DNA of 64,000 nucleotides, from the NCBI RefSeq assembly GCF_003473485.1, contig NC_053044.1, forward strand, positions 32,182,091 to 32,246,090. Reading direction: 5' to 3'. This document shows, in pieces, positions 1 through 64,000 of the stretch. Every line of letters begins with the position of its first letter. Positions within the stretch are counted from its first letter, which is position 1. Source of the DNA: Medicago truncatula (Eukaryota; Streptophyta; Magnoliopsida; Fabales; Fabaceae). The notes beneath the pieces were generated by a model that was not told the DNA's origin, ran no database searches, and worked only from the letters and a program-made list of their open reading frames with translations. The translations under genes were made by a program, and so were the position numbers.

Positions 1-380
1 AATCAAACACTGGACAACTAGAATTGTTCTGTCCTGTTCTTCATTTTTTAACAAATCAAACGCACCCTTAGAGATGATGAAATTCATTAGATCACTGGCC
101 TACAGGATTAGGTAAGATAAGACTCTAAAAACTATTTAAAAATAAATACAAACCTTATGGTTCCTTTATTTGATTTTTATTAGCAATAATGATAAATAAA
201 CCCCCTTTATTTTTCTACATATATTCAATACTTCATTTTTTTTCTTTATCTCTCTCCTTCTATCACACCACCAAACTATCACATTTATTGCATCATATTT
301 TTTTCTTTATGTTTTTCTCTTTTTATTGTAAGGTGCATACACCTTCAAAAGATGTACGAAAACATTGTTGTCAACATAAC
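1..380. other. Intergenic, AT-rich
   Basis: AT-rich DNA with a pyrimidine-rich stretch around 230-330. The only open frame (68 codons from 189) is low-complexity Phe/Ser/Leu sequence and resembles no protein family I know. No gene is supported. Confidence 0.6.
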
Positions 381-1142
381 GGCTCTGTTTGGTAAAACTA
401 GCGGATAGCTGATAAGCTAACTGAAGTGTTTGGTAAAAATAGCGGTTCAACTAGCTGATAAATGTAAAATGACATAAAGGGTATTCTTAATTCATAATAA
501 AAATTATATCCTTAATTTAAGTATTTGTAATTTTGTAAACTAATTTTTCTTTAAAAAAATACTTTAAATTTATTAATTTAATATATCCTATGTATTATAA
601 ATTAAATTAAATTTTATTCATTAAAATTTTATCTTATATTTATTATCATTTAAGTGTTTCCACTTTATAAAGAAAATAACATTTACCTCAAAAACAAAAA
701 AAAAAAGGTAGCACTAATAGAGTAATACTAATAACAGAGAATAAAGAAAATAACACTTACCTCAAAAAAAAAAAAAAGTAACACTAATAGAATAATAGTA
801 TTTTGTTTCGTAAAAAAAGAAAGGTCAGCTGATATATATACAAAAATTGGAATAAAGGGATAGTAGTCTTTATTACGTAGCTTATTATAAAAATTATAAT
901 GGAAAGAAATACAATTTAAATGAAATAATAAGGGTAAAATTGGAAGAAAAAGTGAGAAGCTATAAGCTATAAGCTCAAACGCTACTTGGAATAGCTTCTG
1001 AAAAATAGCTTATAAGCTCGTGAAATAAGCTATAAGCTCATGGTGAAAAAGTGTTACCAAACAGAGCTTTTTTTATCAAACGAGCTTATAAGCTATAAGC
1101 TAAAAGCTAAAAGCTCTTTTTTAGGGTTTCCCAAACATACCC
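381..1142. mobile_element. hAT-like MITE with 8-bp target duplication
   Basis: A 762-bp non-coding element. Its left end reads GGCTCTGTTTGGTAAA and its right end is the imperfect inverted copy (reverse complement GGGTATGTTTGGGAAA). It is flanked by aacataac (373-380) and aacatgac (1143-1150), an 8-bp target duplication with one mismatch, which fits the hAT superfamily. The subterminal regions are full of 'agcttataagct'-type palindromes, and a second TTACCAAACAGAGC lies near 1053-1066. Inside (about 660-800) a block of roughly 60 bp containing 'aaataacactta cctcaa' is tandemly duplicated. No transposase is present, so it is a non-autonomous element. Confidence 0.75.
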
Positions 1143-2316
1143 AACATGACTTTTATATTGACATTAATCACAACTCTTCAATTGGTCATATTATATTGGG
1201 GTAACTAAGTTTCAATCTTTATCAATTGGTCAATTATGCAAGTTTTGATCTTCAAATATTTTTCGTCACAACTTTTAATCTATATTATCAAATCAACTTA
1301 TGTGTATCATTCATACCTCTTTTAAAATGATTTTTGCATTCATGTTTATAAGATTATAACAATCTATCCTACAAAAATTTAGAATATTCTCTCAAGCTAT
1401 GAATTTTTAAGACCTAAAAACTTAGAATAAAAAAAATAAAAAAATCATATTTAATTCACTCCTTCTTTGATATTAATATCTATTATAAATAACTTAAATA
1501 TGAATTAGTGAGATCAGTGGCAATTACTAGTTGTTAGTATAAATAATTGTTTACTGATTCGTGAGTTCACTCACCTTTTCTCTCGTGTCTAAAGTCATAG
1601 GTATGACTTTGTCTCTAGGACATATGCGTGATTAATAGTTTAATGGTAGTAGCAGGCAGCTGAAGAAGCAAGCATCTGAGGAACCTTCTAAAACCTATGT
1701 GTGTGCATAGAATAATTGTGGATGTGTTTTATTATTGAGTTTAATTGGTATGCAATATTATTGTATTTAATTATATCTCATCATGTTTTTTTTTTTTAGA
1801 AATTATTTCTCATCATGTTAGTATTTTTTTTTTTATTGACTCATCATGTTAGTATTTTAATTATGAAATAATTTAGAAACTAATATAATAAAATGATATA
1901 ATATAGTAAAATATAATTATATGTTTCTGTGAAGAAAAACTATTTTCATCTCATTTGACATCTATTTTCATTTCAAGAAATTATGTTCAAAATAGTGACA
2001 CTTGTCATTTTTAAACTCATGTAGCGGATTATATGTGATTTGATTCAGTCCATGCAGAGAGAATATAACTTGTACATTTTGCTCTCTTTTATCAATGAGA
2101 ACGACTTTATGCAGCATAGAAATTAAGCAATTGGTGTTTGATATTTATTTTTATGTGTTTTCCTTTTTCTTTCTTTGTATATAAAACGATTAAAAGATTT
2201 TGAGAGACATTTGTATCTTAATATAAGCTTTCTTTAAATATACTTATAGAAGTTTTCCACATGAAATGAATCAATGATATGTAAGAATTTAGATAGCATA
2301 AACATATATTTGTTTA
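1143..2316. other. Intergenic, nothing recognised
   Basis: AT-rich sequence with no credible open frame, no inverted-repeat element and no RNA gene that I can recognise. Confidence 0.5.
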
Positions 2317-2482
2317 TGAAGCACAAATACGGACACAAACACTAAACACGACATAGACACTGACATGCCGACGCTGCTAATAATTTAATAAAATCACATA
2401 ATTTAGTATAATTGTATGTGTCGGTGTCGTGTTGGTGTCAGACACCACGCAGGACACGCCTAATTCGAAAAGTCCGAGCTAC
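2317..2482. mobile_element. Small foldback (MITE-like) element
   Basis: The two arms are rich in 'acacgacac/gtgtcggtgtcgtgt' and are roughly inverted copies around an AT-rich centre. The left end TGAAGCACAAATACGGACAC and the right end AGTCCGAGCTA fit a short terminal inverted repeat of the TGAAGCACGGACAC kind common in plant MITEs. I could not define a clear target duplication, so the borders are approximate. Confidence 0.4.
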
Positions 2483-2639
2483 CTAGATATTTGTATACTT
2501 AAATGCTTAAGTAATTCCATATTTCATAAGTATTATATAAAGAATCAACTTTGAAATACTTGATACATGTGAATGTGATTGATGATCTTATCATTTATCA
2601 TACAAAATAGAACCTGATAGTGACCCTTTTAACCATTCA

Positions 2640-2835
2640 AGTCAAACATAGGAAAGCTTCAAGCATTTCATATATACAATGACCTGCTCCTTCCTCCTAT
2701 ATACATATTCTATTCATATTCCCACCCACCTTTTTACTATACCACCATTGATCCATCTATATAACAATAAACTGTGTCAAACATTTGAAATGCTCTCACA
2801 CATACTTCTTGATCCAACTTTTCTGATAACAAAAT
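2640..2835 (+). promoter_or_regulatory. Probable promoter/5' leader of the NHL gene
   Basis: TATA-like strings (catatataca near 2668, ctatataca near 2698, ctatataaca near 2757) lie 80-170 bp before the start codon of the downstream gene. Which of them is used cannot be decided from sequence alone. Confidence 0.3.
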
Positions 2836-3594
2836 ATGATGACAGATCATCAGAGAATTCACCCTGCTAGTGATTTGGAGTCACAAACCAAACCTACAGT
2901 TCCTTTGATTCCTAGAAACACTTCAAAATCCGATCGACGCAGTCCCTCATATCCACCTCTTCCGAAACGCCACTTTCCAGTTAGACATACTCATCCACCA
3001 AAGAAGAAAAGAAGTTGCTGCTGCAGGTTTTTTTGTTGTACCTTCACCATATTGCTGATTCTTATAATTGCAATTGGCATCACTGTTGGGGCACTCTACC
3101 TTGCTTTTAGGCCAAAACTTCCCAAATACTCAGTCGACAGACTCAGAATAACACAGTTCAATCTTTCCGACGACAACAGTCTCTTTGTTACTTTCAATGT
3201 AACAGTAACTGCAAGAAACCCAAACAAAAAGATTGGAATATACTATGTAAGTGGAAGCCATATAAGTGCTTGGTATAAAGAAACAGGACTGTGTGAAGGG
3301 TCTCTGCCGAAATTCTATCAAGGTCATCGGAATACAACCGTGCTTAACCTGCCTTTAACAGGTCAAACACAAGATGCAACTGGTTTATTTAATACGTTGC
3401 AGCAGCAGCTTCAAGAAGCAGGTAATATACCACTTGATATTAAGGTTAATCAGAATGTGAGGGTTAAACTTGGTAAGTTGAAGATCTTTAGAGTCAAGTT
3501 TCGTGTTAGGTGCAGCCTTCAGGTGGATAGCCTTGGTGCTGATAATGATATTAGTATTTCAGATAGTAGATGTAAGTTCAGGCTCAGGCTATGA
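2836..3594 (+). CDS. NDR1/HIN1-like (NHL, LEA_2) membrane protein
   Basis: An intronless 252-aa protein of the NDR1/HIN1-like family; its length is typical. Residues 1-60 are a Pro/Arg-rich cytosolic head (PSYPPLPKRH), followed by the family's basic/Cys patch KKKRSCCCRFFCC (about 57-69) and one membrane span (about 70-92, ILLILIIAIGITVGALYLAF). The rest is the LEA_2 beta-sandwich domain (about 95-252), expected outside the plasma membrane, with several N-glycosylation sequons (NLS, NVT, NTT). The family signature is seen in 'FNLSDDNSLFVTFNVTVTARNPNKKIGIYY'-like sequence, here split as FNVTVTARNPNKKIGIYY. NHL proteins act in defence and stress responses at the plasma membrane; the NHL6-type subgroup is the closest by memory. 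Two adjacent ATGs occur at 2836 and 2839; either could start translation. No defect is visible. Confidence 0.9.
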   Translation: MMTDHQRIHPASDLESQTKPTVPLIPRNTSKSDRRSPSYPPLPKRHFPVRHTHPPKKKRSCCCRFFCCTFTILLILIIAIGITVGALYLAFRPKLPKYSVDRLRITQFNLSDDNSLFVTFNVTVTARNPNKKIGIYYVSGSHISAWYKETGLCEGSLPKFYQGHRNTTVLNLPLTGQTQDATGLFNTLQQQLQEAGNIPLDIKVNQNVRVKLGKLKIFRVKFRVRCSLQVDSLGADNDISISDSRCKFRLRL

Positions 3595-4084
3595 TTTCAT
3601 TTGTATTATAGTTGTAATATTAATATTAATATTTGTTTGGATCGTTTTTGGTACTTTTTTTATGATGATTTAGTTTTTTATAATAAAGGGATGGAGGATT
3701 AGGTGTTCGATCAGCCCTTTGAGATGCATACTGTTCTTCTTGTACTTTGATTCTATTCTTTGAGCCACTTCTCGCTCAAATTATGTATAGCTATATGATA
3801 TATATTATTTGTTCAATCGCAAGTATTGTTAGCTTTTCCTACAAGCACACAACAGAACTAGTTTTAGACCAAGCTACTCTCATGCGCAAGTGTGAACACT
3901 AATCCCTCAAGGTAATTGAGATCCACGTAAGAGATTACTCTTCCAATATATTTTTTTTCCATACGTATTGATGGGAGATCAAACCCTGATTAAATGATTC
4001 TGAGACTCAAGCATCGACAACTTGTTAGATTTATGTGTTTGCTCTTTTATTTATTTATCCTCGTCTAAGCATATGCATAATTTC
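3595..4084. other. 3' flank of the NHL gene, intergenic
   Basis: Contains an AATAAA-type string near 3681 that could serve polyadenylation of the NHL transcript. No other feature is recognised. Confidence 0.4.
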
Positions 4085-4210
4085 AATAAAAATGACTAGT
4101 TTAACATTTCTGATCCTAATAAACTGTAAGCATACTTTGAGAAGGTTCTCCACCTGCTAGAAAAAACAGCTTTCACAAGAAACATATTGTACAAAACATA
4201 GCTGAATGAA

Positions 4211-4414
4211 TTATACATAATCTAGCACACGTGGTGATTCAAGAAACACACTTATGAATTGTAGCTGTGGTGAATGATGTAACCGAGGGAAGGTGAACAA
4301 GTAAGGAATCAAAACCTTTTTCCACCATATGGAAGTAAAATGCAATGGCATCAACATAAAGGGCCAATTGTGCATATCCTGATATGAGTGAATTCTGTGA
4401 AAATGCATACACAT
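4211..4414 (-). pseudogene. PPR-gene remnant, copy 1
   Basis: This is the more decayed copy of the fragment at 5250-5576. On the minus strand the alignable part corresponds to the end of a pentatricopeptide repeat and what follows it, but the reading frame is not maintained. Confidence 0.45.
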
Positions 4415-4502
4415 ATTATGTTTGATTCAAAATAGAAAAGAGTAAAATACCCAAGAAATAAACAATATTCAATGCTAAAAAGCTCCAACAACAAAAGATA
4501 GT

Positions 4503-4736
4503 CTAATAGCCTAGAGGAGCACTTAAAGCAGCCTTAGTTTCTAAAACCTGTGCTTTCTGTTGAATGATAGTCTCCAAAACAGCTTCAGAAGATGTCAAAT
4601 GATGCTTAAGATCTTCCACATGTTGATTTAAAATGTTTATCTTCAAACGGATCTCTTCAACTTCCTTGGCGACATGCTGCTGGGAATCCAATAGCTTTTG
4701 CATTGCACTTTGAGAGAATTGTAAATCAGGAAACAA
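4503..4736 (-). pseudogene. Short coiled-coil ORF, probable gene fragment
   Basis: A 77-codon frame on the minus strand with a strong heptad-like pattern rich in Glu, Lys, Leu and Gln (HVAKEVEEIRLKINILNQ; SSEAVLETIIQQKAQVLETK), that is, a coiled coil ending ALSAPLGY before the stop. I do not recognise the parent gene. It starts and stops abruptly between the two copies of a duplicated PPR fragment and has no visible promoter, so a stranded 3' end of a coiled-coil gene is more likely than a working gene. Confidence 0.35.
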
Positions 4737-5249
4737 AGCGCGCTTTAATCTATCTTAACCAAAATACATTAATCATAGACGCAATCCAGCGAACCCGAGT
4801 ACGGGCACGAAATCAGGTTTAAAAAAAATGAAAAGTGAAGATTGCATAGAATAATTAGAGTTTAAATAAAATGACAATTATTTTAAGACAAAAAAAAAAA
4901 TGCTAAAAACAATTATTTTGAGACGGAGAAAGTATTCTTAAACAATTGCATTTTTCCATATTGAATAACACATATTTTAACATTTTTTATTCTTTTTAAA
5001 AAATATTTAGATTCTACAATAAAAATATTTAGGGAAATGTTAACGCGTTTATATAAAAATGACTAGTTTAACATTTTTCATTCTTTTTCTTAATGGCTTA
5101 ACATTTCTGATTCTGAAAAAAACTGTAAACATACTTTGAGAAGATTCTTCACCTGCTTGAGAAATCAGCTTTCACAAGAAACATATGTACAAACCATAAC
5201 TGAATGAATTATACATAATCTAGCACATATGGTGATTCAAGAAACACAC

Positions 5250-5576
5250 TTATGAATTGTACCTGTGGTGAATGATGAGACCGAAGAAGGTGAAAAACTG
5301 AAAAAGTAAGGAATCAAAACCTTCTTCCACCATATGAACGTAAAATGCAAGGGCATCAACATGAAAGTCCGATTCTGCATATGCTGATATGAGTGAATTC
5401 CATGGAAATGCATACATATCCTCTCTCTTAGTCATTTGATCAAGCAGGCTGTGTGGGATAAGGTGGTGGAGTCCGTAGCAAGTTTCATATATTATGTTAG
5501 ATTCAAAATAGATATATTTGAATATGCGTAAAATAGATGTGTCTTTTGTAGTTGCCAGAGAATTGGATCCTCTCAT
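5250..5576 (-). pseudogene. Pentatricopeptide-repeat (PPR) gene fragment
   Basis: Read on the minus strand, a 108-codon frame contains the PPR motif string SLLDQMTKREDMYAFPWNSL, then ISAYAESDFHVDALAFYVHM and VEEGFD. That is about one and a half 35-residue PPR units of the PLS type (WNSLISAYAE...DALAFY..MVEEG). PPR proteins bind organelle RNA and normally have ten or more repeats, so this is only a fragment. There is no start region with a targeting peptide and no downstream repeats. A duplicate, more decayed copy lies about 1 kb away. Confidence 0.7.
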
Positions 5577-5907
5577 GACATAGAGTCGATTATAAGAATT
5601 GACCAGTTATTTCAGTTGCTATGCTATGGTCTTGATATGGATTCATTACGTGTCTTCGTTGTGCAGTAATAATCTTATGAGCAACATGGGAGATATGATA
5701 CAAATGTTTTAATTAGTAAGATTGGAAGTGTTGCCCCATCATAATGTGGTGAACTCGCGACAAGTTAATGTTTGATGGTATCCAACCGATAGCTCCAACT
5801 ACGATTTTAAATATTTATGCACAATTGTGAGTTTTCCATTGAGCATTCGACAATATTGTTTCAACCACTTTAGTTAGGATCATTCATGAAGTATTGCTAG
5901 CAGCACG
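5577..5907. other. Intergenic, nothing recognised
   Basis: AT-rich sequence. Part may belong to the RNase H-like relic that follows, but no conserved motif is visible here. Confidence 0.4.
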
Positions 5908-6258
5908 GTGATAATGGTTCTTAATGTGGATGGTATTGCTTTAACTAACCCAGGTAAAACAAGCTATGATGGATTGATTAGGAATTTTGATGGCAATTTT
6001 CAATTTGCCTTGTATGGTAGTGTGGGTTGTCCAATATTTTGCATACTGAAATTACGCCTCTATGATGATATACTCTTTTCATGTAGTTCATTTAGTGTCA
6101 AAGAAAGTGTGACTTCACCACTATGCTATGCAAACCTCTTTGAACTCCTTGCTAAATTAAGTTCTATAAATTATAATCATTCAGAGTCTCTTGTGATGGT
6201 GCATCAACCATTACCGTACCCGTGTCTATCCTCAGTCATATTAACTAATGTTAGATGA
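5908..6258 (+). pseudogene. RNase H-like (RVT_3) domain fragment
   Basis: The first 40 or so codons read LNVDGIALTNPGKTSYDGLI then RNFDGNFQFALYGSVG. This is the opening of the plant RVT_3 RNase H-like domain (typical consensus LNVDGS...NPG.AG.GG.IR...G.), including the first catalytic Asp. After GSVG the family similarity fades. Such domains occur at the 3' end of plant LINEs and in many small stand-alone genes. The frame is short and lacks the remaining active-site residues, so it is a relic. Confidence 0.65.
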
Positions 6259-6494
6259 GTGTCCTTTATTAGGACAGTTTTTTCCGTGCTTTTGTCTTTT
6301 GTTTTTTTTCTTCTTCTCTCATTTAATAAAAAAATAATGAAAATGTTAAATTTAAAATTCGAGGTCCACCTAAAAATAAAATAAAATTGAGACACAAAAA
6401 TTCATATATATTTAACTGATTAATTTAAGTAGGTGATAAGGGGTTTAAGTAGTCATTTAGGTGTGTAGGGTTTAAGTAACAATTTTAACTCCGA
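6259..6494. other. Intergenic
   Basis: AT-rich sequence between the RNase H relic and the snoRNA promoter region. Nothing specific is seen. Confidence 0.4.
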
Positions 6495-6600
6495 GAAAGA
6501 AGAAGCCCAAACCCAAACCCGAACACTCTAATATAAATATGAAGGCAAGACTCAAGAGTAGCCATAACCCTATTTCATCAACTCACCGTTTTTTTCGTAT
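6495..6600 (+). promoter_or_regulatory. Candidate snoRNA-type promoter (site II, TATA, telo-box-like)
   Basis: Contains AGCCCA near 6506 (complement of the site II element TGGGCT), the TATA-like string 'ataaatatg' near 6533, and AACCCTA near 6567, which resembles the telo-box AAACCCTAA. Site II plus telo-box plus TATA is the usual promoter arrangement of plant snoRNA and ribosomal genes, and a C/D snoRNA lies about 250 bp downstream. The motifs are short, so the call is an inference from their combination and position. Confidence 0.45.
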
Positions 6601-6745
6601 GAGCTCCGACCAGAGATGTCATGATTGAACCCAAATCCATTGTGCATGTCATTTGTTTGTTTGTTGGATATGAATTTGGCTCCCAAATGGTGTCTCTTAT
6701 CACAGCTATCATTATGCACCGCCGATTTATGCAATTACATTTCTA
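6601..6745 (+). repeat. Structured repeat module, copy 1 (possible ncRNA)
   Basis: This is the first of five related blocks (6601-6745, 7549-7680, 8188-8330, 40452-40559, 48737-48848). Each starts with a variant of 'atgctatgattggaccaaaatc' (split: ATGCTATGATTGGACC, AAAATCAA). The first three end with CGATTACATTT-like sequence. In this copy CCAAAT (6632-6637) can pair with ATTTGG (6674-6679). The length of about 145 nt and the ACA near the 3' end resemble an H/ACA snoRNA, but I could not find a convincing H box. Confidence 0.4.
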
Positions 6746-6813
6746 TGTATTATAACTGATTTTGGATTTTTTTTTTTTTTTTTTATTGAAACTCTTGGTT
6801 GTGTTGTTTTAGT

Positions 6814-6895
6814 GAAGCCGATGATGACAAAATCAAATTGGAATTACCGTCTGAATAATTTGATGTAAATTTCTTGGCTGTGGTACTGAGGCTTC
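6814..6895 (+). ncRNA. C/D-box snoRNA guiding 18S rRNA methylation
   Basis: An 82-nt gene with all C/D hallmarks in order. The terminal stem GAAGCC (6814-6819) pairs with GGCTTC (6890-6895). Box C is ATGATGA (6821-6827), D' is CTGA (6851-6854), C' is TTGATGT (6860-6866) and D is CTGA (6886-6889). The guide before D', GGAATTACCG (6840-6849), is a perfect 10-bp complement of the universal 18S rRNA string CGGUAAUUCC. By the fifth-nucleotide rule it would direct 2'-O-methylation of the U in CGGU, the site served in yeast by snR77 (U578) and in human by SNORD65. The sequence before box D may be a second guide, but I found no convincing target. A promoter-like region lies upstream, a degenerate copy at 41798-41879 and a truncated one at 8399-8427. 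Confidence 0.85.
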
Positions 6896-7149
6896 AAATT
6901 ATTATTATTATTTTTTTTTCCTTCTGATTCGTCGTAGTCAGATTAGCATTTATAATTTCATTATTTTTATTGAATTGATGTATTAATTAGGATTTTTTCA
7001 TTATATAGTATTGGATTGATAAAACTCTATCGTATGTGAGCATGTGTATTGATACATGAATCATATATTTATAAGGAGTGATTCAATATATTTATTACGA
7101 AAGTTAAGATATACTGTGCTGCATTATTGATGGATGCAGCCGTGGTACA
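6896..7149. other. AT-rich spacer in the snoRNA region
   Basis: No gene seen. It may be part of the primary snoRNA transcript. Confidence 0.3.
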
Positions 7150-7440
7150 TTAATCTTACAAGGAAGCTATGTGCCGATCATTTTTTATGCCTGGTTCTCC
7201 GGTCCTCTTCACCGCTTTGCGGTTTATGTTAGACTCCGGACTAAGATTTAGTTCTAGAGAACATAATCCATAAATTGGCTACATGGCTTCCCGTTCCGGA
7301 GCGTATCTATCAGTGCATAACAACCTTGTAAGGTTAAGGAACCACAGTTTTTTGCTCATTTCCATGCCACATTGCCTCTTCTAGAGAGGAGGCAACTTTA
7401 TGTTTGTTAAGATTCTTTTCTGGACACCGATAGCTTAAAT
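7150..7440 (+). other. Less AT-rich island with several hairpins
   Basis: This stands out from the surrounding AT-rich DNA. TCCGG (7198-7202) pairs with CCGGA (7236-7240) around an inner perfect hairpin ACCGC-TTT-GCGGT (7211-7223). Further hairpins are GTTC-TAGA-GAAC (7251-7262), AACCTTGTAAGGTT (7322-7335) and TTGCCTC/GAGGCAA (7372-7378 with 7389-7395). An ACA lies at 7320-7322. The open-pocket form of the first hairpin would suit an H/ACA snoRNA next to the C/D gene, but the lower stem is short. Strand is assigned only by analogy with the snoRNA. Confidence 0.3.
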
Positions 7441-7548
7441 GCATATGTTATAGATTGCTTGAAATCTGTTTGAAAATGATTTAATATCTGAAAACATAAT
7501 TATATGTCGTTGTTGGGTCTGATGCCACGTCTCTGGTAGCTATATATT

Positions 7549-7680
7549 AGCTCTGACCATAGATGCTATGATTGGACCAAAATCAAGAGTGAATTTCATT
7601 TGTTTCGCATTCTGATAGGAATCTGCCAATCCTATATACTATGATTATGCAGAGCTGATTTGTGCGATTACATTTTTATG
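7549..7680 (+). repeat. Structured repeat module, copy 2
   Basis: Closely similar to 8188-8330 (shared runs 'ggaatctgc', 'cctatatactatgattatgc', 'gcgattacatttttatgta'). GCTCTG near the start is complementary to CAGAGC near the end, so the whole block could close into one long stem-loop. Confidence 0.5.
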
Positions 7681-8187
7681 TATCATAATTTGTGACATTT
7701 GATCTTTTTTATCATGCGATAAGCTACTTATAATTCCTCAAACCATGATAGTTCATATTATCATTCATTTGCAAGTTCATTGAAGGGAAGGTAAAATGAA
7801 ATTCATTAGTAGTTCATGCTAATTTATTATATTATTCAGTGCTGTGTCCACATGGAAACTAATTATTCGGAGGGAGTATACCATGTCCATATGTATCAAT
7901 GGTTGTTTTGTTTGAATTATTTATTTTTAGCTTTACTATCAATTATTGGTCTAGCTTTGTTTTTACTCCTGTGATATTTAGGTTATGAGCAGTGTAAAGT
8001 ACACTGTGAGGAGGATCTCCCAAAAATTGATAGGAAGTGTTGTAGGACACTCTAACCAGAAGCTCTGATTAAAAATTTGCTCATACACAGAAACCAAATT
8101 GCTGTTATCGGTCAGAGACAATATTTTGTTGTGCTGTGTTTGTGTTTTGAAACAGGTCTATTGGTCCATCTCTGGTAGCTATATATG

Positions 8188-8330
8188 AGCTCTGACCAGA
8201 AATGCTATGATTAGACCAAAATCAATAGTGCATGTCATTTGATTCGCATCTTGATAGGAATCTGCTGATCCTATATACTATGATTATGCAGAGCCGATTT
8301 GTGCGATTACATTTTTATGTATTATAATTT
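8188..8330 (+). repeat. Structured repeat module, copy 3
   Basis: Same organisation as the copy at 7549, with the GCTCTG/CAGAGC pairing kept and the CGATTACATTT end intact. It is followed 70 bp later by a truncated copy of the C/D snoRNA, mirroring the order module then snoRNA at 6601-6895. This shows that module and snoRNA were duplicated together. Confidence 0.5.
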
Positions 8331-8398
8331 ATGACTTCTGATCTTTTCATTATTCATTTTTTTGGTGTTTTGGGGTCATTAGTGGTGTGTTTTCTAGT

Positions 8399-8427
8399 GA
8401 AGCCGATGATGACAAAATCAAATTGGT
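8399..8427 (+). pseudogene. Truncated copy of the C/D snoRNA
   Basis: Identical to the first part of the gene at 6814 (terminal stem GAAGCC, box C ATGATGA and following bases) and then breaks off before D'. It lacks boxes D', C' and D and cannot make a snoRNA. Confidence 0.75.
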
Positions 8428-8800
8428 ATAACTTTGGTCTTGTTTGGTAAAACTTTTCAAGTGCTTCCCATTTCTATATAATTCTCTCAAACCAAATATA
8501 AGTCATTCTCTTAAAATGCTCTTCTAATTAAGGCAAAAAGTTTGTCTTCAAGTATGTTATCGGTGCTATCTTTACCACTTTTTATGGATGGAATGGAGTG
8601 GTGCAACTTCTAATTGTAAAGGTGATGAATGATACTGCGAGTAGCACTCTGGAAGCTGTTATGTTACAGGGACTATGGTTATCACTTGCAAAAGTAGGAT
8701 TTAGAGTGATAATGGTTGAAGCATAAATGGTTTTTACTTGGTTGTTTTGGAAATCTATGGCATATTGACGGTTGCAGACTTGTTGATTAACAAACCAATT
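8428..8800 (+). repeat. Duplicated block shared with 42030-42660
   Basis: Long matches to the 42-kb region, for example 'ttcttctaattaaggcaaaa', 'ggagtggtgcaacttctaat', 'ggactatggttatcacttgc' and 'ctatggcatattgacggt'. In the 42-kb copy part of it translates as TASKTLEADMLQGLWLSLAK followed by VGFRV, reminiscent of the second half of an RVT_3 RNase H domain. Here the frame is not open. Confidence 0.6.
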
Positions 8801-9743
8801 TGGCATATTAATTGTAGTAAAATCCATTTTACTAGATTGATAACAAACGCCTCCAGGCTCCAATTATTTGTGAAACAATTGAAATTATGGGTAGGAAATC
8901 ATTTTAATATTCAATTTAGGAGCCCAAACAAATTATAAAACATTTTCTATCTAAAATGCACCCATGTCCAGGTTATGCAGAGAATCAATCTCATTGGATA
9001 TAAAAAAAAATGTATGTAAACTTGATCCAACTAAAACAAAGGAACATGGGTGGCTTTTAAGGTACACAAGTGGTTAAATTTGTGTACCCATACACAAGTC
9101 CTTGTAACGATTGATTTGTGGTTTTAAAATTTAATGGATAGAATTTTGCATGAACAATATAAGATATGGTATATCTTTGATGGTTATGAAACATCAATAA
9201 ACACTATGTACCATTATAAATAACTAAATTAAAAAAGAAAAGTGATATTTTGAAATTTTAATAAAATGTTGTTTTTATAGTCCCTATAAAATTGAAACTT
9301 TTAAGTTTAGTTCTTAATTAATTTTAATAGTTAGTCCCTAAATTTTTTTTTGCACTCAGTATTAGTTTCTCATCAATTTAAATGTGATTAATTTATGCTT
9401 AAACTCTTAAGTTTTTGAACAATTATTTGCAGACGTGTTAAGAACATTACTAAAAGTTCCTCCGTAAAAAATCAAAATTTAATTTATATGTCCAAATTTT
9501 ATTAATTTTATCTTTAACTTTTACCGTTTTAAAAAATTCATATTTAATTCGTTTAATATTAATTGCAGAGATTGCATACATGTGAGAGATAAATTCAAAT
9601 TCACGTATCTTATTGGGACAGGGGAACAATAAGAACTGTGTACATTAAAAGTTTTGATGCATATTTCCTTTTTATTAGTATATAGTTAATCTCCTCTCTA
9701 TTGTTTTAAACCCATCGTTGTGGGACAATTTTATTTTCTCTCA
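8801..9743. other. Intergenic, AT-rich
   Basis: No gene. The stretch 8938-9050 is repeated at about 15811-15955. A hairpin-forming GGTACACA...TGTGTACC lies at 9060-9089. Confidence 0.5.
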
Positions 9744-10709
9744 TTATGTTTGATAGAGTAGAAATAGAGAAGAGAGAGTGAAGGAAGAGAGAAATTGAAG
9801 AGAGATAGTGAAGTTATCGTGTTTGGTGGTGAGAGAAATAGGGAAGAGAGATTAAAATATGTGGGTCCCACAAAAGATTTTTTCTCCCCAAAACTGATAA
9901 GAAATGGAAGAGACCAATAGTATATTTGTGTTTCCTGTTATACCTTTCTGTCAATTCCATTAATTTAGCTTAAAGTGAATTTTTTTTTTTAAAGAAAATC
10001 TAAAAGTGAATTTTAAAAAAGTGCAGTGTTAGTCTTTTTTTTCATAAGTATTCATACTTTACAGAATTTCACGTTACATACATAGAATTTTTTTTTTACA
10101 AAATAAATGTATGCTCCTGCTGATTTACAATTTTTTAATATATTTCATTGTTTCTTTTATTAAAAAAGATATAAATTCTATTTAATTAAAATAAACAGTC
10201 GAATTAATTAATTAAGTGTATTTAAATACTCTCTCCGTCCCAAATTGTATGACGTTTTGGGCATTTCACACATATTAAGAAATGTAATTAATATTGTGCG
10301 TGAAAGAGATATTATGAGTTGTTTTACAAAATTATCCTTAATAAATGATATGGGAAAGATAAATGAAAGAATTTAAAAAAGAAAGAGTAATAAATAGTTA
10401 AGGATATAATAGAAAAAGTAACATTAATGTTTCATTGGTATTCTAAAGTGACGTACAATTTGGGACAAATGTTTTTTCTAAAGTAACATACAATTTGGGA
10501 CAGAGGGAGTAAAATAATAATTTAATTTGGTTGAAAATGTTATTCAACATAGGGGCATTGTAGTACTTTTCAAAATAGGTAATACTTCTCTCTATCTCTT
10601 ATACCAAACAATCCCTCAAATCTACTTTATTTCTCACATACTTTTCTCTTCTCATACTCTCTATGACCTATCTCTCTTCACAATTTCTCTTCCAAACCAA
10701 ACACACCCT
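9744..10709. mobile_element. TIR element with ~110-bp inverted ends, carrying a nested MITE
   Basis: Left arm (from about 9744, rich in 'gaagagagagtgaagg') and right arm (to about 10709, 'tctctcttcacaatttctct...ccaaacacaccct') are imperfect inverted repeats beginning TGTTTGATAGAG and, on the other strand, GGGTGTGTTTGG. The interior is AT-rich, non-coding, and interrupted by a Stowaway-type element. The target duplication is not clear, so borders are approximate. Confidence 0.5.
10229..10509. mobile_element. Stowaway-like MITE (TA target duplication)
   Basis: A 281-bp element with ends CTCTCTCCGTCCCAAATTGT and the inverted ACAATTTGGGACAGAGGGAG, flanked by TA (10227-10228 and 10510-10511). The CTCCCTCCGTCCC-type end and TA duplication are diagnostic of Tc1/mariner-derived Stowaway MITEs. 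It is nested in the larger TIR element. Confidence 0.85.
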
Positions 10710-10849
10710 AAAAGTTTAGATTAGAGAAAACTCTATATTTTGTTAACTTTTATGTGGACTTTTTTCTAACGTTTATTCTTGTAAATGAGACTATTCTTAT
10801 TTTATTATGTTAGTTGCTGGGCATATTTCTATTTTTATGTTGGCGTGTG

Positions 10850-11486
10850 GTTTGTTAATTTTAATTAGACAGGACTTAAAATTATTATTAGAATATACCA
10901 CGAGCTAAATAACATATTGACGACTATGTATACTCTCATGTATTTAATTTTTCAAGATTTACATATCATATATCCATCTATAGCATGTATGTATTGAAGC
11001 GAAATGCGAACTAAATGACTATGCAAACAACCCAAAACAAAAATACAAGTACACCAAAACTAGGGTGTCCAAACACACACACATATACATATATTATCAA
11101 GTCAACTCATAAACCAACCGAGTCAAACTACATATAGCTTAAGTTGAGCTCGTTTATTTAACGAACTTAATTTTCAGCTCAAATTTAGCCCGTCTGGTTC
11201 ATGAACCAAGTTCAACAAGCAAATTATTGAGTCGAGTTCCGAACCATATTCGATTTGGTTCGCTTCATTGCTAACCTTATTTCCAATATTAAGAGAGAGA
11301 AGGACAATTTAAATAATTTTATTTTTTGCCTTATTTCATTTGATTATGATCATCTTAGTGTACACATCTATAATTACAAGGTATGTGGAAATATTAAAAG
11401 AAAAAAAATTCAAATTATCGGGTGCCAAGGCAATAACTAAATTATCAATCATGGAATTTTGTAGCAGAATTTTATGGGAACATTGC
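10850..11486. repeat. 3' flank of NCR A, duplicated at 24718-25404
   Basis: The two regions match over most of their length (for example 'agaatataccacgag', 'gcgaactaaatgact', 'gcaaacaacccaaaac', 'gattatgatcatctta'). The part next to the gene (11270-11486) is also found beside NCR C and NCR D. This shows that the four minus-strand NCR genes arose by segmental duplication with their flanks. Confidence 0.75.
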
Positions 11487-11869
11487 TCATATACATGCAC
11501 AAAAGCCCTCTTTTTTGGAAAAGAATAAAAATTTTGGTTTTAAACACTTTGGTTCGAAAGGATACTCACACAACTCATTTGGGCAACCATTGGCATTTTT
11601 ACAGTTAACACGATCTATTGTAATGTATGGTTTCAAAGGAAACTCACACAACTTGTTTTGGCAACCATAGCCTTCTTTACATTTAACACGACCTTTGTAA
11701 TGAAAAAAGAGAGTAAATGAATGTTAGTTGAATGTGATAAAATATCATCTAGAAAGTATTTAAGGAAATTCTAGAAGGAAAAATATGACTTACCTTCAAC
11801 GTTCATTACAACAAGAAATAGAAAAATAAAGATAATTATAACACAATCATACTTCACATTTTCAACCAT
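11487..11869 (-). CDS. NCR peptide A, with duplicated exon-2 half-module
   Basis: Nodule-specific cysteine-rich peptide gene with two exons. Exon 1 (11794-11869) encodes the signal peptide MVENVKYDCVIIIFIFLFLV ending VMNVEG. The phase-1 intron (11693-11793) is GT-AG. Exon 2 (11487-11692) encodes RVKCKEGYGCQNKLCEFPLK then PYITI, and then a second, canonical half-motif DRVNCKNANGCPNELCEYPF, finishing EPKCLKPKFLFF...FCACI. The long form is 93 aa with 9 Cys in the mature part. A second AG (after 11615, tacaatag) lies exactly at the start of the second half-module. Splicing there (exon 11487-11614) would give a normal 67-aa, 6-Cys NCR. NCR peptides are delivered to symbiosomes and drive bacteroid differentiation. 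Upstream blocks shared with the other NCR genes support nodule expression. Confidence 0.85.
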
Positions 11870-12081
11870 ATTTTTCTCTTGGGACGTATGAAATAGAATA
11901 TGTTCTTATCACTTTATCATTTATAATGCTCATCCTCTTCTTACATACATTGAATAGCTTTTAGCGTTTATGAAGTGGAAAAAAAAAATGTCTCTTAAAC
12001 ACAACAAATGGTTTTGTTTGTCCCCTTAGCACGCTTAAAAAGTTTATCCTCTCTTTCTTAAATTTAAAATTATTATTTATT
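11870..12081 (-). promoter_or_regulatory. NCR A upstream region, truncated by a MITE
   Basis: Reading away from the start codon, it holds the blocks shared by all NCR genes here: AAAGTGATAA (about 35 bp from the ATG), the TGTATGTAAG TATA-like stretch, and the proximal GGACAAAC...AACACAAC-type box. The distal box (ATTTAATAATGATTC with a second GGACAAACAC), present in C, D, E and F, is broken off where a MULE-type MITE begins at 12082. Confidence 0.6.
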
Positions 12082-12443
12082 GGCTATTTAGGTAGTATCA
12101 CTTTGATCCCTTAATTAAAATTTGATTTATTTTGGTCCCTTAACTTCTCTCCGGTACACATTTTGGTCATTTCCATTAGTTTTAATTCAAAAACGTTAGG
12201 TATTCTTCATTTTCTTTTGAAATTTTTCTGGGATTCTTGTTGTTGAATGTTAATGAAAATGATATGAAGATGAAAAAGAGGAGAAGAAGATGAAGAAAAT
12301 CTAACGTTTTTGAATTAAAATTAACGGAAAGGACCAAAACGTGTAACAAAGAGAAGTTAAGGGACCAAAATAAATCAAATTTTAATTAAGGGACCAAAGC
12401 GATACTACCTAAATAGTTAAGGGACAAAAAATGTAATTTAGCC
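12082..12443. mobile_element. MULE-type TIR element in the NCR A upstream region
   Basis: Non-coding element with long inverted ends ('atttaggtagtatcactttg' ... 'cgatactacctaaatagtta') and a 'gaagatgaagaaaatctaac' interior, the same family as 15181-15566. The outermost ends are GGCTA... and ...TTTAGCC; the left end has lost about 25 bp relative to the other copy. Flanks suggest an eroded 9-bp duplication. Confidence 0.7.
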
Positions 12444-13676
12444 TTAGTTATCACTTACTCTTAAAGCTTATTAGGTCTTGCCATCACTTAACCTAATTTT
12501 TTCCCTCTAATTCTATTGCATTAATTCTCTGCATCTCAAGCAGTTAAACAAACATTTATTATAGTGGTTTTGCGATGGATCATATTCATGAGAGCAAAAT
12601 TTTCAACTAACACGTTGTAACAAGTATTCTCATTAATATCCAGTTTTGTTTTTTAATAAGAGGATCTATATGAAGTAACAATCATTATTTGTTCTTTAGT
12701 TGCTCAATTTCATAAGGACCCTATTGAACTATTTTTTTTTTAAAACATATTAAACAATTATTTTTTTATCTTTTGCATTTTATCGTTTTTAAACAAAAGT
12801 TATTCAGGGCAAAAAAATAAAGACAAGGTTTTTTATTTGTAATTTATGATTGTATAATCATCATTTAATTAATATAATTATTAAAATGCAAAATATGATG
12901 AAGTTATAAATTATAATTGTATAATCATCATTTAATTAATATAATTATTAAAATTATAATTTTACCCTGCATTTCCGAGTTTGTTAAGCTAAAAATAATC
13001 CTTGATTATTGAAATATTCATTGGATATTAAGTATTTTCAAATTTACATTATAATTAAACCACCAAAATAAAATATATTATGAAATAATTTTAGTTTATA
13101 AGACCCGTGTGGCGCACGGGTTAGTAGAAGGTCTTAAAATGAGTGGCATGTCTTCTGTTTAACTCCTAGCTCGCACTCGCTCTTACCATTTTTTTTAAAA
13201 AAAATAATAATTTTACAAAGTTACTCTTATAAAAAAGGAGGTTCCTGAGAATCGAGATTGAAGTTGAACCATTTAGGTGAATTAGATTCAGCTTAAGGCA
13301 CTTTGTTGTAATACTTTATGTATCACAGTCTGACCTTTCTAATATACATGGATGTTCCCACAAATTTGGAGGTTCGGCTCTCCAAGTGAAAAGAGGCTCG
13401 TAATAAAATAAAAAGATATTTTTTTTAAAAAAAGAATGTTCTATTTAAATTTTCAAAAAGATAAATACAAGGTGCCGTATATATGCGATATATCCAAAGG
13501 TGAAAATCACTGCCGTATACATGAGAAATCTCAAACTACCCTCCCAAAAAACACCCACCTAACACCAAAAGCAAGATGATCCAATTCTAATAGGCTTAAA
13601 ACAAGACAACAGAAGAGGAGAAAGAAATCAAATCGGGGAAGAACAAACACTTTCAATTAATATATTAATAACATTT
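12444..13676. other. Intergenic with a local tandem duplication
   Basis: AT-rich. A block of about 55 bp ('gtataatcatcatttaatta...tataattattaaaat') occurs at 12848-12893 and again at 12917-12961. A CCCGTGTGGCGCACGGG hairpin at 13105-13121 resembles Helitron 3' hairpins but lacks a proper CTRR end. No gene is seen. Confidence 0.45.
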
Positions 13677-13813
13677 TTTTTTTTTGTCAAGTAGCCTAGT
13701 GGCCAGAGCTCACACAATTAAATTGTGGAGAAGTGGAGTGTCCGGGGTTCGAACCCCGACTCCTGCATATAATATGCAATATCCCTACCAACTGAGCTAA
13801 GTTCACGGGGATA
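13677..13813 (-). mobile_element. tRNA-derived SINE with 16-bp target duplication
   Basis: On the minus strand it reads as a tRNA-like head with A box TAGCTCAGTTGGTAGGG and B box GGGGTTCGAACCCCG, an unrelated body, and a poly(A) tail (poly-T at 13677-13685 on the plus strand). It is flanked by tatattaataacattt at 13661-13676 and 13814-13829. No tRNA acceptor stem closes, so it is a SINE rather than a tRNA gene. Confidence 0.9.
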
Positions 13814-13829
13814 TATATTAATAACATTT

Positions 13830-14584
13830 AATTCAATATTGGTACTACTGGGCTATAATTTTTTTTTAGGTCCATACCTTGGGGATGTCCGGTTCCATTG
13901 AGCTCTTTGCACACCCTAAGATCCGACCCTGTTAATATATAGTATTTTAATTTGCATCATAGTTCATTTGATATTCTAACCACACCCAAATCGAATGTCT
14001 GGGTCCTCCCCTGATTGAAGTAAATAAATCTGGATTTTCTTGATTTAGGATCTGGTTACAAAAAGTTATGTTTATCTGTGTGGATTTGATTTTGATTCGA
14101 CAGATATTGCTCAAAAGAGTTTGGTGCGTAGTCGCTCCGTATTGGCGGTAGTAGTCGTTAATCGTACCTTCAGAATTGTTTCATCTGTCATCGGTTGTGC
14201 CGTTGGTGGACTGTGTCTGTCGCTTGTTCATTGATCTGGAATTCGATTGGATTGATTTGGCTCGAAAAGGCGCTTTGGCTTGTTGAATTTTTTTAGGAAG
14301 TTGTTGGACCTTGGATCGTTTATGTGTTGGCAGGCGATTCATACGCTTACCTCGATACTATAAACATTCACGCTGCGTTTTTTTTCTAGTTCGGTTTCCT
14401 ATCCACAAATATTAACATGTAAGATGTTGTTTGATTTGTCTCGACAAATAATTTTAAAATATCAATTTTTTTTAATAATTTTTTACTTTAGATAATTAAA
14501 GATATTAACGGTCAAAATTGTGCATTGACATATGTGAAGTGGTTGACTTGGACATGTATTTTGAAAAGGAGGGAGTACTTTATA
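13830..14584. other. Intergenic, with a Stowaway end remnant
   Basis: No gene. GGAGGGAGTA at 14569-14578 looks like the surviving right end of another Stowaway-type element whose left end is missing. Confidence 0.4.
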
Positions 14585-14823
14585 CTCCCTCCGTCACATA
14601 TTAGATGACCTAGTTGACTCCGACACACATACCAATGCATATGTTTTATCTTTGATATCTTCAATGCTCTACTAAAAAAAATTATGAAAATTTAATTTTT
14701 AAAAAATATTCATCGAAACGAATCCAACAACATCTTACGAGATATTTATCTTTGTAAATTAGTAGAAAAATATGTCAATAATATATATTGTCAAATAGGT
14801 CATCTATTGAGGGACGGAGGGAG
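14585..14823. mobile_element. Stowaway-like MITE
   Basis: 239 bp, ends CTCCCTCCGTCACATATTAG and the inverted ...GGGACGGAGGGAG, flanked by TA at 14583-14584 and 14824-14825. Non-coding. Confidence 0.85.
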
Positions 14824-14825
14824 TA

Positions 14826-15180
14826 CTTGTTTAAGGTTTGTGCACGATTATTAAAGAAATGATTAATTGTGTTGATTTCAACGGTAAAATTAATATCATT
14901 TACTAAAATATCTTTATTAATTGTAGTTAGTGAGATAGTTAAGTTGGATGAAATTCAATAAATAAATGTATAATGATAAAAAAAAAAAAATGTTGCATTG
15001 ATATTGTAAAATGACAGTTATTTTATGAGAAAAAAAAATACTAAAGAGACTATTATTGTAAGACGAAGGAGTATTGGAGAAGAATAAAATCAAACTATAT
15101 AGATGGATCAGTTCAAACATAGATATTAAGGGTTATGCTAATTGCTACATGATCACTTATAGCATCTTTCTTAAAATCAA
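14826..15180. other. Intergenic
   Basis: AT-rich. A decayed MITE-like end (GACGAAGGAGTA near 15062) is the only recognisable feature. Confidence 0.4.
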
Positions 15181-15566
15181 GGCTAAATTGTATTTTTGGT
15201 CCCTTAATTATTTAGGTGGTATTGCTTTGTTCCCTTAACTAAAATTCGATTTATTTTGGTCCCTTAACTTTTCTGCATTACACATTTTGATCCTTTATGT
15301 TAATTTTAATTTAAAAACGTTAGATTTTTTTCATTTTCTTCCGAAATTTTTCTAGGATTCTTGTTGTTGAAGGTTGATGGAGATGATATGAAGATGAAAA
15401 AGAGGAGAAAAAGATGAAGAAAACTTAACATTTTGAATTAAAACTAACAGAAAAGACCAAAATGTGTAACAGAGAGAAGTTAAATGATCAAAATAAATCA
15501 AATTTTAATTTAGGGACAAAAGCGATACTACCTAAATAATTAAGGGACAAAAAATACAATTTAACC
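15181..15566. mobile_element. MULE-type TIR element
   Basis: 386 bp; ends GGCTAAATTGTATTTTTGGT and inverted ...AAAAATACAATTTAACC. Flanked by taaaatcaa (15172-15180) and taaaattaa (15567-15575), a 9-bp duplication with one mismatch as expected for Mutator-like elements. Same family as 12082-12443. Non-coding. Confidence 0.75.
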
Positions 15567-16407
15567 TAAAATTAATTATACCATCACAAACTTAAACTAA
15601 ATATAAAAAAAATAAAAAGATTGGTATATCTAACTCTCACTAGAGGTAAAGTCTATTCAATAACAAAGTTTTTTTTTTTTTGACAAATAATTAATAACAG
15701 TTAAAAATTATTACTTACATCAAAATCAATTTTGACCAAATGCAAAAGTCGTGTTTTTCTCTCTCCATATATTCTTTTCATTGAAGCCAATTCTATTTGA
15801 GGTACTATTATAAAACATTTTCTATCTAAATGCACCCATGTCCAGGTTATGCAAAGAATCAATCTCAGTGGATATAAAAAAATGTAGAAAGTAATGCAAT
15901 CATGAAAATAATGCATGTATACTTGATCCAACTAAAATAAAGGAACATAACATGGAAATATTATCTAGGGATCTTGGATCATTGGTTAAAGATTTTAAAT
16001 GATGATTTTTTTATAAAAAAGTTTGTGTAATTATTGTATTAGAAATTGAAAACTTTAACATTTTAAAAGAATAATTACTTAATTTAATATGTTTAAAGAG
16101 TGTCACAAGAACAATCGATAACATGACGCATAGTTTAATAATAAAGTCTAAAACTGACCCTTTGGTTCTTCCATTATACTTGTCTAACCCAAAAGATAAC
16201 TTTTCATTTAAAAGAAAAAAAACGCTCCCTTTGTTTTTGTCTTTTTCATAAAGTAGGTGAATTCTGGAACATAGATATGAGGTGAACCATTGATAACCTT
16301 TTCAGCATCCACATGACAAAATAAGAAAAAAACTACTAAAAGACTCTACTATTAAATATCCATTAAATTAAATGTACAACAACACTAAAATGTTAAAATT
16401 AAATCAA
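15567..16407. other. Intergenic / 3' flank of the unknown gene
   Basis: Contains the second copy (about 15811-15955) of a block found at 8938-9050. No gene is seen. Confidence 0.45.
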
Positions 16408-16931
16408 TCAAGAAGGAGAAAATAAAGATGTTTTGAAATGTCGAATTTTTTTGAGACAATTTTGTGCTTTCTCAAGAACCAAATCAACCCTATCTTTTCT
16501 CTTATTCTTTCTTCTACTAGGGCAATGCTTGATGACAACACTCTTGGGAGATTCAAGCTCAGAATTTTCAGCACCTTTCTTACCCTCCTTCATTACTTCT
16601 TCTCTCTCTGGTAAAGCAAGTTGAATACTCTTTATATGCTCCAAGCTTGTTGATTCTGCATTACAAGAATAGAATAAAACAACCTCAAAAACCATGTTTC
16701 GCAGCACAAAAATAACAAAAAAAAAGATGAAAAAGAAAAAGAAGAAACGAAACCTTCAGTATCTAAGAAAGCAGTGAGGGAGGTGTTGTTTTGTGGAAGG
16801 GGGTGAGAATAGGAATAAGAGTTTTGAAGATGAGAGATGAAAGACCTAAGTTCATGTTTGAGATAGTCATGTTGATTAGGGTAAAGGGTTTCAAGCATCT
16901 CCAACTCTTCCTTTGCTTGCTCTAACTCCAT
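16408..16931 (-). CDS. Small plant protein of unknown function, two exons
   Basis: Predicted gene of two exons: 16754-16931 and 16408-16655, joined over a GT-AG phase-1 intron (16656-16753). The 140-aa product begins MELEQAKEELEMLETLYPNQ and continues HDYLKHELRSFISHLQ, an amphipathic, probably coiled-coil head. After a Ser-rich linker comes an acidic stretch (PEREEVMKEGKKGAENSELE) and a strongly basic tail (PSRRKNKRKDRVDLVLEKAQ ... FKTSLFSPS) that could be a nuclear signal. I do not recognise the family. The exon-intron structure is clean, the frame stays open across the junction and composition is gene-like, so I regard it as real. The start is the first ATG of the coiled-coil frame. Confidence 0.65.
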
Positions 16932-17345
16932 TTAATTGTGATTGATTCTTCCACTCCTTTTGTTTTAAATGCTCATAAATTAAAATAAGATTAGTTCTAT
17001 ATTTTTTTGACTTAAAAAAATAAAATGTGAGGTGATGGAAGTGGAACAAAAAGCAGAAAAAGGGGAGGGAAAAACAAAACATCATTTCATTGGATTGGGT
17101 TATTGGGCGTTGGGATTTTAGACGTTGTAAAGTTATGTCTGTTTTTGTTTAGGTTTCCAACGTTTGTTTGATTTTATTCATTGTTCGTATTTGGTGGAGA
17201 ATTGAATGGTTGGTCAGTGCCAAATAGGACTAGACATTAATTCCAGGGATTATACGTATCTAAACTTGGTTCTTGTCTATTCACTGACCAGGCACTTGAA
17301 AACATATCCTGGAGGACTGCGCGTGAGAATGTCCCAATACAAAAT
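16932..17345. other. Upstream region of the unknown gene
   Basis: Likely holds the promoter of the minus-strand gene at 16408-16931; no clear element stands out. The part after 17200 may be an extension of the SINE-related sequence that follows. Confidence 0.35.
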
Positions 17346-17433
17346 TTTGAATAAGTTGGATGTCGAGGATTCGAACCCCGACTTCTGCATATAATAAATT
17401 ATTGTCATACCAACTGAGCTATGCTCACGGTAC
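17346..17433 (-). mobile_element. SINE fragment (same tRNA-like head as at 13677)
   Basis: On the minus strand: GTGAGCATAGCTCAGTTGGT (A box) followed by GCAGAAGTCGGGGTTCGAAT (B box). The tRNA-like head matches the SINE at 13677-13813; the body and tail are diverged or missing. Confidence 0.7.
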
Positions 17434-17492
17434 TAGTGCGTTTTTTTTAAACGGTTTAATAAACACTCACAACACATAATGAAAAATACTTA

Positions 17493-17846
17493 GAGTGTGT
17501 TTGTTTCAAGTTATATTCATAGATTCCCGAGAATAAAAAAATAAAAATATGTATGCTTATGTTTGTTATAAGTCAATTAAATTTTATTCATGAGTATAAA
17601 ACGATCCTGAGAATAGAAAAATTTTCTCAAAGAAAAGAAAAGGGTGGGGGAATAAAGTTCTCATGAAGATGAGAATATTTCATATGTAGTTGTCTATTAT
17701 AATTTTTATTTTTATGGTTTCCGGAAATATTATAATGTTAAATAAACATCTTTTTTCTATAAACCTTGAAATAAAATTCTCATCTTAAAGTTTCAAGGAA
17801 AATTATTTCTAGGAATAAATTTAGTAAATTTGAAACAAACACACCC
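17493..17846. mobile_element. Tourist-like MITE (PIF/Harbinger, TTA duplication)
   Basis: 354 bp; ends GAGTGTGTTTGTTTCAA and its inverted copy TTGAAACAAACACACCC, flanked by TTA at 17490-17492 and 17847-17849. Non-coding, AT-rich centre. Confidence 0.7.
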
Positions 17847-17914
17847 TTAGTGCTATCTCCGAACCATATACATGTTAATTGAATGAACCTAAAGGTTGAA
17901 AGAGAATTGCTTCA

Positions 17915-18450
17915 AGCTATGTTTGGTAATGACAATATGCTAGTTTAAAGCTTATTAGAGTGACTTTTAAGCTTGTTTTTTTTTTTTTTTTTTTTTTTGT
18001 GGTGTCCGGGGTTTGATGCAAGGTCCTTAGCAACTGAACAAAGTTCAGTTGTGTCCGAAGTTCGAATCAAACCTTGCATATATTATGCATTGCCTTTACC
18101 AACATAGTTAAGTTCTGACAACTTATAAGCTTGTTTATAAAAATAAAATGTGTTTTATAATTTCTCTCATTTTTAACCAAAATTGTTTTTATAAGAAAAA
18201 ACTGCCCAATCAATTTAGAAAACTCCCCACGTTCTTCCATGTTATTCTACTTTTTTTTTTTTTGTTCCATGTTGTTGAATTATTTTTAAAAGAACTCTTA
18301 CCAAACAAAAATGTTAGTTCAAAATTTAATTTTATCAAACACATTAATCAGCTGGTTTTTTAAGCATAAATTTTCAATTATCAATCATAAACTATAAGTT
18401 AAATTTTCAACTAATAACTAGCTTATAGTTTTGTTTTACCAAATATACCC
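17915..18450. mobile_element. hAT-like MITE interrupted by a SINE
   Basis: Ends GCTATGTTTGGTAATG and inverted TTTTACCAAATATACCC resemble those of the element at 381-1142, and the arms are rich in 'aagctt/ttataagctt'. The middle is split by the SINE at 17976-18122. The target duplication is not clear. Confidence 0.55.
17976..18122 (-). mobile_element. SINE nested in a MITE
   Basis: Poly-T at 17976-17998 is the inverse of a poly(A) tail. The minus strand reads GTTCGAA-containing B-box-like and 'aacttaactatgttggtaaa' A-box-like sequence. Flanked by ttttaagcttg (17965-17975) and ttataagcttg (18123-18133), a target duplication with one mismatch, lying inside the hAT-like MITE. The tRNA-like head is more diverged than at 13677. 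Confidence 0.7.
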
Positions 18451-18857
18451 TTAGTCACATCGTTTTTTTATTTTAGTTTTTCTTGCATTACTTTTTATTT
18501 TAAGTTATGCTCAAATAAAATTGTTAGCAAATTATACTTCATTTGTTCCAAAACAATGGATCTAATTTATAAAAAAAAATAAAAAAAAAGAGTATAAATA
18601 TAAAGTCTACTATTTAAAAATGTAGACTTTCAAAAAAAAAATGTAGGCTTTATATAAGTGCGCAAGCTAACATTAAAAATTAGTATTGCATCATGCACAA
18701 ACATATTCTTCACCATTGAAACATTAAATCTGGTAATTTTTTATTTAATTTAATAGTAATAAGATAATTTATTCAATAATAGAAACAACTTTGTGCATAC
18801 TAGAAGACATAATTGAGGAGCTGCCCTTGTCACGGCAACAAACTCATCAAGATAGGG
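18451..18857. other. Intergenic
   Basis: AT-rich, no gene recognised. Confidence 0.4.
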
Positions 18858-19395
18858 TGAGATGGCAACGGCCACCCAATAGCTTCGTGAAGTGTAATAT
18901 TGACGCTTCATTCTTTGAGCACTACAATAGAGTGGGTAATGGAATAGAGTGGGTAATGGAATGTGTTTAAGAGATGAATTTGGTATGTTTATATGAGCTA
19001 AAACTATATGGCTGCAACCGATTATGTCAGTTGACATAGGAGAAGCATTAGGATTACTAGCAGCTATGGAATGGGTAATAGAATTGGAGTTCAAGAAAGT
19101 TATCTTCTGTTTAGATTCTAAAGGAGTAGTAGACTCACTGAACTCAGAGGTTCGAGATGACACAGAGCTTGGTTCCATCTTAGCTAGGTGTAGAGTAAAT
19201 TTATCTGGAATTTGTAACAACTCTTATTTCGAGTTTTCTAGGAGACAGTCTAATATGGTTGCTCATGAACTTGCAAAGGCGACCATATATAATGTCAGTT
19301 CTCATCTTTATATTGACATACCTGATTGTAGTGATCCTTTGATTTTTAATGAAATGAATTCGTATCTTTTTGTCAATTTTTTTTTTTGTGGCTAA
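18858..19395 (+). pseudogene. RNase H-like (RVT_3) relic, nearly full domain
   Basis: The start translates as RWQRPPNSFVKCNIDASFFE, the classic opening of plant RVT_3 domains with the first catalytic Asp. The long open frame from 19024 continues DIGEALGLLAAMEWVIEL, KVIFCLDSKGVVDSLNSEVR, and YFEFSRRQSNMVAHELAKAT, which supply the Glu, the second Asp and the typical R..N..AH.LA end. The link between the two parts is not in one frame, so the gene is broken once in the middle. Such domains occur at the ends of LINEs and as small orphan genes; no reverse transcriptase lies beside this one. Confidence 0.8.
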
Positions 19396-19398
19396 AAC

Positions 19399-19543
19399 GG
19401 GTAGCACTTAGGTGGCATTGACCAACCACAATGTCACAAATGGCTTTCTTCACTCTCTTTTCACAAGGTTTTTTTGTTTTTGCATACTTGTGACATTGTG
19501 ATTGTCCAATGTCACCAATCACACTGTCACCTAAGTGCTACCC
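19399..19543. mobile_element. Foldback MITE
   Basis: 145 bp that folds back on itself: GGGTAGCACTTAGGTG at the left and CACCTAAGTGCTACCCC at the right, with further pairing inward (CACAATGTCACAA / TTGTGACATTGTG). No coding capacity. Confidence 0.7.
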
Positions 19544-19560
19544 CATATTTATCCTATATA

Positions 19561-19837
19561 CTCCCTCTGGTCCTATATATAAGATTTTTTTTATATTTTT
19601 TTTTGTCCTAATTATAAGAAAATATCACAAATTTTAACGTGTAGTTATTATTTTAAAGACTTTTTTTTACCCTTTATTTAACGTTTTTGTTTTTAATATT
19701 AGTAACTGTGGTTAATGTTTCACAACTTTTTATAAGCGTGTATATTTGTAAAAATATTCAAAAAGTTACACTAATTAATGATTATATTGGTTTAGATGAT
19801 TTTTAATTTTTCTTCTTATATTAAGGACCAGAGGGAA
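19561..19837. mobile_element. Stowaway-like MITE
   Basis: 277 bp; ends CTCCCTCTGGTCCTATATAT and inverted ...TTAAGGACCAGAGGGAA, flanked by TA at 19559-19560 and 19838-19839. Lies 6 bp from the CACTA element. Confidence 0.85.
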
Positions 19838-21627
19838 TATAGACACTACTACACATATGACCTTTTGCAACATCTTATATGTGACATTTTTTAAAAAGTG
19901 TTACATCACTACAACAATTATTTTTCAATATTATAAAAATAACATTTAAACTTCAGATTTATTTCACCAAAAAAGGTTTTTTAATACTATTTAATTAGTT
20001 TAACTTTTATAGATTTATAGAACTTTATTTTTCATTTCAGATATCTCTCTCATAGAATCACTTTTCTCAGAAGGGCTTTATCCCAAAATCGCTTTGTCAA
20101 AATTGCTTAATCAAAATCTCTTCATGACATCTCCTCATCAGTTTCATTTCAATCACACTCACATCTTCATCACAATCGCTCCTCTTCGCAATCCCTTCAT
20201 CGAAATTGTTCTGGTTAACTTCTTCATCGCAATCTCATTCTGTTCCAATCGCTGAGTAAGAATTTGGATTTTTTGGGTTAATTCTTCTGATTTGATGAGG
20301 TAATTTTTGATGTTTAAGTTAAGGTGATGTGATAATAAATCCAATTTATAACTTGATATTTCTAGGTTTATTTGATTTGATTTGATTTTAAGTTGATTAT
20401 TAACTTTGGTTAAGAAATTTACTTTTCTAGGTTAAGTTGATTCTGATTTGATGCAGTTGACATTTTCTAAGTTAAGTTGATTCTGATTTTTGATGTAATT
20501 GAGATTTTATCGAATTCGGTAACCACCGCCATCAGAGCATCAAGAATGCAGCGACATTGAACTTCCAATTGCAGTTGAAGCTTGTTCATTATTCTTTAGC
20601 AAGGTATTATTGTGCTGCCTATCAGGTGTTCGATAATTTGACGCAATGAAATTTGACTATGTTTTGCAATTGTGTGCTTATTTAGGAAAGAGGACTGGAT
20701 GGTAGAAGTAGAACTTTTTGTAAAAACATATGCTTATTTACTTATTTATAGATTTCTCAATTGGGATTATGATGCCTAAGGAAGCTATTTGTTCCTAAAT
20801 TATGTTTTGCCTTTTGAGACTATTGTGTTTTGTTGTTTACCATTTAATCTACCATATTAGGTGGCTTAATCTTTGTTTTTGAATTATTTGCAGATCTGCC
20901 AATGACTTCAAGCGTGATTGATGGCTTGCACCAAGATGGGAACAGTGGCATCTGAGGTATAAACTTCCACTTTGATTGGTTTTAAAATGATTCCTTTTAC
21001 TATGTGCATGGTCCAATGCTCATCTTTCTTTCCAAGTTATTTGCAAATATTGCAAATGTTAATGTTCCATTGTCATGAAGTGATTGATAAAACAGTTCAA
21101 TTTCAATCTCAGTCTTGGTGTCGCTAAGCCAATGAAATGAGATACTGCATTCTTTGTGAATCAATGCTTGTTTGAGTCCTTTCTGCCAGGGACTTGTTTT
21201 GTAGCCTAGAGGTACCATTCTTCCCTTCCTTAGACTACAACTGTCATGACATTTTTCTCTCCCTCCCTTAGTTCATTAATTTTTACATGTTGTTTTTCTT
21301 GAGTTTTCCTATGCTTTAGTTTAATATATTGCTATTACTTACTAATATGTCTGCTAGTTTTTTGCAGGATTCAGAAAAAGAGGTACAAGTCATCTATTTG
21401 GTGAAAGTATATGTGATTTTGGCATGTCCTGTGTTGGGAAGATATATCAAAAGATGTTTCCCTCTTCCTACCATCAAAGTTACTTGTGAGTATTATATTT
21501 GATCCACTCTGTCACATGAATAATTATTAATGAGTTTATTCTATTTATCAGCTTGAGTCTATTACAAGAAAATAGCTTGCTTGACACTTCACAGTAACAT
21601 AGATCATTGTAAGTTCTAATTATTTAG

Positions 21628-21807
21628 GGGACACATGATTTCGCTAAAGAACAAATGACTATTAGAAAGAAAGCATTTTCAGTAATGGTAGAAGTTTTTG
21701 AGAGACATGGCGCCACAACCTTGCATACACCTGTCTTTGAATTGAGAGAAGCTCTCATAGGAAAATATGGAGAAATCTCAAAGTTGGTTTATGATATTGC
21801 TGATAAG
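21628..21807 (+). pseudogene. Captured exon of cytosolic histidyl-tRNA synthetase
   Basis: A complete exon of 180 nt with AG before and GT after it, open throughout, reading GTHDFAKEQMTIRKKAFSVM, VEVFERHGATTLHTPVFELR, EALIGKYGEISKLVYDIADK. This matches the N-terminal motif 1 region of class II histidyl-tRNA synthetase (plant cytosolic type: DFAKEQM..R.KAFS.....F.RHGA..L.TPVFELRE.L.GKYGE.SKLVYD.AD). Motifs 2 and 3 and the anticodon-binding domain are absent. It lies within a CACTA element and is a captured fragment, not a working gene. Confidence 0.85.
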
Positions 21808-22456
21808 GTTTTATCGGTTATTTACTTCTTAACTACTTAAGTTGTTTTAAGAATATTTGGGAGAAATATTTTTTTACAGCATTCAAATAAATGAAATTTT
21901 TTAACATTTTTTTCTCTATAAGTGAAACAAGTTGTTCATGAATCTAGATTTCTGCTTTTTAAGCCAGACTGCCATTAAGGATTTTGAGGTTGTTAGAATT
22001 TTGACTTAATTAGTTGATGAGCTGAACATTGGGGATTTGGAGGTAAACTTTTATAACATTCCTGCTACAAAAATTATTGGTTTTCTGAATTTGTAGAACC
22101 ATTTAGACTGTTTCCCGAGTTCATGATTTGATATATCTATATCTGTAATTTTTCATAGTCTGTCTATACTTATTTTGTGAGCATTAATTAACATAGCACA
22201 ATATCAGAATATGTATTCTTCCCTGGAACCATCGATCGGATTATCATGGTATCTGGTGCAATCAAATGAAGTACTAAGAGCTGACAGCTATAGAGCTCAT
22301 TATTTCAAAGTTGCTTAGTGGGGTAATAACCATGATATTGATTCAATTAGTTACTAGAATAAAAAATATGATATTGATTCAATTAGTTACTAGAATAAAA
22401 AATGTCTTGCATTGCTGGCTTTTGAGCCTAATTTCCTTGTGTTACGTTTTTGAAGG

Positions 22457-22836
22457 ATGGCTGAACAAATTCCACACGGTGTTGCTCAAAGCCTCATTAA
22501 CGGGTTAATTCATTTTCAACCCTTTATCAATTTTTTTCTTCTTTTAAAGTTAAACTAGTTAAACCAATGATATATATAATACAAGCTTGTTTGCTGACAT
22601 TTTTCTTTTCATAGGTTGGCTTCTGTTGCCTTACGTGAATTTGGAAGGATTAATAATGTGAAAGATGAATTAGAAAGTCTTACGAAGACAGTTGAATCCA
22701 TCAGAGCTGCGCTCCTTGATGCTGAGAACAAACAAGAGAAAAGTCTTTGTGTACAAAACTGGGTTACAAGGCTCAAAGATGTGCTTGTTGCTGCAGATGA
22801 TTTGATAGATGAATTTCTCCTTGATACTTTTGGTGC
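22457..22836 (+). pseudogene. Captured N-terminus of a CC-NB-LRR resistance gene
   Basis: Exon 1 (22457-22503) gives MAEQIPHGVAQSLING, the usual start of Medicago CNL proteins (MAEQIPYGVA.SLINR). After a GT-AG intron, exon 2 (from 22615) gives LASVALREFGRINNVKDELE, SLTKTVESIRAALLDAENKQ, EKSLCVQNWVTRLKDVLVAA, DDLIDEFL. This is the Rx_N coiled-coil domain with the EDVID-like DDLIDEF motif. The frame runs on briefly and the NB-ARC and LRR regions are missing. The fragment keeps its start codon and first intron and lies near the right end of the CACTA element, so a short coiled-coil-only protein is conceivable if transcribed. Confidence 0.85.
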
Positions 22837-23404
22837 TTTTAACTACAGTTTGTCTATATTAGGAATTGATTTCAATTTATGTATAGTGATCTTAATATTA
22901 ATAAGAATTTGAGATTGAATCAATTGTTTGTGTTTTACTGATTGATCTACCCAGTCTTCACTATTAAGTAACATTTATGCAACAGAATTTTCAGCGATTC
23001 CAATTAAAACTGTTAGCTACAGATTGGCTACCAATTAGCTTCAAATTAGTAACATTTATGTAACAGAATTTCTGCAATTGCAACCTAAACTGTTAGCTAT
23101 AGATTGGCTACAAATTTGCTACTAATTAGCTACTAAATGAGTAACAATTTTTAGGTGCTGCAAGTTTTACTCTCAAATGTTACTGAAATCATTTAGTAAC
23201 ACAGGCTTTACCTAACATTTGTCAAATGTTACAAGATCTAAATAGTAACAGTTGTTTTTGATTTAGTTACAATTTTGAAGTGTTATTAAATCTTATATAT
23301 GTAGTAGTGTGAGAAAAAAAATTAGAAAAAGAAATGGCTATAATCGAAGAAAAAAATTGCTATAAAAAAATTTGTAAATTAATTTTGAAGTGCCTTACTC
23401 CACT

Positions 23405-24520
23405 TGGTAGACACATATATGAGTCGGTTTAGTTTGGGTTTGACCAACCTTAAGATCCGAATCATATAGGGTGCTCCGGTTTGGGTAAGGTAAAGTAACC
23501 ACCCGTTATATATTGGGTTGGGTTGGGCTAACCCACTAATTTCTGGTTTGGGTTGGGTTGTGAGTTACCCAATATTTTTTTTTGTTTATATTAAATGGGT
23601 CAAATATATCTAAAGGTCATTTAAGTTTTTCGTTTTTCCCAAAGTGGTCCTTTAAGTTTCAAAAGTCCTAAACAAGTCCTTTTAGTTTTTGAATCGTTTC
23701 AAACAAGCCCTTTAAGAGGATGATGGTGATGATTAAGATGATAGCAACAAAGAGCATTATCCACCATTTGCCATGCCTAAAAAGATGACTGATTTTAAGT
23801 GGGTGTTAGGAGTCAGATTTGGTGCCAAAGATGAGTTCAAGGAAGCAATTATCTACTAAGCTATTTGCAATGCGAGACTAAAAAGACTTGTTTGGGACTT
23901 TTGAAACTTAAAGGACCACTTTGGGAAAAACGGAAAACTTAAAAGACCCTTAGATGCATTTGACATATTAAATGACTAAATGACGAGTCCTCATTTTTTT
24001 TAATAAAAATTAATCAATTTTTTTTAAAAAAATTATGTAACCTATTTTCATGACATTTTTGTGTCATAAAATAATAAACAATAATATCAAATAATAAATT
24101 TCATCATAAAATACTTGCAACAAACTAAAGTTGAATGATATAAAATTTCATTAGTATCAAAATAACCAAAAATTGCAACATCTTAATTTGTAACTATAAC
24201 ATGTTTTAATTTTCAATATAGAAGATACCTTGTGTCAATTTTGAAAATTAGACTTAATTTATGACCTAAAATTTTGGTATTCTCTTTGGTTCCTAGGTAA
24301 AAAAAAAAAAAAAAAAAAAAATTAAAATTTGGGTATTATTAGGTAAGTGGGTTTATTTGGTATGAGTCTGGTTTTACCCGAAACCTGTTATTTTTTATGG
24401 GTTTTACATTTTTTAAAACCATACCCATCCAATGACCCAATTCAACCCACTATTTTGGATTTTTTTTGGATGAGTTTGACCGGGTTTTTCGGGTTGACCC
24501 AACCTATGCATACCCCTGTG
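23405..24520. mobile_element. Diverged TIR element with GGGTTGGGTT-rich ends
   Basis: The left part (23405-23575) is rich in 'ggttgggttgggctaaccca'. The right part (24340-24520) is rich in 'gacccaattcaaccca' and ends GGGTTGACCCAACCTATGCA then TACCCCTGTG, a familiar hAT-MITE end. The ends are inverted but diverged, so borders are approximate. It is interrupted by the MULE at 23598-23965. Confidence 0.4.
23598..23965 (+). mobile_element. MULE with ~80-bp TIRs and a MuDR-domain scrap
   Basis: 368 bp, flanked by tattaaatg at 23589-23597 and 23966-23974 (perfect 9-bp duplication). The inverted ends begin GGTCAAATATATCTAAAGG and, on the other strand, TGTCAAATGCATCTAAGG, and continue through AAAGTGGTCCTTTAAG. 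Between them the sequence translates as MPKKMTDFKWVLGVRFGAKD then EFKEAIIY, the N-terminal MuDR DNA-binding region of MULE transposases. Only this scrap of coding sequence remains. Confidence 0.85.
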
Positions 24521-24540
24521 TGATATATTAATTTTGAGAG

Positions 24541-24707
24541 AAATGATATTTGAACAACCATTTTTTGACAACTTTATCTCTCATACTCACATTATGTTTT
24601 TACTTTCTCTCTCTATTGCTTTGGTTTTTGTGCCAATACTCATCTTTCTTTGTATACTTAAGTTGTCCCAAAGGTTGGCAACAAAAATGGATGTTCAAAT
24701 ATCACTC
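24541..24707. mobile_element. MITE (family of 40255 and 48538)
   Basis: About 167 bp with inverted ends GATATTTGAACAACCATTTT and ...AAAATGGATGTTCAAATATC. Related copies lie at 40255-40432 and 48538-48718. Non-coding. Confidence 0.65.
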
Positions 24708-24920
24708 CTCTAATTTTAATCAGACAAGACTTAAAAGTATTATTAGAATATACCACGAGCCAAATAATATATCGACTATGTATACTATCATGTATCCAAT
24801 TTTTCAAGAGTTGCATATCGTATATCTATCTATACCATGTATGTATCGAAACGATGTGCGAACTAAATGACTTTGCAAACAACCCAAAACAAAAATCCAA
24901 GTACTCCAAAACTAGTGCAC

Positions 24921-24939
24921 CCCCGCGCGCGCGTACGCG

Positions 24940-25012
<73 letters not shown>
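24921..25012. repeat. Compound microsatellite (CG)n(CA)n(TA)n
   Basis: A run of CG, then CA, then about 25 TA dinucleotides with one interruption. The open frame over it is low-complexity and not a gene. Confidence 0.95.
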
Positions 25013-25404
25013 TATCGAGTCAACTCATGAATCAACCGAGTCGAACTAGATATAACTCAAGTTCAACTCATTTTTTTAACGAATTTAATTTTCAGTTCAA
25101 CTTCAACTTATTTGGTTCATGAATTAAATTTAACAAGCAAATTGTTGAATCGAGTTCCAGATTATATTCGATTTGATTCGATTCATTTCTAGCCCTATTT
25201 CCAATATTAAGAGAGAAATTGACAAGTTAAATAATTTTATTTTTTTCCTTATTTTATTTGATTATGATCATCTTAGTGGACAAGTCCACAATGACAAGGT
25301 TTGTGAAAATATAAAAAGAAAAAAAATTCAAATTATCGGGTGCCAATGCAATAACAAAATGATCGCTCATGGAATTTTGCAGCAGAATTTTATCGGAACC
25401 TTGC
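25013..25404. repeat. 3' flank of NCR B (copy of 11090-11486)
   Basis: Shares 'accgagtcaaact'-type, 'ttccaatattaagagaga' and 'attcaaattatcgggtgcca' strings with the NCR A flank, in the same order and spacing. Confidence 0.75.
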
Positions 25405-25788
25405 TCATACACATGCACAAAAGCCCTCTTTTGTGGTCAGGAATAAAAAATAAGGTTTTAGGCACTTTGGAATCCAACGACCCTCACACAAGTTGTTGCC
25501 TTCACAACCAGAGTCGTCTTTACATTTAATACGATATGTTCTAATGTGTGGTTTCAAAGGAAACTCATTCCACTTGTTTTGGCCACCATAGTCTTCTTTA
25601 TATTTAACACGACCTGTTGTAATGAAAAGAGTAAATGAATGTTAGTTGAATGAGATAAAATATTATTTAGAAAGTATCTAAGGAAATTCTAGAAGGACAA
25701 AAAATGGATTACCTTCAACAATCATTGCAGCAAGAAATAGGGAAATAAAGATAATTATAACACAAACAAATTTCACAGTTTGAACCAT
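25405..25788 (-). CDS. NCR peptide B, with a Cys-less extra module
   Basis: Two-exon NCR gene: exon 1 25713-25788 (signal peptide MVQTVKFVCVIIIFISLFLA, AMIVEG), phase-1 GT-AG intron 25614-25712, exon 2 25405-25613. The mature part begins RVKYKEDYGGQNKWNEFPLK then PHIRTY. This is the same extra half-module as in NCR A and D, but all three of its Cys are replaced (by Tyr, Gly and Asn). The canonical part follows: RIKCKDDSGCEGNNLCEGRW, IPKCLKPYFLFL, FCACV, with six Cys in NCR spacing. The inner acceptor seen in A and D is not present as an in-frame AG, so only the long 94-aa form is expected. The frame is open throughout. A hAT element begins about 240 bp upstream and separates the gene from the rest of its ancestral upstream region. 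Confidence 0.8.
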
Positions 25789-26028
25789 ATTTTTCCCCTG
25801 TGATGTATGAAATAGAATATATTTTTATCACTTTATAATTTATAAAGTTCATCCTCTTGTTACATACATTGAATAGGTTTTAGCGCTTATGAAGTGGTAA
25901 GAAAGTGTCTCTTAAACACAACAAAAGGTTTTGTTTGTCCCCTTAGCACACTTAGAAACTTTATCCTCTCTTGCCACCAAACTACGCAAATATATTGTGT
26001 TTCTCCTTTAAGAAAGGTAGTAAATAAG
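25789..26028 (-). promoter_or_regulatory. NCR B upstream region, cut by a hAT element
   Basis: Keeps the AAAGTGATAA block and the proximal box ('gtctcttaaacacaacaaaa', 'gtttgtccccttagcaca'), but the distal ATTTAATAATGATTC box is replaced by unrelated sequence. At 26029 a hAT element starts; the ancestral upstream sequence resumes after it at 27375 ('aattcttattttaccaacat'). Confidence 0.6.
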
Positions 26029-27374
26029 CAGGGGCGGATCCACCATAAGACATGATGTGGCAGCTGTCACACCAGATTATTGTCCAATAATATATTTTTT
26101 TTAATATATGAGACTGAAAAACTAACATATATCATATAATTCGATAATGTTCACAATTTAATGCATGACCCATCGATAGATTGTCCTTTAACCAGAGTTG
26201 TGTCAATGGTTCAACACCCAGCACCTTCGTTTTTAACTCTTTTAAAAAGAAAATCATAAAAAGTGTTACAATGTGATTCAAACCTAAGATATAGAGGTGA
26301 TACAGACATGCTTTAGCCATTTTCCTATAACGTTTTTGGCTTAATTTCACTTTTTCCTCTATCTTTTGTCAATTATGCGATTTTGCACTCCATATTTTTA
26401 ATTGAGTGATTTTGCACACAATCCTTTCCCCTTTCTGATTTGAAGGCCCCTATGTTTTTGGTGATGATGTGTCTGATTTTAATGACATGTCTTCATTTAA
26501 TGCTTGCCATGTGTCTAAATGTAACTTTTAAAAAACAAAAAAATTGATTTTGGAAATTAAAAGAAAGGGAAAAACAAGAAATTTCTTGAGGGGTTTAAGC
26601 AACCCATGTTAACAAACTGAAAACATACATGCACTTCGAAAGTTGATAAACGTATGCATACATACACCAGATCACATCATTATCCTAATTAATTAAAACT
26701 TTAATTCTTCTTTTCAAAAATCCTTGATCTGATCATAGCCCTTACTCCTCAATTCATGAACATGCTCATCTACTACCACACCAGCACAACCACTACCACG
26801 AGTCCACGATCATCATCATCCTTTCCAACAACAGTCTCCTTGATCTTTAGTTACATAAAGGGAAGGTGTTAGTACCCTTTATGTCCGTAGTACTCTACGG
26901 AAATCTCTTGGTTTTATTTAATTTAATGTGATGAAAAGAAGTAATTAATGTGATGAAAAGGAAAATAAAATGAGACCTAATTTATCTACATTTTTTATTG
27001 TTTGGAAGGACGAGTTCTCTGCCTACGTACCCGTGAGGAATCAAAACTTCGTAGTTCGGGATAAAAATTGACGTTTGATTTGTTGAGTGTTTTTTATTAG
27101 TTTTGAAAAAAGGTTTTAAATTGAAAAAGCCAAGTGGCAAAATAAGCTTGATTTGTGTTTTTTATATTAAAAGAAAGAGACTTGAAATAAAGTTAAATTG
27201 ATTGAAGTTTGATTAAGAAAGAAAATTAAAATGACGGCCACTTGATTTAAGATCAAGGTTTATTGTAAAAAAGTTTTTTTGTGATTTTTTTTGTGATTTA
27301 TAAATCAAATGTACACTAAATAGTTTCCTTTATAATTTTGCCACACCAAAATATCATGTCTAGATACGCCTATG
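26029..27374. mobile_element. Non-autonomous hAT element (Tip100/dTph1-like ends)
   Basis: 1,346 bp. The left end CAGGGGCGGATCCA and the right end (reverse complement CATAGGCGTATCTA) agree at 10 of 14 positions. An exact 8-bp target duplication taaataag flanks it (26021-26028 and 27375-27382). CAGGGGCGGA-type ends are typical of hAT elements such as dTph1. No transposase frame is seen. The interior includes CAC-rich sequence at 26770-26830 and 'tatgtccgtagtactctacg', not identified. Confidence 0.85.
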
Positions 27375-27408
27375 TAAATAAGTCACATGAGAAACTTATC
27401 AATCACAT

Positions 27409-27542
27409 GAATTTTTTTTTTGTTTAAGAAGCTAAACTAACCTCCTCAAATTGGCACCAGAGAGAATCGAACCTGAGACCTTGAAGAGGAGCACACTCCC
27501 AGATCCCAAGCTAATATCACTGGACCAACCCAAGTGGGTTAC
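27409..27542 (-). mobile_element. tRNA-derived SINE
   Basis: Poly-T at 27411-27421 is the inverse tail. The minus strand has 'gggttggtccagtgatatta' (A-box-like) and GGTTCGATTCTCTCTGGTGC (B box). It interrupts sequence that is continuous beside NCR C and D ('accaatcataaga' | 'attaattcttattttacc'). Confidence 0.75.
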
Positions 27543-28783
27543 AAAAATTAATTCTTATTTTACCAACATCTTTTATTTTCAAACCTTCATATATGAGAAA
27601 AGGGAAAGTGTTGAAAGAGGTATAATATTGTTGAATTTCATATGAGTTCTAGATTATAGCAAATATTTAGCTGATATATATGTTAGGTTTCAAATTGACA
27701 AATAATAAATTAAGATAGCATATTTGTTGACTGCGGATGAGTGAAGGATCATAACCTGCAAAACAAGAAAATAAAAAGTAAAATTTGAGGCATGATTATG
27801 TCACTGAACTAAGGAATTATCCGCAGAATTGCGCAACTCCCCCAAAGTACAACAAGTTCATCTCGGCGGTAATAGTTCCGAGGCTATCAGGACACGAGAA
27901 AAATACACAGACTCAATGATTCAGGCACTTAGTATTTTTGTAACACTGAAAGAAGTAGCTTTGAAGAAAAAAAAGGTTTGTAACTCTGTTACTTTTTCAC
28001 ATAATGAAATTGTGTTCTTATAGAATACACACTTAAAGATATTAAACACGTTTATATTTCCACCGAAATGTAAGTGGATGCTACTAATTAGGTAAGTGAG
28101 GATTGAACAAAAACAGTTGCAAAAACACTGTATTCTATTCAAAATTTAATATCTCAATAGCAAGTAAATAGGTAACAAACAATTTTCACTGTTAATCAAA
28201 ATTAATTTATTGAAAATTGTTAGTCAGCGTGGTAACTAGTCTTGAGACAAAGTAGGAACAATTTCAACACTATAACCACGTTTCTTTTTCTTCTCTTTAA
28301 TAGCTAATCATAATAATAATAATTAAATATAAATAACTTTTGAAATATAAATAACTTTCAAAGTCTTTTACTTTTTATGTACTTTAATTTTACCATTTTA
28401 TATTTATTTGCTCACAAGTCCTTTTTCTGAACCATGAACTTCAAGTTCATTGTACTGCGAAAAGTCTTTTCATAATAAAACATAGACTTTTTTTTGCAAT
28501 GAAAGCACACAAAATGAGTCCCCTGTTCGAAAAGTCGACGACAACATCAACATTGTTAATTTCTATGACATAAGAGAGCAACATAATTACACATATATGT
28601 ATTCATTCCTTGGATGAACTTGTTGGAATTTTACTTTTTAAATTGTCAAGTACTCACTTTTTTAACATTCTCTTTTTTTTTTGTTGCGGTTTTTGGTACG
28701 CCTAGCCTCAAAGATATCAAAATCCCCACACATAACAATGCTCAATACCGGGTCTACTAATAAACCTTCATAATAGTCCCATA
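27543..28783. other. Former NCR upstream sequence, then intergenic
   Basis: 27543-27730 matches the far-upstream sequence of NCR D (43603-43780) and C. The remainder is AT-rich with no gene. Confidence 0.55.
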
Positions 28784-29942
28784 CTGTGAAGCCCCGATAC
28801 TTTAAAATGGATGACGTACCGTATCCCCTGCATATCCTGCACTGATACCTATCCGATACTTTCCAATATGTATCCGGAGAGTATCAAAATATTAAATTTT
28901 ATTTTTTTAAAAAATAATTATCCGATACTTTCTGATACATCCCGATACGCACGGATACTTGTGTTTTTTATATTATTTTGATTTCTGTTTTTTTTTTTTG
29001 TGTAAAAAATAAGAATAAAAACATTATATTACTATAATATATATACATTTCCTTTATCTTTCTTTGGTGCCAGTACGACCCACACCACACCACACAACCA
29101 ATTGCATCTTTCCTTTTCTAAGAAATTAGGGTTTCAACTTTTTCTTCCAAAGTGGTCGCCGTCCACTTTGGCCACCGTCGAACTATCCAAAAGCTTGCTT
29201 TAAAGCTTCCTGTGCAACCTTGTTCTTCCTCCTGTTGTGAGAGAAATTTGAGTACTTTCTCTTTTATCCATTCTTTGAAAAGAAACAAAATGGATCCAAA
29301 AAGGGTAGAAGATTTAGTTTATGTGCATATTAATCTTCGACTGTTGTCAAGTTAAGAATGTGGATATAAGAAAGGACAATCAAGAATGTGGGACATTAGA
29401 GGAGATGCGCATGAACCGCTTGATGGTGTTGGAATTGAGTTAGCAGAGTTGTCTTTGGATGAACCGAATTTGGAAGTTGATCTGTATCTTGATGATGGGA
29501 ATGGAGGAGAGGAGATGTAAACGTCAGTTACTTGTTAGTGTTAACTACTTTTAGTACGGATGTGTTCTTTTTTTGAATATAGTGATTCTTTTTTGGATCG
29601 ATATAGAATATCACTAACAAGTTCATTTTGGATATAGTGTAGCATTGATGTATAACACTGATGGTGCTCTTTTTGGTATATATTGCATATGTAATTGACT
29701 AATGACCACTCTCTTAATCGTCAATATTATATTTATATTAATGTGCTACGAGCCTGGTTTCTTGTGTTTGTTAATATACTTGCATAATAAAAAAATGGTT
29801 ATAATTATATAGTACATTTAATTATATAATTTTTTTATTAACGTATCCTAGCCGTATCATATCTTGATTTTTGAAATTTTGCCGCATCGACGTATCGGTG
29901 CAGTATCGTATCCGTATCGTATCTCGTATCCGGACTTCACAG
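28784..29942 (+). mobile_element. hAT deletion derivative
   Basis: 1,159 bp; ends CTGTGAAGCCCCGATAC and inverted GTATCCGGACTTCACAG, flanked by gtcccata (28776-28783) and gtcccatg (29943-29950). Subterminal regions are packed with 'gtatcc/ggatac' repeats. The interior keeps only the C-terminal part of a hAT transposase (29160-29519). Confidence 0.85.
29160..29519 (+). pseudogene. hAT transposase C-terminal (dimerisation) fragment
   Basis: Translates as LALKLPVQPCSSSCCERNLS, TFSFIHSLKRNKMDPKRVED, LVYVHINLRLLSS, and after an in-frame stop KGQSRMWDIRGDAHEPLDG, ending VDLYLDDGNGGEEM at TAA (29517-29519). This is the hAT dimerisation domain and acidic tail (SSSCCERNWS.YSFIHS.KRNKM...R.EDLV.VH.NLRLLS). 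The BED finger and catalytic core are missing. Confidence 0.85.
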
Positions 29943-30139
29943 GTCCCATGACATAGGAAATGACGGGTCTGGTACAATCGATACCATATCTGAGGCTTTC
30001 AAAGATGCTTGAATATTCAAATTGTCTTACAATTTCACCAATGTTCTTAAAGAGTTTTACACTTGAATCATAAGGTGCACACACAAGTTTACAACCAATG
30101 TGATTATATTTCTTTAAAATCTTCTAAACATATTGAGAT

Positions 30140-30715
30140 TGATCAAAGCAATGTGCGTTCTAGATTCCGGAGCATCTTATCATATTTGTCCTAGGAGAGA
30201 ATGATTTTCAACCTATGAGAAATTGGATGGTGGCAATATTGTTATGGCCAATAGTTCTTCCTACAAGGTGGTTGGGATGGGATCTATCAAGATTACGACT
30301 CATGATGGTAAATTATGTACACCGAACGAAGTTAGACATGTTCCACACATGACGAAGAATCTGATATTTTTGAGTCTTTTGGACAAGAAGGGGTTTAGTT
30401 TCAAAGGTGAAGCTGGAGTTATACATGTTTGCAAGGGTTCAAGTGTGATTCAGAAAAGGTGTGAAGCGGGGTACTCTATACTTTCTACAAGGTACGACAC
30501 TAACTGATTCTGCTGCTGTTGCTTCCTCCAAGATTGACCAAGAAGATATGACGAAGTTGTGGCATAAGAGGCTTGCGCATATGATATTCTTTATGGGCAT
30601 AAGATGAAGGATCTTGAGTTTTGTAAACACTGTGTTTCTGGGAAACTACATCGCAACAAGTTTCCAAAAGCGATTCATAGAACAAAGGGCACACTAGATT
30701 CCATCAAAGCACCTC
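30140..30715 (+). mobile_element. Ty1/copia pol fragment (protease, GAG-pre-integrase)
   Basis: Fossil LTR-retrotransposon piece. It shows a protease-like VLDSGASYHICPRR start, then the region between protease and integrase (MANSSSYKVVGMGSIKITTH, NEVRHVPHMTKNLIFLSLLD) and a GAG-pre-integrase end (CKHCVSGKLHR). No LTRs, reverse transcriptase or RNase H are attached. It is broken in several places and looks old. Confidence 0.85.
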
Positions 30716-30729
30716 TTATTTCTTACCCT

Positions 30730-32770
30730 TCATATCTCATAACAGATTGCTTCAACCAATTGCGCAACTTCTCTTTTTTGATTAGTAATAATTTTAGCTA
30801 CCCACTCGATAAAATTTGGGGCATCTTCATCATTGGTATTAAAATTAACTCTTAAGGGTTATGCAAACCAAACTATTTTAATCCAATCACAGTCCATAAA
30901 TAAATGATTAATTGACTCATTATGTAGATCACAGACACACCACAACGGGGAACAATTAACTCCTTTTTTAAATAGAGACTCTCTTACCGGCAACCTTTTA
31001 TGTAGAATACACCACATAAGTTGCATTTGACACATAATAGTTTTAAGCTTCCATAGTTTACTCCATTCATTACTCTCTTGAGGTATGACAGATTGATTGG
31101 AGTTGAGCATCTCATTTCTTCGTTTTTGGAATTTGTAAGCAGACTTAACAGAAAATTCACATTCGTTATTCTCTCCCCATATGAAGCGATCTTGCGGATT
31201 ATTTAGGGAAAGAGGGATTTAAAGGATTTGTTGAGCCTTAAAAGCAAGGAAGGTAGCATTAATCAATTGAGAATTCCATTCTTTCTGATGATCTGGATGT
31301 ATTAGGTCTGCCACATTTCACAGAACATAATTTGGAGGTTAAGGGGACCAAATTCTATGACCTTGTTGATATGGTAACCAATTATCACCCCAAATTTTAA
31401 TACTTTTACCGTCACCAACCAAAGACCAGCATGATCGATAACCTCTATTCGAGCTTGTAGAACACTCCTCCAAGTGTAACTTGGATTATATCCATGAGTT
31501 GCATTTAGGAAGATCGTTCTTGGAAATTATTGCCTTTTCAAGCAACTACCGAGCAAAAACTTTCTTCATTCCGAATAATATGCCATTTTTTCTTTGCTAA
31601 CATAGCTAAGTTAAACTCCTTCATGGTTCTAAATCCCATTCCGCCTTCATTTTTATCACTACATATATAGGGAATTCCATGAAACCCAATGAATTTTCTG
31701 ATCACCTTGTTCACTCCCCCACCAAAATCTACGGATCATAGTTTCAATGTGTTCACACAGGCTATTCGGGATCTTGAAACAACTCGTGACATATATATGT
31801 CAGCATCGCTTGGGCTACTGCTTTACTGAGGACCTCTCTAGTTGAAAAGGACATATGATTCCTTTTCCAACCTTTCATTTTCTTCCAAACTCTATCTTGG
31901 ACGAAATTAAGTACATGTTGTTTAGATCTCCATACAAAGGCCGGTAGACCCAGAAATTTTGAGTGACATTCCACAACCTTAATTTGCATCCAACTTTTGG
32001 AACATAATTTTCTTCTCTTCAGGTACATTTCAGCTAAAGGAAATTTCTGATTTGTCCAAATTAATCAGTTGACCTGAAGCTGATTGATATAAGTCTAGGA
32101 TTTTATTCACCGTCTATGCATCCTGTAAAGAGTCCCTACGAAATATGAGACTGTCATCAACAAAGAAAAGATGACTAATATTTGGTGATCCTCTCACTAT
32201 ACTTAGACCATGTAAGTCCTTCTCTTCTTGAGCTTTAATGAGTAGACGTGAAAACACCTCTGCACAAAGTATAAACAAGTAAAGAGATAATGGATCCCCT
32301 TGATGGAGTCCACGATGAGGGGAAAAGATTGGACAAGGATTACCATTTACGATCACTAAAACGACACTGATGAAATGCATCTAAAAATAAGATTTTGCCA
32401 TTTTTGTGAGTCCATAGAGTTCAACACAACAACGAGAAATTTCCACTAAATATGATCATATGCTTTTGCCATATGATATCTAGCTTTACCCACAAGACCT
32501 TTCTTTCCTTTCTTCTTTTTCCTCGTCCATTGAAAATCTAAGAGAGCATTATCAGTAATCAATCTACCATGAACAAACGCACTTTGCAATTTTCCAATAA
32601 TGTCTGGTAGGGATCAGTTTCAACCTATTTTCCAAAATACCTCTCATGTTATCAGATAGTCTATTAAGGACCACACTCATTGCTTCTTCAATTCTTACAG
32701 GATCACCAGTTGTAAAGAGATTCTAAAAAAACTTATTAATAACACGAGCAATTGGGACTCAGTAGGATTT
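30730..32770 (-). mobile_element. L1-type LINE fragment, 3' half
   Basis: On the minus strand, in order: end of the RT palm (HRGLHQGDPLSLYLFILCAE at about 32270-32330, then NISHLFFVDDSLIF with the catalytic FVDD, about 32150-32200); the thumb/connection region (LGLPAFVWRSKQHVLNFVQD, KAVAQAMLTYICHELF, 31762-32028); and a zf-RVT domain (WKLKTIMCQMQLMWCILHKR ... CSPLWCVCDLHNESINHLFM, 30859-31110). It is split over several frames and truncated at the 5' end; no endonuclease domain is seen. Confidence 0.85.
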
Positions 32771-34377
32771 AGAAATGAGTCAATTTAGTAGATGTTTTAT
32801 TTTCTATTTTATTTGTCTTTTTGGATATTTATTTCCTTATAGATTGATAGTTACTTACTTTTCTCATGTCATTAATCTTTATGTAAGCAAATTTTCATTT
32901 GGAACAGAGTGAACCGTTGTTATAGGCCCTCTTCATATGATTTTCATATTGCATGGGGTTTTAGGATTTTCATTTTCGATGAATCCCATGAACAAGTTTC
33001 TCCTAATAATGCAAGAAACTTAAACAATTGTTATTTTGGAACATACTGTACATGTTATATTAATATTATGAATCACAATTTTATAGTATGGCTTTTGAAA
33101 TTTTTCATTAGTTCTTCTATCATGGGGCTTTCTCATCGTCTCTTCACTTTTCGATATACTTAGATTTTTTGAAATAAACTATAAAATAATATGAACCTCA
33201 TATTATTAAATCGATGTCTTTCAACAGCTAATCAACATACTTTTGAGAAGAAAAATCATTTAGACATAAACCATGTTGCATTGAATTTGCTCTTTTTTTA
33301 ATAAGATAAATTTGAGATGTCTTGATCTCTAAAGACTCATCTGAGTCAAACAGGTCTCAAGGCATCATTGACTTGCTTTTGTTAATGGAATTGAAGTTAC
33401 TTTTAAGCAAGCTTAAGTCTGCAAAGAGTTAAAATGTATTAGTTTTTGGTTCTGGACCTATTCCTTTTTAATATTTTACCTTCTCATCACAGTAACTTAT
33501 AATCAATAAACAATTTGTAACAAATATTTCAATGTTCAGTTGAATGTGTTTTTAACACTTACATATATGAGATAAGGAATATATATTATTTTAGGGTTTT
33601 ACTACCCAGTGCCCTCAGGGCAATGGTTAAAGAATCTATAAATAGAAATTTTATCTTGAAAATATAAAATGTTACTTTTGATCAAATAATGATTATACAA
33701 CTTTTTTATAGAAACTTACTTATTTTGAATGCTTAACCAATACTCTTGAACACCGGTACTTAGCATTCTCCATTATTTTAACGGAAGGAATATGCATTGT
33801 TAGTGGAAAGTTATTTACAGAGACATTGATTTTATAACTTTACCAATTTGCTACATCATGTTTGAGATAATTAAATAAAGGAATATGCATATTCATTGTT
33901 GTGTTGTGATTGGTCATTCGTGTAAAGAAAATTTATTCTTGCGATGCTTACCCTTGAATCTCAATCGGTATTTGTGTTATAAAGAAAATCACATTCACTT
34001 GGTGGTGGTATCCTTCCCTTACTATAATATTTTGTTTTTTCACATTAGTCTTCAAGTGAACAGGTTTTCTTTTTAGTCATCAAATTAAATCTGTATTTGT
34101 GTTATAAATTTTGATTTGTTTTTCATTTTAATTTTTTCTAAATTCTTATTATTAGCACATCTTGTGCGATGATTATTGAAATTTATTTTAATATATGAAG
34201 AATACAATATTTTATACTTAATTTCATTCAAATAATATTTCCCCGCGTGGTACATGGGTATACACACCAGTTCATATTTGAATCCAGCTTGTTTGTTAAG
34301 ATAATGTGCCAATGTTTTAAATTTATTTTCGCTGCATTATTTTTAATTAAATTGAAGTACTTTTTGAACGATGAAAA
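32771..34377. other. Intergenic, nothing recognised
   Basis: AT-rich with several short frames, none resembling a known protein. A weak Helitron-like hairpin/end ('ccccgcgtggtacatgggta' near 34243) is possible. Confidence 0.45.
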
Positions 34378-34916
34378 TAGACATGACAACAAAACCCACC
34401 CCCGTCCAGACCCAGCCTGCCCCGTCCCGAATTTAACGGGGAAAAGCCGATTTAACAAGGTGCGGGTGTGGGGGAAATTTAGGTTTTTAGTACAGGGGCC
34501 AGACCGGAGCCAGGGGATGCTTATACCCGCCCGCACCCACCCTCACCCTGCACCCGCTGTTTGAAATTTACCTTATTTAATTTTATAATCATATTTCCAT
34601 AAGCACCAAGCTATTTTAATATATTATTACTCTTTAGCAACATGTTTATTCTAATTATTTTGCTCTTTTGAAATTTTTTTATTAGATCTTTAATAATTAA
34701 TATAATTATTGTTTTTTTGTAGCTATGAAAAAAATATGCATTTTTTTAAATATTTTATAAAAAAATAGAGTTTTCGCGGGTGGGGGCTGGGCCGGGAGAC
34801 CCGTCCCCATTGGGGGTGGGGTAGAGTGTTCAATTTTTACCCCCAATATAGTTTGAGGACGGGGGCGGGGGCGGGATGCTTAAATCCGCCCCTGACCCGC
34901 CCCGTTGCCATGCCTA
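34378..34916. mobile_element. hAT-like MITE with GC-rich arms
   Basis: 539 bp. Ends TAGACATGACAACAAAACCC and (reverse complement) TAGGCATGGCAACGGGGCGG; flanked by gatgaaaa (34370-34377) and gatgagaa (34917-34924). The GC-rich arms (34385-34560 and 34775-34910) are inverted copies; frames crossing them are low-complexity artefacts. Confidence 0.75.
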
Positions 34917-35743
34917 GATGAGAATGTGTGACACCCTTGTGCGTTTAAATATTATTTACATTTTAATTTAGAAAAATACTAGTTGGGTTAGAGTGTTACA
35001 ACGCGCACCTTCTAGAAAGAAACGTGACTTAGGACTTAAGTTACTTAAGGCCTAAGTAATGAAAAAATAAAGCCTAAAATAAATACTCATCTTGAGATCA
35101 TTCTCAATACATAACCTAAATAGAATAAACCATAGTTCTCTAGATTGTACTCACCACAAGTACAACAATGAGAACTAAGTTTAGTCCATATAGTCATAGA
35201 TAAATCTGCTAAATTGAAGAAGACACACTAAAATAATAATTAATTAAGACCTGCATAGTTATTGTAATTGATTATTATTTTTCAGCGATATTCTTGTTTT
35301 CCATGTCTTTCAAAAGAGAACAAATCATTTGAGGTTGTTAAAAAAATTGTAAACTGTAAGAGAATTATAAATTGAAGCATCGGAAAAAAAATTGTAAGTG
35401 TATCAATACTATGATATAAATATAAAATTATAGCCTTAGCTAGTAACATACAAATTATTTTTGAACTTAACTATTAAAAAACATTTGATAGGTGGAAGGG
35501 TCGGAAAGAAAATGTGATATGCTTGAATTGAAATACATGTGAATTTCTCCAATATAAAGAGAAAAGAAGACAATTTAAATAATTTTATTTTTTACTTATT
35601 TCATTTGATTATGATCATCTTAGAGTATAAATCCATGATTACAAGGTCTATGAAAATATTAAAAGATCTTTTTTTTTTTTTTAATTATTGGGTGCTAACG
35701 TTATAACTAAATGATAGCTGATGGAATTTTATGGGCACAATGC
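34917..35743. other. Intergenic / start of duplicated NCR unit 1
   Basis: From about 35545 the sequence matches the 3' flank of NCR D (42722 on). Before that nothing is recognised. Confidence 0.45.
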
Positions 35744-36051
35744 TCAATTACAATGACAAAAGCCGTCTTTTGTGGAAAGGAATAAAAAATAAGGTTTTAA
35801 ACACACTGGTATCAAAGGAAACTCACACAACTCATTTTGGCAACCAGAGTCTTCTTTACATTTAATACGACCTGTATTAATAAAAAAAAAGAGAATAAAT
35901 GAGAATGTTACTTGAATGAGATAAAATATTATGTAGAAAGTATCTAAGAAAATTGAAGAAGGGCAAAAAATGACTTACCTTCAACGTTTGCACCAAGAAA
36001 TAAGGAAATAAAAATAATTATAACATAAACAAACTTCACAATTTCAACCAT
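35744..36051 (-). CDS. NCR peptide C, canonical six-Cys
   Basis: Two-exon NCR gene: exon 1 35979-36051 (MVEIVKFVYVIIIFISLFLG, ANVEG), phase-1 GT-AG intron 35872-35978, exon 2 35744-35871. The mature peptide reads RIKCKEDSGCQNELCEFPLI, PVCLKPYFLFLSTKDGFCHC, N: six Cys spaced C-x5-C-x4-C-x7-C-x14-C-x1-C, the canonical NCR pattern. Total 66 aa. Unlike A, B and D it has a single half-module and one acceptor. The signal peptide should direct it through the nodule-specific secretory pathway to the symbiosome. The upstream region is intact in all shared blocks, so this is a good candidate for an active gene. Confidence 0.9.
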
Positions 36052-36300
36052 GTTTTCCCCCTATGACGTATGCAATTGAATATGTTTTTATCACTTTATA
36101 ATTTATAAAGCTTATCCTCTTCTTACATACATTAAATAGCTTTTAGTGCTTAGTAAGAAAATGTCTCTTAAGCATAACAAATGGTTGTGTTTGTCCCCAT
36201 GGCACATTTAAAAAGTTCATCTTCTCTTTCCTAAATCTAGAATCATTATTAAATGTCTCTGAAATACATAAAAGTATTGTGTTTGTCCCTTAAGAAACGT
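36052..36300 (-). promoter_or_regulatory. NCR C upstream region, shared blocks intact
   Basis: Reading upstream from the ATG: AAAGTGATAA, TTTATAAATTATAAAG, TATA-like TGTATGTAAG, proximal box (GGACAAACACAACCATTTGT then GCTTAAGAGACA), and the distal box ATTTAATAATGATTC followed by GGGACAAACAC. The same order occurs at NCR D, E and F. Confidence 0.65.
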
Positions 36301-36514
36301 AATAAAGATGTCACACGAGAAACTCACCAATCATAAGAATTAATTCTTATTTTACCAAGATCCTTTATTTTCTAACCTTTTGCATATCATAAAAGAGAAA
36401 CTCACAAATAATAAATCAAGATAGCATGCAAAGTTTTTGATTGGAAATGATGTATGTTTGAATTGATGGAAAGTCATGGAGTAGCTAGCAAACCAAATTT
36501 CTATATTCTATAAA

Positions 36515-36834
36515 GGCTTAATAGTAGTTCTTGCCCCTACGTTTCTTAAAGTTGTGATTTTGGCCCCCTAAGAAAAAAACTACAAAATCGCCCCCTAAGT
36601 TTTGCATCTGTAGCAGTTTTAGCACCCAAGGCCAACTTTGACTCGGTCTACACTGACGTGGCACCCTAAGTGAGGTGCCACGTGTTACTTTTTAATTTTA
36701 TTTTTACCAAAAATTGTCCCTGGGGTCAAAACTGCTACAGTTGCAAAACTTAGGGGGCGATTTTGTAGTTTTTTTCTTAGGGGGCCAAAATCACAACTTC
36801 ATAAAAGTTAGGGGGCGAAAACTGCTATTAAGCC
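36515..36834. mobile_element. MULE-type MITE
   Basis: 320 bp; ends GGCTTAATAGTAGTT and inverted AACTGCTATTAAGCC, exact 9-bp duplication ttctataaa at 36506-36514 and 36835-36843. TIRs extend about 100 bp ('tagggggcgattttgtagtt'). Absent from the equivalent place in unit 2, so it inserted after the duplication. Confidence 0.9.
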
Positions 36835-36849
36835 TTCTATAAAAGAAGT

Positions 36850-38049
<1,200 letters not shown>

Positions 38050-38079
38050 TAGTATAAAATATTTAGCTTACTGTTATGA

Positions 38080-38457
38080 TTGTTATATTCCATGCCTTTT
38101 CTGATGGACATTTTTCCATCTTAGTTCTGGAAATATTTTTTAGCTTTTTTCTCATTTCCGTGGATTTTCCTGCGAAAACTATTTTGCTGCCGATTTTCCT
38201 GCTGCATTTGTTGCGGAAGTACCTGCCGTTTTTTCTTCAGAAAACGTTTCAAGGGCAGCAAAACTCATACATATATGACCAAAGGTTTCCTGCGGATTTT
38301 TGTCCAATTTCCTAAGGAAATTTCCGCAGGTTGATTTCCTGGGTTCCTAAAATCCTCAGAAACAATTGTATTACCTGGGAACCTTATTCCTTGGCAAACC
38401 TGCGGAAATTTCAGTGTAAGCCGCAGGAAATTCGAGAGTTTCAACTTTCTAGTAGTG
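38080..38457. mobile_element. CACTA-like right end with 'tttcctgcgga' repeats
   Basis: Ends ...AACTTTCTAGTAGTG (38457), the inverted form of CACTACTAG. Before it, many copies of TTTCCTGCGGA or its complement occur in both orientations (38165-38440), typical CACTA subterminal repeats. The matching left end of this element was not found; the tubulin fragment just upstream may be its cargo. Confidence 0.55.
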
Positions 38458-39157
38458 GTAATAGTTCATGTATATTTTCACAAGGTTTTTATGTTCTTGA
38501 GTTTCATCCCTAGTTGAGACAATAATTTAGTACCCTATAACATTTAATTCATTTGTAGATCATAAAGTAAACCCCGAAACAAGAAGAGATTGAGATGAAT
38601 CATGAGTGATTGGTGAGAGGGTTACATGATTCTTGACCCTTAACCTTAATATGGGTTAGTACAATTACCTTGTTAATCTTTAGTAATTGAAATAGAGAAG
38701 ATACTGACTATGAATGGATAGTCCAATAATCTAGTTTCTATTTGATGGTGAAGATAAAATATGGTAATTAATCAATATAGTATGATTGTTGTTGATTAGC
38801 TGAAAGGTATATCATGAATATGATAAATTCATCGTATATTGATTATGCATACGTGTAGTAAAAGGATAAAAACTTGTGGCGTAGTCATCTATATTTGATT
38901 ACCATAACGGAATGACAAATGACCAAGTAAAATGGACAAGATAATATTATATGTGGTCCATCTAAATAAATATATATACACACATACACACACTATAACG
39001 AGCTTTTTTCCGGTAAACTTAGGTGCTAGATAAAGAATGGCTCATGGTAATGATGCAGTATTACCATAAGTCCATTCTATATCTAACACAATATTACATA
39101 CAATTAGTTACCTTGTTAATCTGGAGAAAACGGGTCTCCTACCGAATATGCAATGTG

Positions 39158-39370
39158 ATCCTGCACTATTAGAAACTCTTGATTTTCCTGCTGAGTTACC
39201 TGTGGATTTGTCAACGATTTAGGTTCCCAACTAATACCTTCGCGGGTAATTGTTTCCTTAGGATTTTAGAAACCGCAGGAAAGTTACATTCGTAGGAAAA
39301 CTTGCAGAAACAACGGTAGGAACCTTCATGAAAAGAACAATTTCCGCACGTAAATCCGCATGAAATGACT
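39158..39370. mobile_element. CACTA-like left end
   Basis: Starts CACTATTAGAAACTCTTG and carries the same TTTCCTGC / CCGCAGGAAA subterminal repeats as the end at 38457. A related, more decayed copy lies at 47364-47580 in unit 2. No right end was found. Confidence 0.5.
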
Positions 39371-40254
39371 TTATTTTTTATTTTTAAAAATATAATGCAT
39401 TTCAATCCATTCCAAACCGATCAAAGCACGCCCCCGCGCGAGGATCACTCCACACATATCCTCTAACCGCTCCCTAATCACACCCGCAAAAATCGGAAAT
39501 GGTTATTCTCAATGCGCATCTATTATAAGGGTGATATTGTTTCACCCTCAAGGTATGATTCACTTTTCACAACACTTTATACACACTCTTTCTCAGTTCC
39601 ATTACTGACTGTTGGAGTGCTAACGTGCATGCGGACAACTTTCATTTCACCTTGAAGACTCATTGCCACAATACCGGAACACTTTCCGCCACTTTTGCCT
39701 CTCATCCATCCTCATCGGATAGATCCATTTTAAACCCTATTATAAAATATGAAACAACCCAAAATAAAATTAAATATGTGAAAAATGACTAAAAACAATG
39801 AAGTGTGATTATTTAAAAGTTCATTTTATAGTCTAAATTATAAAATTAATAAAACAAATATTTAAATTTAATTATCATTGACATTTAAATTATAAAAAAA
39901 TTAATTTATTTTTCTTAAATGATGGTTCAAATTAGTATATATCATACAAACATTTATTTATGTTAAAATAAATTAAAGTGTAGTGTATATTTAATTATTA
40001 AAGGAGGGTGCTGTAATTCAAACATCTTATAGAGAAGGGGGGTATAAATTTAATTTTTCGAAAGAGAGGAGTGTATATTTTAACATAAGAGAGAAAATCA
40101 GTGTAATTCAAACGTCTCTTAAGAGAGAGGAGTGTAATTTACTCTTGTTTTTATTTGTTAAATAATTCAGATTACAAAATCCCAAAACTTCAACTAATAT
40201 TTGACATTATTTTCTTGTAGTCATCGTAAGATTGACATCTATATTTAACGAGGA
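39371..40254. other. Duplicated intergenic DNA (copy at 47585-48537)
   Basis: Matches unit 2 over most of its length ('cgcgaggatcac', 'ctcattgccac', 'ttaaaccctattataaaata'). No coding capacity recognised. Confidence 0.5.
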
Positions 40255-40432
40255 ATGTTATTTGAACAACCATTTTAGGGGACAACTTGTGGGATAACCA
40301 AAATATACTATGTAGATTTTGTCACAAAAATTAAAGCAATAGAGAGAGAAAATGATAACATAATGTGAGTGTAAGAGGGAAAGTTGTCATAAAAGTTGTC
40401 ACATAATGGTTGTTCAAATATAATTTCTCAAC
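40255..40432. mobile_element. MITE, unit-1 copy
   Basis: Ends ATTTGAACAACCATTTT and inverted AATGGTTGTTCAAAT; the unit-2 copy lies at 48538-48718. Same family as 24541-24707. Confidence 0.7.
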
Positions 40433-40451
40433 TTAAAGAATAAAAGCTATT

Positions 40452-40559
40452 CCGAGAGTGTATCCTATGATTGGACCGAAATCAATTGTGCATGTCATTT
40501 GTTGCATCATGATTTTGGTCGATCTTGACAACTTTGGTCACAACTATCATTATGCAAAG
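40452..40559 (+). repeat. Structured repeat module, copy 4
   Basis: Contains GACCGAAATCA (40476-40486) that pairs over 11 positions (one G.U) with TGATTTTGGTC (40510-40520) around an inner GTGCA/TGCAT stem. The 3' part (CTATCATTATGCAAAG) is interrupted by the LTR-like insertion at 40560; the rest resumes at 41694. Confidence 0.5.
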
Positions 40560-41693
40560 TGATACAAAATTAGCAAATGTACTAATTTATGTCGAAGTAA
40601 TAATATAATTCGTATCTAAAGGATCTATTTTAATCACCACTTGACAATAACATTAGGATATATTTAAATGTGGTTGGGGGGGGGGGGGGGGGGGTGGGGG
40701 TGTTGTGCCTTAGGCAATTTGGATTGAGTGCAATCAATAGTAAATAACTTAAAGTAAACTTGGTTTTTAAACTATGATGAGAGAAAGGATCAGGTCTTTC
40801 GATTCATCTATTCATCACTCATTAGTAATCTGCTTATAAATCCTACAAAATACTATATAGTTTAGGACAATTAACAAAATAGCTCAGGTCAATCCCTTGA
40901 CCCAGAGCCCTAGCTCTTTTCCAATTATAATTCTTTAGGTGAACCTAAAACCATCAAAGGTTTTTACCACATTAATTCTAAAGTCACAACCAAACAACGT
41001 TCCATCCCTAGATTGTCTGTTAAGATGAACAGTATAATAAGTCAAAGTTATAAGCTGGTGTCAATAGTCATATAATCTCTAGAATCAATTATATTGGGTT
41101 AGAATCATAAAAGCATTAAGAGAAATTTATACTAAATAAACTAGAATAACATTCATAAAGATTTAGAGTTATAGGTTACACTGTCATAAGCTAGAACAGA
41201 ATCATCTAGGGACCTAATCATAAAGAACCTAGATACTCATGGATAAAGCACAAATAACTAATACAAAAGTAGGATTCATTACATGAATTTGATAACCGGC
41301 TATGAGTTTTGACGGTCTTCCACCTAATCTCCAGATATCGAGCTCCAAAATTTTTAACCCTAGCTTCAGAAAACAACTTGGCTTTTATAGAAAAAAAATC
41401 CTAGTAACACCAAAATCGTGCTACAATACTTAAAATCGTACCATGAAAGCCCATTAATTTCAAATATCCTTCAGACGCGCCACCAAAATCGTAGCACGAT
41501 ATTTTACATAGCAGAAGCTCTCCAAAGCTGCTCAAAATCGTACTCCGATCCATAAAATCGTAGCACGATATCCTCTTTGCTCTAGCACATAAAGTCTGTC
41601 CTTTTGTAGCTTATAACTCTTACAGAATCACCTGAACTCATCTAAAATTACATAAAAGCTGTAACAAAAGTGATATATGATCTAGTGCCATCA
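40560..41693. mobile_element. Probable solo LTR
   Basis: 1,134 bp starting TGATACAAAATTAGC and ending ...CTAGTGCCATCA (TG...CA), flanked by caaag (40555-40559) and cagag (41694-41698), a 5-bp duplication with one mismatch. It interrupts the structured repeat module. No internal retroelement genes are present. It contains a 20-base G-rich run near 40676 and repeated 'aaaatcgtagcacgat' strings. The family is not identified. The unit-2 copy keeps only its first ~25 bp. Confidence 0.55.
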
Positions 41694-42660
41694 CAGAGCC
41701 GTTTTATGCGATTACATTTCAATTATAATTTTTGATTTTGGAATTTTTTGTTGTTGAAACTTTTGGTGTTTGTGGTCACTGGTTGTGTTATTTTAGTGAA
41801 GCCAATGATGCCAAAAAAATTGGAATTTCCGTCTTAAATAACTATGATGTAAATTTCTTGGCTGTGGTAACGAGGCTTCAAATTACTAGTTTATTTTGTT
41901 TTTTTTCCACTCATTTTTTTAAAATACAAAGTCAGACTTGCATGTATGATTTCATTATAATAATTATTATTGAATGTAATAATCGGAATTTCAATGTCTA
42001 GTATAGGATTGATAAAACTTTGGCCTTGTTTGGAGTTTGAATTGGTAGTAATAGGGAGTGCTATGAGGTTAATGGAAGAGGAAACTTTTTACTGTTATTG
42101 AGGATTTTAAGCAAATTTTCAAATGCTTCTCATCTCTTTATAATAGTGAAACCAAAAATCAGTCATTCTTTAGAAATGTTCTTCTAATTAAGGCAAAAAA
42201 AAATTCTTCAAGTAAAGTCAATTTTACATTTATCGATGCTTTTGGTAAATAGGATTTAAGTATTATAATTTTCAATGATAGAAAATGATTTTTTTTCTTC
42301 AAAAAACAACTAATTTAATTATTAATTTAAAGGTTTGGTGCACCGGTACACTCAAAATTTTGGGTGTACCATAGAATTTGCCCGATAAACATTGCTATCT
42401 TTCAATATTTATCTGAAAGAGTACAAATGTAGTGGAGTGGTGCAACTTCTAATTGGCAAAAACTGATTGTGTAGCAATGGTAAAAGTAATGAATGTAACT
42501 GCAAGTAAGACACTGGAAGCTGATATGTTACAAGGACTATGGTTATCACTTGCAAAAGTAGGATTTAGAGTGATCATGGCTGAAGCATAAATGTTTTGGC
42601 TTGGTTGGTTTGGAAAACTATGGCATATTGACGGTAGCAGACTTGTCGATTAACGGTCAG
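41694..42660 (+). repeat. Copy of the snoRNA region (cf. 6720-6900 and 8430-8800)
   Basis: Continues the module (GAGCCGTTTTATGCGATTAC), then carries the degenerate snoRNA copy (41798-41879) and the block shared with 8430-8800. Here an open stretch TASKTLEADMLQGLWLSLAK resembles the second half of an RVT_3 domain. The order matches the 6.6-8.8-kb region, so this is a duplicated piece of that locus. Confidence 0.6.
41798..41879 (+). pseudogene. Degenerate copy of the C/D snoRNA
   Basis: Terminal stem GAAGCC/GGCTTC and C' (ATGATGT) are kept, but box C, D' and D are altered (ATGATGC, CTTA and ACGA in place of ATGATGA, CTGA and CTGA) and the guide before D' has changed. Probably inactive. Confidence 0.75.
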
Positions 42661-42926
42661 TATAACCAATTGACGATTGATGCTTCAACATACTTTCTCT
42701 GGCTTTGGTCTATTCCAATGCTCCAATATTAAGAGAAAAGAAAACAATTTAAATAATTTTATTTTTTGACTTATTTTATTTGATTATGATCATCTTAGAG
42801 TACAAACCCGTAATTGCAAGGTCTATGAAATTATTAAAAGGAAAAAAATTTAAATTATTGGGTGCTAACGCAATAACTAAATGATAGCTATGGAATTTTG
42901 TAGCAGAATTTTATGGGCACAATTGC

Positions 42927-43309
42927 TCAATTACATGCACAAAAGCCTTCTTTTGTGGAAAAGAATAAAAAATAAGGTTTCACACACTTTGGAAACAAAG
43001 GAAGCTTACACAACTTGAGTTCGCAACCAGAGTCATTTTTACATGTAACACGACCTGTTCTAATGTATGGTTTCAAAGGAAACTGACATGACTTGTTTTG
43101 GCAACCATAGTCTTTTATACATTTAACACGACCTGTTGTAATGAAAAAAGAGAATAAATGAATGTTACTTGGATGAGATCAAATATATGTAGGAAGTATC
43201 TAAGGGAATTAAAGAAGGAAAAAAATGGCATACCTTCAACGTTCTTTGCAATAAAAAATAGGGAAATAAAGATAATTATAACATAAACAAACTTCACAAT
43301 TTTAACCAT
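42927..43309 (-). CDS. NCR peptide D, two in-frame splice acceptors
   Basis: Exon 1 43234-43309 (MVKIVKFVYVIIIFISLFFI, AKNVEG), phase-1 intron 43133-43233, exon 2 42927-43132. With the first acceptor (acaacag) the product is 93 aa: RVKCIKDYGCQNKSCQFPLK, PYIRT, then GRVTCKNDSGCELKLCKLPL, FPKCVKPYFLFFSTKEGFCA, CN, with nine mature Cys. A second perfect acceptor (agaacag, exon start 43054) lies 78 nt inside and is also in frame. Using it yields a 67-aa peptide with the canonical six Cys. Both exon starts have the same sequence GTCGTGTTA, so the 78-nt unit duplicated the acceptor with the first half-motif. Upstream blocks are complete. Which isoform is made cannot be told from DNA. Confidence 0.88.
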
Positions 43310-43560
43310 GTTTTTCCCCTCTGACGTATGCAATAGAATTTGTTTTTATCACTTTATAATTTATAAAGCTCATCCTCTTCTTACATACATTAAATAGCTT
43401 TTAGCATTTAATAAGAAAATGTCTCTTAAGCACAACAAATGGTTGTGTTTGTCCCTATATCACACTTAGAAAGTTCATCCTTTCTTTCGTAAATTTAGAA
43501 TCATTATTAAATGTCTCTGAAATACATAAAAAGTACCGTGTTTGTCCCTTAAGAAACGTA
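43310..43560 (-). promoter_or_regulatory. NCR D upstream region, shared blocks intact
   Basis: Same order of blocks as NCR C: AAAGTGATAA, TATA-like TGTATGTAAG, proximal GGACAAACACAACCATTTGT, distal ATTTAATAATGATTC and GGGACAAACAC. Spacing is nearly identical to C, as expected from the duplication. Confidence 0.65.
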
Positions 43561-44141
43561 GTAAAGATGTCACAAGAAAATTACCAATCATAAGAGTTAA
43601 TTCTTATTTTACCAAGATCCTTTATTTTCTAATCTTTCACTTATCAGAAAAGGGAAACTCAAAAGAAGTATAATATTGTTGAATTTCATACGAGTTCTAA
43701 ACGATAGCAAATCTTTGGCTAATATATATATGTTAGATTTCAAATTCATAAATAATAAATCAAGATAGCATGCAAAGTTTATGATTGAAAATGATGGAAA
43801 GTCATGCAGTATAGCAAACCAAATTTCTATGTTTTATAAAAGAAGTTACTTTGCATGTCACTCCATTGGGCAAGCGTAATATCAAAAAATTTAGAATACC
43901 AACTAGTGACTAATTAGGAGTTTTCTTAAGCGTACTAAGGATGGTTAGGGGTTTAAGAGAGAAAATAAAATTAGGATTAATAACTATGACAGGGAAAGAT
44001 GTGAATTACCACCATTTTAGTGAGAGAAAAATGGTAATCTGAATCTGACTTCAAACATTTATCTTCATCTTTATCACTTCCTCACTCAGCCTTATCAACA
44101 CCATTACCACGTAGTTTGCATATTGTTGAAAAATTGTTTCC
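43561..44141. other. Upstream flank of NCR D (duplicated)
   Basis: Matches 36290-37070 apart from the MITE in unit 1. No gene. Confidence 0.5.
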
Positions 44142-44737
44142 CATGCAACAACGTTGTCAGACAATGAACAGAAAAGGAAACGAGTGAAAACAGAGTCAGA
44201 CATTTCAAGGTTAACTCCGAGTATGCGAAATCAACTTGAGGCTTGTGCCAGTCTTAAGGGTGAACAGGCATGTATTTCCCTTTAAGTTTGATAAAATACA
44301 AATCAGTGTATATTGCATGTGTGCGTAGTACATTGCTTCTTTTAAACTTGTGTCTCTTAAACTGCTTCTGTTATGTTATTTTAAGCTTACAAAGCTATTA
44401 GATCATCTGTTGTATTTTGTTAACTAAGATGTTATTTAGTTAGTGCGATTCTGTTATAGATTTGGAATGTTCTAAAATCATAAGGTTCTGCATAAATCAT
44501 AAAACCAACAGAGATGGCGATCTTCTGATAATATTTTCTTTCTTTCTGTTATTAAATTTCACTTTCTCAGGACACTTGTCTCTAATATTCTTAGATGAAG
44601 CGTCTGGAGTTCTATCACATCATTTAATATGCTTTGGCTTCTCATTTTCAGGTAGCAGCTAGGGTCACGCCACGAAATGCTGATAAGGACGAATGGTTTG
44701 TTGAAAAAGTGATTCATTTTGATAAGGAATTAAAGGA
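44142..44737 (+). pseudogene. SGF29 (SAGA-associated factor 29) gene fragment
   Basis: Two exons recognised. 44142-44267 reads SDNEQKRKRVKTESDISRLT, PSMRNQLEACASLKGEQ; 44652-44737 reads VAARVTPRNADKDEWFVEKV, IHFDKELKE. Together they cover the linker and the start of the tandem-Tudor (SGF29) domain of the plant homologue of SGF29, the H3K4me3 reader of the SAGA histone acetyltransferase complex. The second exon has AG before and GTAAGT after it; the first ends at GC rather than GT. No later Tudor exons (the expected DEEPGDDEE region) are found, so the gene is truncated. It occupies the same place in unit 2 as the tubulin fragment in unit 1. Confidence 0.85.
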
Positions 44738-45769
44738 GTAAGTATAGATTCTGTATATAAATACGAGTACAAAGAAATTGAGATGTAGTTTTCATCCAAG
44801 ATGGTATACATTCTTCAATCAAATATAGTAATTGAAATATGAAAATGTAACACTGTATTTTCTGAATTTGTTTTTGTTTTGGTGTTCAGTTTTATTCTCA
44901 AATTAATTTGACCTGGTTGCTCTGCTCTATTGGAATGTTTACCTTAACTATAGACATGCTCACATAGATCAAAAGGTTTCTGCTTTGATAGGTGTTTCAA
45001 AGGAAGAAGTCAAAAGGTTTGCTTTTAGTATCAACGTCCAGGTTATTGTTGAAACTTATGGCAAAGTTATAATACCCTAGGATCGACTACTACTAGTATT
45101 AACCTTTGAGTTATAGATATGTAAAGATATGTAATGTGCTATTCGATAGAGATAATCTATATAAAAAGAGATACGCATAGTACTTCAATCCATAGTATAT
45201 ATGTCATTGAATCTGGCTTATTTTGTTCATAAGTTGATTCCCATACCTTGTGTTTTTGTGCAAGTGTCAGAGAGCTTTCCTTTCATTGTCTACGATGGTT
45301 ATGGTTGAATCTTCGAGGAGGAGCAAGCTATGATGAGAAAGAACAAGCTTATACTGGACCCTTGTATTTTATCATATGTAAATAATTTTAAGTAGAAATA
45401 TATGTATTCAAGGTTTTAGTTTTCTATAATGGGTGGGGGCATACTTGTATTCAAATATATTGAAGTTGTAATAAGATCTTCCAAAATGTTTATCAAATGG
45501 TTTATAATAAATATTTTTATGTGATAAGGGTAATCAAATTGAGACATTGAATTGTTTCTAATTTGAAAGATTTGTATTATTGATAGGTTCGCTTTCAATA
45601 AAGGTTGCAGCTTATAAGAAAAAAAGAATCTTATAACTATTTTTTTGGTAACAAAAGGGAAGATTATAACTATTGCTCTGTCCCAATAATTAAAAAGGAC
45701 TTTTAATAAGTCATATGGCATTCATTAAAAGAGAAAAATTAATTTATTTTTTTAGTTATCATGAGAATT
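44738..45769. other. Unit-2-specific sequence after the SGF29 fragment
   Basis: AT-rich. Possibly introns and flank carried with the SGF29 piece, but no further exon could be recognised. Confidence 0.4.
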
Positions 45770-45965
45770 TCCTGCGGATTTTCTTGCCAGAAGTTACAAG
45801 TTCCTGTGGATTTTTGCTGCGGAATTATCTGCGGTATGTTCGGATACATGGGCAGGGAAACTTATCCAGCTCTGCCTGAAGATTTCCTGCGGAAATTCTT
45901 CACTTTACCTGAGTAAATTACCGCAGGAAACAATTACCCACGAAGGTGGTTATACCTTGGAACTT
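45770..45965. mobile_element. CACTA-like subterminal region (copy of 38150-38450)
   Basis: Multiple TTTCCTGCGGA and CCGCAGGAAA repeats in both orientations, as before 38457, but the final CTAGTAGTG is no longer recognisable. Confidence 0.45.
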
Positions 45966-46504
45966 AAATCCTAGGCAAATAGGCCATAATAGTTCATGTA
46001 TATTTTCACAAGATTTATGGTCTTGAGTTTCATTCTTTAGTTGAGACAATGTAGTACCCTATAATATTCAATTCATTTGTACATCAATAGTAACCCCCGA
46101 AACAAGATGTGATTGAGATGAATCACGAGTGATTGGTGAGACGGTTACATGATTCTTGACCCTTAACCTTAATATGGGTTAGTACTATATCACGTACAAT
46201 TAGTAACCTTGTTAATCTTTAGTGATTGAAGTAGAGAAGATAATTAAAAGGACTCTGAATGGATAGTCCAATAATCTAGTTTATATGTGATGGTTAAGAT
46301 AAAGTATGGTAATTAATCAATATAGTATGATTCTGTTGATTAACTGAAAGGTATCATGAATATGATAAATTCATCGATCGTACATTGATTATGCGTACAT
46401 GTAGTAACCCTATATTTTGATTACGATAACCGAATGGCGAATGACCAATTAAAATGGACAAGATAATATTATGTGTGGTCCATCAATATATATATGTATA
46501 TAGA

Positions 46505-47188
46505 ACATATTTTTTTTTTGAAAGCCAAAACGTATTTTACTGTAGCCAATCTTTATTCCATTCAAAACCTATCCTGGAAAAGCCAAAACGTAGTTCACCT
46601 CCTGCAAGACTGCAACCGTGGCACCGCCCCCATCCTCTGTGATTGTCCCCTTCATTTATCCTCCCCTTCTCTGTGCTCGTCACCGGAAAACTCTGAACAA
46701 GCTATTTTCGATTGTAAAACCAAAATCGCAGCAATCGTTGAAATTGAGTTTCAACTTTCATCGTCGTCATTCTGATTGTGCCTCTAGCAGTGGCCGTTTC
46801 ACGATCGCGGATCTGAAATGGTGTTTCCCTTTCATATGTTTTCTTAGTTGATAGAGATCGTAAATCTCATCCCCAACTTTTAATTTACTTCTAATTGTTT
46901 TCTTAGTTGATAAAAAAAAAAGTAAGCTTTGTTTCTTGTTTGAAATAGCAATGTTGATGCTGGGATAGATGAAGAGTGGAAACGTAAACGGCGGTCGGTG
47001 CTGAACAACAATATTATGTAATTAGTGGAATACAAATTGGCTACACTAAAACAAGTTTATTAATTAAATGAGGTTTTTAATCTCAATCATCTATTTGTAA
47101 TTTAATGGTTGATTTTTATTCTCACCATTCTCATATAAAATAACCATTCTCATAGTATACATGGTATGCGACTTTCGTGCATCATAGA
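46505..47188. mobile_element. Insertion in unit 2, unclassified
   Basis: About 680 bp absent from unit 1, between 'tatatagaacata' and 'actataaatgagc'. It contains a C-rich stretch (46600-46800) with three overlapping open frames of up to 100 codons, none of which I recognise; it may be a captured 5' exon of a host gene. No clear terminal repeats were found, so the element class is open. Confidence 0.4.
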
Positions 47189-48537
47189 TACTATAAATGA
47201 GCTTTTTCCGGGTAAACTTAGGTGCTAGATAAAGAATGGGCTCATGGTAATGATGCAGGATTAATTATCATAAGTCAATTCTTTATCTAACACAATATCA
47301 CATACAATTAGTTACCTTGTTAATCCGGAGGAAATGAGTTTCCTACCCAATATGAAAAGTGATCATGCGCTGTGAGATACTCTCGATTTTCCTGCATAGT
47401 TACCTACGGATTTTGTCAAGGATTTAGGTTACCAACTAATACCTTCGTGGCTAATTGTTTCCTTAGGAGTTTAGAATCAATAGGAAAGGTATATTCGCAG
47501 GAAAACCCGCAGGAACAACCGCAAGAACCTTTATGAAGAGAACAATTTCCACAGGTAAATCCGCATGAAATGAATTTATTTTTTATAAAAAAATATAAAT
47601 TATATAAGATGCAATTTTTAAACATTTCAGCATTTTTAAAAATTCCAGTGCCTTAACGCCCCACGCCTTAAGGAACATGCCAATTTAGTGCACTGCATCC
47701 AAACACGCCCCGTGCGAGGATCACCCTACATGTGTCCTCTAATCGCTCCCTGATCACACGTTGCAAAATCCAGAGACAGTTATTCTCAAAGCGCGCCTAT
47801 ATAAGGATGACATTGTTTCACCCTCCAGATACGATTCACTTTTCACAACATTTTCTACACACTCTTTCTTAGTTCCATTAGTGACTTGAGCGTTGGATTG
47901 CCAACGTGCCTATTAGCACATTTCGTTCCACCGCGAAGACTCATTGCCACCGTACCGGAACACTTTTCGTCACTGTTACCTCTCATCCATCCTCACTGAA
48001 AAGATTTTTTTAAACCCTATTATAAAATATGAAACAACCCAAAATAAAATAAAATATGTGAAAAATTACTAAAAAAAATAAAGTATGATTATTTAAAAGT
48101 TAATTTTATACTCTAAATTATAAAATTAATAGAAAAATATTTAAATTTAATTATCATTGACATTTAAAATATAAAGAAATGAATTTATTTTTCAAAATGG
48201 TGGTTCAAAATTAGTCTATATATTAAAAATATTTATTTACGTTAAAATAAATTAAAGTGAAGTGTATATATAATTGTTAAAGAGGGTGTTATAATTCAAA
48301 CATCTTATAGAGGAGGGGAGTATAAATTTAATTTTTCGAAGGAGAGGAGTGTATATTTTAACCTAAGACAGAAGATGAGTGTAATTCAAATTTCTCTTAA
48401 GAGAGAGGAGGGTAATTTACTCTTGTTTTTATTTGTTAAACCGTTAAATAATTCAGATTACGAAATCCCAAAACTTCAACAAACAGTTGACGTTATTTTC
48501 TTGTAGTCGTGAGAAGATTGATATCTAAATTTAACGA

Positions 48538-48718
48538 GGAATGTTATTTGAACAACCAATTTAGGGGGCAACTTGTGGGAAAACCAAAATATACTATGTA
48601 GGTATTGTCTCAAAAATAAAAGCAATAAAGAGAGAGAACGATAACATAACGTGATCGGTGTGAGATGCAAAATTCTCATAAAAGTTGTCACAAAATAGTT
48701 GTTCAAATATTATTTCTC
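48538..48718. mobile_element. MITE, unit-2 copy
   Basis: Ends ATTTGAACAACCAATTT and inverted ATAGTTGTTCAAAT; pairs with 40255-40432. Confidence 0.65.
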
Positions 48719-48870
48719 AACTTAAAGAATAAAAGCTATTCCGAGAGTGTATCCTATGATTGGACCGAAATCCATAGTGCATATCATTTGTTGCATCATG
48801 AATTTGGTCGATCATGACAACTCTTGTCACAGCTATCATTATGCAGAGTGATACAAAATTAGCAAGTGTA

Positions 48871-49326
48871 CGGACTATTTTAATCTCTACTTGAAAAACT
48901 CTAACTTGTAAAATCTATAAATTGATTTTCCTCCCTTTATAGAATCTTCACCTGATCATTCTTCCTCCCAAATTGAAAGAGGAAGCCAACGACTCTTGAA
49001 GCACATTTCTCTGTAAACATTCACCGCTTCTGATCTTCTTATGCTTCCATTCCAATTTTTAATTGTCATCGATGCAAGAAGACATCGAGATAGACAACGA
49101 AATTTGAACTCTAAAACCCTAAATTAAAAGGTGTTTTGTGTATCTCTTCCTCACCAACTTTTCTCTTCTTTCTCTTACCAGCTCCGTATCTCCAAATTTG
49201 TTAATTCTTCCTTCCTTTAATTTGTTTCTCTTACCATCTCATAATTGTACTGTCTCCAAATGTACAATTATGTATTTCACTAACTCTTTCACTATTGCTT
49301 CCGAAGTTATCTTTATATTGTTTCTA
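48871..49326. other. Intergenic beyond unit 2
   Basis: Pyrimidine-rich, leader-like sequence around 48940-49130 ('aaaccctaaattaaaa'), but no coding exon recognised. Confidence 0.4.
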
Positions 49327-49818
49327 GAGTTAAATAAGTAAATAGTCACCATAAATATACCAACATTTAATTTGTCTTCTTTAGAATATTCCTAGTCTTT
49401 TAGCCCCTTCAAAAATTTTCATCCATAAAATTAATCCGTACTTTTTAGTAAACTTATGTTTAACCTTCATGTTGTTTAATAGAATTTTCCAGAGAAATGG
49501 GTAGAAAATAACGACACTATTTTCCAAAAAACAAAATAGATATTTTTTATTTTTTATCAAAACATGAATTTAATATGAATTTTTTAGCACAAAAAATATA
49601 TAAAATTCTATTATTTTTTGGAGAGATTGTCATAATATTCCACCCATTTTAGGAAAATTTTATTAAAAAATATGAAGGTTAGACATGAGTTGACTAAAAA
49701 AAAAGACTAATTTCATGGATGAAATTTTTTGGAGGGACCAAAAACCTAATGAATATTTTGGGAGACTAAAATCAAATGTTGGTATTATATTTAGGGGGAC
49801 CATTTACTTATTTAACCC
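49327..49818. mobile_element. MULE-type TIR element
   Basis: 492 bp; ends GAGTTAAATAAGTAAATAGT and inverted ...CCATTTACTTATTTAACCC, exact 9-bp duplication ttgtttcta at 49318-49326 and 49819-49827. Long TIRs, no coding sequence. Confidence 0.85.
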
Positions 49819-49827
49819 TTGTTTCTA

Positions 49828-50969
49828 TTTTGTAGGTTACTATACTTGGTGGTAGAGCTTAATTGGTTGAAGAGTCTTTTTTTATGTACAGGAGGAAATA
49901 GCAGCGATTCATGAAGGTATTACTTACATTTTGCAAAATTGCATCTCTGTAATTTTGTATAGCTATTGGACGAGTAATATTTTTTGGCACCTCTTACTTA
50001 TCTATAGAAATCAGTAACTGTGAGTTTCACTTTGACAGACATTAGCAATGTAACCTCTCCTTTCTAGTTAAATGGTGAGTTTCTTTTTCCACTCCTTAAG
50101 CATAGTGCCACTCTTAAAAAGAAGGAAGTTAGCAAATAAATATCACTAACATTACTAACCACATCACCATTCACTCATATTTTATTCCCACTGAGTGAGA
50201 GAGACTACACCATATTGAGATAACTAGAGGAAAGACTTGGAAAGGAAAAAATGAAAAGCTTGAGGAAAATATCGAATCAAACAAAAGTCTTTACCCAATC
50301 CATTCCAAGTAAGAATCTATAATTCCTTTTAGCTCATGATCATCTTTTATGCTATGTTGTCAAAAATGAAAAGTCCCTTGCCATTTAGAAGAAAATCGTG
50401 AACCTTGATTAAGAATTGATGTTGTTACTCCTTCTTGTTTTGCTAGTATATATGAAACTGGAAATTTTATTTTACTCATAGGATAAAAATAATGTTCTAG
50501 AAAAAAAAATTGAATATAGAATAATAATCATGTTGTTGTTTTGTATTAGGGTAGTGAAAATAAGATAGAAATATGTAGGATTCATGAATCTCAATGTTTG
50601 ATAAATCTTGTCGTCATAGTGTTGTTCTATTTAGAAAATAAAAGAAAAACATATTGTTTTGAATAGAATTGAGTCATTGGCTGAAAGAAACAAAGACTTT
50701 GGATTAAAAATAAAGTACACATGAGTTGTGAATTATAAACTATTTAAAGAGTGTTTTTAACCATAAGTCATTTTAGAGTATTTTTTATGATTTTGTAAAC
50801 ATCGATTTTTAGTTAATTATTTTTTAGAGTCGCTGAAATGTATAAGAAAATGAATATTTAAGTTGAATTTTTCTCAATTAGGTGTTGGATGGTATTGTTC
50901 ACAAAGAATATGGTTTCACTAAAATAAAATTTTAGTGAGAGTACTAGTTAAATGATTTTTTAACTCATT
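49828..50969. other. Intergenic, nothing recognised
   Basis: AT-rich; a short exon-like string (EEIAAIHE between AG and GT near 49892-49916) is too small to call. Confidence 0.4.
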
Positions 50970-52440
50970 TATAGTTTGCTGATGACGCCCTTTTGATTGG
51001 TGGGAAAAGATGGACGAATGTTCTTGCTTTGAAGAATGTTTTGCTTTTATTTGAGAAAATATATTGGTTAAAAGTAAATTTTCATAAAAAGCAAGTTGTT
51101 TTGTATTAATGTGGCGGTGGTTGTTATGAATTGCAAGCATGGTTGTTTACCCTTTGCGTACTTGGGGCTTGTTATTGGTGGTGATCTGAGAAAGCTTCAG
51201 TTCTAGAACCCTTTGGTTGAGCTTATTAGAAGTAGACTGTCTGGTTGAGCTTATTAGAATTACACTGTCTGGTTGGAGAAACAACAATCTTTAGTTGGGG
51301 GGTCGACTGATTCTCCTTAGTATGTATTGTCCTCCATTCCGGTTTATTTTCTTTCCTTATTCAAACCTTCCTCAGGTATCATTTCTCCCATCGACTCTAT
51401 TTTTTGTATTTTTTTTTTTAGGGGCGAGTAAGGATGTTAGGAAATTGTCTTGGATAAAATGGGATACGAAAAATGGAGGTTTGGGGGTCAGGAAGGCTGA
51501 AGGACTTTAATTTCTCGCTTCTTGGTAAATGGACGTGGAGGATGTTGGAGGACAGGGGAAGTTTATGGTATAATATGTTATGTGCGAAGTATGGTGAGGA
51601 GGGAGTAGTTATGTGTTGTTGGAGGCGGGGGGTTCCGTGCGGTGGCAAAACGTGAACCATATTAGGTGGGGGGCGGTTTGTTAGATAATCGGTGGTTATT
51701 GGATAATATTTCTATATTGCTGGGGGATGGGGTTTCTTCGTTGCTCTGGAAGGAACCTTGGTTGGATGGTGTTTCTTTAGCGGATAGATATGCTAGATTG
51801 CTTAATCTTGTTATTAATAAATGTGCTACTGTTGTGGAGTTGTCCTCTCTGGGTTGGGAGGTTAATGGTGAGGCCTGGAAGTGGAGGAGATTGTTTGCGT
51901 GAGAGGAGGGGCTGATGAGGGAGTGTGCAGAGCAGCTCTCACTTGTGGTTTTGCAGGTTGGCGTGTCTGACTGGTGGATTTGGAAGCTTCATTCTTCTCA
52001 CATATACCCGGTCAAAAGTGCTTTTAATCACTTGACTAGTTCGGATGTGGGAATTGATGACCGCTACAATCATATTTTATGGCTTAAGTAAATTCTGCTT
52101 AAGGTCAATATTTTTATTTGGCGTTTGTTTTTGAATAGATTAGCAACTAAGATAAATCTGTTTTGGAGAAATATCTTGAATTATAACGATTCTTTTTGTT
52201 CGGCCTCTTGCATATTGGTTCAAGATCAGGATCATTTGTTCATTTCCTATGCTTTTATGGTCAACTTTGGGTTTTAATATCGGGATGGTTCGGCATTTCA
52301 ACAACTCTTCAGGGTTCCTTATTTGAGCATTTTCTTCACTTTGAAGGGCTTGGGGATTTCTCCTACAAGTCTCGCAACAAGAGAAAATTTGCGCCAAACG
52401 CGATTTATACTTTTCATGATTGGTGGTTCAGTTATTAACT
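50970..52440 (+). mobile_element. L1-type LINE fragment, RT end and zf-RVT
   Basis: Starts at the RT catalytic motif FADDALLIGG (about 50975-51000), continues with the connection region (VRKLSWIKWDTKNGGLGVRK at 51430-51495, LLGKWTWRMLEDRGSLWYNM, LLGDGVSSLLWKEPWLDGVS, 51666-51902), and the zf-RVT end (VKSAFNHLTSSDVG, VNIFIWRLFLNRLATKINL, about 52010-52170). Several frame changes and a 5' truncation. Opposite strand to the LINE at 30730. Confidence 0.85.
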
Positions 52441-53455
52441 TAAGCTCTACAAATGTTGTCTTTACTTTCTTTCTTTGTTTGAATTGTTTTCTTTAATCTG
52501 AAGCAAAGTTTAAACCTATATTAATATCATCTCATGCATATTGATATTTTGTGCTTGGAAGTTTTGAACATCTTGGTGTTATAGTAACTCTAATGGAGAA
52601 AGAATTGGTTCTTGGTTTGAAGATATTTTGTAAAATAAATGAAGTTCAACATGTTGACATATATTCAAGTTGTTATAATAATGATGAACAAGAAAAGGAA
52701 TAAATTCTGGAGCTTCTAATACCCTTGGAACTATTGTGACAATGGAAAAACATGAGAGTGAAGCAAGAAGTGGATGGAGATTTTCCAAGCACTTAGGCTG
52801 TTAATATAAATTTGGAGCATCGCAGTGTATATGAAAATTTTATAGTATAGGAGCAGTTTCTGTTATTTTGCTTAATCATCTTTGTTTTGATATTGTTGTG
52901 TTTCTGTGTATGGGACGAGGAAGTATTTGGTTTTTGGATTTAAAAAAAGTACCTTTAACAGGAAGAAATCACCAATGATGGTCGGATTTAGGCAAGTGTG
53001 TCAAATAATTTATCAAGTAATAAAGTGATAAGTAGAGTATCGTATCCACATAGATTGTCGTTTCAACCAAACAATTCGCGTTACTTGTTTGGGAACAATT
53101 CACCTCTATTTAATTGTTGGAATTACGTAACAATCAAGTCTTATTCATGTAATTTATCGTTGTCTATCTAAGTGATGAGTTCGTTAGGTTTTACTACCTA
53201 TCAGATGTCGAAATGCACATGTTGATCACACAGGTTTCTCCAGTGTGGTCTTACTCTCTCAGAGGTAATTGAAACATAGACTTGAATTAGCGTTCCTAAA
53301 TTCCCATCAGTGTGGTCTCAATCTTCTTAAAGGTTCACTTATATACAAATCTTAGAAGTGTATAACACACTCTCCCTCTCGATAGTTCATAATATTTTTA
53401 ATAGGCGCGACACTCTCATAATGAATTAAAACAACTGGTAACGGTTTTTCCCATT
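52441..53455. other. Intergenic, repeat-like
   Basis: Nothing coding. 52985-53100 ('gagtatcgtatccacataga') resembles sequence common in legume repeats, family not identified. Confidence 0.35.
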
Positions 53456-53640
53456 AAGGGATCTAAGCTAGCAAGCATCTTAGCCAAATTGTTTCCTCAC
53501 TAGCAGATTCCATTGTGGACTTGGCTAGAATGGTTTGTTTATTAGATTTCCAAGAAATAACTCCTCAAACTATGCTAAATATATAACCACTAATCGCTTT
53601 GGAATCATCTGACAAGATGTTCCAATCTGCATGACTAAAC
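53456..53640 (-). mobile_element. Ty1/copia RNase H fragment
   Basis: Fossil piece on the minus strand with the copia RNase H signature (GFSHADWNILSDDSKAISGY, then SWKSNKQTILAKSTMESA). No other parts or LTRs nearby; broken and old. Confidence 0.8.
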
Positions 53641-53728
53641 CCTTCAAGTACAACATTGTATTTTCAGTCCTATAGGCATTAGTCCCATCCTATGAAGTTT
53701 AAAGTATTTTAGATAATTTTAAAAAGAA

Positions 53729-53762
53729 TATTTCTCGTGTGGTGCACGGGTATACACACTAG
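53729..53762 (+). mobile_element. Possible Helitron 3' terminus
   Basis: Hairpin-forming CGTGTGGTGCACG followed by GGTATACACACTAG and then T: a hairpin a few bases before a CTRR end inserted next to T, as in Helitrons. The 5' end (TC...) was not located. Confidence 0.35.
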
Positions 53763-53949
53763 TATGACATATAACAAAGCGATAACTCTACAATAGCCTA
53801 GGAATCACATGAAATCGAACAATATTATACCTCTTGTGACTTTTTCTTTTCTCTCATGTGAAAGGTTAGAAAATATTGGAAAAATGGTAAAATAAGAAAG
53901 ATGTCTTATGAATGGTAAAGTTTTCACGCGAGCTTTGCACTAAGTGTGT

Positions 53950-54199
53950 CAAAGGGACAAACACATTACTTTTATGAAATTTAGAGGCATTTAATAATGA
54001 TTCTTGTTTTAGGATGAGATGTTGAGCTTTACAAGCATATGAAAGGAGAAACACAACACTTTAACGTACTTGAGAGACAATTTCCTACAATTCCATAACC
54101 TCTAAAAGTTATTTTTATGTATATAAGGAGATGATATACTTTATAAATTATAAAGTGATAAAACCACATTTTATTTCTTGAATGCACTTTGATAAAAAT
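53950..54199 (+). promoter_or_regulatory. NCR E upstream region
   Basis: In order toward the gene: GGGACAAACACA (53954), ATTTAATAATGATTC (53989), a second box AGAAACACAACAC, TATA-like TGTATATAAG (54118), TTTATAAATTATAAAG and AAAGTGATAA (54153). The same blocks in the same order occur upstream of the minus-strand NCR genes. Confidence 0.65.
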
Positions 54200-54508
54200 A
54201 TGGCTGAAATTGGCAAATATATTTATGTTATAATTATCTTTATTTCCCTTTTTTTCATTACAACGAGCGTTGAAGGTAAGCCATTTTAAACCTTTTTGAA
54301 TTTCCTTAGGTACTTTGTACATGATATTTTATTCCATTTTAGTAACATTATTTTATTCTCTTTTTTCATTCCAACAGGTTGGAGATGTAAAACAAAATAT
54401 GATTGTATAAAAATACGGTTCTGCAAATTTCCTACGATAGCGAGGTGTACAAAGCCAGATTTTTTATTTCTTGAATACGATAGAGGATTTTGTACATGCG
54501 ATGATTGA
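54200..54508 (+). CDS. NCR peptide E, canonical six-Cys
   Basis: Two exons: 54200-54275 (signal peptide MAEIGKYIYVIIIFISLFFI, TTSVEG) and 54378-54508, joined across a GT-AG phase-1 intron of 102 bp. The mature part is WRCKTKYDCIKIRFCKFPTI, ARCTKPDFLFLEYDRGFCTC, DD: six Cys spaced C-x5-C-x5-C-x7-C-x14-C-x1-C. Total 68 aa. The mature sequence differs strongly from A-D although the signal peptide and upstream region are conserved, the usual NCR pattern. Nothing is broken; complete upstream blocks suggest an active nodule gene. Confidence 0.9.
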
Positions 54509-55891
54509 GAAATGTACCTGATGGACGAAATAGACAAGTGCGTCCAATCATATTAAGTAAAAAAAATAGTATGTTATTGTCTCCACAGTGGATGTTGTTC
54601 AACTCGGTAATTAGCATAATTTATTAGAAAAAGAAATAAAAGAGAAGATTAATAGTGGTTGCGGGGTTTTAATTGTCTTGAGAAATGTGAGATTAGGTTT
54701 TTGTGATTCGTAACGATGATTATGGAATTCTTGAATCCCCCAGTTGTGTTTGTTGGAAATTAAATCGAGTAATGATTCGTTTATAATTTGCCTTATGTTT
54801 GGATTTAAGAAAGTAGAACATAACTCTCTGATGAATTCGTGAAAGTTTATTTTAATAACCCCGCAATTCAATCATTTACAATTGTGGGGTTCCCTTAAGA
54901 TGAGTTGTAACCTTAAATTCATACTTAGATTCAATTAATTTAGAAACTAAACAATTCACTATTTCCTTGATCCAATGGAATTCTGATTGTCGATCCTACT
55001 GGCTCCATCTAAGATATGATATAAAAACAGACATATATGAATTAAATCAAACTTTAGATTATAAACTGAATAAAAACTTTATTAATATATATAATTCAAA
55101 AAATAAGAAGGGGTTCATCGCGGAACCCTAATCAAAGAGGTTTAGCTACACATGACAACATACATCATTACAAAACAATAGAAAAACATATTTAGACATA
55201 CATCATTACAAAACAATAGAAAAACATATTTAGAGAGAACAAGAAAAGGATGGAGATCCTTGCCTTGCAGCTTCCGATGCTTGACCATTTCCTAGTATCG
55301 CTAGACTATAATGTGACTATAATGGAAAGACTCAAGCTTGCCTTCATGACTAGATGAAGGCCACAAGTTGTTGGTCGCTAGACTAAGATAAAATTTTGTT
55401 TGATATTCTCGAAACACTCAATTCTTTAATGGTGCATTACTTAATTAATTGTTTTAGGATTTTCTTTTTAATTTTTTTTTTTTTTAGGGAAGGATTTTCT
55501 TTTTAATTTTTTTCATGTTTATAGGATTAAATATCTTTTGTCTTGATCCAAATCATGTCTAGAATTCCGTATTTTCACATTAAATATATCAACCAAAAGC
55601 CTTACCAAAAAAAATATATATATCAAATTAAATAAGCGCTAATGATAAAATTTTGAAATTTATTAATTTTATTAAAATTCAAGAACCTCAAAACAGTCAA
55701 ATTATTTCTCCACAATAAGTATCAAAAGAAATACACAAAACAATTTTACAATATGTTAAACTTCCTAAAATATGTTGGATACAAAAACATTTAACTTTCT
55801 ATTCAGAATTTTTTTTGTAAGAGTATGATTTTAAATCTATGAACATAACAAACTAAATAGAGGAACAGAGAAGAATAGAATAATATGCACG
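54509..55891. other. Intergenic with a short tandem duplication
   Basis: Contains 'catacatcattacaaaacaa' plus flanking bases twice in tandem (55159-55228, unit about 38 bp) and inverted 'gcggggtttta/aataaccccgc' strings (54660, 54855) that may mark a decayed TIR element. No gene. Confidence 0.4.
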
Positions 55892-56037
55892 ATATCTAGA
55901 AGTTCTAGCTCAACTGACAAAATGTCGAAATTGTTAGGTCGGATGCCATGATCGGGGTTCGAATCCCGGTACCTTCACTTGTGTGTGTGAGTTTACAATG
56001 ACTTTGTCATTTCGTCTATCTAAAAAAAAAAAAAAAA
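55892..56037 (+). mobile_element. tRNA-derived SINE with 14-bp target duplication
   Basis: A box TAGCTCAACTGACAAAATG, B box GGGGTTCGAATCCCGG, tail of 15 A. Flanked by gaataatatgcacg at 55878-55891 and 56038-56051. Different body from the SINE at 13677. Confidence 0.9.
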
Positions 56038-56501
56038 GAATAATATGCACGGTTATTTTTATTATAGTTCAGAACAACTTGTTTCTACATTTAGTTCCTC
56101 TCTTACATAAAATTTTTCCTTAGTATAGTTGAGGAATTAATCCATAAGAGTATTACTTTCTATGTCTCTTCAGATAACATGAATATTCATATTTTTCCTC
56201 TTGAAGCCTTCTTCCACTAGAAACGTTATAATCTTCCCAATAACTCTCCCATCTGCCTTGTTGAGGATCCAAGTAGTTACCCTTTCCCTGGATTTTCATT
56301 TTTACAATGGACTGCAACTATTGTAAGGTTTATAAAATTGAGTTTGTACCTGAAGTTATACAAAGTCAAGGTAGGATTTAACTCTCCGTGGAGTACAATT
56401 GAAATCCTACAAAATTCAAGTGTATGCAGACATCATGATTGATTTACACAATGATATAATCTAACTCTAAACATATGGGTTGTATTCTACACTATAACGT
56501 A

Positions 56502-56649
56502 CTCCCTCTGGTCACATTTATAAGTAAAAACTTAACATTTTAGGTTCATTGAATAACTAATGTATTTAGTCACATTTATAGACCGGATTCATTAGTCATT
56601 CAATGAATCTAAAAAGTTCTATTTTGCTTATAAATGTGATCGAAGGGAG
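56502..56649. mobile_element. Short Stowaway-like MITE
   Basis: 148 bp; ends CTCCCTCTGGTCACATTTAT and inverted ATAAATGTGATCGAAGGGAG, flanked by TA at 56500-56501 and 56650-56651. The interior is itself a good hairpin (AGTCACATTTATAGAC etc.). Confidence 0.85.
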
Positions 56650-56651
56650 TA

Positions 56652-58869
56652 TGTTATTTTCCTCACTATTATCTACGAGGATTTGCAATGAATATTTTTC
56701 ACATGTTCCAAATTTTCCTTAGAACAGTCATTTTTTCTTTTCTCTCTTCCGGGAATGTTAAAATTGATTCATCTCACAATGACTTTAGTCTTCAAATATT
56801 CATTGATGGTCCAACATGAACCCAAAATTTCATAGGTCCATTTTAAACGAAACCTTCATTGATTTAGATTAAGCCAATTTTCATTGTTGGTCGATATGAT
56901 GAGAACAATACAAATCTAGAAGGGGTGAGTAATTTCCCTCTAAAAATTTAGAATTGGGTTTTTAAAAACTACTTTTGCAAATCAATATGACTATTAGAAA
57001 TATGACTTAGTACTAAGATTACAAAATTAAAACAACGAACACAATAATATTAATTTTGAACAAGAGATTCACAATTGATTTAATGTTACACAATCAAATA
57101 TCAATCACTTAATTACAAACCCTAATTATTCTCAAATCAATCCTGAAACTTAAACAGGAAATTACTACTAATTGAAATCACAAAACTTGTTCATTGATGA
57201 ATTCATAAGCAAATAAATTTCTAATATGTTAAGTGATTGGATAACTATTTTAAATTCAATGTTCTTCAAACAAAACGAGTTCATTATAATGCTATTAATC
57301 ACTTAACACATATTCATTTTAAACTTATCACAATTCTTCAATTAATAAGCCAAAACTTGCAGAAATTCAAAGGTAAGGGAGAAGAATACACCGAATTTAT
57401 AGTGGTTTCCCAAATCGTCCTCGTTATGGGGTATATCCACTCTTTGTAGAATTTTTTTTGGCCTTCTACTATGATTGAGTGTTTGCACAATGTACTACAT
57501 GGTTTTATTAGAAGTAATTAACAAAGCTTTTGACTTGATCCAAGTCCAAGATCCACGAACTTAACACCTAAGTACTTCAAATCTTCAATCCCACGAGATC
57601 CCTTAACAATCTTTGTTAAGATTCCTTCTTTCACATAAGTTCTTTTGATTTCCTTAGGAATTAATGAACTAGAAAAATCCCTAGCTTGTAAAGGAGAAAA
57701 GAATGCCTTCTTGTTTCCTTTAGAACTTTGAGCATTTCAAATTTCTTGAAAGATTCAAACCATTACATAACCTAAAATTGTCCATCTAATCCAAGACCCA
57801 AATTCTCACAATGAACTATGAAGAATGTTTTCTTATGGTATTTGAGAGAAGGAGAGAATAGCGAATAGTAATGAATGAAACCAGTAAATAGGTCAAATTT
57901 TAGGTTTAATCACTCTTGAGAAGGTATTGGCCTAGTCCCCCTTCTCTTTTTTGTATCAATCTTTTTTAATATATCTTTTTAGGGTTGTTGGCTCCTTGCT
58001 ACAATCCTAGTTTAAAAAAAAAAAAAAAAAAAAGAAAGAGAGCCATTGAGTTATATAGCTAAGCAATATAACTAGGAGAACCTTTGGCTTGAATCAGATT
58101 AGAAATCAAGTTTTGGTTCCTTGAAAGCTAAGAAACCTTTAGAAAATATCGTCTTAGTATTATTACTAGCTCCTTGAATTTCCTTGTCTCTCATGATTTT
58201 AGGAAAGGTAATTAGTGTGCTGACATCCTTGCCAACATATACTCTTTCCTCTAGTCTCTTAACTATTTGGTTAGATATCCCTAACTGTCTCAAAGCTACT
58301 TTTGCACAAAACAAGTTATTATGAATGCCTAACTTTAGATTTGTATATCACTAAGGAGGTTTTGGTCTACTCTCCCTCCTTTTCTTTGATATTATCCTGG
58401 TTAATATATTTTGGTAGTTTAGCACTTTGCTACGCTACCCTCTTTTTGTCAAAAAACGAAAAATATCGCAATGCATCATAGTCCATGTTTGTGCAAAATG
58501 AGTTATTTTTCTCAATCTTCATACATTCTCAAGCTCATGTAAGGTAACCTAATTTCAACCATTTAAACTAAAACCATGATATACATATAAACCACGATAT
58601 CATACACACAGACAAAGCGCTAAAGGTGTTACATTTCTTGCGTTTATTTTCAGTTTAAAATACTTCAATTTTTTTCTGATAATTTTATTATATATTCATA
58701 ATGAAATCATTCAAACATTATGCATAACTCAGAAATAAATATTTTATCAAACTAAATATTTCACCTTTCGTAACGTTTCCTTTTTTTATCATGTATAAGG
58801 CTATATGGAAACACTATAATAAGAATAACTTCTTATTATTGGGAATTTTTTATGGGACCTCTTTACTAA
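56652..58869. other. Intergenic, repeat-like, no gene
   Basis: Several short frames, none recognisable. 57530-57860 and 58060-58320 look like repetitive legume DNA of unknown class. Confidence 0.4.
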
Positions 58870-59135
58870 GCATGGTGAAGGGACAAACATGTACATCCCT
58901 TTTACATATTTACGAGATATTTAATAATGATTCTATCTAATTTTGTGAAGGAGAGGGTGAGTTTTATATGTATTTTATAGGAACAAACACAACACTTTGA
59001 TGTACTTAAAGAAACATTTTCTTACAAACCCATAAGCACAATTTTTATTTTAATATTTGTAATGAGAAGCTAATCTGTATAAATTAAAAAGTGATAAAAC
59101 CATACTCTATTTTCTACATGCTAAGGGGAGAGAAT
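58870..59135 (+). promoter_or_regulatory. NCR F upstream region
   Basis: GGGACAAACAT (58879), ATTTAATAATGATTC (58919), second box GGAACAAACACAACAC (58979) and AAAGTGATAAAAC (59087), in the same order as at NCR E and the minus-strand genes. Confidence 0.6.
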
Positions 59136-59438
59136 ATGACTGAAATTGTAAAAAAAAAATTATGTCATGATTATCTTTCTTTTCATATTTCTTGTTGCAC
59201 CGAATGTTCAGGGTAAACCATTTATTTACCATTTTAATTTTCCTTAGTTACTTCCTACATAATATTTTATATCATTTTTGTAACATTCTTTTATTCTCTT
59301 TTTTTAATTACAGCGCAACGCAATAGATTTAGAGAAGATTCTGATTGTCCAATTGAAATGTGTGGATTTCCTTTGAAAACAAATTGTTTAAGGCCACATT
59401 TTATACTTGGTAAAAGAGGCATATGTGTATGTGTTTGA
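59136..59438 (+). pseudogene. NCR gene F, decayed
   Basis: Exon pair with the NCR layout: signal-peptide exon 59136-59212, intron 59213-59313, second exon 59314-59438 coding RNRFREDSDCPIEMCGFPLK, TNCLRPHFILGKRGICVCV. Splice sites are present. However, the signal-peptide reading frame is disturbed, and the mature part has five rather than six Cys. I regard it as a recently decayed NCR; the conserved upstream blocks could still drive transcription. Confidence 0.75.
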
Positions 59439-59491
59439 ATGACGTGCCTGTAAGATTCTGCTACAATATTAGCTATCATTTAGTTATTGTG

Positions 59492-59863
59492 GGGTTAACA
59501 ATGTTTTATCCCCCTCTAATGTAATTTCCGGTTTTACTCCGTGTAAATTTTTTCGTTGGGATTTCGTCCATGTAATTTGAAGATTTTTGGTTTTGGACCT
59601 TCATGAATTTTGGCTGTACAAAATCGAAGATATGACAGGGAGTAAACCGAAATTTGCTCAAATTCACAGGGGGTAAACCAAAATTTGCTCAAATTACAAG
59701 GGGGTTAAACCTAAATTTTCTCAAATTACAGGGGGTGAAAATTTCCAGGAAGGTCCAAAACCAAAAAATCTTCAAATTACAAGGATGAAATTCAAAAGAA
59801 ATATTTTACAGGAGAAAAAACCGAAAATGACCTATATTATAAGAGGTAAAACACTATTAACCC
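59492..59863. mobile_element. MULE-type element with internal tandem repeats
   Basis: 372 bp; ends GGGTTAACAATGTTTTA and inverted TAAAACACTATTAACCC, exact 9-bp duplication gttattgtg at 59483-59491 and 59864-59872. Inside, 'gtaaaccaaaatttgctcaa' occurs about three times in tandem (59640-59725). Confidence 0.9.
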
Positions 59864-60189
59864 GTTATTGTGTTTGCATCCAAAAATTTGTATTTTCTTT
59901 CTTTTTATATTTTCGCAGAACTTTCAATTATGGCTTTGTACTCTAATAAATTTAAAAAAGGAAGTAAAGAAAATTATTTAGATTGTCTTATTTTCTCTTA
60001 AATTTACAGATATCAGCATGTCCTTCAATTCAGAATTTTCATGTTGTCTTTCAAATGCTACCACATATTAGAATATCTTTAGTAGTTAAATTCAAAATTA
60101 ATTTTTATGTTTACGTCATAATATTGTTACACTTATGTTTTTTCTCACACTTCAATTTATGATCCTCTTGAATTTTTCTTTTTCACAAC

Positions 60190-61695
60190 TATTAGAGGAA
60201 GAAGAGAATAATAAAGAGAGTTCTCCTAGTTTACTTGTATCTGAAGTTAACTAGTTTAGCTTTCTATATTCTACTTGATTTAGCTTGTTCATAGGACATT
60301 TGTACTTTACTTTCTTCCTATAAATACCTCATGTACCTTCATTCACATTCATGAGAAATGAGACCATTTTCACATTTTACATTTCATAACATGGTATCAG
60401 GAGTTTTTTCTCTCTCTTCCATGGCGGAAGTTAGTTACAAAAGTTAGTTACAATCCGTTTCTTCATCTTCTTCGTTGATTATTCGTTATTTTTGCAAAGA
60501 CCCTCATGGTTTTCTTCTGTGCTATTGATTCTCTTGTTGATATTGCATTTTGTTGAAATTTTTTTCTCTCTCTGTTCTTCGTAATTTGCTTCGCATTTCA
60601 ACATGGTTCACAACAATCAACCTGATACTGAATCCGTGTTCTACGTTCATCCAAGAGAAGGACCGAATTCAGTGCTTGTAGCTCCTCCATTGGATGGATC
60701 TAATTACCTCGCATGGAGTCGTTCCATGATTCGAGCTTTTGGCGCGAAAAACAAATTGAAATTCATTGATTGATCTATGGAGATTCCAGATGAAGATGAT
60801 TTGAATCGCAATGCCTGGGAACGTTGTAACCATCTCCTTCAGTCTTGGATCATCAATTCAGCTACTCCTCAAATTGCACAAACCCTAGTTTTTCATGAAA
60901 ACGCCATTGATGCGTGGTTGGATCTTAAAGAACGCTTCTCTAAAGCAGATCGTATTCGTATTGCTACTCTTCGTTCTAAGATCAATAATCTGAAGCAAGG
61001 TTCAAAATCAGTGTTAGACTACTTCACTGAAATGAAAACTCTTTGGGAAGAGTTGAATTCCCATCGTCCAATGCCACATTGCACTTGCCCTCATCCATGT
61101 CGTTGAGCTGCCATGAGAGAAGCTTGTAATTACATGCTTGAGGATCAAGTTATCCAGTTTTTGACTGTTTTGAATGATCAATTCAATGTGATTAAGACTC
61201 AGATGCTCATGCTTGATCCACTCCCCTCAATTAACAAAGTATACTCATTGGTTATACAAGAGGAAAGCAACAATAGTTCATTACACTCCTCCATTGATGA
61301 ACCTTTATCTGTCATCAATGCTGCTGATTCACGCAAGCCTCAAGGCAGAGGAGAGGCTATTTCTCTGGATCCAAGCCACCTAGACATTGTTCATTTTGTG
61401 GCAAAACCAATCATACTATTGAATATTGCTATCAGAAACATGGATTCCCATATCCAAATTCTAAGAAGTAGCATTCTTCTGTTAATGCCTCAAGCAGTTT
61501 TGATGAAAAAGAGGCTCAATCAGCAAGTTGCAATGATGCATCTTCATCTTCCATTACCAGTATTTTTCAGGAGAAATATGATCAATTGCTTAGCTTGTTA
61601 CAATAAGTGAATTTGCTTCCTGCACCAGCATTTTCCACTCCTTCATTCACATTCATGAGAAATGAGATCATTTTCACATTTTACATTTCATAACA
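60190..61695 (+). mobile_element. Small Ty1/copia relic (LTR ends, gag only)
   Basis: Fossil. A 5' LTR-like end is followed by a tRNA-Met type primer site (TGGTATCAGG at 60392), then gag-like coding sequence (60603-61610; for example PPLDGSNYLAWSRSMIRAFG, RIRIATLRSKINNLKQGSKS). A 55-bp repeat of the LTR end (60337-60391) recurs at 61640-61695, marking the far side. Protease, integrase, RT and RNase H are absent, so it is a deletion derivative. The gag part has a few breaks. The outer border of the 5' LTR is uncertain. Confidence 0.8.
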
Positions 61696-62153
61696 ACAAC
61701 CTCAAGTTTTCTGTTCTCTTTTAATAGATATGGAAAATTAAAGTCACTAAATAAATATAATAGTATACTAAAGTATTATGCAAGTCTTAATTATTTATTT
61801 TTCTTTGTGTGTTGTCTTTAATTTAACAGATTTACTTATACTCTATGATCTAAGCTTAGTTTTCCTTATGCTAGAGACTTTATGTAGGTTTAATTTATGT
61901 TGCATTTAAAAAAAAAACTTGTATAACTAAACTCAATATAATTATGTACAATAATTATTTATTCTACTTTCACATTTATCCTAATAATGGTATGATATAT
62001 AAAATGAACATATATTAATATTTGTAAGAAAAAATAGTAAAGAATGAAGCACGAACTAAACAAATTGTAGAAATAAAATAACTGCACAAAATACTTTAAT
62101 AAAATTAAATGTTCTCTTTGAGAATGAAAAACAACATCAATAATAATTAAACT
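61696..62153. other. Intergenic, 3' flank of the YSL gene
   Basis: AT-rich; would hold the 3' UTR of the minus-strand transporter gene. Nothing else seen. Confidence 0.5.
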
Positions 62154-64000
62154 TCAATGTTCTAAGAAGGCATCAACTTTAGCATTTTTTGCTTTAGACA
62201 AGAATTTCATACAAATAGGTGGCTTCACTCCAGCAAGAGCAAGAAAAGAGCTAGGAAGTGTCCAAATTCCATCTCCACATATCAAACCAGACGCAACCGC
62301 TGATCCAAATGCATCAGCCTTAGCCCTATCAACCTTCTGCCAAATAAACAATATCAAGCTTCCAACACACATATCAATAGCAAAGCTGCTTCCGATGTAA
62401 AATGGTATAGCCATAGCCATAGGAACAGGAATAAACTTGGAGTATTTCTTTGGAACCAAGTCGCGAACAAAATTAATAACTATGGCACTGAAGAAAAACG
62501 CAATGCAAAGTCTGAGGCAGTTTTTCGGCAGAGCGGAGAATCCGTCCACACCTATTATTGCAATGTTTCGAAAAACAAGTGCATAAGGTGCAGGGTATGC
62601 TGAACCAGGTTGACCAAGAGTACCGAAAGCATGGTAGAATAGCCAGAAAACACATGGTGATATAATACATCCCATAGCAGTTCCAATAACTTGGCTCACA
62701 AACATGGATTTCGGCGAAGCCAATGTCATGTAACCTGTTTTGAAGTCTTGCATAAGATCGGAAGCTGTTGAAACAATGTTCATCATGACGCCACATGCTG
62801 CTAAACCGGCTAGGACACCACCGTTGGCTGAACCTGCCCAAGCACCGATGGTGAAGATGGCTAATTTTCCATAGGTCGATGCAAGGGACCAATCTGTTAA
62901 TCCACAACCGTAGGCATTGCAAAAGGCTAGTGCGGGTGCAATGATGTAAATCAAAATGACGTGATACCACTTTATCTGGTGAAAAATGTGGGGTATGGTA
63001 ATTATTGAAATTATACCAATTATGACATAGCCTGCGATAGAAAACCAGGAGGGGATTTGATCTTTGAGGAACATCTCGGTTCTGCGCTTGTCGTCAAATG
63101 AAAGTGTAGGTTGGAGAGGAGCATTTGGATCATTAGACTCTGCTCCTTTGTCTTTTTTGTTCCATTGCTTGTACATACCTATAAGAGTTGTGCTAAGAAC
63201 TTTCACAAAGTTGTATAGACCATCACCAAGGATCATTGCTATGGATATGAAAACCTGTGATTTAAAAAGAATACAATTAGGAAAAGACCAAAGAAATACA
63301 TTATCAACCGTAGTCACATTGAAAATGACCTTTTGCATCAGAATATGTCCATATTCCAGTTTTTCACTTGCTTCAATCCAATTAACTGTATTTAAAGTTG
63401 ATATCCAATAAGAAACTACTATTTTTCCATATCAATTTCAAAATATACTTACAAAAATGGAGTATGTATCAAAAATGTAGATTTTTGCCAACAATTTAAA
63501 TAAATAAAAAATAGAAATACAGAAAGACAACTTACTTTGTAACCTTGAAGACCATGTAAGCTGTTTTCATTGAGCTCAGCAGAGAACCAATCTCCTTTTT
63601 TAGAACCAATGAGAGGCCACATGACAGCCCATGAAAGAATTCCACCAATCAACAGCGAAATATTGATTATATATGGACATATCATCCCAACCCCCACATA
63701 GGTAGCAGAAAAATCAAAGTAGAACCTGTTATGTACATTAAATAATAAATGTTAAATAAAAGAAAAGGAGCTAAAATACATATTAATCTATTTTATCAAA
63801 GCAATATTATCTAAAAAAGTTGGCAACTCATCATGCTATCACCATAATTGAGAACATAGAGGTTTCAGTTTTGGTCAACTTTTATATTGTATAGTTTATA
63901 ATCCAAGTAACAGAGCTAATTCCTTTTTAAATTCTCTTATTAATTAATAAAATAAAGGCGAGTCACGTACTTCCTATGATAGGCTTCTAGACCAAATGTG
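62154..64000 (-). CDS. Yellow-Stripe-Like (YSL, OPT family) transporter, 3' part
   Basis: Three exons on the minus strand, the first cut by the window edge: 63971-64000 (TFGLEAYHR, split Lys), 63536-63725 ([47 protein letters not shown]), 62154-63254 ([20 protein letters not shown] to [12 protein letters not shown]). All introns are GT-AG and the frames join. About 440 C-terminal residues are covered of a family length near 670. Hallmarks are [76 protein letters not shown] and [17 protein letters not shown], with many membrane spans. YSL proteins move metal-nicotianamine complexes or, in the YSL7/8 clade, small peptides. The sequence looks closest to the YSL7/8 clade from memory, not verified. 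Intact as far as visible. Confidence 0.92.

Follow-up and report, generated by a model that had tools for sequence, protein, structure and literature searches.

A 78-nt tandem duplication across the intron/exon 2 border of three NCR genes in a 64-kb window of Medicago truncatula

NCR genes and the closest described systems

NCR peptides control the fate of bacteroids, the nitrogen-fixing bacteria. They have been described with four or six Cys residues in the excerpted passages of four papers (PMC9515463, PMC6056668, PMC9219011, PMC7230169), and their genes are described as having two exons and a phase-1 intron after the signal peptide in excerpts of an NCR review (PMC12461094). The same excerpts mention Cys counts of 'occasionally 8-10', assign peptides above six Cys to a group C, and give the motif forms as multiples of two. 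In red clover, 25 genes with at least eight Cys and mainly nodulated-root expression are called putative or likely defensins in the retrieved portions of PMC9655500. Those portions describe alternative splicing of NOD25, an NPD gene, SYP132 and NF-YA1, and the splicing passages among them report no alternative splicing of NCRs. No word containing 'splic' occurs in the main text of the Medicago NCR papers PMC4168050 and PMC10673856. A nine-Cys, odd-Cys or alternatively spliced NCR design was not found in the searched excerpts of open-licence PMC main texts, although supplements may list one. Six peptide strings likewise gave no match in literature main texts, supplements excluded.

The gene compared here with these systems, NCR D, lies in a 64,000-nt stretch of Medicago truncatula DNA, referred to below as the window. 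It shares with ordinary NCR genes its two exons, a phase-1 intron before the mature peptide, a signal peptide, the core Cys spacing and promoter motifs. Whereas ordinary NCRs have four or six Cys, D differs in an extra N-terminal three-Cys half-motif that brings its total to nine. More than six Cys and a nodule context are also found in the NCR and defensin-like peptides of PMC12461094 and PMC9655500, as far as the excerpts of these papers extend; by the same excerpts, D departs from them in that its Cys number is odd, the result of repeating only part of the NCR motif. A tandem duplication over an intron-exon junction that copied the 3' splice site is described in the excerpted account of a potato RdRp gene (PMC4974935). 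The potato duplication also included a putative branch site and pyrimidine tract, and it gave rise to a new intron; neither element was copied in D. Finally, disulfide variants of chickpea NCR13 differ in activity, according to the passages available from PMC11637438, which also cite NCR169 and NCR247; cysteine number could therefore matter. Those variants are foldings of one sequence, whereas the D case would concern splice or Cys-number variants.

The 78-nt duplication in NCR D

NCR D occupies positions 43309-42927 on the minus strand and consists of two exons, with the following layout:

43234-43309, minus strand: exon 1, encoding the signal peptide MVKIVKFVYVIIIFISLFFIAKNVE and the first base of a G codon, followed by a phase-1 intron
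43133-43233, minus strand: intron, 101 nt, GT...AG with the outer acceptor
43055-43132, minus strand: extra module, 78 nt, 26 codons, GRVKCIKDYGCQNKSCQFPLKPYIRT including the exon 1 base, three Cys
43055-43056, minus strand: inner AG, alternative acceptor with exon start 43054, without a T-rich tract
42927-43054, minus strand: six-Cys core and stop codon
43074-43143, minus strand: upstream repeat copy, 70 nt ungapped
42996-43065, minus strand: downstream repeat copy, 70 nt ungapped, 83% identical to the upstream copy

The donor reads aag/GTATGC (slashes mark splice junctions). Outer exon 2 (43132-42927) begins at the junction tacaacag/GTC and the inner exon start (43054) at tagaacag/GTC. The preliminary description of this locus had placed a 78-nt duplication across the acceptor, had read both AGs as in phase with frames open to a shared stop, and had assigned nine mature Cys to the outer splice product and six to the inner one. 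All of this was confirmed. Both acceptors read CAG/GTCGTG, lie exactly 78 nt apart and share one phase and one stop (end 42927). A tandem-repeat finder (TRF) called 42996-43143 with a period of 78, and the repeat scored 46 (+1/-1 scoring), whereas the best of 60 shuffled versions of the gene (first-order Markov) reached 16, demonstrating that it is not due to chance.

The computed outer product is MVKIVKFVYVIIIFISLFFIAKNVE-GRVKCIKDYGCQNKSCQFPLKPYIRT-GRVTCKNDSGCELKLCKLPLFPKCVKPYFLFFSTKEGFCACN, some 67 residues long and containing nine mature Cys; the middle block GRVKCIKDYGCQNKSCQFPLKPYIRT is absent from the inner product, which has six. Net charge at pH 7 is 8.7 with the module versus 3.7 without it, the module contributing about +5. 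Similarity between the two copies starts 11 nt before the exon (CATTACAACAG / CATTAGAACAG), with none further upstream. The copied part of the intron is thus its last ~11 bases, CATTA[C/G]AACAG, and the T-rich tract and branch-point region were not copied. It is the outer site that has kept the T-rich tract CTCTTTTTT and the branch-point candidates (CTAAC/GTAAC), so that the end of the module (...IRT) would be former intron appearing in the protein, if the outer site is used.

Both spliced products matched the Pfam family Nodulin_late (PF07127; cut-off 30.4 bits), the outer one in two stretches at E 1e-18 and 67.9 bits and the inner one at E 8.3e-18 and 64.9 bits, in agreement with the preliminary assignment of D to the NCR genes. 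A Nodulin_late match was obtained for five genes of the window. As in other NCR genes, the phase-1 intron of D follows the signal peptide and lies shortly before the first Cys. The core spacing, C-x5-C-x4-C-x7-C-x14-C-x-C, falls within the six-Cys range given in the available part of PMC9655500. The inner product fits the four-or-six-Cys description of NCRs, and the outer product consists of a six-Cys core with three preceding Cys.

An NCBIfam search gave no match. Solved structures gave weak matches only (E 0.36 or worse), the sole NCR among them being chickpea NCR13, at E 2.8 with a single sequence and E 5 with a profile. AlphaFold models were too poor to use, with a mean pLDDT of 57.3 for the outer mature peptide and 69.8 for the inner one (five sequences each). 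No relatives were confirmed in bacterial/archaeal and viral contig collections, as expected of a plant gene.

Paralogues, promoters and divergence of the module

The window was searched for paralogues by Cys-spacing patterns and by tblastn with D, an approach that could miss four-Cys or distant NCRs. Six NCR-like genes were retrieved, A-D on the minus strand and E and F on the plus strand; those other than D are as follows:

11487-11869, minus strand: paralogue A, nine mature Cys, the 78-nt module as in D, inner AG (TAG/A) in frame
25405-25788, minus strand: paralogue B, same module, but with Y, G and N in place of its three Cys and without the inner AG; six mature Cys
35744-36051, minus strand: paralogue C, without the module, a plain six-Cys NCR
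about 54182/54200-54508, plus strand: paralogue E, without the module
about 59137-59438, plus strand: paralogue F, without the module

The preliminary description had noted the design in D alone. It is not confined to D: A and B bear the same duplication at the same place, so three of the six NCR-like genes have the module, which is missing from C, E and F. The tandem-repeat finder called a period of 78 in A and D, not in B. At the inner-acceptor position, A reads caatag/atc, with the AG kept and in frame, and B reads aacat/atc, with AT for AG, its outer frame staying open; the inner site is therefore retained in two of the three module genes. The B product has an intact six-Cys core behind a 26-residue Cys-free N-terminal extension. 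Gene F appears degenerate, its signal-peptide frame being broken around an A run and its first mature Cys position being Phe.

Promoter sequences within ~400 bp of the start codon were scored against the five published NCR motifs, as given in excerpts of PMC3613412, and against 200 control segments. The promoter of D is arranged as follows:

43327-43520, minus strand: D promoter, motifs 4 (-211), 1 (-161), 5 (-111) and 3 (-67)

Motifs 1, 3, 4 and 5 of D each beat 200 of 200 control segments. Motif 2 was not found upstream of D, 50 of the 200 controls being as good. Every one of the six genes, the degenerate F among them, has motifs 1 and 3 above all controls. Scores above all controls were likewise reached by motif 4 in four genes (A, C, D, E), by motif 5 in three (A, B, D) and by motif 2 in E alone. 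Since motifs 1 and 3 are present in F, the promoter alone is no proof of a working gene. On the combined sequence features of Pfam match, exon structure, core Cys spacing and promoter, D is classed as an NCR gene. It is unlikely that D is silent or decaying, with an inconsequential duplication. The cluster does contain a degenerate member in F (exon 1 frame broken, first Cys changed to Phe), but the exons, donor, acceptor and frame of D are intact and four of its promoter motifs outscore every control, although motifs 1 and 3 do so in F too.

Trees were built from eight region sets. A and B paired in six of the eight (87-100% bootstrap), the exceptions being exon 1 alone and the core alone, for which supports within the A-D group were 31-52. 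D joined A+B with a bootstrap of 64 (all regions minus the module) and 57 (core plus downstream). C joined D with 75 when upstream region, exon 1 and intron were taken together and with 47, 34 and 31 for parts of these, and the downstream region set gave an odd C+E pair (83). The single unit of C differs from the outer copies of the module genes at 20, 21 and 21 of 88 positions and from their inner copies at 18, 19 and 19 of 88, roughly the same distance. These trees are compatible with either C or D branching first. The module may have been gained once after C split off, or gained and then lost in C.

Other features of the window were recorded. A MIR2619 precursor match (Rfam) lies at 36585-36763 on the minus strand, ~530 nt upstream of the start codon of C. 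C and D are similar on both of its flanks, C being ~260 nt longer (repeat-piece spacing 7258 versus 6998), and the precursor may lie in an insertion within the C promoter. Two MIR5298 precursor matches (Rfam; 12196-12286 and 15320-15410, plus strand) fall within a pair of repeats separated by 3.1 kb, the copy at 12196-12286 being ~330 nt upstream of A. MIR2619 and MIR5298 are both Medicago families and, together with the five Nodulin_late matches, agree with the origin of the window. A plus-strand snoRNA cluster (6815-6897, 7516-7675, 8155-8314) comprises snoR77Y and a tandem pair of snoR2 copies spaced 639 nt apart. A direct duplication of ~1.5 kb joins 39060-40582 and 47264-48871, 8.2-8.3 kb apart, with pieces 76-92% identical.

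Divergence among A, B and D was 10-13% in the module and 21-27% in the core. Intron divergence was 13-16% in pairwise alignments and 7% (A-B), 14% (A-D) and 11% (B-D) in a multiple alignment, a yardstick that varies with alignment type. At 10-13% against 7-16%, module and intron evolve at similar rates. NG86 counts between the three genes gave a module pS of 0-0.06 and pN of 0.12-0.15, with no sign of purifying selection. Thirteen sites of the module vary, with 14 departures from the majority sequence in total, at most one of them synonymous; the probability of at most one synonymous change in 14 is 0.15-0.17, which is not significant, and 0.03 if that change is counted as nonsynonymous. The absence of a stop from the module in all three genes has a neutral probability of 0.455, and retention of all three Cys in both A and D, again with no stop, one of 0.29; neither the open frames nor the retained Cys therefore prove much. 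In B, five of the 26 module residues are changed, all three Cys among them (hypergeometric 0.0038; simulation of this type of Cys loss, 0.004 for B and 0.006 for any of the three genes), figures that are post hoc and refer to a single lineage in which two of the changes are adjacent. This loss would fit a translated module purged of an odd Cys number, but it would also fit chance. Evolution thus marks the module weakly as protein.

An evolutionary rate close to that of the intron, with no sign of constraint, also agrees with exclusive use of the inner acceptor, by which the module would be part of a 179-nt intron and D an ordinary NCR making the canonical six-Cys inner product recognized by Pfam (E 8.3e-18). 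We consider this very unlikely, as all three module genes have an intact, T-rich outer acceptor and B is without an inner AG.

Splice signals and the predicted peptide of NCR D

The first suitable AG past a branch point is normally chosen as acceptor. T content at the acceptors was ranked against all 6679 AG sites on both strands of the window (-30 to -5), and the 505 YAG/G sites of the window served as a second yardstick (T fraction at -25 to -5). Branch-point candidates were scored against the branch-point consensus, and gene F was left out of the comparison. These measures are crude T content and consensus matches, as opposed to a trained plant model. The outer site of D has a T fraction (-30 to -5) of 0.62, ranking at 98.3% among AG sites and 96.2% among YAG/G sites, versus 0.35 and ranks of 49.9% and 28.7% for the inner site. 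In A, the outer acceptor ranks at 96.6% and 96.2% and the inner one at 49.9% and 28.7% on the same two yardsticks; the outer acceptor of B is somewhat weaker (83.1% and 85.7%). Within 70 nt, five branch-point-like pentamers precede the outer site of D and one weak pentamer (TTGAA, -19) the inner site. The candidate at the outer site is:

43164-43168, minus strand: branch-point candidate GTAAC, its A at -33 from the outer exon start, a consensus match only

Its counterpart CTAAC has its A at -32 in gene A and at -29 in gene B. Five AGs, the outer acceptor included, precede the inner AG of D, and the outer AG is retained in all five of the genes A-E. By these splice-signal measures, the outer site of D is the one more likely to be used constitutively, and the inner site may be used at a low level.

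The preliminary description had proposed a toggle between six-Cys and nine-Cys peptides; both acceptors of D would then be appreciably used, perhaps to different extents in different nodule zones. Some features fit such a switch: both AGs are CAG/G, in phase, 78 nt apart and followed by one stop, A likewise retains an in-frame inner AG, and the duplicated exon start could bring local exonic signals with it. A T-rich tract combined with branch-point-like signals was, however, found at the outer acceptor and not at the inner one, where no T-rich tract is present, the single branch-point candidate is weak and five AGs lie ahead. The inner AG is gone in B and reads TAG/A in A, and the excerpts covered by our literature search contain no report of NCR alternative splicing. 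We therefore regard competition between the two acceptors as unlikely.

A related scenario concerns A and D as a subfamily, in which the outer splice would give a nine-Cys peptide with an unpaired thiol, maybe a disulfide dimer, and a minor inner splice the ancestral six-Cys peptide, B having shed its extra Cys and its inner site together. This, too, appears improbable.

In our judgement, D probably makes a single extended nine-Cys peptide from the outer acceptor, the duplication being ancestral to A, B and D. A 78-bp tandem duplication across the intron/exon 2 border of a six-Cys NCR gene would have occurred before these three genes split, so that the first half of the Cys motif was copied together with no more than the final ~11 nt of the intron. 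Splicing would have stayed with the original outer acceptor, which has its own branch point and T-rich tract; with that acceptor still used, the copied half-motif and a few ex-intron residues would be read within one longer secreted peptide. This extended peptide would have nine Cys in D (~67 residues), nine in A, and six in B after loss of the extra Cys. The duplication would have left the inner AG as a by-product that is rarely or never used. The duplication itself, its presence in A, B and D, the open frames and the NCR identity are established; the splice choice, translation, secretion and nodule expression of D are inferred. The peptide would most likely act on bacteroids as other NCRs do, with the module adding about +5 charge.

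Read most simply, A, B and D are a small subgroup of NCR genes in which part of the Cys motif is repeated and splicing would still take place at the original acceptor. Their design represents a modest new variant of a well-known family. The three genes offer a natural series for examining the importance of an odd Cys number: two of them (A, D) retain the added half-motif, and in the third (B) it has lost its Cys. If both acceptors were used, one gene would yield peptides of different disulfide capacity, an arrangement that we have not found described for NCRs.
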